Source: Flavobacteriia bacterium
GTDB taxonomy: Bacteria > Bacteroidota > Bacteroidia > Flavobacteriales > Schleiferiaceae
NCBI GenBank assembly: GCA_013373425.1
Contig: JABXHW010000034.1
Span: 1 to 34,838 of the forward strand
Direction of reading: 5' to 3'
DNA: 34,838 nt
Below the pieces are notes generated by a model. That model was not told the origin of the DNA, searched no databases, and worked only from the letters and a program-made list of their open reading frames with translations. This document shows positions 1 through 34,838 of the stretch, piece by piece; the stretch's first letter is position 1; each line of letters starts with the position of its first letter. The position numbers and the translations under genes were made by a program.

Positions 1-597
<597 letters not shown>

Positions 598-637
598 TTA
601 TATCAAGTCCGTTAAATCGGACCTCTCATTTCGGGCG

Positions 638-645
638 CAAAAATA
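638..645 (-). promoter_or_regulatory. -7 promoter element of atpD
   Basis: On the minus strand this reads TATTTTTG, a full match to the bacteroidete -7 consensus TAnnTTTG. Predicted start of transcription is near 633, about 54 nt before the atpD start. I see no convincing TTG -33 element. The leader contains a small hairpin at 607-622 (5-bp stem GTCCG/CGGAC, 6-nt loop) with no U-tract, so it is not a terminator; its role is unknown. Confidence 0.6.
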
Positions 646-696
646 CACGTTATTTCCTGATTTACACCGAGCGAAATGGAAAAATTTGAAACGGTT

Positions 697-1521
697 TTAA
701 TCCATGTCGAGAATCTCTTCCATACCCTCGGTAGGAGCGTCGTTGTCATTAGGTTCTGCGCTGCGGAACATGGCGTAAACAAAGCTCATAATGAATGGTA
801 CGAACATCAAAATAGCAAACAGGATGTTCAAGATAGGAATGAGCATGACCACGATTCCGATGATCATCACAACAAGCAGTGTGATAAAGATGATTGGAAG
901 GTTGTTGAGGCCTAGTTTCACACCCCGGCTCAACGCACCGCCTACACTCTCATTTTTAAAAACTACGTAGTAAGAAGGGAACATGAAAAGAATGCTTACT
1001 ACGATGGATAGGATACCGAGAATGCCAAGTCCAGTCACATCATTCTGAAGTTGATTAATCAACTCTTCTGAATAAGCGGACATGAGTTCCGAGTTTTGAA
1101 AGAAGGTCGGATCATTCGCTTGATCCATAAACTCAGAGAACGTCGTCATGGTCGATTCACTTAAAAGCAAGTATCCCAAGCCGAGGAAAACTACTCCACT
1201 GAGAATTTGCTGAATAAGGTAAATCAAGAACAATGGACCTGTCTTTTTGAATCCAGAGAATGATACGCCAAAGTCAACTTGACCAGTAGTGTGCTTGTCG
1301 TTGTAAAGCAAGGCGAATCCGAAAACGAGTGGGGCCAGTACAATTCCCAGTATAACTTGAGATACGAACGGCATACCAAAGGAAACCAAACCTGAAATAA
1401 GGCTTGCGATGATCAAGATGATGAAGAATAGAATCATGAAGAGGATCTGCCAACCGAGAGTTTTACCAAATAGGTTAAATCCAAGCGTCATCGATTGAGA
1501 AAAGGAAATTTTCTGACTCAT
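697..1521 (-). CDS. multi-pass inner-membrane protein, unknown function
   Basis: A 274-residue very hydrophobic protein with about six membrane segments: roughly residues 22-46, 50-72, 95-120, 163-187 and two closely spaced ones at 208-250. The loop between the third and fourth segments (about 120-160) is polar and rich in Ser, Asn and Glu. The C-terminal tail is acidic (PNDNDAPTEGMEEILDMD) and probably cytoplasmic. I do not recognise a family with confidence; the layout resembles the loosely defined bacterial membrane-domain proteins with repeated Gly-rich helices and no catalytic residues. It is transcribed from its own promoter at 1551-1583, divergent from ribF, and ends 118 nt before atpD, in the same direction. 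Start ATG at 1521 fits a 25-nt leader. Confidence 0.8.
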   Translation of the reverse strand: MSQKISFSQSMTLGFNLFGKTLGWQILFMILFFIILIIASLISGLVSFGMPFVSQVILGIVLAPLVFGFALLYNDKHTTGQVDFGVSFSGFKKTGPLFLIYLIQQILSGVVFLGLGYLLLSESTMTTFSEFMDQANDPTFFQNSELMSAYSEELINQLQNDVTGLGILGILSIVVSILFMFPSYYVVFKNESVGGALSRGVKLGLNNLPIIFITLLVVMIIGIVVMLIPILNILFAILMFVPFIMSFVYAMFRSAEPNDNDAPTEGMEEILDMD

Positions 1522-1550
1522 AAGATGTAGTTTAGTTGTTTAGACTCCTT

Positions 1551-1583
1551 CAAATCTAACTCTTTTTACCTTTGAGGTTCAAA
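1551..1583 (-). promoter_or_regulatory. promoter of the membrane protein gene (TTTG-N21-TAGATTTG)
   Basis: On the minus strand TAGATTTG (1558-1551) matches the -7 consensus TAnnTTTG exactly, and TTTG (1583-1580) lies 21 nt upstream as a -33 element. This is the best complete bacteroidete promoter in the window. Predicted transcription start is near 1546, giving a 25-nt leader to the ATG at 1521. The element physically overlaps the ribF promoter on the opposite strand. Confidence 0.7.
1567..1574 (+). promoter_or_regulatory. -7 promoter element of ribF
   Basis: TACCTTTG matches TAnnTTTG exactly and lies 18 nt before the ribF ATG at 1593, so the leader would be about 14 nt. It argues against the upstream in-frame TTG at 1572, which falls inside the promoter. 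There is no TTG at the usual -33 distance (nearest is 28 nt away). It sits between the -33 and -7 elements of the divergent promoter. Confidence 0.6.
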
Positions 1584-1592
1584 CCCCCATCT

Positions 1593-2528
1593 ATGAAAGT
1601 TTACCACTCGATTGATTCCTTTCCTACCAGCAAGTGTGCAGTCGTAACCACCGGTACCTTTGATGGGGTTCATATCGGACACCGAAAGATTCTAAAACGA
1701 CTTGAAGAGGTGGCGAAACAACATGACGGCGAAACGGTTCTCCTTACTTTTCACCCTCACCCGAGAACGGTGCTTCAACCCGATATGGAGTTGAAACTTC
1801 TCACTAACCTCGATGAGAAGATCGCCTTGCTCGAAACAGCCGGCCTCGATAACCTTATCGTTCATCCTTTTACGGTCGATTTCTCTCGAACGAGCTCCCT
1901 CGAGTTTGTGAGAAACCTGCTTGTCAATAAAATAGGAGCCAAGCACCTGGTCATTGGATACGATCACCACTTTGGTCGGAATCGCGAAGGGAGCTTTGAG
2001 CACCTCAAGGAATTTGGACCTGTATATGGCTTCGATGTAGAGGAGATCTCTGCACAGGACGTCGATCAGGTAAATGTAAGCTCCACGAAAATCCGAAACG
2101 CGCTCAATGAAGGAGATGTTGAAACAGCTCATTCCTTTCTCACTTATGCATTCCACCTAACGGGATGGGTGGTGAAAGGGGATCAGATTGGAAATACCAT
2201 CGGTTTTCCAACGGCCAACATCGAAATTAAGGACAATAACAAGCTCATTCCAGCCGATGGTGTTTATGCGGTGAAGGCCATCTTGCCTCAGCACGGAGGT
2301 CGATTGGTTAATGGAATGTGTAATATCGGTCACCGCCCCACCGTTCATGGAACGGAACGCCGAATTGAAGTGAACCTATTTGAATTCAATGAGGATATCT
2401 ATGGTGAAAAGGTCATCGTACAATTCTTCCACCGAATTCGATCTGAGCAGAAGTTCGAATCCGTGGATCAACTCAAAACGCAATTGCATCGCGATGAATT
2501 GGAAGCACGTCAGCTTTTGGGTAGCTAG
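1593..2528 (+). CDS. ribF: bifunctional riboflavin kinase / FMN adenylyltransferase
   Basis: Converts riboflavin to FMN and then to FAD in the cytoplasm using ATP. The 311-residue protein has the usual two-domain layout. The N-terminal FAD synthetase domain shows GTFDGVHIGH at residues 21-30, the nucleotidyltransferase HxGH-type motif, and SSTKIRNAL near 163-171. The C-terminal riboflavin kinase domain shows GNTIGFPTANIEI near 205-217, followed by DGVYAV, NIGHRPTVHG and VNLFEFNEDIYG. I chose the ATG at 1593 rather than the TTG at 1572 because the latter lies inside the promoter and the MKVYHSIDSFP start is normal for bacteroidete RibF. The 3' end overlaps the start of the following leucine-rich-repeat gene by 35 nt. 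Confidence 0.97.
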   Translation: MKVYHSIDSFPTSKCAVVTTGTFDGVHIGHRKILKRLEEVAKQHDGETVLLTFHPHPRTVLQPDMELKLLTNLDEKIALLETAGLDNLIVHPFTVDFSRTSSLEFVRNLLVNKIGAKHLVIGYDHHFGRNREGSFEHLKEFGPVYGFDVEEISAQDVDQVNVSSTKIRNALNEGDVETAHSFLTYAFHLTGWVVKGDQIGNTIGFPTANIEIKDNNKLIPADGVYAVKAILPQHGGRLVNGMCNIGHRPTVHGTERRIEVNLFEFNEDIYGEKVIVQFFHRIRSEQKFESVDQLKTQLHRDELEARQLLGS

Positions 2529-3084
2529 TTTAATCGCGCTTCCCTGTATTGCACAGGAAGAGTACGACGACTTCGAGGAATTCGACGATATCGAGGAGGC
2601 ACTTCTAGTTGCAGAGGAGGTCCGCTACCTTGAACTTCGTAGAGACGATTTGGAAACACTGCCCGCTGAGATTTGGTCATTTCCCAACTTGGTGGTTCTG
2701 GACCTAGGTAGAAACGACCTCACCACGCTACCCGATTCACTGGCTAAAATCACATCCCTACGCGTGATCAACCTCGAACGCAACGAGTTCATCACCTTTC
2801 CAACGGCGTTGCTCAGCATGCCCTTCTTAGAAGAGGTACAGATATCGAGTAATCACATTACATCCATTCCTGAGAACATCGATCAACTTGCCAATCTCAG
2901 ACGATTGGACATGTGGCATACCGATGTGGAGCGAATACCTTTTACTCTTAGAAATCTTCCCAATCTGAAGGAACTCGACCTCCGGCAGACCTATTATTCT
3001 CGTCAAGATTATTTGGAGCAGTTCGGAGAAGACCGAATCCATGCGCGGGTTCTGCTTACCAACGGTTGCGACTGCGAGGATTAA
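2494..3084 (+). CDS. secreted leucine-rich-repeat protein
   Basis: A 196-residue protein starting with a signal peptide (about residues 1-21, MNWKHVSFWVASLIALPCIAQ), then an acidic stretch EEYDDFEEFDDIEE, then five to six leucine-rich repeats of about 23 residues between roughly 48 and 170. Repeat cores such as LVVLDLGRNDLTTLPDSL and LRVINLERNEFITFPTALL have the LxxLxLxxNxLxxLP pattern, so a short solenoid probably mediating protein binding in the periplasm or on the surface. It ends CDCED. There is no proper lipobox, so probably not a lipoprotein. The ATG at 2494 lies inside the ribF 3' end in another frame; this start restores the signal peptide, and the overlap suggests translational coupling to ribF. 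The biological role is unknown. Confidence 0.85.
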   Translation: MNWKHVSFWVASLIALPCIAQEEYDDFEEFDDIEEALLVAEEVRYLELRRDDLETLPAEIWSFPNLVVLDLGRNDLTTLPDSLAKITSLRVINLERNEFITFPTALLSMPFLEEVQISSNHITSIPENIDQLANLRRLDMWHTDVERIPFTLRNLPNLKELDLRQTYYSRQDYLEQFGEDRIHARVLLTNGCDCED

Positions 3085-3089
3085 AAAGA

Positions 3090-3113
3090 AAAAGGCCGCC
3101 GAAGCGACCTTTT
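3090..3113. terminator. bidirectional intrinsic terminator between convergent genes
   Basis: Inverted repeat AAAAGGCCGC / GCGACCTTTT with a CGAA loop and one mismatch, forming a 10-bp stem. A T-rich stretch follows on the plus strand (TTTTCTC) and the minus strand (TTCTTTTTAA). It sits in the 34-nt space between the stop codons of the leucine-rich-repeat gene and the TonB receptor gene and would serve both. Confidence 0.8.
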
Positions 3114-3118
3114 CTCGA

Positions 3119-5473
3119 TTAAAGCGAAAGCTCTATTCCGAATAAGTAGTTGAGTGGTGCCTGTGGGTAAAACCACACAGAGCTTCCATACACATAGCCG
3201 TTCGAAGCATACTCACGACTGAACAAGTTGTTCGCCATGACGTACGCTCGAACATCACCAATGCCTTCAACTTGTCTCGTAAAGGAAAGGCGAGCGTCTG
3301 TGATGAAATAGGAGGGGAGGGTTAAGCTCACGTCACCGGTATTCGACAAGTATTGCTTGCCTACATAACGAGGAATGAGTTCGAGTTTGAAATCGCTAAC
3401 GTTGAACTCAAAGTTCACATTGGCAATAATTGATGGAGAGTATGCAATTGGTGTATTTCCCAAGTTCTGGGTTGATGAATCACCAACGCTCACGATGTAA
3501 TTGATGTTCTGATTTTGAGACAGTGTCAAGTTCTCGCGAATGGTGAGAAGATTACTCACTTTCCAAGCCGATGAAAGTTCAATACCCATGCGGTAGCTTT
3601 CACCGACATTCTCACGAATTGGGTAGCCTACATTGTCGAGCTCACCTGTAAGAACCAACTGGTCAGTGTAATACATATAATATCCATTGGCGCTCCATGA
3701 GAAGTTCAGGATAGATCCTTCGTATCCCAATTCAACATCTTGTAACTGCTCCGGACGAGGAGCCTCGCCACCAACAGCATTCAAGTAATCTTTTCGATTA
3801 GGCTCTCGATTCGCCATGGCGTAACTGGCATAAACGTTCCCACCACTTTTCGTTCGATACGACATCCCCACTTTTGGATTGAAAAATGTCAGTTGATCTT
3901 CAAAAGTGAAGATGAAGTTCTGCTCTTCCGTTCCGTCGCCGTTATAGGCTACGTTTCTAATTTGCAAATCTGCGTAAGCCGACAAACGTGAATTGATGGA
4001 GTATTCAGCTTTCGCATATGTGTTCCAATCGGTCTTCACACTGTTGTTCAAATAGAACTGATCTTTTGGCAAACTTCCACTGGCATATCTGGCCCAAAGA
4101 ATCGTTCCATAGTGGTCACCATCGTACTGCGACCATGCGCCACCAATTACAACGCGAAGATCATCCCATGTTCCTGTAACATTCGCGAGGGCCCCATAGT
4201 AGTGATTGTCGAGCCACAAGCGACGAGCTAAATCTGTGCTGTTGATTGTATCGCCACCAGAAATAATCGGCGTTAGACCGTAGTCTGCAAAACTCTGACC
4301 TTGCTGGAATTCTTGGTAGTAACCTGCGCCTCTTGTGTAGAATCCGGATACGCCCAGGTTCCAAGTGTTATTCAATTCGTGGTTAACGTGGAGCTGGTAG
4401 TAATCCTGCCCGTAATTGTCCACTTGATCTTCGTAATAGTCAACAACATTCCAGTTATCATCGTAAATCGCGCCTGCCCAGTTGAATGTTGGATCGGCCT
4501 CGTAGGTTGCTGAGTCGGTTCCGTACCACGCTTGATAAGTTCTTTCACGACCGCCAAAAACGACTGCATTAACCGTTGTTTTTTCAGCTTGATAACCAAC
4601 GGATAGGTAGTACGATCTAAGGTTACTGCTCGCTCGATCTATCCATCCATCGCTTAGAATTCTCGATGCACGAGCATCAATGGTCCAGTGATTATTGATG
4701 AGGCCACTACCGAAGTTGATGGTGTAGCGCTGGGTATTGAAAGAACCACCGCCTAAGTGAATGTCGGCATAAGCCTCTTCGCTGAAGCTTTTCGTTTGCA
4801 TATTGATACTACCGCCGAATGCGCCAGCTCCGTTGGTAGATGTTCCCACTCCTCGCTGCACTTGAAGCTGAGAAACGCTCGAAGCCAAGTCCGGCGTATT
4901 TACCCAAAAGACGCCCTGCGATTCGGCGTCATTCACGGGCACACCGTTGATGGTAACATTGATTCGACTTTGGTCGCTTCCTCGAATTCGCAGACCGGTA
5001 TATCCAATACCCGCACCCGCGTCTGAAGTGGTGACCACAGATGCCGTGTTCTCCAAGATGTAAGGCATGTCGCGAGCAACATCCTGCTGCTCAATGTCCT
5101 CCTCGTTTAGATTCGATTTTGCGAATGGGGCGAGCGAGGATGCGCGAATGGCAGTAATCTCTACTTGATTGAGCGTGTTGCTCAATGGAGAAAGGTAGAT
5201 GATCATTCCCTCTTCCCACGCGCTAATGGTTTGTGATGCATAGCCTACTCGATTTACTGTGAGAGTTGACGTTGCGCTTCGCAAGTTGACAGTGAAATAG
5301 CCATCCGCTGATCTCTCGGTGAGTTCGGTTAAACACTCATCTGCATTTCTACAGAACTGTGGATAGCTTACCGGTTCTCCGGTCTCTCGGTCAAGGACTC
5401 TACCGCTGATGCTCGTCTGCGAATAGGCGACGGCACTCAATGCGATAAGTCCAAGCATGAACAATTGCTTCAT
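3119..5473 (-). CDS. TonB-dependent outer-membrane receptor, TPP-riboswitch controlled (thiamine-type uptake)
   Basis: Outer-membrane beta-barrel transporter energised by TonB, 784 residues. Signal peptide at 1-19 (MKQLFMLGLIALSAVAYSQ), carboxypeptidase-like Ig domain about 20-105 (ISGRVLDRETGEPVSYP), plug about 110-240 with GLRIRGSDQSRINVTINGVPVND and NGAGAFGGSINMQTKS, then a 22-stranded-type barrel. The ATG at 5473 is preferred over the in-frame TTG at 5506, because the TTG would add a second hydrophobic run and lies in the riboswitch expression platform. A complete TPP aptamer lies 58 nt upstream, so substrate is inferred to be thiamine, its phosphates or a precursor; THI-box-controlled receptors of this sort are known in Bacteroidota. 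The neighbouring YkoF-like and kinase genes agree. Substrate is inference, not seen directly. Confidence 0.9.
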   Translation of the reverse strand: MKQLFMLGLIALSAVAYSQTSISGRVLDRETGEPVSYPQFCRNADECLTELTERSADGYFTVNLRSATSTLTVNRVGYASQTISAWEEGMIIYLSPLSNTLNQVEITAIRASSLAPFAKSNLNEEDIEQQDVARDMPYILENTASVVTTSDAGAGIGYTGLRIRGSDQSRINVTINGVPVNDAESQGVFWVNTPDLASSVSQLQVQRGVGTSTNGAGAFGGSINMQTKSFSEEAYADIHLGGGSFNTQRYTINFGSGLINNHWTIDARASRILSDGWIDRASSNLRSYYLSVGYQAEKTTVNAVVFGGRERTYQAWYGTDSATYEADPTFNWAGAIYDDNWNVVDYYEDQVDNYGQDYYQLHVNHELNNTWNLGVSGFYTRGAGYYQEFQQGQSFADYGLTPIISGGDTINSTDLARRLWLDNHYYGALANVTGTWDDLRVVIGGAWSQYDGDHYGTILWARYASGSLPKDQFYLNNSVKTDWNTYAKAEYSINSRLSAYADLQIRNVAYNGDGTEEQNFIFTFEDQLTFFNPKVGMSYRTKSGGNVYASYAMANREPNRKDYLNAVGGEAPRPEQLQDVELGYEGSILNFSWSANGYYMYYTDQLVLTGELDNVGYPIRENVGESYRMGIELSSAWKVSNLLTIRENLTLSQNQNINYIVSVGDSSTQNLGNTPIAYSPSIIANVNFEFNVSDFKLELIPRYVGKQYLSNTGDVSLTLPSYFITDARLSFTRQVEGIGDVRAYVMANNLFSREYASNGYVYGSSVWFYPQAPLNYLFGIELSL

Positions 5474-5474
5474 G

Positions 5475-5503
5475 ATAATTGAAATTATCACGAATAACAG
5501 GGG
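5475..5503 (-). promoter_or_regulatory. probable riboswitch expression platform
   Basis: Two elements lie between the TPP aptamer and the ATG at 5473 on the minus strand. CCCCTGT (5503-5497) is perfectly complementary, 7 nt, to ACAGGGG (5610-5604) in the 5' strand of aptamer helix P1, so it could form an anti-P1 helix without ligand. GATAATT and AATTATC (5489-5474) form an inverted repeat ending one base before the ATG and could hide the start region. No terminator with a U-tract is present, which suggests control at translation initiation. The pairing is read from sequence; function is inference. Confidence 0.5.
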
Positions 5504-5528
5504 CAACTATTCGCTTGGTGTTTTAGTA

Positions 5529-5617
5529 AATATGTTCCCTTGGCAGCATTACCTGCCCAGGTTCAAAGGGTATAATCTCAGTCCAGACGCTTTGGCCAGG
5601 ACACCCCTGTGAGATTA
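5529..5617 (-). ncRNA. TPP riboswitch (THI element)
   Basis: On the minus strand this segment contains the conserved TPP aptamer core in order: CAGGGGTGTCC, then CTGAGATTATACCC, TTTGAACCTG, and the closing AAGGGAA. Helices can be drawn directly: GTCC/GGAC for P2, GGCAG/CTGCC closing a GTAAT loop for P5, and CCCTT/AAGGG for P4. Binding of thiamine pyrophosphate to such elements normally represses the downstream gene. It lies between a perfect promoter at 5621-5652 and the TonB receptor start at 5473, so it controls that receptor only; the kinase and YkoF-like genes lie upstream of the promoter and are not under its control. Confidence 0.95.
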
Positions 5618-5620
5618 CCG

Positions 5621-5652
5621 CAAAATTAGAGAATAAGCGGTGGACTGACCAA
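5621..5652 (-). promoter_or_regulatory. promoter of the riboswitch and TonB receptor
   Basis: On the minus strand TAATTTTG (5628-5621) matches TAnnTTTG, with TTG (5652-5650) 21 nt upstream as the -33 element. Transcription would begin near 5616, which is just where the TPP aptamer begins, so the aptamer is at the extreme 5' end of the mRNA. The promoter fits in the space after the stop codon of the upstream kinase gene. Confidence 0.75.
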
Positions 5653-5659
5653 GGACTTT

Positions 5660-6166
5660 CTATAATTCCTCAATGGCGCGGATGGCTGAAGCGAGTCGTT
5701 CAGGGCCTTGTCCGGCGATGATTGCGTATGGTGCCGAGACAGATTCGAGCTTGTCTATGTACCTCTGTTTCAGTTCGCCTCTTCTATCGGGATGTTCCCT
5801 AAGAGGATCTTGTTCCCACGGTAAATCGATGTCCATCAGGAGGTATAAATCGGGAAGGTTTTCTTTCCATTCGTCCACCCACTTTTGAGGGCAGCGTCCA
5901 TATTTCACTTCCCACCAAATGATAAAGGTGAGCAAATCGGTATCACATACGTTGAGGGAAGAACTACTATCCGCATTCTTCTGAATCTCCTTTACCTGTT
6001 GTTGAGCCATAGCATGAAGGTCGTCTTCAGAATAGGGTCTATTCAATTCATGAAGGTAATCGCGTGCAATTTCCTTCGACCAAGGTTCATTATAATGACT
6101 GGAAAGCGCTTTGGAAATGGCAGATTTGCCTGTGGATTCAGGGCCGGTAATGACCACCTTAAGCAT
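5660..6166 (-). CDS. NadR-like P-loop kinase / ATPase, possible thiamine-salvage kinase
   Basis: A 168-residue P-loop protein. Walker A is GPESTGKS at residues 8-15; CDTDLLTFIIWWEVKYG (about 75-91) corresponds to the DTD..T..W motif of the ribosylnicotinamide kinase domain of NadR; DLYLLMDIDLPWEQDPLREHP (about 110-130) matches the lid and base-binding region of that family. Stand-alone forms are usually just called ATP-binding proteins. The gene starts with an ATG at 6166 that overlaps the stop of the YkoF-like gene by 8 nt (an ATG at 6181 is an alternative), so the two are translationally coupled. Because a TPP-riboswitch receptor lies immediately downstream, I infer phosphorylation of thiamine or a precursor, though nicotinamide riboside cannot be excluded. 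No PnuC/PnuT permease is in the window. Confidence 0.8.
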   Translation of the reverse strand: MLKVVITGPESTGKSAISKALSSHYNEPWSKEIARDYLHELNRPYSEDDLHAMAQQQVKEIQKNADSSSSLNVCDTDLLTFIIWWEVKYGRCPQKWVDEWKENLPDLYLLMDIDLPWEQDPLREHPDRRGELKQRYIDKLESVSAPYAIIAGQGPERLASAIRAIEEL

Positions 6167-6431
6167 ACTGTTCAATATCAACCGTCTCTGTCAAATCGCC
6201 ACCCAAAACCTTCATCACAAAACTAGCTTTGCCCTCGTCAGTGAATGTTCGTTCAATCTCAGTTTGGAGCGCTGCGAACACGTCAACGCCTTCACCTATA
6301 ACGAGTGTGCTTGAGTGATGTGTGATGGTTTTGATGCCCTCGTACTTGGCCATGTTGCGGATGAAAGCATCGACAACGCGCAAGTAGTCCTCAGTAAGTG
6401 GGTAACAGGAAATTTCTACAGTAAAGGTCAT
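6159..6431 (-). CDS. YkoF-like thiamine/HMP-binding single-domain protein
   Basis: A 90-residue cytoplasmic protein without signal peptide. The beginning FTVEISCYPL, the middle STLVIGEGVDVFAALQTEIERTF and the final strand ASFVMKVL follow the ferredoxin-like pattern of YkoF/thiamine-binding proteins (V-x-x-Q/E-I-S-x-Y-P-L and T-x-I-x-G-x-x-D-x-V-F-x-A-L). Bacillus YkoF has two such domains and binds thiamine and hydroxymethylpyrimidine; this protein has one domain and would probably act as an oligomer. Its stop and start overlap both neighbours: ATGA with GGGP synthase upstream (6428-6431) and 8 nt with the kinase downstream. The TPP riboswitch nearby supports a thiamine link. Family assignment is by motif recognition without a search. 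Confidence 0.68.
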   Translation of the reverse strand: MTFTVEISCYPLTEDYLRVVDAFIRNMAKYEGIKTITHHSSTLVIGEGVDVFAALQTEIERTFTDEGKASFVMKVLGGDLTETVDIEQYA

Positions 6432-7189
6432 GCTTGTGTGTGTGAAGGTATAGCGTGTACATTCAGCGCGATATCCTCCAACAATTGCGGATCTTTTTCC
6501 GCAGCATTACCAACGACAACAATATCGGCACCCGCTTTTGCTGCGTTAACCGCTTGTTCAACAGATTTGATTCCACCTCCAACGATAATCGGGAGGTCAA
6601 TCGATTGACGAACTGCGCGTATAATTTCAGGTGAAACTGGGTTCATCGCGCCGCTACCGGCATCGAGGTAAATCTGATTCAGTCCTAGCATTTCACCGGC
6701 CATAGCCGTACACGCCGCGATATCGGGCTTGTCAGCTGGCAATGGCAACGAGCCAGAAATATAACTTGCAGTGGTAGGTCTTCCTCCGTCTACAAGCATA
6801 TAGCCAGTTGCGAGTGTTTCTAGGTCGAATTGCTTAATCAATGGTGCGGCAATGACGTGCTGACCAATGAGAAGCTCTGGATTTCTTCCAGAAATAAGAG
6901 AGAGGAATAACAAGGCATCAGCTTCAGGTGTCACTTGCAAAGTACTTCCCGGAAAGAGGATAATTTTTGCATCGGTCAGAGTACGAAGCATCTTAATGTG
7001 GTCATCCAACTCATATTTTGTGAGCAGACTTCCACCAAAGAAGATGAATTCAATCCCCGACTTGTTGACTATCTCAGCGATACGGTGCAAGTACTCCATG
7101 CCCGACTTGTCGGGATCGATCAAAACAGCGAGTCTTTTAGACTTGCTCTGATGCAGTTGTTGGATATGTGTACTGATCACGCGGCCCAT
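6428..7189 (-). CDS. geranylgeranylglyceryl phosphate synthase family protein (GGGPS/PcrB type)
   Basis: A 253-residue TIM-barrel prenyltransferase that joins sn-glycerol-1-phosphate and a polyprenyl diphosphate, the first step of archaeal-type ether lipids. Visible motifs: RLAVLIDPDKSG (about 19-30), FFGGSLLTKYELDD, LFPGSTLQVTPEADALLFLSLISGRNPE, YLDAGSGAMNPVSPE, and the phosphate-binding loops IIVGGGIKS and VVVGNAAE near 208-230. The Asp and Glu ligands for magnesium and the STLQ segment are those of the bacterial (Bacteroidota) group of GGGP synthases. It has its own promoter at 7203-7210 with a leader of about nine nt and leads a tightly overlapping set with the YkoF-like and kinase genes. 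Its metabolic role in Bacteroidota is not settled. Confidence 0.9.
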   Translation of the reverse strand: MGRVISTHIQQLHQSKSKRLAVLIDPDKSGMEYLHRIAEIVNKSGIEFIFFGGSLLTKYELDDHIKMLRTLTDAKIILFPGSTLQVTPEADALLFLSLISGRNPELLIGQHVIAAPLIKQFDLETLATGYMLVDGGRPTTASYISGSLPLPADKPDIAACTAMAGEMLGLNQIYLDAGSGAMNPVSPEIIRAVRQSIDLPIIVGGGIKSVEQAVNAAKAGADIVVVGNAAEKDPQLLEDIALNVHAIPSHTQA

Positions 7190-7202
7190 TGGATGGTTTT
7201 TG

Positions 7203-7210
7203 CAAACCTA
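7203..7210 (-). promoter_or_regulatory. -7 promoter element of the GGGP synthase gene set
   Basis: TAGGTTTG on the minus strand matches TAnnTTTG exactly. It falls in the 32-nt space after the phosphopantetheinyl transferase stop codon, so the GGGPS, YkoF-like and kinase genes can be transcribed without the upstream gene. Predicted leader is about nine nt. No clear -33 TTG. Confidence 0.55.
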
Positions 7211-7221
7211 CGAAAAGGTCT

Positions 7222-7860
7222 TTAAAGAGGTATTTCACTTACGGCATAAACTACGTACTGGTTTTGATGCGTAAACCAGCCAATTTTGCAAGGTGTATCC
7301 TCAGTATCGGTCTTGATTCGCGCGTTTACCGTGCCTTCGTCTTCCAATGGGAGTGGGTCGATAAAAAGGTGACTTTTAAATTCAATTCCTCCCATCCGAT
7401 GAAGTTTGAAGAGTGCTTCTTTCGCACCCCAAAGAATTTGAAGCTTGAATTGTGAGTGACCTCTCTCCACATCTTTCAGCTCATCGGCGTTCAGAAACTT
7501 CGGCGCAAGTTTGGCCAATTTCGGACGAACAGGCTCAACATCAATACCCACTCTGCGGGTCGGATGATGAATGGCTGCTCCGTATTGTGGGCTATGTGCC
7601 AAGGAGATATAACCGGGTCCGTCTAGGATGGGACATCTGCCTTCGTAATGAAGCATATATTCTGGACGTAAAATTCGAAGTGCTGTTCGAGAAGCGATGA
7701 ACTCCTGGCGTTTGTGTTTGTGATGAATCAAGTCGTCTAAGCGCTTTCTATCACTAGGATGCAAGTGGGTCGCATCACCTTCTCCAACCTGGTCGACGGA
7801 GATAAGATTGATGGATACACTCTCTTCAGGGTAATATAGATGATGTTCAGGGGATTCCAC
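7222..7860 (-). CDS. 4'-phosphopantetheinyl transferase (Sfp type)
   Basis: Transfers the phosphopantetheine arm from coenzyme A to a serine of acyl- or peptidyl-carrier proteins. The 212-residue length is normal for the Sfp/Gsp class. The first magnesium-binding motif is [20 protein letters not shown] near residues 103-122, and the second [11 protein letters not shown] near 144-154 (W-x-x-KE-x-x-x-K). [19 protein letters not shown] supplies the CoA-phosphate-binding HS pair. The frame opens with GTG at 7860; no in-frame ATG occurs before the conserved core, so this start is provisional. It is divergent from ahcY. Whether it activates fatty-acid ACP or a secondary-metabolite carrier cannot be told here, as no synthase gene is present. 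Confidence 0.92.
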
Positions 7861-7894
7861 GTTGAACTTCGGACGGTTTTCGATGTTAGAATTG

Positions 7895-7902
7895 TATCTT
7901 TG
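7895..7902 (+). promoter_or_regulatory. -7 promoter element of ahcY
   Basis: TATCTTTG matches TAnnTTTG exactly, 31 nt before the ahcY ATG at 7933, so the leader is about 26 nt. It confirms the start at 7933 rather than upstream in-frame codons. No clear TTG at -33. Confidence 0.6.
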
Positions 7903-7932
7903 TCAGCCGAAAATCACACAAGTATATATAGA

Positions 7933-9249
7933 ATGAGTGAAACAGCAACAAAATACATTCCCTACAAGGTAAAAGATATTTCCTTGGCAGATTGGGGTAG
8001 AAAGGAAATTGAACTCGCTGAAGCAGAAATGCCAGGTTTGATGGCTTTGCGTCAGGAATTTGGTGAGTCGAAGCCCCTCAAAGGTGCGAGAATCGCAGGA
8101 TGTCTCCACATGACTATCCAAACTGCCGTCTTGATTGAGACATTAGTTGAGTTGGGTGCAGATGTAACTTGGTCATCTTGTAACATCTATTCTACTCAAG
8201 ATCACGCCGCTGCTGCTATTGCTGCTGCAGGTATTCCAGTTTACGCTTGGAAGGGTATGACCGATGAGGAGTTTGATTGGTGTATCGAGCAAACTTTGTT
8301 CTTCGGTGAAGATCGTCAGCCTCTCAACATGATCTTAGATGATGGTGGTGATTTGACCAACATGGTTCTTGATCGCTATCCTCAACTCGTAGAGGAACTC
8401 GGTGGTATTTCTGAAGAAACTACTACTGGTGTTCACCGTTTGTACGAGCGCATGAAGAAGGGAACACTTCCGGTTCCTGCTATCAACGTAAACGATTCTG
8501 TAACAAAGTCAAAATTCGACAACAAGTACGGATGTCGTGAATCTGCAGTAGACGCGATTCGTCGTGCTACTGACGTGATGATTGCTGGTAAAGTTGCAGT
8601 TGTTGCGGGTTACGGTGACGTAGGTAAGGGTACTGCTGCCTCATTGAGAGGGAACGGTGCTCGTGTTATCGTTACGGAAATCGATCCAATTTGTGCCCTT
8701 CAGGCTGCAATGGACGGTTACGAAGTGAAGCGCATGGAGAACGCAATTCCTCGCGCCGACATCGTTGTGACAGCAACCGGTAATAAAGATATCGTTCGCG
8801 GAGAGCACTTCGAGATGATGAACGACAAGACTATCGTTTGTAATATCGGCCACTTCGACAATGAAATCGATGTTGCTTGGTTGAAGCAAAACCACGGGAA
8901 CACTCACGTGGAAATCAAGCCACAAGTGGATAAATACACTGTAAACGGTAAAGACATCATTCTCCTTGCTGAAGGTAGATTGGTAAACTTGGGTTGTGCC
9001 ACTGGTCACCCGAGCTTCGTGATGTCGAACTCCTTCACCAACCAAGTACTGGCTCAAATTGAGCTTTACGAGAGAGGTGAGCAGTACAAGAATGAAGTGT
9101 ACACACTTCCAAAGCACCTCGATGAGAAGGTTGCTGCATTGCACCTTGAAGCTATCGGTGTTGAGCTCGAAACTCTACGCAAGGACCAGGCTGAATACAT
9201 CGGTGTAACCGTTGATGGCCCATACAAGCCAGAGTACTACCGCTACTAA
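7933..9249 (+). CDS. ahcY: adenosylhomocysteinase (SAH hydrolase)
   Basis: Cytoplasmic NAD-dependent enzyme that reversibly splits S-adenosylhomocysteine into adenosine and homocysteine, clearing the inhibitor of methyltransferases in the activated methyl cycle. The 438-residue protein aligns in order with the family: [71 protein letters not shown] (substrate and catalytic residues), the NAD-binding [24 protein letters not shown] and the C-terminal PYKPEYYRY, whose Lys and Tyr reach into the NAD site of the neighbouring subunit. The lack of the roughly 40-residue insert makes it the shorter bacterial/eukaryote-like form. It is monocistronic: promoter at 7895 and a strong terminator at 9277-9311. 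Confidence 0.98.
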
Positions 9250-9276
9250 GCGAAAGTCAATATAGGTTTTGAGAAG

Positions 9277-9311
9277 CCGCGCTCGGATGAAAGTCTGGGC
9301 GCGGTTTTTTT
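9277..9311 (+). terminator. intrinsic terminator of ahcY
   Basis: GC-rich stem CCGCGCTC / GGGCGCGG (8 bp, one G-T pair) with a 12-nt loop, followed by seven T residues. It starts 28 nt after the ahcY stop codon and immediately precedes the 8-bp tandem array. Confidence 0.9.
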
Positions 9312-9313
9312 GT

Positions 9314-9393
9314 GCAGGAACGCAGGAACGCAGGAACGCAGGAATGCAGGAATGCAGGAGCGCAGGAATGCAGGAGCGCAGGAGCGCAGGAAT
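9314..9393. repeat. tandem array of ten 8-bp units (GCAGGARY)
   Basis: Ten consecutive 8-bp copies: GCAGGAAC three times, then GCAGGAAT and GCAGGAGC in mixed order. Only positions 7 and 8 of the unit vary (A or G, then C or T). The array begins directly after the ahcY terminator T-run and ends before the gap leading to the Rieske-like gene. The period is not a multiple of three, so overlapping open frames read different residues in turn and are not credible genes. Confidence 0.95.
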
Positions 9394-9502
9394 GCAAGTG
9401 AGCGGGATATAATGAGTGCTGGATAATTGTTTTGAAAACGAGATCAGACACTTCCACCTACTCACGCCGTCATGCACTCAATTCTCGCCACCCATCTTTA
9501 TA

Positions 9503-9516
9503 CCATATATATATGG
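9503..9516. repeat. AT-rich perfect palindrome CCATATATATATGG
   Basis: A 14-bp perfect palindrome six bases downstream of the stop codon of the Rieske-like lipoprotein gene. It could form a weak hairpin in that mRNA's 3' end, but has no U-tract. Function unknown. Confidence 0.5.
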
Positions 9517-9522
9517 CACATT

Positions 9523-9948
9523 TTACCGATTTGTAATTCGGATTCGGTCTCCCAGGTAATCGACTTGATATTGAAGGAGGGGATAGGTGCTCTCACCTTC
9601 AGTTACGGATCCGTCGAAAAGAAGGAATCGGGTGTCGTCGCAAGGACATTCTAGGAAAGTATCTTCTACAACATTCAATAATCCGCAATCGCGGGAGTAA
9701 TGATCTGGGCAAGCACGCTCATAAGCGACCCAATCGTTGCCGTCGTTGTTGTTATATCGGCGGTAAATCACGAGACCCTTGTAGCCTGCATCGTAGTATA
9801 TATGCCCGCCGATGAAGTTTATGGCATACGCCGAAGGGTTGTTCAAATAGATATACTCATCAACGAATACATTGGGTATTTGCTGAGGGATATCGCTCTT
9901 GCATGCGATGAAAAAAATCGGCAGCGCCAAAAAAAGTTTTCTAAGCAT
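9523..9948 (-). CDS. Rieske-like lipoprotein without a full [2Fe-2S] ligand set
   Basis: A 141-residue exported protein. Signal peptide MLRKLFLALPIFFIA followed by C16 in a lipobox-like context (FIAC), so probably a lipoprotein. The second half looks like the Rieske fold: VAYERACPDHYSRDCG, then FLECPCDDTRFLLFDGSVTEG and YPLLQYQVDYLGDRIRITN. A true Rieske protein needs C-x-H and C-x-x-H; here the first is CPDH and the second CPCDD, so both pairs deviate and the second histidine is missing. Similar ligand-poor Rieske-like lipoproteins occur in Bacteroidota, to my knowledge without assigned function. The promoter element lies so close to the ATG that the mRNA should be leaderless. Confidence 0.8.
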   Translation of the reverse strand: MLRKLFLALPIFFIACKSDIPQQIPNVFVDEYIYLNNPSAYAINFIGGHIYYDAGYKGLVIYRRYNNNDGNDWVAYERACPDHYSRDCGLLNVVEDTFLECPCDDTRFLLFDGSVTEGESTYPLLQYQVDYLGDRIRITNR

Positions 9949-9952
9949 AGAA

Positions 9953-9960
9953 CAAAGATA
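9953..9960 (-). promoter_or_regulatory. -7 promoter element placed for a leaderless mRNA
   Basis: TATCTTTG on the minus strand matches TAnnTTTG and ends only 4 nt before the ATG at 9948. With the usual offset, transcription begins at or within a base of the A of the start codon. Confidence 0.6.
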
Positions 9961-10083
9961 CGTCTTAACTCATTTAACATTTTGTTCACAGAGAGCCAAC
10001 CTGTTACGGACTCGTTGCGTCATTTATGTGAAAGATGCCAGAGCACTTTTAGCTAATCGCCTCAGAATTCGTGCAGTTAGCGT

Positions 10084-10116
10084 TTGGTGTGGCAGGTGAT
10101 TTTCTTGTTATATTTA
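10084..10116 (+). promoter_or_regulatory. candidate promoter of the TonB/secreted protein/PorV triad
   Basis: TTG (10084-10086) and TATATTTA (10109-10116) are 22 nt apart; the latter differs from TAnnTTTG in the last base. The predicted leader is about 40 nt. This is the best candidate in the 213-bp gap between 9949 and 10161, which otherwise shows nothing obvious. Confidence 0.4.
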
Positions 10117-10161
10117 CCCCTTCCTAACGACTAGGGTACGTTGATTTAACTACTTGGCTAT

Positions 10162-13100
10162 ATGATGAAACGAATACTCACATTAATTCTTGTGACAGTT
10201 TCCGCAGGTTTGTGGGCGCAGACCCAACCTGGCTCCTTAAGAGGAACTGTAACTGATGCTGAAACGGGCGAGCCCCTATTTCAGATTGTGGTTGAACTCC
10301 GAGATGGCAATGAAGTTGTCCAGAGAGTGTCTACCGATTTTGACGGTAACTATAATATCGTGGCTATTCAGCCAGGTACGTATAATGTAGTTGTGAAAGG
10401 TGGTCTGAACTACAATGACTACACCGTTGGAGGTATCAGTATTGCAGGTAACAAGACCACGGTGATTAACGCAGAGATGACCTCTAAGTCCAATGAGATT
10501 GGCGAGATTATCATTGAGTGGGAAGCGCCGCTAGTCGACGAAGAAAAAACAGGTAACACGACTACCATCGGACCAGAAGCTCTGGCGCGTGTGGCAACTC
10601 GTGGTACTGCTTCACTATCATCACTCGCATCCGGGGTAGCCGTTCAAGACGGTGGTGCTCCAATCGTGCGTGGTACTCGTTCCGATGCGAACGTTACCTT
10701 TATCGATGGTGTGAAGGTTAGAGGTAGCGCAAGTCTTCCTCAGAACGCGATTCAATCTGTTGAGATTATCACTGGTGGTACACCAGCACAGTATGGTGAT
10801 GCATTGGGTGGTGTAACTAACATTACCTCAAGAGGTCCTTCATCACAGTTCTTTGGTGGAGTTGAGCTTCTTTCTTCATCTCCATTCTTCTTTGATGATC
10901 CATCGCACTACAACTTGGCAGCGGTTACACTAGGTGGACCGGTTTACAAGAGAACACTTCCAGGTGGTGAGAAGCAAACGATTATCGGATTCCTTTTAGC
11001 ATCTGAATTCCAGTATCAATATGAGCCACGTCCATTCGCTACAGACGTTTACCGTGTGAACGAGGACAAGTTGGCTTCAATGGAGCAAACTCCAATTCGT
11101 CCTTCTAACGTAGGTCAAGGTGTTCTTAACGAGGGTAACTTCCTTCGTTCAGATGACTTGGAAGTTATTCCGGCACGTATTAATAATGATACACGTACGC
11201 TCCGTGTGAACGGTAGCTTGAACATCAAGCCATCGCAATACACCAACTTAGTGATCGGTGGTCGTTACATCTACACTCGTGGAATGAACGGTGGTTTCGC
11301 AAGTTCTTTGATGAACTGGAAGAACAACTCTGAGTCAATCGCTTCGGATGCATCTGGATTCGTTCGCTTTACTCAGCGCTTCAAGACAGATTCAACATCT
11401 TCTTTGGCAAACTTCTTCTACCAAATTCAAATGGACTACACCCGTAACAATCGTACGACGTGGGATCCAATCCACCAAGACAACATCTTCCGTTACGGAC
11501 ACATCGGTAAGTTCACTACTTATCAGCAACGTTTCTACACCTACACTACTGATGACGCTACAGGTATTCAAGCTTGGGTGCAGCAGTTGTATCAAGATAC
11601 TGCGGTTTACTTCGAGCCAAGTGAGTACAACCCAGTGAGATCGAACTATACTTCTGCTTACTACCAGTTTGTAGAAGATGGACGTATCAACAACAACAGC
11701 TTCAACCTTAACAACATTCGTCAAGGTGGTGGTTTGATTAACGGTGACAACCCACAAAGCATCTACGGTTTGTTCCAAGCAGTTGGTGCTAACCAGTCAG
11801 GTTACGGCCGCACTCGCAACTCTCAGTTCCGTGTGACTGCACAAACTACTTTCCAGATTATCGACAAAGACAATCCGGATGAGACGCACAACTTGACTGC
11901 AGGTTTTGAGTTCGAGCAACGTATCGACCGTTCTTACTCACTTGGAGCTAACGGACTATGGCAGCAAATGCGCCTCTTGCAAAACCAGGCGATTTTGCAG
12001 CTCGACTTGGACAATCCAATTCTCATCTACGACGAGAACGGAGTATTCCAAGATACTATCAACTACAACCGTGCGTATGACCCGAGTGTACCACGTACAT
12101 TTGACCGTAACGTTCGTCGCGAGTTGGGTCTAGATCCAAACGGAACAGATTACATCGACATCGATGCTTATGATCCTGACTTCTTCAGCCTCGACATGTT
12201 CAGCGCTGACGAATTGGTGAACGTAGGTGGTGCTCAGTACGTGACTTACTACGGTTACGATTACCTGGGTAACATCCAGTCTGGAAACCCAACGTTGAAT
12301 GACTTCTTCACTGCTACAGATGATAACGGTTCATTCACTCGTCCGATTCCAGCTTTCCAGCCACTTTACATCGCTGGTTACATTCAAGACCGTTTCCGTT
12401 TCCGCGGATTGAACTTCAACGTAGGTGTTCGTATCGACCGTTTCGATGCTAACCAACCCGTATTGAAGGATCCATATTCACTTTACCCAGTTCGCAACGC
12501 GGGCGAAGTTCGTGGAATGGCTATCGGAAGCGAGATTCCAGGTTCAATTGGTGACGATTATGTGGTTTACGTGAACGATGTAAACAACCCAACAGGTATT
12601 ACAGGCTACCGTGACGGTGACCAGTGGTACGATGCAGCGGGTAACCCATTGGCTAACCCGAAAGAGATTGCAGATATCTCTGGTGGTCAAGCTCAACCAT
12701 ATGTAATTGGTACTACAGCTAACGGTCGCCCAGACCTTAGCCCTGACGGATTCGAAGATTATGTTCCACAGGTTACATTCTCTCCACGTTTGTCATTCCA
12801 GTTCCCAATTACTGATGAAGCGAAATTCTTCGCTCACTACGACATCCTCGTTCAACGTCCAAGCCCAGGATTGGCTCGTTTCAATCCATTCGACTACATG
12901 CAGTTGGACATCTTGAACAACGCTGGTTTCCTAGCGAATCCAAACTTGAAGCCACAGCGCACAACTGACTACGAATTGGGTTACGAGCAATTGTTGACCG
13001 AGAAATCACTTCTTTCTATCTCTGCATTCTACAAGGAGCAGCGTGACTTGATTCAGACAGTGAGCATCAACGAAGCTTACCCTATCACTTACGTGACTTA

Positions 13101-13815
13101 CGGTAACCGTGACTTCTCGACTGTAAAAGGTTTCACTGGTCAGTACGAAATGCGTCGCGTAAGCAACGTTCAAATGCAGGTGAGCTACACGCTTCAGTTT
13201 GCTGACGGGTCTGGTTCAGGTCCTAACTCTGGTGCGAACCTCGCACGTTCAGGTCAGCCGAACTTGCGTTACATCCTTCCATTGGATTTCGATACTCGTC
13301 ACATTGTATCTGCTAACATCGACTACCGTTATGGTTACGGTCCTAACTACAACGGGCCATTGATGGGCGAGAAGAGAATTCTCGAAGGATTCGGAATTAA
13401 CATTCTTGCACGTGGTATCTCTGGTACTCCATACAGTGCTCGTGTACGTGCATTCGAATTGACGGATGGTGCTTCAGGTGTACCATTGACAGGACAAATT
13501 AACGGTTCACGCCAGCCATGGACATTCACTGTTGATGCAACAATCAACAAGGAGTGGAGATTGAGTGGCGGCAAGAGCTTCGATGTTTACCTAGCGATCT
13601 TGAACGTATTCGATACGCGCAACGTATTGAACGTGTATGCTTACACTGGCGCTCCAGACGATGACGGTTGGTTGGCTTCTCCTCAGGGACAGACTTCCAT
13701 CGCCTTCCGTGCAGACGCACAGTCTTACGCCGACTTGTATGCTGTAGCAGTGAATAGTCCATTTAACTATTCTCTTCCACGTCGTATGCGTCTAGGTATT
13801 CGATATAACTTCTAA
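10162..13815 (+). CDS. TonB-dependent receptor with carboxypeptidase-like domain (triad gene 1)
   Basis: A large outer-membrane receptor of 1217 residues. Signal peptide 1-20 (ending LWAQ), an Ig-like carboxypeptidase regulatory domain about 22-110 (LRGTVTDAETGEPLFQIVVEL), a possible TonB box around 118-135 (EIIIEWEAP), a plug about 140-240 with APIVRGTRSDANVTFIDGVKVRG and PAQYGDALGGVTNITSRG, and a very long barrel with extended loops. It ends RRMRLGIRYNF, the aromatic end expected of an outer-membrane barrel. Start is ATG at 10162, or the next codon 10165. Codons are strongly biased (CGT for Arg, AAC for Asn, TTC for Phe), as in the two following genes. It is followed at 27 nt by the 1339-residue secreted protein and then the PorV-like gene; substrate unknown, and a role as anchor or channel of a surface complex is possible. 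Confidence 0.9.
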   Translation: MMKRILTLILVTVSAGLWAQTQPGSLRGTVTDAETGEPLFQIVVELRDGNEVVQRVSTDFDGNYNIVAIQPGTYNVVVKGGLNYNDYTVGGISIAGNKTTVINAEMTSKSNEIGEIIIEWEAPLVDEEKTGNTTTIGPEALARVATRGTASLSSLASGVAVQDGGAPIVRGTRSDANVTFIDGVKVRGSASLPQNAIQSVEIITGGTPAQYGDALGGVTNITSRGPSSQFFGGVELLSSSPFFFDDPSHYNLAAVTLGGPVYKRTLPGGEKQTIIGFLLASEFQYQYEPRPFATDVYRVNEDKLASMEQTPIRPSNVGQGVLNEGNFLRSDDLEVIPARINNDTRTLRVNGSLNIKPSQYTNLVIGGRYIYTRGMNGGFASSLMNWKNNSESIASDASGFVRFTQRFKTDSTSSLANFFYQIQMDYTRNNRTTWDPIHQDNIFRYGHIGKFTTYQQRFYTYTTDDATGIQAWVQQLYQDTAVYFEPSEYNPVRSNYTSAYYQFVEDGRINNNSFNLNNIRQGGGLINGDNPQSIYGLFQAVGANQSGYGRTRNSQFRVTAQTTFQIIDKDNPDETHNLTAGFEFEQRIDRSYSLGANGLWQQMRLLQNQAILQLDLDNPILIYDENGVFQDTINYNRAYDPSVPRTFDRNVRRELGLDPNGTDYIDIDAYDPDFFSLDMFSADELVNVGGAQYVTYYGYDYLGNIQSGNPTLNDFFTATDDNGSFTRPIPAFQPLYIAGYIQDRFRFRGLNFNVGVRIDRFDANQPVLKDPYSLYPVRNAGEVRGMAIGSEIPGSIGDDYVVYVNDVNNPTGITGYRDGDQWYDAAGNPLANPKEIADISGGQAQPYVIGTTANGRPDLSPDGFEDYVPQVTFSPRLSFQFPITDEAKFFAHYDILVQRPSPGLARFNPFDYMQLDILNNAGFLANPNLKPQRTTDYELGYEQLLTEKSLLSISAFYKEQRDLIQTVSINEAYPITYVTYGNRDFSTVKGFTGQYEMRRVSNVQMQVSYTLQFADGSGSGPNSGANLARSGQPNLRYILPLDFDTRHIVSANIDYRYGYGPNYNGPLMGEKRILEGFGINILARGISGTPYSARVRAFELTDGASGVPLTGQINGSRQPWTFTVDATINKEWRLSGGKSFDVYLAILNVFDTRNVLNVYAYTGAPDDDGWLASPQGQTSIAFRADAQSYADLYAVAVNSPFNYSLPRRMRLGIRYNF

Positions 13816-13842
13816 TCAGCAAGAACTAAAAGCGATAATATT

Positions 13843-16800
13843 ATGAGTAAATCATTGCGCATATTGCCTTGGGTACTGAGCATCTTTGCGGTGTTCTCTG
13901 CCGAGGGTCGCGAAATCCCAGGACTTCCTTCTTCCTCTGGAAAGATGGAGTCAAACAAATCAGTAGAGGAACTCTGCCAGCCTGCACAGGCTCAGTCCGA
14001 CTTGAACATCAACAATGTTCGTGCTACCATCCTCGGTGGTGGTGACATGTGGTGGGACTTGAACCAGGCGCGTTACGAAGTTCCAAAAGGTTCAAACCGT
14101 CACTCCATGTTCGCCGGTGCACTTTGGCTCGGTGGTGTGGATGAAGGTAACCAGTTAAAGTTGGCTGCGATGACTTACCGTCAGCGTGGTAACGACTACT
14201 GGCCTGGTCCACTTTCAACCGACGGATTGGCTACCGTAACGAAGGATGTATGTGACCGTTACGACCGTCACTGGATCATCTATCGTTCACAAGTAGATAT
14301 TCACAAAGCATGGTTGGAGTGTCAGGATGATCCTGATTGTGACGCTGGAGTTGAATTTCCAGGTTACGAAAGCAACATTCCTGATATCATCTTGAATTGG
14401 CCTGCACACGGTGTAGATGGTGAGCTTCCTTATCGCTTGGCTCCGTTCATCGACCGTGATGGTGACGAACTTTATGATCCTTACGTGGATTACCCAGCGT
14501 ACGATATCGATCGTGCATATGACTGTCAGTTGAAAGACGTTGACCTTCTTTATGGTGACCAAACTATCTGGTGGGTGTACAACGACCGTGGTAACGTTCA
14601 CTCTGAGACACAAGCCGGTGCGCTTGGTTTCGAGATTCGTGCACAAGCTTTCGCGTTCACGACGAACGACGAAATCAACAACATGACTTTCAATAACTAC
14701 CGCATTATTAACAAGTCTACTTTCCGTCTTACTAATACGTACTTCTCAACTTGGTTCGACCCAGATTTGGGATTTGCACAAGACGACATCATTGGTTGTG
14801 ATATTCCTCGTGGATTGGGATACTGTTACAACTCTGACTTCGAAGATGAAGGACCTTTCGGTTACGGTGAATATCCACCAGCTGTAGGTTTCGACTTCTT
14901 CCAGGGTCCATTTGCTGACTACTTCGATGGTCGCGATAACGACCGTGATGGTTGTGTGGATGGTGTTCGTGATGAAAACGGAAACTGTGTAGCTGAGGAT
15001 CCATCAGTTGGTCGCAACGAGCGTATCATCATGTCCGGCTTCATGTACTACAACAACACAGGTGACCCTGCTTCAGGTAACCCTAACTCTGCCGCTGAAT
15101 TCTATAACTACATGCGTAGCCGTTGGAAGAACGGTAACCCATTGGTAGTAGAAAACCCAAGCGGTCAGGGTAACACTTCAAACGGTGACGGTTATACTCC
15201 AGATGGTTCAGGTTTGGCAACATTGTTTGCTTACCCAGGTAACACATTTGATACTACAGGTGTAACTCAGCCTACTGCTGATCAGAACTGGTTTGAGTCT
15301 CCATCTAACCAGGAGGATAAGCGTGGTCTTCACAACGCGGGTCCATTCTCTTTGGCACCAGGTGCATTGAACTTCATTACTACAGGTGTGGTTTGGGAGC
15401 GTAACTTCCAAACTCAGAACCTCTTCGCTTCTGTGGAAGAAGTGATTATCGCTGACGATAAAGCACAGCAATTGTTCGACAACTGTTTCCAGGTGTTGAA
15501 TGGTCCTGATGCTCCAGATGTTGAACTCATCGAGCTCAACGAAGAGTTGGTTCTTACTCTGAACTACTCTAATGCAGCGAACAACGTGAACTTGGATTAC
15601 CGTGAAAAGGATCCATTGATTCCAGTTCCTCCAGGGAAAACTGAAGCTGAAGTATTGGCTGAGAATCCAGACTACTTCGACTACCGTTTCGAAGGTTTCC
15701 AAATCTTCCAGTTGGCGAACGAGAACGTTTCTATCGCTGACCGTTACGATCCAGCTCAGGCTCAGTTGATCGCTCAGTGCGACATCCGCAACGGTGTTAC
15801 TCAATTGGTGAACTGGGAACTTGATCCAGACATTAACCAATTGGTTCCTTCTGATATGACTTTGACCTCGGGTAACGATGGTATTCAGATGTCATTCAGC
15901 ATTAAGGAAGATGCATTTGCTACAAGTACTAAGACATTGCGTAACCACAGGGAGTACTACTTCACTGTAATCGCATACGCAGTAAATGAATTTGAAGTAT
16001 TCGATCCATTCAGCTCTCCAGACGGACAGCGCAAGCCATTCTTGGCAGGTCGTAACAACATTCGCACATACACTGGTATTCCACACCGCACTGAAGCGGA
16101 GTCAGGAGGCCAAGGTTTGAATGCAGATTACGGCGACGGTATCGAGATTACTCGTATCGAAGGTGTAGGTAACTCAGGTATTGCACTTGATTTCAACCAA
16201 GATACTGAGGATGAAATCGTAAGAGACTACAATGCAGAGCGTGCTACTTACACTCAGGGTGCAGGTCCAGTTAACGTGAAGATTGTAGATCCTAGAAATG
16301 TGCCTGCAGGTAACTACACAATGAAGTTCAATGGTGTAGATGACTTTGCTACTTGGGAGCTTTACACTTCAAGCGACACTGTTCTTTCACGTCGTGCGAT
16401 TAGCTTCTTGAACGAGCAAATCATTCCTGAGTTGGGTATCTCTGTTACTGTTGAAAATGTTCGCCAGCCAGGTGATGACACTAACGGTGTATTCGACAAC
16501 GGTATCATTCTTACCGACATCAGCTTCACGGACCCAACTGCACCATGGTTGACCGGTGTTGCAGATAACGATACGTATACTCCGTTCAACTGGATTCTTG
16601 CTGGTACGAACACGAATGCTACTGAGGCTCCAGCTGATATTTATCCAGATCAAGGTGGTGACCCTAAGCAGTTCTTTGAAACAATGGTTGGTGGTACATG
16701 GGGACCATTCTACTATGCTAGCCAACTAGGACGTGGTACTTCCTCTGGTTTCCCAGTCTTCGGTATGGGACCTGCTGACTCGGTTTCTGCTGGTCAGAGA

Positions 16801-17862
16801 TATCCAATCCGCTCACTACACAGTATCGATGTGGTTTACACGGATGATGCTACGAAGTGGACTCGTGTTCCAGTATTCGAAATGGGTGAAGATCCAAACT
16901 TGACTGAAGGTGGAGCTGAGAAGCTTACTCTTCGCCAGGCTGACGGTTGGAGCTTGAACAACGGACAGCTCGTTCGCGACGCATCTGTACGAGGCTGGAG
17001 TTACTTCCCAGGTTATGCAATCGACCTTGAAACTGGTCAGAGATTGAACATGGCCTTTGGTGAGAACAGCTGGATGGTTGCAGACCGCGGTAACGATATG
17101 CTTTGGAACCCTACTTCTACAGTTGCGGTAAGTCCAGGTGATAACATTACTGGTGGTTTCCGCTTCGGTGGTCAGCATTACCTCTACGTATTCGCGCCAT
17201 CTGTGATTCGCGGTATTACGCCAAATGATATCTCTTACAAAGGAGATGATCCAACAGCAAACCCGATGTACAGTTACTTGAACAACTTGAACACTCCGCT
17301 TAACAAGCGTGAAGTATTCAAAGGTGTTATGTACGCGAATATTCCATTGGTGACTCCATCGTTCCACGATATGGATCCATACACGAATATGCCTTCTGAG
17401 GTTCGCACTCGCATCCGAATGAACCGCCCATACGACACTTACCAACCTGCGAATACTACTCCGCAGAACGGTGGTAACCCATTGTATGAGTTCAGCACAA
17501 CCAACTTTGCTACAGACAAGAACAACTTGACGATTGCAGAGAACGAATTGGAAAACATTCGAGTGGTTCCTAACCCATACTATGCGAGAAGTGCGTACGA
17601 AACTTCACAGCTCGAAAGCACAGTGAAGATTACAAACCTTCCGCAGGTTGCGACAATCAGTATCTTCTCAGCGAATGGTACTATGATTCGTCAAATCAAT
17701 AAGAACAACAGCTCTACTTGGTTGACTTGGGACTTGACTAACGATTACGGTGTGCCTATCGCGAGTGGTGTTTACATCATTCACGTGGACGCTCCAGGAA
17801 TTGGTGAGCACATCCTCAAGTGGTACGGAGCATTGCGTCCTGTTGACTTGAACGCATTCTAA
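13843..17862 (+). CDS. large secreted surface protein with FlgD-like C-terminal domain (triad gene 2)
   Basis: A 1339-residue exported protein. The signal peptide is about 1-22, followed by a mature start rich in Ser and Cys. The N-terminal region has NNVRATILGGGDMWWDLNQARYEVPKG, a pattern I recognise from large unnamed Bacteroidota proteins. Asp-rich loops resembling calcium sites occur at DRDGDELYDPYVDYP (about 206-220) and DGRDNDRDGCVDG (about 363-375). The C-terminal ~95 residues (NIRVVPNPYYARSAYE, VKITNLPQVATISIFSANG, GVPIASGVYIIHVDAPG, ending LKWYGALRPVDLNAF) form a FlgD/T9SS-like Ig domain but end in an unusual motif instead of the canonical basic T9SS tail. Its genes lie between a TonB receptor and a PorV-like gene with 27- and 28-nt spacers, pointing to surface delivery with the PorV-like partner. 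Molecular function is unknown. Confidence 0.85.
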   Translation: MSKSLRILPWVLSIFAVFSAEGREIPGLPSSSGKMESNKSVEELCQPAQAQSDLNINNVRATILGGGDMWWDLNQARYEVPKGSNRHSMFAGALWLGGVDEGNQLKLAAMTYRQRGNDYWPGPLSTDGLATVTKDVCDRYDRHWIIYRSQVDIHKAWLECQDDPDCDAGVEFPGYESNIPDIILNWPAHGVDGELPYRLAPFIDRDGDELYDPYVDYPAYDIDRAYDCQLKDVDLLYGDQTIWWVYNDRGNVHSETQAGALGFEIRAQAFAFTTNDEINNMTFNNYRIINKSTFRLTNTYFSTWFDPDLGFAQDDIIGCDIPRGLGYCYNSDFEDEGPFGYGEYPPAVGFDFFQGPFADYFDGRDNDRDGCVDGVRDENGNCVAEDPSVGRNERIIMSGFMYYNNTGDPASGNPNSAAEFYNYMRSRWKNGNPLVVENPSGQGNTSNGDGYTPDGSGLATLFAYPGNTFDTTGVTQPTADQNWFESPSNQEDKRGLHNAGPFSLAPGALNFITTGVVWERNFQTQNLFASVEEVIIADDKAQQLFDNCFQVLNGPDAPDVELIELNEELVLTLNYSNAANNVNLDYREKDPLIPVPPGKTEAEVLAENPDYFDYRFEGFQIFQLANENVSIADRYDPAQAQLIAQCDIRNGVTQLVNWELDPDINQLVPSDMTLTSGNDGIQMSFSIKEDAFATSTKTLRNHREYYFTVIAYAVNEFEVFDPFSSPDGQRKPFLAGRNNIRTYTGIPHRTEAESGGQGLNADYGDGIEITRIEGVGNSGIALDFNQDTEDEIVRDYNAERATYTQGAGPVNVKIVDPRNVPAGNYTMKFNGVDDFATWELYTSSDTVLSRRAISFLNEQIIPELGISVTVENVRQPGDDTNGVFDNGIILTDISFTDPTAPWLTGVADNDTYTPFNWILAGTNTNATEAPADIYPDQGGDPKQFFETMVGGTWGPFYYASQLGRGTSSGFPVFGMGPADSVSAGQRYPIRSLHSIDVVYTDDATKWTRVPVFEMGEDPNLTEGGAEKLTLRQADGWSLNNGQLVRDASVRGWSYFPGYAIDLETGQRLNMAFGENSWMVADRGNDMLWNPTSTVAVSPGDNITGGFRFGGQHYLYVFAPSVIRGITPNDISYKGDDPTANPMYSYLNNLNTPLNKREVFKGVMYANIPLVTPSFHDMDPYTNMPSEVRTRIRMNRPYDTYQPANTTPQNGGNPLYEFSTTNFATDKNNLTIAENELENIRVVPNPYYARSAYETSQLESTVKITNLPQVATISIFSANGTMIRQINKNNSSTWLTWDLTNDYGVPIASGVYIIHVDAPGIGEHILKWYGALRPVDLNAF

Positions 17863-17890
17863 GAAAGGTTTAAAGCATAGATACTAGACT

Positions 17891-18919
17891 ATGAGAAAGA
17901 CGATATATAGCACAATGTTGGCAGTCGCGGTAGCATCTACCGCGGCCTTTGCCGGCAACCCTCAGCGTGCTGGTTCGGCCGGTGCAAATGAATTGTTGAT
18001 CAACCCATGGGCGGGTAGCTCTGGATTGGCGAGCTCAAGCATCTCCACGGTGCGCGGCTTGGAGTCAACATTCATGAACATCGCTGGTTTGGCCTTCACC
18101 GAGAAAACTGAAGTTGGATTTGCCAATACACAATGGCTCGTGGGCGCAGACATCTCTGTAAACAGTGGAGCCTTGGCACAACGCGTAAGCGACGTGGGCG
18201 TATTGAGCATATCTGTTCAGTCGTTCGACTACGGTGAGTGGGATGTAACTACTGAAGATCTTCCAGAAGGAGGTGCAGGTACAATTTCACCTTCGGCATT
18301 AGCTTTTGCATTGGGTTACTCTCAGATGTTTACCACCAACATTTACGGTGGTGTAAATATCAAGGTATACAACTCGAACATCTCTAACTTGAATGCTGCT
18401 GGTGTAGCAATCGACGCAGGTGTGCAGTACCATGAAGGTGATTACCACTTCGGAGTTACCTTGAAGAACGTAGGTCCTTCATTCGGTTATACGGGTGACG
18501 GTTTGGATCTTGCTCTTCCAGTACCACAAGGTGGATACGCGCAGAGCTTTAGCTCTCGTTCTGCTGAGTTCGAACTTCCTACGCAGCTCGCAATTGGTGT
18601 TGGTTACGATTGGCACATTGTAAGAGACGTTCACCGCATCACCTTCACCGGGATGTTCGCGTCGAATGCGTTCGAAAAGGATAACTACTTGCTCGGTGCT
18701 GAATACGGTTGGAGGGATTGGTTCGCAGTTCGCGCTGGATACCGTATTGACGATAACCGCGCTGACGGAAGATCTACCTCCGCATTGGCAGGTCCAACTG
18801 CTGGATTCTCTGTGAATGCTCCACTGGGAAGCTCAACGAACTTCAAGTTGGACTACGCTTATCAGTTGACCAATAACTTCGGTGGTATCCACACTTTCGG
18901 AGGTACTATCTCACTCTAA
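17891..18919 (+). CDS. PorV/PorQ-family outer-membrane protein (triad gene 3)
   Basis: A 342-residue outer-membrane barrel of the PorV/PorQ (UPF0164) family. Signal peptide 1-21 (MRKTIYSTMLAVAVASTAAFA), then AGSAGANELLINPWAGSSGLASSSISTVRGLESTFMNIAGLAF, the typical N-terminal hairpin of this family in which a few early cells of sequence describe position and asparagine-rich turns. Repeated amphipathic strands follow, with NVGPSFGYTGDG and GAEYGWRDWFAVRAGYRIDDNR, and the protein ends GGIHTFGGTISL. In type IX secretion, PorV is an outer-membrane shuttle that carries cargo from the translocon to the attachment complex; this is a paralogue, not necessarily PorV itself. Being 28 nt after the 1339-residue secreted protein suggests it is the dedicated partner. 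No clear terminator precedes the greA promoter. Confidence 0.88.
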   Translation: MRKTIYSTMLAVAVASTAAFAGNPQRAGSAGANELLINPWAGSSGLASSSISTVRGLESTFMNIAGLAFTEKTEVGFANTQWLVGADISVNSGALAQRVSDVGVLSISVQSFDYGEWDVTTEDLPEGGAGTISPSALAFALGYSQMFTTNIYGGVNIKVYNSNISNLNAAGVAIDAGVQYHEGDYHFGVTLKNVGPSFGYTGDGLDLALPVPQGGYAQSFSSRSAEFELPTQLAIGVGYDWHIVRDVHRITFTGMFASNAFEKDNYLLGAEYGWRDWFAVRAGYRIDDNRADGRSTSALAGPTAGFSVNAPLGSSTNFKLDYAYQLTNNFGGIHTFGGTISL

Positions 18920-18969
18920 TATAACTCGTTAAGTCTGTAGAAGATATCTACGATTACACAACGAAATTG

Positions 18970-18977
18970 TATATTTG
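18970..18977 (+). promoter_or_regulatory. -7 promoter element of greA
   Basis: TATATTTG matches TAnnTTTG exactly. The predicted transcription start near 18982 coincides with the base of a 10-bp hairpin at 18983-19009, and is about 55 nt before the greA ATG at 19037. No TTG at the -33 distance. Confidence 0.6.
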
Positions 18978-18982
18978 CAAAG

Positions 18983-19015
18983 AAATGAGGCCATTTGATG
19001 GTCTCATTTTCTTTT
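18983..19015 (+). terminator. hairpin plus U-rich tract in the greA leader (terminator/attenuator)
   Basis: AAATGAGGCC (18983-18992) pairs with GGTCTCATTT (19000-19009) over 10 bp, one G-T pair, with a 7-nt loop; the T-rich stretch TTTTCTTTT follows. It would end transcripts of the PorV-like operon, for which no other terminator is seen. Because it starts one base after the predicted greA transcription start, it would also act on greA's own transcript as an attenuator. Confidence 0.65.
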
Positions 19016-19036
19016 GAACACTACTACAGAACGAAC

Positions 19037-19510
19037 ATGTCAAATTTATCATACTATACTCCTGAAGGCCTTAAGAAGCTTCGTGACGAACTCGATCAAA
19101 TGAAGAGTATTGAGAGACCAAAAATTTCTCAGCAGATCGCAGAAGCACGCGATAAGGGAGATTTGTCAGAGAACGCCGAATATGACGCTGCGAAAGAAGC
19201 GCAAGGTCTTCTCGAAATGAAGATCGCCAAATTGGAACAAGAACTTTCCAATGCGCGTATCATCGACGAATCTCAGCTCGATACTTCTAAAGCTCTCGTA
19301 CTTTCAAAAGTGAAGATTAAGAACCTCCAGAATGGAATGGAGATGACCTATACCTTGGTCAGTGAGAAGGAAGCCGACCTCAAAACAGGCAAGATTTCTG
19401 TCACTTCTCCGATTGGAAAGGGCCTCCTTGGAAAGAGTGTAGGAGATGTAGCTGAAGTTCAAGTTCCAAGTGGAACGCTTAAATTCGAGGTAATCGATAT
19501 CTCAAGATAA
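19037..19510 (+). CDS. greA: transcription elongation factor GreA
   Basis: Binds in the secondary channel of RNA polymerase and stimulates cleavage of backtracked RNA, rescuing arrested complexes. The 157-residue length is standard. The N-terminal coiled coil contains YYTPEGLKKLRDELDQMK and the conserved tip with acidic pair ARDKGDLSENAEYDAAKEAQG (Asp and Glu at the tip position magnesium). The C-terminal FKBP-like domain includes SPIGKGLLGKSVGDVAEVQVPSGTLKFEVIDI. The ATG at 19037 is chosen because a longer frame from 18995 would start inside the leader hairpin and add residues not seen in the family. A HIT protein gene follows 5 nt after the stop. Confidence 0.97.
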   Translation: MSNLSYYTPEGLKKLRDELDQMKSIERPKISQQIAEARDKGDLSENAEYDAAKEAQGLLEMKIAKLEQELSNARIIDESQLDTSKALVLSKVKIKNLQNGMEMTYTLVSEKEADLKTGKISVTSPIGKGLLGKSVGDVAEVQVPSGTLKFEVIDISR

Positions 19511-19515
19511 ACCTC

Positions 19516-19908
19516 ATGGCGAGCATCTTTACCAAAATCATCAGCGGCGAAATCCCTTGTCACAAAGTGGCAGAGACGGAAGATGCTATCGCCTTTCTCG
19601 ATATTCGTCCCCTCAAAAGAGGGCATACCCTCATTGTTCCTAAGCAGGAAGTGGACAAACTTTTCGACTTACCGCACGACACCTACACTAAGGTGATGGA
19701 TTTGGCCTATAAAGTGGGTCAGGCTATGGAAAAGTCGATCCCTTGTAAGCGCATAGGTGTTGCCGTACTAGGCCTCGAAGTGCCTCACGCGCATGTTCAT
19801 CTCATTCCCATCGACTCCGAGCGCGACCTCAATTTTGCTAACGACCGAATGTCGTTTACAGATGAAGAGTGGGAGCAGACCGTTAAGGATATTCAAGCAG
19901 GACTATAA
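19516..19908 (+). CDS. HIT family nucleotide-binding hydrolase (Hint-like)
   Basis: A 130-residue histidine-triad protein. The start ASIFTKIISGEIPCHKVAE, the middle DIRPLKRGHTLIVPKQEVD and the triad HAHVHL near residues 95-100 are diagnostic of the Hint branch, which hydrolyses purine nucleoside phosphoramidates and aminoacyl adenylates. It starts 5 nt after the greA stop codon, so the two form an operon; greA-HIT pairs are common in Bacteroidota. The cellular substrate is unknown. No terminator is visible after it; the next 142 bp contain the 7-bp repeat region. Confidence 0.95.
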   Translation: MASIFTKIISGEIPCHKVAETEDAIAFLDIRPLKRGHTLIVPKQEVDKLFDLPHDTYTKVMDLAYKVGQAMEKSIPCKRIGVAVLGLEVPHAHVHLIPIDSERDLNFANDRMSFTDEEWEQTVKDIQAGL

Positions 19909-19934
19909 TCGCCGGTCTCCGTTCCCTGACGGGC

Positions 19935-20047
19935 AACGAGTAACGAGTTCCATGTAACAGGATACGCGTCATGGGTTTCGAGTATCCAGCAGTATCAAGT
20001 ATTTAGTATTGGTATCTCGTTAAGTTTGTACCCAGTACTTAGTACCA
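19935..20047. repeat. degenerate 7-bp tandem repeats in the greA-HIT/ruvC gap
   Basis: AACGAGT occurs twice in tandem at 19935-19948. AGTATCA, AGTATTT and AGTATTG are consecutive 7-bp units at 19991-20011, with AGTATCC just before at 19981. AGTACTT and AGTACCA follow at 20034-20047. All fit a loose AGTAYYN heptamer. The 142-bp space between the convergent HIT and ruvC genes shows nothing else. Confidence 0.7.
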
Positions 20048-20050
20048 TTC

Positions 20051-20608
20051 CTACCTCTTCCTCCCCGGATTATCCTTCAAAAACGCGTCCCAACCGCTGT
20101 ACGATTTCTTAGCGCCGAGTATGCTCGTGGCAGAGTAGTGGTGACAAGTTGCAACGGCTAAGCCATCGGTTGCATCCAATAGCTTCGGAATCTCTTTGAA
20201 ACCGTAAATGCTCTTCAGCATGCCAGCGACTTTTTCTTTACTAGCGTTACCGTCGCCGGTAATGCTTTGCTTCACGCGTTTTGGAGAGTATTCAACTACG
20301 GGAATCTGACGAGATAGGCCAGCTGCCATAACAACCCCTTGGGCACGTCCAAGTTTGAGCATGGACTGCACATTCTTTCCGAAGAAGGGCGCCTCAAGAG
20401 CCATCTCATCTGGAAGGTAGGTCTCGATGATCTCTTTCGTGCTGGAGAAGATCTGCTCGAGGCGAGTGTAATGGTCGTCTTTCGTGTTGAACTTCACATA
20501 GTCGAAGGCAATTAATGTGGCATTCTTCCCCACTTGTCGGATGACGCCATACCCCATCACTGTAGTTCCTGGGTCGATGCCTAAAATGATTTTCTCCTTG
20601 GACGCCAT
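20051..20608 (-). CDS. ruvC: crossover junction endodeoxyribonuclease RuvC
   Basis: Resolves Holliday junctions by paired nicks, working with the RuvAB branch-migration motor during recombinational repair. The 185-residue length is normal. The RNase H-like fold is seen as IILGIDPGTTVMGYGVI (catalytic Asp), MALEAPFFGKNVQSMLKLGRAQG (catalytic Glu and DNA-binding loop), VKQSITGDGNASKEKV and LLDATDGLAVATCHH (catalytic Asp pair). RuvA and RuvB are not in the window. The ATG at 20608 is fixed by a promoter element whose predicted transcription start is that same base, implying a leaderless mRNA. It diverges from a glycosyltransferase gene with only 35 bp between the two starts. Confidence 0.97.
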   Translation of the reverse strand: MASKEKIILGIDPGTTVMGYGVIRQVGKNATLIAFDYVKFNTKDDHYTRLEQIFSSTKEIIETYLPDEMALEAPFFGKNVQSMLKLGRAQGVVMAAGLSRQIPVVEYSPKRVKQSITGDGNASKEKVAGMLKSIYGFKEIPKLLDATDGLAVATCHHYSATSILGAKKSYSGWDAFLKDNPGRKR

Positions 20609-20612
20609 GCCA

Positions 20613-20620
20613 CAAACCTA
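20613..20620 (-). promoter_or_regulatory. -7 promoter element placed for a leaderless ruvC mRNA
   Basis: TAGGTTTG on the minus strand matches TAnnTTTG and ends 4 nt before the ruvC ATG at 20608, so transcription should begin at the A of the start codon. The arrangement is the same as for the Rieske-like gene at 9948. Confidence 0.6.
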
Positions 20621-20643
20621 GGCTTTTTTGGCTATTTTTCACC

Positions 20644-21756
20644 GTGTTTCTAATCCTGCCTCTAATAGCATACACCGTCTTTGGATGGTTTCTCTACCGT
20701 GGGTTTTCCAAAGCCGTGAGACTGAGCGATGAATCACCTTTGCCGCCAGTATCCGTCTTGCTCCCATTCCGAAATGAGGCCAGTGGGCTGAAGGCAACCA
20801 TCATTGCTGTACTTGATGCTTTGGGAAGTGGCGATGAATTGATTGTCATAAACGATGGGTCAGACGACAATAGTTTGGAGATGGCGCAATCCATTTCAGA
20901 TTCGAGATTAGTTGTGCTTTCCTCCAATCAAAACGGAAAGAAAGCAGCTCTTAGATGTGGCATTGATCGAGCAAAGCACGAAGTTATTCTCACCGTTGAT
21001 GCAGATATTCGGCCTCAAGCGCATTGGCCGGCTCTCATGCTACAGCCATTTTCAAACTCTCACATCCAAATGGTGTGTGGATCTGTACACGTCCCGTTTG
21101 AGAAAGTTGGATCCAGAGCTATGTGGGAAGCCATTGATGTGCTCAGCTTGGTAGGAAGTGGACGAGCCCTCACCCGACAAGGCTGGGCCGTTATGTGTAA
21201 CGGTGCAAATTTGGCTTTTAGGAAAAGCGCCTTCATGGAAGTAGGTGGATATTCCGGAAACGAGAATCGCTCTAGTGGTGACGATGTGTTTCTCCTTCAA
21301 TCGGTGCTTGAGCGATATCCGAACGGCGTGATTCCGATTCCAGAGAAAGCACTCGGAGGGGTTGAAACAACTGCTCAGCAGTCGTGGAGTGCACTCGTTC
21401 GTCAACGAATCCGCTGGGCAGGAAAGAGTAGTGGATATAAAGACCCAAAGGCCATTTTCACAACGTACTTTATCGGGTTAGCGAATGTGCTCGTGCCGGC
21501 TGGAATTATCTCAGCCATCCTATTGCCTTCCATCCTGAAATGGGTAGTGATCTATTGGGCTGGGAAGGCTATAGTAGACAGTCTCCTCGTAGCTGTGTAC
21601 AATCGCGGGTACGACAGGGACATCCCGGATAGCGCGATTGTCTTGCTATCTGTGATTTACCCACTTTATACCAGTCTCATTGCGATTCTAGTACCCTTCG
21701 TAAAAGTAAAGTGGAAAGGTCGTTACTTGGACTTCCCTGCGGAAAGCGAATCGTGA
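20644..21756 (+). CDS. membrane-anchored family 2 glycosyltransferase
   Basis: A 370-residue inverting sugar transferase using an activated nucleotide sugar. An N-terminal membrane segment (residues 1-18) is followed by a GT-A domain: PVSVLLPFRNEASGLKATI, ELIVINDGSDDNS, the metal-binding VDADIRPQA, NGANLAFRKSAFMEVGGYSG, GDDVFLL and the QRIRWAGKS motif characteristic of processive or chain-forming GT2 enzymes. Three to four C-terminal membrane segments lie between about 277 and 358. It starts at GTG 20644. The acceptor is unknown; polysaccharide or glycolipid synthesis is likely. The 3' end overlaps the end of the convergent channel gene by 34 nt. Confidence 0.92.
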   Translation: MFLILPLIAYTVFGWFLYRGFSKAVRLSDESPLPPVSVLLPFRNEASGLKATIIAVLDALGSGDELIVINDGSDDNSLEMAQSISDSRLVVLSSNQNGKKAALRCGIDRAKHEVILTVDADIRPQAHWPALMLQPFSNSHIQMVCGSVHVPFEKVGSRAMWEAIDVLSLVGSGRALTRQGWAVMCNGANLAFRKSAFMEVGGYSGNENRSSGDDVFLLQSVLERYPNGVIPIPEKALGGVETTAQQSWSALVRQRIRWAGKSSGYKDPKAIFTTYFIGLANVLVPAGIISAILLPSILKWVVIYWAGKAIVDSLLVAVYNRGYDRDIPDSAIVLLSVIYPLYTSLIAILVPFVKVKWKGRYLDFPAESES

Positions 21757-22997
21757 ACATCACGTCCCGATACCTGCTGGTAGAGTCTTAGTCCAAAGAA
21801 CTCCGTAGCTGCGTAAAGGTGGTCAAAGATATCCGACTGAATTGCTTCGTAGTTCTCCCAAACGATATCCGCACTGAAGCAGTACACTTCCAAAGGAACA
21901 CCTTGTGCAGTAGGCTGAAGTTGACGAACCATCATGGTCGCGTCCTCCTTCTTGGAAACCTTTGGATGATTCGCCAGATAATTCTTGATGTAGGCACGGT
22001 AGATACCAATGTTCGTTTGATGTCGACCATTGATACTCGCTGCACCTTTGTCGAATCCGTGCTCGTCGTTGTACTTGTCGATTTCCGTCTGGCGCGATTC
22101 AACATACTCCTTCACAAACTTAATCTTGCCGAAGCGCTCGAGCATCTCTTCATCACACAGCGCAATGCTGTTGATGTCGATAAGAATATTGCGTTTGATA
22201 CGACGCATGTTCGCATTCTTCATTCCTCGCCAATTGACGAATGAATCTGAAACGAATGCCTTCGCAGGGATGGAGCTGATGGTGTTGTCCCAGTTTCTAA
22301 CCTTAACCGTGGTCAGGTCGATGCTCACTACATCGCCATCTACTCCATAGCGTTCAAATGTGATCCAATCTCCCTTTTCAACCAGGTCGTACATGGTGAT
22401 TTGGAAGTTGGCCAACAGTCCGTTGATGGTGTCTTGGAAGATCAAAATCAAGATGGCTGTGGCTCCTGCAAATGCGCCGAGAATTGCCCCAAGCTTTGTT
22501 CCAGTGAGAACGGAAACACCTACCATCACAGCAGCGAATACATTCAATACTTGCAGCACTTGCAAGATTGTCTTGTACGGCTTGCCCTTAAAGGAAGCTT
22601 CCTCCTCTACATACTTCATCAAGGCGCGGAACAAGCGGTTGAGGCCGGCTGCAGCGAGGATAGTGATGTAAATCTTGGCTGCTTTCACCAAGGGACCAAC
22701 AACCTCTTCGTGATCGCGGAAGATGAGGGGAATGCTGAGCAGAACAATGACAGCAGGCACCAAGTGCGCTAAATTGCGGAAGACTTTGTGCTCAAGAAGG
22801 TAATCATCCCAAGTGGCCTTGGTTTTGAGCACCAGCCTTTGTGCTACACTCAGCAAGATCCTACGCGCAATATAATCGGCAATAAAACTGATGATCAGTA
22901 TGGCTATGATATCAATAGCCAAAGTCAAAATGTTAATCCACAGATCAGTAAATCCTTGCTCCGCTAACCAATCGTGTGCCCACTGAGTTACCCTCAT
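21723..22997 (-). CDS. MscS-family mechanosensitive channel (YbdG-like)
   Basis: A 424-residue inner-membrane channel that probably opens under membrane tension to release solutes. About five membrane segments lie in the first 190 residues. The pore-lining helix and following conserved stretch are GAILGAFAGATAILILIFQDTINGLLANFQITMYDLVEKGDWI (about 170-212, MscS beta-domain entry). The large soluble part with DLTTVKVRNWDNTISSIPAKAFVSDSFVNWRGM and a long C-terminal region matches YbdG, the miniconductance-type MscS homologue of about 415 residues, better than short MscS. A -7-like TACCTTTA at 23019-23026 is 22 nt upstream and overlaps the end of the DUF4249 gene. The C-terminus overlaps the convergent glycosyltransferase gene by 34 nt. 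Confidence 0.92.
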   Translation of the reverse strand: MRVTQWAHDWLAEQGFTDLWINILTLAIDIIAILIISFIADYIARRILLSVAQRLVLKTKATWDDYLLEHKVFRNLAHLVPAVIVLLSIPLIFRDHEEVVGPLVKAAKIYITILAAAGLNRLFRALMKYVEEEASFKGKPYKTILQVLQVLNVFAAVMVGVSVLTGTKLGAILGAFAGATAILILIFQDTINGLLANFQITMYDLVEKGDWITFERYGVDGDVVSIDLTTVKVRNWDNTISSIPAKAFVSDSFVNWRGMKNANMRRIKRNILIDINSIALCDEEMLERFGKIKFVKEYVESRQTEIDKYNDEHGFDKGAASINGRHQTNIGIYRAYIKNYLANHPKVSKKEDATMMVRQLQPTAQGVPLEVYCFSADIVWENYEAIQSDIFDHLYAATEFFGLRLYQQVSGRDVHDSLSAGKSK

Positions 22998-23027
22998 AGT
23001 GCTAGTTTGTTCTTTGCGTAAAGGTAA

Positions 23028-23882
23028 TTATTCGACAATCACTGCTTCAGCGAACTGTAGCTTAGTAGCACTAAAGAATCCTAGAGCTACATCGGATTGA
23101 TCTCCTTTTACGTGAATATTGCCAATAATCGATGCAGGAGGTGGATCGAAAATACTACCGACCTGAACGGTCTGCTGCTGTAAAATAGCCAGGTAATCAA
23201 ATCCTGCTTCAGTAATGCTTCCGAGCTCCAGTTTATAAGTAGTCCCAACTGGGCGTGGACCATCTATGGTGAGTGCTGGAACGGGTGGAGTACCGAAATT
23301 TAATCCGTCGCTGAACTCATCTTCAAAGAAGGTCAGGTCTTGTGGCATGTTCTGCAAACTGTCGTTTCTCCAAGCGCGGATTCGGTAGTAATCTCCTCTC
23401 CCTTGCGGCTCCTTGAAGTGTGCAGCTACATAGTATCCTTCATCTTGAAGTATGTCTTCTGGACGGAATTCTGAATAGAACGAATCAATAGGCGGACATC
23501 TCTTTAACAACTCACGCTTCGATACCCAGTTGCCAGCGGCGATCAATGGATTGCCATCAAAGACTTCAACATCGATGTGATAGTTGCCTCCTACGAAACC
23601 TGTGAAAGTCCCATAGTAATATCCAGGCAAAGTATCGGACTCAAGTAGGGAGTCTACACGGATACCGTTCTCGTAGAGAAGCACTTTTGCCCCAGAGATT
23701 CCAGGTACAGATCCGTTGTTATAATCGGCACTGGCCAATACCTGTACTTGAACAGGGACGGTGTCAGTTACTCGACCATTGATGATGATTTGCGATGGCG
23801 TCTCAGGCAAGTCGAGGTCAATCACCTGTTCACATGAAATGAGGCCTAGTCCGAGGAGTCCGAATAATATCAGCTTTTTCAT
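23028..23882 (-). CDS. DUF4249 family lipoprotein (TonB receptor partner)
   Basis: A 284-residue lipoprotein. The signal peptide MKKLILFGLLGLGLIS precedes C17, a clear lipobox (LISC), then EQVIDLDLPETPSQIIINGRVTD, the characteristic beginning of DUF4249 proteins. These have Ig-like beta domains and nearly always sit beside a TonB-dependent receptor, presumably on the outer membrane surface as a substrate-binding or accessory part. Here the gene begins 3 nt after the stop codon of the receptor gene, so they form an operon. The ligand is unknown. Confidence 0.92.
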   Translation of the reverse strand: MKKLILFGLLGLGLISCEQVIDLDLPETPSQIIINGRVTDTVPVQVQVLASADYNNGSVPGISGAKVLLYENGIRVDSLLESDTLPGYYYGTFTGFVGGNYHIDVEVFDGNPLIAAGNWVSKRELLKRCPPIDSFYSEFRPEDILQDEGYYVAAHFKEPQGRGDYYRIRAWRNDSLQNMPQDLTFFEDEFSDGLNFGTPPVPALTIDGPRPVGTTYKLELGSITEAGFDYLAILQQQTVQVGSIFDPPPASIIGNIHVKGDQSDVALGFFSATKLQFAEAVIVE

Positions 23883-23885
23883 GAC

Positions 23886-26237
23886 TTAGAAGTTGAAGTT
23901 GTAGGTGACAAATGGAATGGGGGCGGCGAAGATGCTGAGTTGTACCGCTTGTGGTTGGCCGGTGTCCATATCTTGACGGAAGAAAATGCTGTATGGGTTG
24001 TTCCTTCCGTAAAGATTGTAAACTCCAAAAGACAAGCTCTGTTCCCAGTAGCGGGCTTTTGCAAAGGTATAAGTAGCACTTAGATCTAGACGGTGATAGT
24101 GAGGGATTCGAGCGCCATTTCGATTCGAATAAACAGGGTAGTACACCCCTTGAAATTCACTCAGTGCATCGGGGTAAGTTACAGGGCGACCCGTCTGATA
24201 AGCGAAGTTTGCACCGATGTTCCAATCGTCATTGATCTGCGCATTGAGGACAATCGTCAAGTCGTGAGGCTTGTCGAAGTTTGCAGGATACCACTCACCG
24301 CCATTGATTTGGGTAGCTCGTAATTCACCTTGAACGCGACGTTCTGAACGAGCAAGCGTGTAGCTAATCCAGCCTGTGAACCAACCTGACTTCTTCTCAA
24401 TCATCAACTCTAACCCGTACGCTCGTCCGTCGCCGGTAAGGAGCTCCTTTTCAATATTCTCTTCGAAGATTAAGTCAGCGCCATCCTTGTAATCCACCAA
24501 ATTGCTAAACCACTTGTAATAGGCTTCTACGGATATTTTCACCTGATTGTCGAACAAGTTTTGGAAGTAGCCCAACGCAACTTGGTCGGCAGTAGCGGGT
24601 TGAATGAATTTCCCGGAAGGTCTCCAAATATCAACAGGCGTTGCACTTGTCGTGTTGCTAATAAGGTGGATATACTGTCGTGTTCGGTTGTAGCTCGCCT
24701 TGATCGATTGGGATGGACTCAAAGTGTAGTTCATCGCAAGTCTTGGTTCGAGACCGTTCAAATCAAAGTAAGAAGCCACAATTTCACCCGAGCCATATTC
24801 CGTTTGTCCGATAACGGTTGTGTCATCAAGAATCCCTGCATTTGGGTCGTACTCGTTAACGGTTCTAGGTCCGTAGTTCATGATTCCCGAATAGCGCAGT
24901 CCGGCTAGAAGGGTTAAGTTCTCTGTAATTGACCATTCATCCGAGACATAAGCGGCCAATTCAGTGGCGTATTCTGAAGCGAGTTCTGTTTCCACCACAC
25001 CCGTAATCTTGCCTGGATCAAAGATGTAGTTCGTGCCATTCACACCGAAGTTTAACTCGTGACGAGTGTTGGCAAACCAAGTGAGGTTAGCGTTCAAAAT
25101 GTTGTTTCGAATACGGCTGTCCAAGTTGAAGTTCGCCGCTTGGTCTTCCGGGGTTCCAATGTTGTACGTGTAGTCTGAATAGACCGTTGACACATTTAAA
25201 AAGAGCTCGTCAGATAGGATGTTATTCCATCTAACAGTGGTGGTGACATTACCCCATCCAAAATTGAATAGTTCAGAAAGGCCAAGTACATCTCTTCCGA
25301 AATACGCCGATGCATAGATGCGTTGGCGATTGTTGATCTTGTAGTTCACTTTTGCGTTCAGATCGTAGAAATACAAAGTGGTATTCTGAATGGTCGGATC
25401 GGGGCTTAGAGGAAGGAATATGTCCAGGTACGAACGTCGACCTGCTACCATGAAGGACATTTCATCCTTGATAATCGGACCTTCCAAAGTGAGTCGACTA
25501 GAGAGCAATCCCAATCCACCGTTCCCGGCGAACTCCTGTGTGTTACCTTCCTTTTGTCGAACATCCAGTACGGAGCTTAATCGACCGCCATACTGACTCG
25601 GAATTCCACCTTTGAAGAGCTTCACATCCTTGATGGCGTCGGCATTAAAAACAGAGAAAAAGCCGAAGAGGTGGGAGCTGTTGAATACAGGAGCTTCATC
25701 CAAAAGAATGAGGTTTTGGTCGGTGTTACCGCCTCTAACGTTGAATCCACTTGCACCTTCGCCAACGGTCGTAATGCCTGGGAGCAGTGTAAGCGTTCGA
25801 ATCACATCCGCCTCACCTAAGAGCTGAGGAACACGTTGAATTTCCGAAGCGGTGAGTCGAGCTACGGAGATTTCTGTATTCGTGATATTGTCGTTTTCAC
25901 GTGTTTCTGAAATGACCACTTCATCAATCGTTTGAGAACTCGGTACTAGATTGATGTCGAGCTGACGATCACGTGAACCCGAAATCTCTATGGTGTCATT
26001 TCGGAATCCAAAAGCGGAAATATAAATCTTGGTGGGACGGGCTGGGACCTTTAAGGAGTAGAAGCCATAGGGGTTGGTCACGGAGCTACTCTGACTATTG
26101 ATATCATAAACGGCGGCACCAATGAGCGTTTCCCCGTTTGTTTTATCTGATATCGTTCCGCTAATCGTTATCGTTTCTTGCGCGAAAAGCGGAGTGCCGA
26201 TGAAGAATATCATCGCCAATCTCAGAAATTGGTTCAT
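23886..26237 (-). CDS. TonB-dependent receptor paired with DUF4249 lipoprotein
   Basis: A 783-residue outer-membrane receptor. Signal peptide 1-19 (MNQFLRLAMIFFIGTPLFA), carboxypeptidase-like Ig domain about 22-110 (ISGTISDKTNGETLIGAAVYD), possible TonB box TIDEVVISETREN near 112-124, plug about 130-235 with GFNVRGGNTDQNLILLDEAPVFN and GGIPSQYGGRLSSVLDVRQKEGN, then a barrel. The last residue is Phe (TYNFNF), the normal outer-membrane end. It is the first gene of an operon with the DUF4249 lipoprotein. A -7-like element CATCTTTG (26275-26268) is a few bases short of consensus, and a 15-bp dyad lies just upstream. The substrate is unknown; nothing local points to a specific compound. Confidence 0.92.
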   Translation of the reverse strand: MNQFLRLAMIFFIGTPLFAQETITISGTISDKTNGETLIGAAVYDINSQSSSVTNPYGFYSLKVPARPTKIYISAFGFRNDTIEISGSRDRQLDINLVPSSQTIDEVVISETRENDNITNTEISVARLTASEIQRVPQLLGEADVIRTLTLLPGITTVGEGASGFNVRGGNTDQNLILLDEAPVFNSSHLFGFFSVFNADAIKDVKLFKGGIPSQYGGRLSSVLDVRQKEGNTQEFAGNGGLGLLSSRLTLEGPIIKDEMSFMVAGRRSYLDIFLPLSPDPTIQNTTLYFYDLNAKVNYKINNRQRIYASAYFGRDVLGLSELFNFGWGNVTTTVRWNNILSDELFLNVSTVYSDYTYNIGTPEDQAANFNLDSRIRNNILNANLTWFANTRHELNFGVNGTNYIFDPGKITGVVETELASEYATELAAYVSDEWSITENLTLLAGLRYSGIMNYGPRTVNEYDPNAGILDDTTVIGQTEYGSGEIVASYFDLNGLEPRLAMNYTLSPSQSIKASYNRTRQYIHLISNTTSATPVDIWRPSGKFIQPATADQVALGYFQNLFDNQVKISVEAYYKWFSNLVDYKDGADLIFEENIEKELLTGDGRAYGLELMIEKKSGWFTGWISYTLARSERRVQGELRATQINGGEWYPANFDKPHDLTIVLNAQINDDWNIGANFAYQTGRPVTYPDALSEFQGVYYPVYSNRNGARIPHYHRLDLSATYTFAKARYWEQSLSFGVYNLYGRNNPYSIFFRQDMDTGQPQAVQLSIFAAPIPFVTYNFNF

Positions 26238-26301
26238 GATTGGGTTTTAGTGTTGTTGTTGATAGCACAAAGATGCGTCATTTGTTTAAAATCCGAACGC
26301 C

Positions 26302-26316
26302 TTAACGATTCGTTAA
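26302..26316. promoter_or_regulatory. 15-bp perfect dyad, candidate operator
   Basis: TTAACGA-T-TCGTTAA is a perfect inverted repeat of 7-bp arms around one base in the 199-bp gap between the divergent TonB receptor and tail-specific protease genes. It sits just upstream of where the -33 region of the receptor promoter would be. Short AT-rich dyads of this size are typical binding sites of dimeric regulators. The regulator is unknown. Confidence 0.45.
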
Positions 26317-26436
26317 TACCTTGTTATAGTCAGTTTGATGCTCAACAAACGTCTATGTTTAAGCGTTATTTCAGTAATTTGTTCAAGCCAACTCTACTGA
26401 AGCTATCTTGAACACGGCTATCCATTCGGATGGCCC

Positions 26437-28560
26437 ATGGATAAACATTACCTTCACACCCATATGAATTTGGATAAAATGAAGAGAGGAGCCGCACGTA
26501 CGGGATTGTTTGCTCTTGCAGGAGGGACCCTCCTCGCAGTATTGAGCTTTGGCATTCTTCAAAGCGGCGATGACAACAAGGATCAACTCGTTATGCGAGT
26601 GGTGAACGATGTATTGGCGGGTGCACATTATCACCCCAAAAACATAGATGACCAGCTTTCGGCAGAGGTGTTTACCACTTTCATCGATCAAATTGATGCA
26701 GGTAAGCGATTCTTTACCGAAGGTGACATAGACCTCCTATCTCAGTACAAAACGCAACTCGACGATCAGTTCTCAACAGGTAACTCGGCCTTTTTTGATG
26801 AATCTTACAGCATCATGAAAAGCCGATTCGAACAAGCTGAATCTTACTACAAGGAACTCTTGGCCGAGCCATTTGATTTTACTGTAGACGAAGATTTCGA
26901 ATCGGACCCGGACAAGATGAGCTGGACGGATGAAGAGGGATTGAAGAATCGTTGGAGACAACAACTCAAATTTAGAGTTCTCGGTCGCATCTATTCCGAC
27001 ATGGAGAATGCCGACGAAGAGAATCCGTTCAATTTTGAAGAGTCAGAAGCTAGAGCGAGAGAAAGCGAACTCGAAGTACACAACGAGTGGTTTAAGAACC
27101 TAAACGACATGGAGCGAGTGGAGTGGTTTGGCACATACATGAATGCCTTCACGCTTCAATTTGATCCACACACGCAGTATTACCCACCTCGCCAGCAAGA
27201 GAATTTTGAGATTCAAATGACTGGGCAACTCGAGGGGATTGGCGCGCAGCTGAGTCCGAGAGGCGAGTATGTTACAGTGGCTTCTATCGTAACAGGTAGC
27301 GCCTCATGGCGTCAAGGCGATCTTGAGGAGGGAGACAAGATCATGAAAGTGGCACAAGAAGGCGAAGAAGCGATCGACGTAGTTGGGATGAGTCTCAATC
27401 GCGTGGTGGACATGATTCGCGGTCCTAAAGGCACAGTGGTAACACTTACCGTGAAAAAGAAAGACGGCACTACGATGGAAATCTCCATTGAGCGTGATAT
27501 CGTAGAACTCGAGGCAACATTTGCTAGAAGTGTAGTCTTAGGCGACGAGCACAAAATGGGCTACATCCGACTCCCGAAATTCTATGTTGATTTCTTCGAT
27601 GATCAGAATAGAAACTGCTCGGAAGATGTGCGCATAGAGATTGAAAAGCTAAAGTCTGAAGGCGTTGAAGGAATCATCTTTGACATGAGAAATAACGGCG
27701 GTGGATCGCTCCAAGAAGCCATCGATATCGTTGGATTGTTTATCGATCGCGGACCTGTTGTTCAGGTGAAAAACCCGAGAAACGAAACAGTGACCTACTC
27801 CGATCGTGTGAGTGGAACTGCATATGATGGTCCGCTTGTAGTGATGGTAAACGAAAGCTCAGCTTCCGCGAGTGAAATCGTTGCAGCAGCTATTCAAGAC
27901 TACGGTAGAGGAGTGGTTGTAGGTTCATCGAGCACACATGGTAAAGGCACGGTTCAGAACGTATACGACATCGGTCGTGTTCTCGGTGCAAGATTCGATG
28001 ACCAGGGACCATTTGGCGCCATCAAGATCACTACCCAAAAGTTCTACCGCATCAACGGTGAAACTACTCAACTTCAAGGTGTACATCCTGATGTAGTGTT
28101 GCCGCACTCATATATGAGCATCGATTGGGGAGAGAAGGAATATGAAACGGCCTTGGAGGTGGATGAAATTCCAGCAACGAATTACTCGCGTTCTCCTCAG
28201 TACAGCGAATCTACTTGGGCCCGTGTCCAGGCAAGCGCTCAGGCTAGAATTGATACGAGCTCGAAGTACAACCGTATTATAGAATACGCTTCATGGTTGG
28301 CCGATCAACAAGAGGAAACTGCATTTAGTCTGAATTGGGATACCTACCGTGCTTCTGAACAAGCGCGTGATGAAGAAGCTCAGCAGTGGAAGCGACTCAC
28401 TCGTGTGAACGACAGTCTTTCCATTCATCCTTTGCCAAGCCACTTGACATTGTTTGAATCAGATACAGCAAAAGAAGAGGAGTATAGCCGTTGGTATCGC
28501 AACTTGAGCCACGACTTATACCTCCGTGAGGCCACATATATCATGCAAGATTTGCGATGA
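26437..28560 (+). CDS. prc: tail-specific carboxy-terminal processing protease (S41A family)
   Basis: A periplasmic serine protease that degrades or trims proteins from the C-terminus. The 707-residue length is typical for Prc/Tsp. A membrane anchor or signal (about residues 22-40) leads; then an N-terminal domain about 50-240, a PDZ domain about 245-340 containing LEGIGAQLSP, and the S41 domain with FDMRNNGGGSLQEAIDIVGLFI and NESSASASEIVAAAIQDYGRG. By alignment with E. coli Prc from memory, the nucleophile is Ser477 and the general base Lys503 (GKGTVQ). The start is not settled: ATG at 26437, 26464 and 26479 are in frame; the first is preferred because a candidate promoter (TTTG 26378-26381, TATCTTGA 26404-26411) leaves a 22-nt leader. 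Its stop overlaps the permease start (ATGA). Confidence 0.93.
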   Translation: MDKHYLHTHMNLDKMKRGAARTGLFALAGGTLLAVLSFGILQSGDDNKDQLVMRVVNDVLAGAHYHPKNIDDQLSAEVFTTFIDQIDAGKRFFTEGDIDLLSQYKTQLDDQFSTGNSAFFDESYSIMKSRFEQAESYYKELLAEPFDFTVDEDFESDPDKMSWTDEEGLKNRWRQQLKFRVLGRIYSDMENADEENPFNFEESEARARESELEVHNEWFKNLNDMERVEWFGTYMNAFTLQFDPHTQYYPPRQQENFEIQMTGQLEGIGAQLSPRGEYVTVASIVTGSASWRQGDLEEGDKIMKVAQEGEEAIDVVGMSLNRVVDMIRGPKGTVVTLTVKKKDGTTMEISIERDIVELEATFARSVVLGDEHKMGYIRLPKFYVDFFDDQNRNCSEDVRIEIEKLKSEGVEGIIFDMRNNGGGSLQEAIDIVGLFIDRGPVVQVKNPRNETVTYSDRVSGTAYDGPLVVMVNESSASASEIVAAAIQDYGRGVVVGSSSTHGKGTVQNVYDIGRVLGARFDDQGPFGAIKITTQKFYRINGETTQLQGVHPDVVLPHSYMSIDWGEKEYETALEVDEIPATNYSRSPQYSESTWARVQASAQARIDTSSKYNRIIEYASWLADQQEETAFSLNWDTYRASEQARDEEAQQWKRLTRVNDSLSIHPLPSHLTLFESDTAKEEEYSRWYRNLSHDLYLREATYIMQDLR

Positions 28561-29687
28561 AACCTTCACGCCTGGGCAAAGTTCTCAAGAACCCTCTTGG
28601 GCGTGTATCTACTATCCTGATATCGCTGTTTATTCTAATAGCGATATTGGGATATCTCATTGTTCCTGACCCCTCTCCATCTGCTAATACCATGCACCTA
28701 GCGCTTGCCAATGCGCCGATGGGTACCGAGGTGGATGTACTGTTGATCCCCAAATCATCATCGAATGAAGAGGTTGGATTTATCGAACGCTGGTTCGAAG
28801 GAGAGCCCAGTCCTTACCGCGAAGTGATACTGGCTGAATTCGACACCAACGATGTCACGTTTGAGGTTTATCATCCTAGTGAACCTGGACTTCTGCGTGA
28901 GACGGAATTCGAAGTTCTAGATACCGTAGGAGTTGAGTACCGCGAATTTCTCGGATTTGGTGCGGAGCTTGGAGAATTGACAACTCATTATGGCGAGTTT
29001 TCCATTGAGTCGAGAACTTATTTTTTAGGAACCGATAAATACGGAAGAGACTTGCTTTCTAGGCTAGTACTCGGCGGCAGAGTTTCCATTGCCGTGGGTT
29101 TTATCAGTGTGATTATCTCATTACTCATTGGTATTCCACTTGGTGCGGCAGCCGGTTACTTTGGAGGCCGAACGGATAGAATAGTGATGTGGTTGGTGAA
29201 TGTCGTTTGGTCGGTGCCTACATTACTTATGGTCATCGCGCTTACATTCGTACTTGGCAAGGGCTTTTGGCAAGTGTTTGTTGCCGTTGGATTAACCATG
29301 TGGGTAGAGGTAGCACGTGTGGTGCGTGGCCAAGTGATGAGTCTCAGAAACATGGAGTTCGTAGAAGCGGCCAAAGTATTGGGTTATTCATCTCGCCGAA
29401 TCATCTGGAAGCACATTCTTCCCAACGCTTGGGCACCTGTAATTGTGATCAGCGCGGCCAACTTCGCTTCTGCTATTTTGATGGAAAGTGGATTGAGCTT
29501 TTTGGGGATAGGCGCACAACCACCGACACCGTCTTGGGGTGGAATTATCCGTGATCATTACGCTTACATCATCACGGGAGAGGCACATCTTTCTTTACTC
29601 CCCGGCTTGTGCATCATGATTCTTGTATTGAGCTTCATGACGCTGGGAAATACCCTCAGAGACGCATTGGATGTTCGATCTTCGTGA
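28557..29687 (+). CDS. orphan DppC/OppC-type ABC transporter permease
   Basis: A 376-residue inner-membrane permease of the peptide/nickel ABC transporter class. The first membrane segment is about 19-38. A large extracytoplasmic region of about 115 residues follows, longer than the usual DppC loop, then the diagnostic FLGTDKYGRDLLSRLVLGGRVSIAVG. Five more membrane segments and the EAA loop EAAKVLGYSSRRIIWKHILPNAWAP (contact with the ATPase) complete the fold, and it ends LRDALDVRSS. The ATG overlaps the protease stop (ATGA at 28557-28560), and the next gene overlaps its stop. No partner permease, ATPases or binding protein are nearby, so partners must lie elsewhere. Confidence 0.92.
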   Translation: MKPSRLGKVLKNPLGRVSTILISLFILIAILGYLIVPDPSPSANTMHLALANAPMGTEVDVLLIPKSSSNEEVGFIERWFEGEPSPYREVILAEFDTNDVTFEVYHPSEPGLLRETEFEVLDTVGVEYREFLGFGAELGELTTHYGEFSIESRTYFLGTDKYGRDLLSRLVLGGRVSIAVGFISVIISLLIGIPLGAAAGYFGGRTDRIVMWLVNVVWSVPTLLMVIALTFVLGKGFWQVFVAVGLTMWVEVARVVRGQVMSLRNMEFVEAAKVLGYSSRRIIWKHILPNAWAPVIVISAANFASAILMESGLSFLGIGAQPPTPSWGGIIRDHYAYIITGEAHLSLLPGLCIMILVLSFMTLGNTLRDALDVRSS

Positions 29688-30373
29688 AATGGACATGGAT
29701 TCATAGCGAAAATCAGCCATTACCTCCTGTCACACATGCGGATGCAGAAGGTCTCGTGGCAGTGGGAGGAGTGCTCACCATTGACAGATTAGAAGAAGCC
29801 TATTCAAAAGGAATTTTCCCTTGGTATTCCGAGGAGCAACCCGTGCTTTGGTGGAGTCCAGATCCGAGGTTGGTACTCTACCCAGAGAACTTGAAGATTC
29901 AGAAGAGTATGCGCCCATTGCTCAATCAAGATGTTTTTAAAGTGACTGTCAACCGCTGTTTCGATGATGTAATTTCTGCGTGTGCGGGCGTTCCTCGAAA
30001 AGATCAAGACGGCACTTGGATTCTCGATGAGATGAGAGAAGTCTATTCAAAGTGGCATCGCTTGGGGAAGGTTCACAGCTTTGAATCTTGGGAGAACGAC
30101 GAACTGGTTGGAGGCTTTTACGGCGTTCAACAGGGCGCTGTCTTTTTTGGAGAATCGATGTTTGCTACGAAAGCCAACGCCTCAAAGTTCGCATTCATTA
30201 AAGGTGTACAATGGCTCAAGTCTAAGGGCATTCGCTTTATCGATTGTCAACAAGAAACTGAACACCTCAAAAGATTTGGTGCAGAGAACATTGAGAGAAG
30301 TAAGTTTATCGAGCAGCTGGGTGCCTGGAAGGATATGGAGGTGGAGCTCTCCGGTGAACACATTCTGTCTTAA
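29684..30373 (+). CDS. aat: leucyl/phenylalanyl-tRNA-protein transferase
   Basis: Transfers Leu or Phe from aminoacyl-tRNA to the N-terminus of proteins with N-terminal Arg or Lys, marking them for ClpSAP degradation (N-degron pathway); cytoplasmic. The 229-residue length is normal. Conserved blocks: ADAEGLVAVGGVLTIDRLEEAYSKGIFPWYSEEQPVLWWSPDPR, HRLGKVHSFESWENDELVGGFYGVQQGAVFFGESMF and FIDCQQETEHLKRFGAENIERSKFI. The start is GTG at 29684, whose GTGA overlaps the permease TGA; there is no ATG before the conserved core, and the frame further upstream from 29609 lies inside the permease gene. The three overlapping genes protease, permease and Aat form one operon. Confidence 0.93.
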   Translation: MKWTWIHSENQPLPPVTHADAEGLVAVGGVLTIDRLEEAYSKGIFPWYSEEQPVLWWSPDPRLVLYPENLKIQKSMRPLLNQDVFKVTVNRCFDDVISACAGVPRKDQDGTWILDEMREVYSKWHRLGKVHSFESWENDELVGGFYGVQQGAVFFGESMFATKANASKFAFIKGVQWLKSKGIRFIDCQQETEHLKRFGAENIERSKFIEQLGAWKDMEVELSGEHILS

Positions 30374-30382
30374 GTCGTTGTA

Positions 30383-30994
30383 ATGGAGATGAAACGCTAT
30401 CGATATACATTAACACTCGTATTGTTCGCGATAACTTTTATCGCATTGGGGCAAACTCAGCAAGAGTTGGATTCATTCAATATGGATAGAGTGGATCTTA
30501 CCCAAAATGGTATGTTGGTGCTCGGTTCATGGGCTGTTGGAAACATGGTTACCAGCGGATTTTTAATGCAGCAAACCACGGGTGAGACGCGGTACTTCCA
30601 TCAGATGAACGTCATGTGGAATGTTGTCAATGCCGGGATAGCTGGATATGGCTATTTCTCACTGGGTGAAGGTGTGGGTTTGACCCTTGCTGAGACTTTA
30701 GCGGAGCAAACGGATATCGAGAACATCTTGCTCATCAACGCAGGACTGGATGTGTTGTATGTAGCCGGTGGAGCAGGACTCATGTACTATGGGAACACCC
30801 GTGAAACCATCAACGAACGTTCGGTGGGTTTCGGCAAGTCCATCATTTTGCAAGGTGCTTTTCTTCTCGCTTTTGATTTGGGCTTCTACTATTTCCAAGC
30901 AGATCATCGCTGGGATAATCCTTGGCTTGAAGAGCATGTGGCCGAATCTTATGTCGGTCCTACAGGGTTTGGCGTGACCTTTAACCTAGATTAG
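30383..30994 (+). CDS. small membrane protein with signal peptide (possibly DUF6992)
   Basis: A 203-residue protein with a signal peptide or first membrane helix (about 5-23, ending ALGQTQ). Then four hydrophobic segments: about 42-60 (MLVLGSWAVGNMVTSGFLM), 72-95, 113-132 and 150-170. The conserved-looking piece RYFHQMNVMWNVVNAGIAGYGYF reminds me of an uncharacterised Bacteroidota family that I believe is named DUF6992, from memory. No catalytic motif is seen. The gene starts 9 nt after aat, on the same strand, so it probably belongs to the same transcript. Its stop TAG shares two bases with the TAA of the convergent transporter gene (TTAG at 30991-30994). Confidence 0.75.
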   Translation: MEMKRYRYTLTLVLFAITFIALGQTQQELDSFNMDRVDLTQNGMLVLGSWAVGNMVTSGFLMQQTTGETRYFHQMNVMWNVVNAGIAGYGYFSLGEGVGLTLAETLAEQTDIENILLINAGLDVLYVAGGAGLMYYGNTRETINERSVGFGKSIILQGAFLLAFDLGFYYFQADHRWDNPWLEEHVAESYVGPTGFGVTFNLD

Positions 30995-32367
30995 AAAATC
31001 AGCAAAGTCGTAACGTAAGCAACAATCCCCACGAGCATGAGAATGAGCGTGTAGGGAAGTATATCTCGTGCCTTCAGTTTAGTAATAGCCAATAGTGGTA
31101 ACGCCCAGAAAGGTTGAAGCATATTGGTGATTTGATCTCCGTATGCGAGAGCCATTATAGCTTTTCCAAAGGACAGATGAAGATCGGTTGCAGCTTGAAG
31201 AATGAGCGGACCTTGTATGGCCCATTGTCCACCACCAGAAGGGACGAAGATGTTTACTAAGCCGGCAGAGAAGAAGGTAGTGATAGGTAGACTCGTCTCC
31301 GTAGAGTGGGCAATCATGGTATTGGCAATCTGATCTAACAATCCAGAATCTCGAACTAAGGCCATAATTCCGAAGTACAAGGGGAATTGAATTAGTATTC
31401 CCGATGCACCACTTATGGCCTCATCTAAGGCCTTTCCAAAACTGACCAACGATCTATGGAAGAGGAGGGCAAGACCCAGGAAGAGGAAGTTGATATAATC
31501 AGGTGTGATGACATCAAAGAACTGAGTGGCGGTAACTGCAGAATATATGGAGAGTAGGATGAATATTATTCCTAGTCCAATACCCAGCCAATTGCTTCTG
31601 TCGATTTTCTCAGCACCAATAGCAGTTCCACTTTCCATTTCGGTGTGTACGTTTCGAGCAAAGGATGCCGGTACGGCAGTTTTCACGCGTTTACTTAGGA
31701 TCCAAAGTGTAAGTCCAACCGCCGTGAGAATCGCTACGGTTGCGAAGGCATTCATCGAACTAAATACCGTGTCTTGCATTGATACTCTGTGGGTGATTTC
31801 ACTAGGGAGTGCGGGGAGTAATTCTGCAATGTGGCCCTCTTGATTGGCTTTAATGGGTGCACTTCCGGATAAGCCTCCATGCCACACCATCAATCCAGAA
31901 TATCCTGCCGCACCGATGAGGGGGTAGGAGATTGCCATATTCTTTCGATGGGCCATTTCTGCCACTTTTCGAGCGAATATCGCCCCGAAAATCAACCCAA
32001 GACCCCAATTGAATAGGGCAACCATCATCGTTGCTATTCCAACGACAACCGCCGCTTGAGTGCCATTCTTCAATCCACCCACCAGCTTGTCGATTAACTT
32101 GGTGACAAATGGAGACAGTGCCAAGATGTGACCTAAAACTAAGATCAACATCATTTGAACGGTAAAGGCGAGCAGACCGCTTTGCCAGAGTCCGTCTTTC
32201 CATATCAATCCCAAGTCAATGGCATATCCTCCAATAGAGACTGCTTCAGGCTTGGTGAACACAATGGCACAGAGAAAAGCGATGGCTGTGAGAATGAAAG
32301 CAATGGCCAAAGGGCTTGGAAGAAGCCGACGAAAGGTGTTTTCGAATCGCTCAGTGAAGTTCGACAT
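30991..32367 (-). CDS. AtoE-type short-chain fatty acid transporter family protein
   Basis: A 458-residue inner-membrane protein of the AtoE/SCFA transporter family, likely moving short-chain fatty acids such as butyrate or acetoacetate. About 10-12 membrane segments. Recognisable parts: LLPSPLAIAFILTAIAFL at the N-terminus, FNWGLGLIFGAIFARK, GAAGYSGLMVWHGGLSGSAPIKAN, a large polar region with THRVSMQDTVFSS, and the family hallmark NIFVPSGGGQWAIQGP near residues 377-392. The signature SGGGQW is highly conserved. It ends opposite the small membrane protein gene with overlapping stops. A weak -7-like element (TACCTTAG at 32393-32386) was not counted. No ato catabolic genes are nearby. Confidence 0.9.
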   Translation of the reverse strand: MSNFTERFENTFRRLLPSPLAIAFILTAIAFLCAIVFTKPEAVSIGGYAIDLGLIWKDGLWQSGLLAFTVQMMLILVLGHILALSPFVTKLIDKLVGGLKNGTQAAVVVGIATMMVALFNWGLGLIFGAIFARKVAEMAHRKNMAISYPLIGAAGYSGLMVWHGGLSGSAPIKANQEGHIAELLPALPSEITHRVSMQDTVFSSMNAFATVAILTAVGLTLWILSKRVKTAVPASFARNVHTEMESGTAIGAEKIDRSNWLGIGLGIIFILLSIYSAVTATQFFDVITPDYINFLFLGLALLFHRSLVSFGKALDEAISGASGILIQFPLYFGIMALVRDSGLLDQIANTMIAHSTETSLPITTFFSAGLVNIFVPSGGGQWAIQGPLILQAATDLHLSFGKAIMALAYGDQITNMLQPFWALPLLAITKLKARDILPYTLILMLVGIVAYVTTLLIF

Positions 32368-32420
32368 GCAATAGGGCGTTTGGCTCTAAGGTAATGAAGG
32401 AGTGTTGAATTGAAGAAACA

Positions 32421-33542
32421 CTAGCGTTGATAGGGGTTTGGGTTTGTTCTTGTGAATCTGTAGGTGGAGGTGTTACCCGATTCCAGTTTGCAGGTAATGT
32501 AGTAAGTCCCTGCGGGCAACTCATTGATTTCGACGCTAGGCGAAAAGTCTTTCTGCCAGAGCACCTCACCAGCTGAGTTATGCAGTGTGAGCGATTCTAC
32601 TTGATTGGATAAGGGACCAAGTATGTGTAGTTCTTTCAAATCGGGCATTGAATAGGCTACAAACAGCTGACCCGTAGATTGGTCGTACAGCATATTGTGG
32701 TTGTACTCTTCGCGGATTGCAATGGCGTTTGGGTTGAATAATTCAACATTTCCCTCCAAGTTGAAATCACCTAGTGGAGTGCCATCGGCTGAAAACCTTC
32801 TAATGGAGGAGGTAGCGCCATTTCCAATGAGGTAGTCACCGTTTTCCAATTGAAGATAGCCTTCAGACTTTGAAAGTCCCTCTAGGAAATCGCCCAAGTA
32901 CACGCCGTCCTCATCAAAGCGTTTCACAGCCGTACCGTCATAATCGGAAACCAATAGATCCCCATCTTCATCAAACCAAATATTGGTAGGGCCTGCTAAG
33001 TTGGAATCGATGAAGTTATGGAGGAAAGTGCCGGCAGTATCGAACTTGTAGACCTTATCCTGACTATAGGAGCTTACATACAGGTTGTCCTCATCATCCC
33101 AGGCGATGCCGATGGCTTGTGGGACGGGAATGCTCGTAAATTCATCGATTAACCGGCCTTCGTAATCATAGCGGAGCACTTTGCCAGGGCCTGTCCATTG
33201 GAGTACATAAAGAAAGCCATCTGGTCCGACCGCCATACGAGTGGGACCGCCAATTCCACAGGCGAATTCGCGTAGGAAGCGACCATTATTGATGTCGTAA
33301 ATGTTGATACAACCACTTCCCAAGTTGGAGATCATGACCTCCTGATCACCTTCAAGAAAAAGAATGTCTTGCGGCCAATTGAGAAACTCATTGATGTAAA
33401 TCTGGGACTCAGAACCATCTTCGTAATATCTGAGAACGTGCCATGGTGGTTTGTTGAAGTTTCCTGCATCACTCACGTAGATTCCATTGATTTGAGCTAA
33501 ACAGGAAATGGAAATGAAGTTGAGAAGGATTAGAAGTTTCAT
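32421..33542 (-). CDS. secreted NHL-type beta-propeller with T9SS-like C-terminus
   Basis: A 373-residue exported protein with signal peptide about 1-17 (MKLLILLNFISISCLAQ). Residues about 45-300 form six or so blades of the NHL kind, each with a pattern like IAWDDEDNLYVSSYSQDKVYKFDTAGTF or IWFDEDGDLLVSDYDGTAVKRFDEDGVY: a hydrophobic strand, an acidic turn, a strand ending in V-x-x-F and D-x-x-G. The last ~70 residues (VESLTLHNSAGEVLWQKDFSPSVEINELPAGTYYITCKLESG) resemble a type A T9SS C-terminal domain, though the tail FTRTNPNPYQR is unusual. Probably surface-delivered; ligand unknown. It is a single gene between the AtoE-like gene and the 33728 terminator. Confidence 0.85.
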   Translation of the reverse strand: MKLLILLNFISISCLAQINGIYVSDAGNFNKPPWHVLRYYEDGSESQIYINEFLNWPQDILFLEGDQEVMISNLGSGCINIYDINNGRFLREFACGIGGPTRMAVGPDGFLYVLQWTGPGKVLRYDYEGRLIDEFTSIPVPQAIGIAWDDEDNLYVSSYSQDKVYKFDTAGTFLHNFIDSNLAGPTNIWFDEDGDLLVSDYDGTAVKRFDEDGVYLGDFLEGLSKSEGYLQLENGDYLIGNGATSSIRRFSADGTPLGDFNLEGNVELFNPNAIAIREEYNHNMLYDQSTGQLFVAYSMPDLKELHILGPLSNQVESLTLHNSAGEVLWQKDFSPSVEINELPAGTYYITCKLESGNTSTYRFTRTNPNPYQR

Positions 33543-33723
33543 GTCCTATAGTTTGTTGATGAAGGTTAGGGTAAGGTACAGAAATCGAAAATGTCGTCAT
33601 CCTTAACAAGCTGCAGGGAGAATGAATGTTTTAATTGACACTCACTTAATCTAGCCTTTACACGTTGCATTTAGCTTCGTGGCATTGTCTTCAACCGTTC
33701 TGTAGCTCCGACTTGTCGGGGCG

Positions 33724-33754
33724 AAAAGGCGACCCCACCAGGTCGCCTTTTTTT
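33724..33754. terminator. intrinsic terminator (bidirectional)
   Basis: Stem GGCGACC (33728-33734) / GGTCGCC (33741-33747), 6-nt loop, flanked by AAAA and seven T on the plus strand and TTTT on the minus strand. It lies 20 bp after the stop codon of the secreted protein gene at 33774 (minus strand), which it can terminate. The stronger T-run is on the plus strand, where no gene precedes it nearby. The rest of 33543-33773 shows a 12-bp palindrome CCGACTTGTCGG near 33707 and nothing else definite. Confidence 0.85.
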
Positions 33755-33773
33755 GTTGTAAAAGGGTGCTCAA

Positions 33774-34481
33774 CTAACAGGTGCAGAAGGAGATAACGAC
33801 AATTTTAGATCCCTTGTATGCTTTAAAAAGTACGTTGAGCTCCTCCTGGGTTTCATTCTCCACTTTCTCATAGTAGTCGCCAAGTAAATCTTTGTCTTCG
33901 GTATATCCATGCTCCAAATCCTGATCAATTCGAGCTCGAACTTCTTCTAAGTTTCTGGACAACTCTTCAATTCGCACCACAAATTCTCTGGTTTGAGGAG
34001 TGTCTTCATGAATATTGATAATGTACTCACATAGCTCAAACCAAATATGAGTTGATTGTGGTGCTACTCTTTTTAGCCAATCCGATTCTCCCGCCTTAGT
34101 GTCATACAGTATGTAGCTTCCCCACAGATATGACCATTGTATGGTCTTGATGATAGAAATGGAGTCAACATCCTGAACACTCATGGAATCTCGGTCGATC
34201 AGAATGTAGTTGGTGTCAATCTGAGGCGTCTCTTGGTATGGACTTCCGGTATAGGCGTAAATAACCAGTTCCTTGTAGTAGTACACGTGGTCATTATAGT
34301 GTATGGGATAGTCGAGTGCGCCGGGGTTTCTCAAGTTCTGATATGAAATACCATCCGCCTTAAAGTATCCTATGAAATCTCCTTTCGGCGAGTGAAACTT
34401 TGCTTCGTATATCGTAATTCCGTACTCCGCATGAGCGGCGAATCCGAGCATAAGTGCTGCAAGCAGGAGGAGTTTTTTCAT
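33774..34481 (-). CDS. secreted protein of unknown function
   Basis: A 235-residue exported protein. The signal peptide is MKKLLLLAALMLGFAAHA, then EYGITIYEAKFHSPKGDFIGYFKADG and a tyrosine-rich middle (NDHVYYYKELVIYAYTG). The last third is helical and acidic (REFVVRIEELSRNLEEVRARIDQDLEHGYTEDKDLLGDYYEKVENETQEEL), probably a coiled coil. It ends SFCTC, two cysteines. No family recognised. The ATG at 34481 is chosen because a longer frame from 34613 reads through the repeat region and lacks any signal sequence before this point. No clear promoter is seen. A terminator lies at 33724-33754. Confidence 0.75.
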   Translation of the reverse strand: MKKLLLLAALMLGFAAHAEYGITIYEAKFHSPKGDFIGYFKADGISYQNLRNPGALDYPIHYNDHVYYYKELVIYAYTGSPYQETPQIDTNYILIDRDSMSVQDVDSISIIKTIQWSYLWGSYILYDTKAGESDWLKRVAPQSTHIWFELCEYIINIHEDTPQTREFVVRIEELSRNLEEVRARIDQDLEHGYTEDKDLLGDYYEKVENETQEELNVLFKAYKGSKIVVISFCTC

Positions 34482-34543
34482 GGTTGAATTTATGAAGGGG
34501 TAAGATGAAATTATGGAGAGATAAGATAGGGAAAGATTATATT

Positions 34544-34628
34544 CTGGTGAGCTGGTAAGCTGGTGACCTGGTGAGCTGGTGCTGGAGGACTGGATAGCTG
34601 GGCACTTGGACACTTGGAGGCTCGGGAG
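34544..34628. repeat. degenerate 8-bp tandem array (CTGGTGAG type)
   Basis: About 11 units with period 8 (two are 6 and 7 bp): CTGGTGAG, CTGGTAAG, CTGGTGAC, CTGGTGAG, CTGGTG, CTGGAGGA, CTGGATAG, CTGGGCA, CTTGGACA, CTTGGAGG, CTCGGGAG. The sequence decays from left to right. The same 8-bp period is seen in the unrelated unit at 9314-9393. It sits upstream of the secreted protein gene, between it and tRNA-Leu. Confidence 0.85.
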
Positions 34629-34680
34629 CTGAAATTTGGAGGTTTGATGGAGCTTTTAGGATACAGGATATCTCGCCCAA

Positions 34681-34708
34681 CCAGCTCACCAAGTTACTAG
34701 CTCACCAA
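34681..34708. repeat. inverted copies of the 8-bp unit
   Basis: CCAGCTCACC at 34681-34690 is the exact reverse complement of GGTGAGCTGG, found twice in the array at 34546-34555 and 34570-34579. CTCACCAA recurs at 34685 and 34701, 16 bp (two periods) apart. The array and this block can form a large stem around about 50-100 bp of unique sequence. Confidence 0.7.
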
Positions 34709-34713
34709 CCCAT

Positions 34714-34747
34714 AAAAAAAGACCCAACGCTTTCACGTCAGGTCTTT
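34714..34747 (-). terminator. intrinsic terminator downstream of tRNA-Leu
   Basis: On the minus strand AAAGACCTGACG pairs with CGTTGGGTCTTT (12 bp, two G-T pairs) around a 6-nt loop, followed by seven T. It begins 14 bp after the end of the tRNA-Leu gene. Confidence 0.88.
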
Positions 34748-34761
34748 CTCGAGTCTATTAG

Positions 34762-34838
34762 TGCGGGTGAAGGGACTCGAACCCCCACGCCTCGCGGCGC
34801 TAGATCCTAAGTCTAGTGCGTCTACCAATTTCGCCACA
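34762..34838 (-). tRNA. tRNA-Leu (anticodon UAG), 5' end cut by window edge
   Basis: Class II tRNA on the minus strand. The D-arm reads TGGCGAAATTGGTAGACGC; the anticodon stem CTAGA/TCTAG closes the loop CTTAGGA, giving anticodon TAG (Leu, codon CUA and others by wobble). A long variable arm with GCCGCGAGGCG follows, then the T-arm GGGGGTTCGAGTCCC and the 3' acceptor CACCCGCA. The first five bases of the acceptor stem lie beyond the window. The 3' CCA is not encoded; the next bases are CTA. Confidence 0.97.

Follow-up and report, generated by a model that had tools for sequence, protein, structure and literature searches.

Three neighbouring genes of a Flavobacteriia bacterium of the family Schleiferiaceae, p1, p2 and p3, might encode a single outer-membrane surface complex in which the type IX secretion system (T9SS) exports the large protein p2, the PorV-family barrel p3 holds the uncleaved C-terminal domain (CTD) of p2, and both sit over the TonB-dependent receptor p1 as a capture complex. 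We give this reading a probability of about one half. It is built on the recurrence of the trio, the end of the p2 chain, the placement of p3 among PorV-family barrels and the co-occurrence of p2 with SprA.

Organization and conservation of the locus

The trio lies in a contig stretch of 34,838 nt (the window; Table 1). The genes follow one another head to tail in the order p1-p2-p3, with intergenic gaps of 27 and 28 nt according to the ORF coordinates, and their effective numbers of codons are 40.0, 39.1 and 45.2, respectively. Among 15 comparison ORFs in the window, AHCY reaches 43.9 and the other 14 range from 51.7 to 63.9. The co-directional arrangement, short spacers and strong codon bias claimed by an earlier, sequence-only reading of this DNA are thus borne out, and the low values suggest that the trio is probably highly expressed and its products abundant.

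Table 1. Coordinates of the three genes and of the features recognised within them
Feature	Position	Strand	Description or basis
p1	10162..13815	+	ORF, 1217 aa; TonB-dependent receptor
p1 domains CarboxypepD_reg, plug and barrel	within 10162..13815	+	Pfam PF13620, PF07715 and PF00593, above cut-offs
p2	13843..17862	+	ORF, 1339 aa; exported protein
p2 N-domain, aa ~45-551	13975..15495	+	Predicted beta-sandwich fold, AF2 model
p2 T9SS-type C-terminal Ig-like domain, aa ~1236-1329	17548..17829	+	TIGR04183 and AF2 model of aa 690-1339
p2 C-terminal tail after Lys1326, WYGALRPVDLNAF then stop	17821..17862	+	Sequence
p3	17891..18919	+	ORF, 342 aa; PorV-family outer-membrane barrel

Is this arrangement found elsewhere? 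The order of the trio was intact at 24 of 24 close loci (the best match of each genome, one per genome). Of the named loci, 75 show both flanks, and the trio was present at 65 of them, adjacency meaning a distance within 400 nt. The 75 come from the 80 best-ranked among 569 confirmed loci, five having been left out because they lie too near a contig end, and they include several near-copies (e.g. L074-L076). In the ten exceptions, p2 had neither p1 nor p3 adjoining (eight loci), or p3 (one) or p1 (one) was missing. At distant loci, a non-random set chosen from the match list for contig room, the trio was found in 29 of 31. The remaining two are L170, which stops too early for p1 to be visible, and L168, which begins inside a p2 gene followed by p3 and carries two further, lone p2 genes in tandem. 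The cultured relative Thermaurantimonas aggregans (locus L082) is among the organisms that carry the trio. The three samples partly share organisms. The recurrence of the trio exceeds chance, in agreement with the earlier expectation that similar triads occur in many Bacteroidota, and the rarity of such neighbourhoods that would have spoken against it was not seen at the p2 loci. Because lone p2 loci and copies occur (a close relative has a second copy of this kind), either p2 can occur with no partner beside it or p3 acts in trans.

In a 13-genome panel, all three genes were present in five genomes, none was found at ortholog level in seven (weak or partial matches only) and one locus was cut by a contig end. 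In a phylum sample of 395 genomes, p2 was matched in 202 at E≤1e-3 and in 149 at E≤1e-10. A greA-like gene flanks the locus in 41 of 49 cases and a HIT-like gene in 40 of 49, and the trio is retained in some small genomes of 1.6-2.0 Mb (e.g. G034, G012 and G033). The whole trio is missing in G026, G038 has just a weak match to the p2 end domain, and the trio was not found in SprA-bearing genomes from other families of the order (e.g. G037, G039, G041, G044 and G047); therefore, it is not required by every T9SS-bearing cell.

The C-terminal domain of p2 and its extended tail

The p2 protein consists of a signal, an N-domain, a middle region, a CTD and a C-terminal tail. Its CTD passes the T9SS type A sorting domain model TIGR04183 marginally (24.1 bits, cut-off 23), and it stays under the Pfam cut-offs for FlgD_ig (19.6 bits, cut-off 27) and Por_Secre_tail PF18962 (13.9 bits, cut-off 27). 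The best NCBIfam match of p2 is PorZ (NF052228, 34.3 bits, below the cut-off of 260), restricted to aa 1230-1315, and both the PorU and the PorZ models match at the CTD only. The type B model TIGR04131 was absent from the NCBIfam matches of p2 at E≤0.1, its presence in the library being unconfirmed, and p2 as a type B substrate was provisionally set aside for lack of this match among those listed.

The AF2 model of aa 690-1339 points in the same direction. With Foldseek, PorZ (5m11) was its sole match at E≤0.001, and a search of the PDB with the p2 profile also returned PorZ alone, at E 0.092. In the VIA comparison, the CTD aligned with PorZ 5m11 at Z 10.7 (2.4 Å over 90 aligned residues, 26% identity), followed among the other solved CTDs by PorU (6za2, 9.2), mirolase (8qb1, 8.3), and RemA and NucA (7.7; 8gl6, 7.7). 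Unrelated Ig-like domains tie with PorU (8jmw at Z 9.0, DUF3244 proteins at 8.4 and others at 7-9), so that only PorZ stands out. Among the best chains listed, the predicted fold of the p2 CTD is nearest to PorZ, then to PorU. The FlgD- or T9SS-like Ig domain that had been proposed at this end is thereby confirmed by both the TIGR04183 match and the predicted fold.

The end of the chain is unusual. The terminal sequence LKWYGALRPVDLNAF is present, and p2 does not stop a few residues past the conserved lysine, as is expected of type A domains: it continues 13 residues beyond Lys1326, compared with 4-5 after the equivalent basic residue in canonical CTD proteins of the same genome (judged by eye on 8 ends out of 98 matches). 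Hence the earlier statement that p2 lacks a canonical T9SS tail stands for the extended end and fails for the domain, which is of the T9SS type. Across 112 p2 proteins, a regular expression placed 13 residues after the lysine in 86, 16 in nine, 14 in one and 8 in one, with no match in 15, and the final residue is F or Y in 101. The tail includes RPVDLNAF, a motif that occurs once in the genome, and an R(P/Q)xD(L/V/I) end is found at 71 of the 80 named loci, contig ends cutting three of the other nine.

T9SS genes and their co-occurrence with p2

The genome encodes SprA, a true PorV, PorQ and PorU, and porU lies directly upstream of porV in the same client-then-barrel layout as p2-p3. In the phylum sample, p2 reaches E≤1e-10 in 149 genomes, and every one of these has SprA, versus 304 of 395 overall, in raw counts uncorrected for kinship (one of the 304 falls under the family cut-off). 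On account of these two observations, SprA is the likely outer-membrane channel for p2. Four phylum-sample genomes without SprA have weak p2 matches (G088, G123, G169 and G288; E 8.7e-6 to 9.1e-4). Among 60 relatives, 48 carry p2 and two of these, G021 (70% complete) and G040 (76%), show no SprA, which incompleteness of the assemblies may explain.

p3 and p1

The PorV-family model NF033709 matches p3 with 146.6 bits (cut-off 90), placing it within this family, and p3 falls short of the NCBIfam equivalog cut-offs for PorV (NF033710, 69.8 versus 250), PorQ (NF033711, 76.2 versus 220) and PorV2 (NF052325, 39.2 versus 325). It is also under the cut-off of the Pfam PorV model (26.1 bits, cut-off 27) and passes PorP_SprF PF11751 marginally (22.9 versus 22.3), far below its PorV-family score. 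In a midpoint-rooted tree with at most 40 p3 rows from the named loci, p3 and 71 other barrels of p2 loci fall on one side of a branch and 31 true PorV on the other; the genome's own PorQ and the C11 rows sit on long branches and their placement is unsure. No PDB sequence relative of p3 was found by phmmer at E≤1.

With plug and barrel above their cut-offs, p1 is a TonB-dependent receptor. A plausible TonB-box stretch, judged by eye, precedes the plug, and the N-terminal and plug residues are conserved in the alignment consensus of p1 and 64 relatives. The SusC/RagA model TIGR04056 was not among its matches at E≤0.1 (the same library matches this model to another receptor), nor did phmmer find PDB sequence relatives at E≤0.1. 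This genome and two relatives also carry a second receptor-PorV-like pair, accompanied by CTD proteins and lipoprotein-like genes.

The N-domain of p2

The p2 protein starts with a hydrophobic N-terminal signal that, by eye, has no lipobox; cysteines are absent from the region where the signal is predicted to end. Upstream of the last ~110 residues, p2 has no Pfam or NCBIfam match at E≤0.1. No SusD family was present among its Pfam matches and, together with the missing lipobox, this led us to reject p2 as a SusD-type surface lipoprotein.

Two structure predictions, from alignments of 73 and 63 rows hand-trimmed from the 80 and 80 left by a 75% identity filter, gave models made mainly of beta-strands, with short helices; the middle region (aa ~745-1235) entered the fold searches as part of these larger models. 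In the model of aa 24-760 (pLDDT 89.9, pTM 0.87), the predicted fold of the N-domain is a beta-sandwich like that of the N-domains of GH94, GH116, GH15 and GH65 enzymes. The best VIA chains were 9ju0 (Z 19.6, 3.1 Å over 250 residues), 1ug9 (18.9) and 1lf6 (18.7), and the 50 rows listed, which comprise the best chains only, span Z 14.4-19.6 at 5-14% identity. Foldseek reached E 2.5e-6, yet TM-scores were just 0.15-0.25 over the whole model. The catalytic (alpha/alpha)6 barrel of GH94, GH116 and GH15 enzymes was not recognised in either model. In two short relatives of the N-domain, the chain finishes with a type A sorting domain, which scores 25.5 bits in one and 21.9 bits in the other (cut-off 23).

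Discussion

How might the three proteins work together? Sec signals would direct all three to the periplasm, where p1 and p3 would be inserted by BAM. p2 would then use its C-terminal Ig-like domain to cross the outer membrane by way of SprA, the T9SS translocon; T9SS export of p2 appears well supported by the domain, the predicted fold and the co-occurrence. As a specialised PorV relative, p3 would receive the CTD from the translocon and retain it uncleaved, by analogy with PorV, which keeps PorU, and PorQ, which keeps PorZ. The extra tail, RPVDLNAF, might be an address read by p3 or a shield of the CTD from PorU. Docked on p1, the p2-p3 pair would cover its extracellular face as a capture subunit, in a role resembling that of SusD for SusC but delivered by T9SS. 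Speculatively, the N-domain could bind a ligand, perhaps a glycan or glycoconjugate, its fold being known from glycosidases and phosphorylases, and p1 could import this ligand with TonB energy.

The sequence-only reading had considered p3 as the dedicated exporter or anchor of p2, with p1 as the base of the complex. An exporter is unneeded, since the genome encodes SprA, true PorV, PorQ and PorU, and this part was dropped. Anchoring is favoured by passages of PMC10202324 and by the PorZ/PorU-like end of p2; a base role for p1 would be plausible.

The same features can be read in other ways. p2 could be an ordinary type A cargo, shuttled by the true PorV and cut at its CTD by PorU, with p3 doing another job (e.g. 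a FadL-like pore for the receptor) and the gene order reflecting co-regulation. The TIGR04183 match, the encoded PorV and PorU, the lone p2 copies and the sorting domains of the two short N-domain relatives would all fit. We nevertheless think this unlikely: p3 is tied to p2 across samples and separate from PorV in the tree, the p2 tail is extended and conserved, and the predicted CTD fold most resembles that of PorZ, a protein that keeps its CTD according to PMC10202324. Export of p2 by p1 itself in the manner of Oar, p3 merely anchoring, has a precedent in portions of PMC6434023 and would account for p2 without detected SprA in two incomplete relatives. However, the CarboxypepD_reg-plug-barrel architecture that p1 shares with Oar dominates among Bacteroidetes receptors (same portions) and is thus weak evidence, and the T9SS-type CTD, the presence of SprA in every phylum-sample genome with a clear p2 and the lone p2 copies without p1 make this route very improbable.

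A different question is whether the complex serves uptake at all. The trio could be a cell-surface module for structure or biogenesis, comparable to PorQUZ or to the canopy on the extracellular side of the Bacteroidota BAM, with p1 either anchoring p2 or passing TonB energy on to it. Codon usage suggestive of high expression, flanking greA-like and HIT-like genes, as for a core locus, and retention in small genomes speak for such a role, which seems to us improbable given the SprA-bearing genomes of other families where the trio was not found (with only a weak end-domain match in G038), its complete absence in G026 and the conserved receptor plug.

If the capture-complex reading is taken further, p3 would represent a third, widespread kind of PorV-family barrel, one whose CTD client is retained. 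T9SS would build the subunit that a TonB-dependent uptake complex exposes outside the cell, and a short address at the C-terminus (RPVDLNAF and variants) would route the client to its own barrel and not to PorV or the PorU sortase; we give this generalization slightly less than even odds. Were it true, T9SS and TonB receptors, two large outer-membrane systems of Bacteroidota, would be joined in one conserved unit, receptors could gain surface subunits by secretion, beyond lipoproteins, and nature would provide a test of CTD protection from sortase by cognate PorV-like barrels, a hypothesis raised in a passage of the review PMC10202324. Although the trio is widespread and its codon bias makes abundance probable, most of p2 is invisible to the family models searched.

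Comparison with known systems

In the open-licence PMC literature, searched for the unit, its parts and T9SS-receptor complexes, we found no paper naming the receptor-p2-p3 trio. Partial likenesses exist with several systems. The fold of the p2 N-domain resembles the N-terminal beta-sandwich of GH94, GH116, GH15 and GH65 enzymes, from which p2 differs by its low identity and by the lack of a recognised catalytic helical barrel. With Oar-PopC of Myxococcus xanthus, as described in parts of PMC6434023, the trio shares the receptor architecture and the link between a receptor and an exported protein, whereas the T9SS-type CTD and the PorV-family barrel are features of the trio. As in SusC-SusD, a receptor gene is paired with a large partner expected, by analogy, to be surface-exposed; unlike SusD, p2 has no lipobox or SusD match and would be delivered by T9SS and not by lipoprotein export, and p1 lacks the SusC/RagA match.

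Passages of PMC12618676 and PMC9143113 describe type B CTD substrates of Flavobacterium johnsoniae with a dedicated PorP/SprF barrel gene directly downstream. The trio follows the same rule of one substrate and one dedicated downstream barrel gene, but the p2 end is type A-like and p3 scores 146.6 bits as PorV family versus 22.9 as PorP/SprF. Counterparts also exist in PorZ-PorQ and PorU-PorV, of the T9SS attachment complex of Porphyromonas gingivalis. The trio departs from them by the additional C-terminal tail of p2, by the TonB receptor that belongs to the unit and by model matches limited to the CTD. In these pairs, according to portions of PMC5562754 and PMC10202324, PorZ and PorU keep their CTDs, held by PorQ and PorV respectively; the likeness lies in a large surface CTD protein held by a PorV-family barrel, as proposed here for p2 and p3, and in the predicted CTD fold.

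Three adjacent genes form a conserved unit

The p1-p2-p3 trio encodes a TonB-dependent receptor (p1, by Pfam match), a large protein (p2) and a PorV/PorQ-family barrel (p3, by NCBIfam match). Within p2, Pfam returned a weak FlgD_ig match and NCBIfam a type A sorting domain of type IX secretion (T9SS) that lies above the cut-off, but marginally. The sequence-only reading had claimed three ORFs with 27- and 28-nt spacers and a strong codon bias, and both claims held when the ORFs were re-read and the bias was measured. The window also contains a second TonB-dependent receptor, of ordinary codon bias, and a small ORF upstream of p1 for which Pfam gave no match at E≤0.01. A small-ORF family, which may or may not include the ORF in the window, is present in 26 of the 49 loci with wide flanks.

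The three genes constitute a gene unit, since they are adjacent and in identical order in all 24 close loci. One scan yielded 569 confirmed p2 loci; among the best 80 of these (the named loci) both flanks are visible in 75, of which 65 carry the trio and the remaining 10 carry p2 alone (8), p1-p2 (1) or p2-p3 (1). The trio also occurs in 29 of 31 distant loci, hand-picked from a phylum-wide search for contig room, where p2 identity is only ~28–38% over the N-half. In a panel of 13 genomes, all three genes were found in 5, weak or partial matches only in 7, and p1 at a contig end in 1. With families assigned by eye, the flanks of the 49 wide-flank loci include a greA-like gene in 41 and a HIT-like gene in 40.

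Coordinates of the genes and elements discussed
Feature	Position	Strand	Remark
795-aa TonB-dependent receptor	window 3119-5506	-	opposite to trio
141-aa ORF	window 9523-9948	-	divergent from p1
TATATTTA	window 10109-10116		before p1; resembles Bacteroidota -7 promoter element
p1, 1217 aa	window 10162-13815	+	
p2, 1339 aa	window 13843-17862	+	
Asp-rich loops DRDGDELYDPYVDYP, DGRDNDRDGCVDG	window 13843-15495	+	p2 N-domain; calcium-binding-like, by eye
p3, 342 aa	window 17891-18919	+	
greA and HIT-protein gene	window 18919-19908		directly 3′ of trio
TATATTTG	window 18970-18977		before greA; resembles Bacteroidota -7 promoter element
942-aa TonB receptor, PorV-like barrel and adjoining genes	L225 386-7612; L173 6349-11383		host contig C11
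Two short p2 N-domain relatives	L172 6117-9605		tandem; host contig C65
Lone p2, two copies	L168 7280-14987		tandem; no adjoining receptor or barrel
Lone p2	L189 8144-12190		no adjoining receptor or barrel; RPxDL tail kept
Lone p2	L108 9866-13897		no adjoining receptor or barrel; RPxDL tail kept

Lone p2 copies were also scanned for their flanks. Among their neighbours are UvrD helicases (L128, L130), a TPR protein (L090), a glycerol-3-phosphate dehydrogenase (L121), a DHDPS-family protein (L096), an SprB-repeat protein (L095) and another sorting-domain protein (L108). Trio and lone copy can coexist in one organism, as in UBA852 (trio at L098, lone copy at L108) and in a bacterium closely related to the host (trio at L019, lone copy at L189).

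Predicted fold and C-terminal tail of p2

Two AlphaFold2 models of p2 were obtained, with mean pLDDT of 89.9 for aa 24-760 and 89.0 for aa 690-1339. In its predicted fold, the N-domain (aa ~45-551) corresponds to the beta-sandwich at the N-terminus of GH15, GH94, GH116 and GH65 enzymes, with Z up to 19.6 and 3.1 Å over 250 residues among the VIA matches listed; Foldseek TM-scores, taken over the whole multi-domain model, are low (0.15-0.25). What p2 shares with GH enzymes in these predictions is the fold alone. For the modelled C-terminal half, PorZ is the sole Foldseek match at E≤0.001 and the top VIA match (Z 10.7, 26% identity). PorU comes second (Z 9.2), but Ig-like domains with no relation to it reach practically the same level (8jmw, 9.0; DUF3244, 8.4), and the C-terminal domains (CTDs) of mirolase, RemA and NucA score 8.3-7.7 among the matches listed. 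PorZ is also the top NCBIfam match of p2 and the sole match of its profile against PDB sequences (E 0.092).

In solved translocon structures, a conserved lysine close to the CTD end is described as touching PorV (PMC10994853). Lys1326 of p2 occupies an invariant column in a 20-row alignment and is followed by 13 residues, exactly the number found in 86 of 112 family members; 101 of the 112 end in Phe or Tyr. The end of p2 fits R(P/Q)xD(L/V/I) in 71 of the 80 named loci, the best of 569, while distant ends are reworded (e.g. KKRVQLNTF, QEQQILDRF), usually with a final Phe. Within the host genome, p2 is the single place where the tail motif is present, and the C-terminal end of host PorU is short.

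Link to type IX secretion and related barrels

Matches to p2 at E≤1e-3 are present in 202 of 395 phylum genomes. SprA, the T9SS translocon, co-occurs with p2: ignoring kinship, it is encoded by 149/149 phylum genomes with p2 at E≤1e-10, compared with 304/395 overall, and SprA-less genomes gave four weak p2 matches (E 8.7e-6 to 9.1e-4). Among 60 relatives, kinship again ignored, 48 carry p2 and 46 of these also encode SprA; the remaining two are incomplete genomes (G021, 70%; G040, 76%). The host encodes SprA, true PorV, true PorQ and PorU, and a search of its genome for sorting domains gave 98 matches at E≤1e-3, some below cut-off. Two short relatives of the p2 N-domain in this genome end in sorting domains that score 21.9 bits (558 aa) and 25.5 bits (559 aa) against a cut-off of 23.

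Barrels of p2 loci (n=72; 41 near, 31 distant) are split from 31 true PorV in the tree by a branch with support 96; the placement of host PorQ and of the C11 barrel is unsure because both are on long branches. In the host, porV comes directly after porU, an order of client gene and then barrel gene that p2-p3 shares.

On C11, the barrel gene lies directly after that of the receptor. Beside this pair are two genes that by eye look lipoprotein-like, and genes for three more exported-looking proteins, of which one has a sorting domain over the cut-off, one has a sorting domain under it and one gave no Pfam match. Since this type of pair is present again in two relatives (L226, L227), coupling of receptors to PorV-like barrels may be a wider theme.

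Discussion

How might the three proteins work together? In P. gingivalis, PorV is reported to hold PorU and PorQ to hold PorZ (PMC5562754). The CTDs of both clients stay on, and cognate PorV-like barrels may, as proposed in a review, shield CTDs from cleavage (PMC10202324). Dedicated PorP/SprF shuttles, often encoded by adjoining genes, are likewise described for type B substrates (PMC12618676, PMC9143113). From these precedents, we infer that p2-p3 is another pair of client and dedicated barrel, with p1 as partner. SprA would export p2, p3 would collect and keep it, and both would dock on the p1 receptor as a capture subunit. A ligand of sugar type is speculative.

Other readings deserve consideration. 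The p2 protein might simply be an ordinary PorV cargo, which we regard as unlikely; a role of the trio as a surface-structure or biogenesis module seems just as improbable. Export of p2 mediated by the receptor, as described for Oar-PopC (PMC6434023), appears less likely still. These estimates are unchanged by the two relatives with p2 but no SprA, whose genomes are incomplete, and by the ties and low TM-scores in the fold comparison, where PorZ still ranks first.

Searches of the open-licence literature for the unit, its parts and receptor complexes with T9SS found no paper naming the trio. We regard the trio as a PorV-family barrel with a CTD partner, combined with a TonB receptor.
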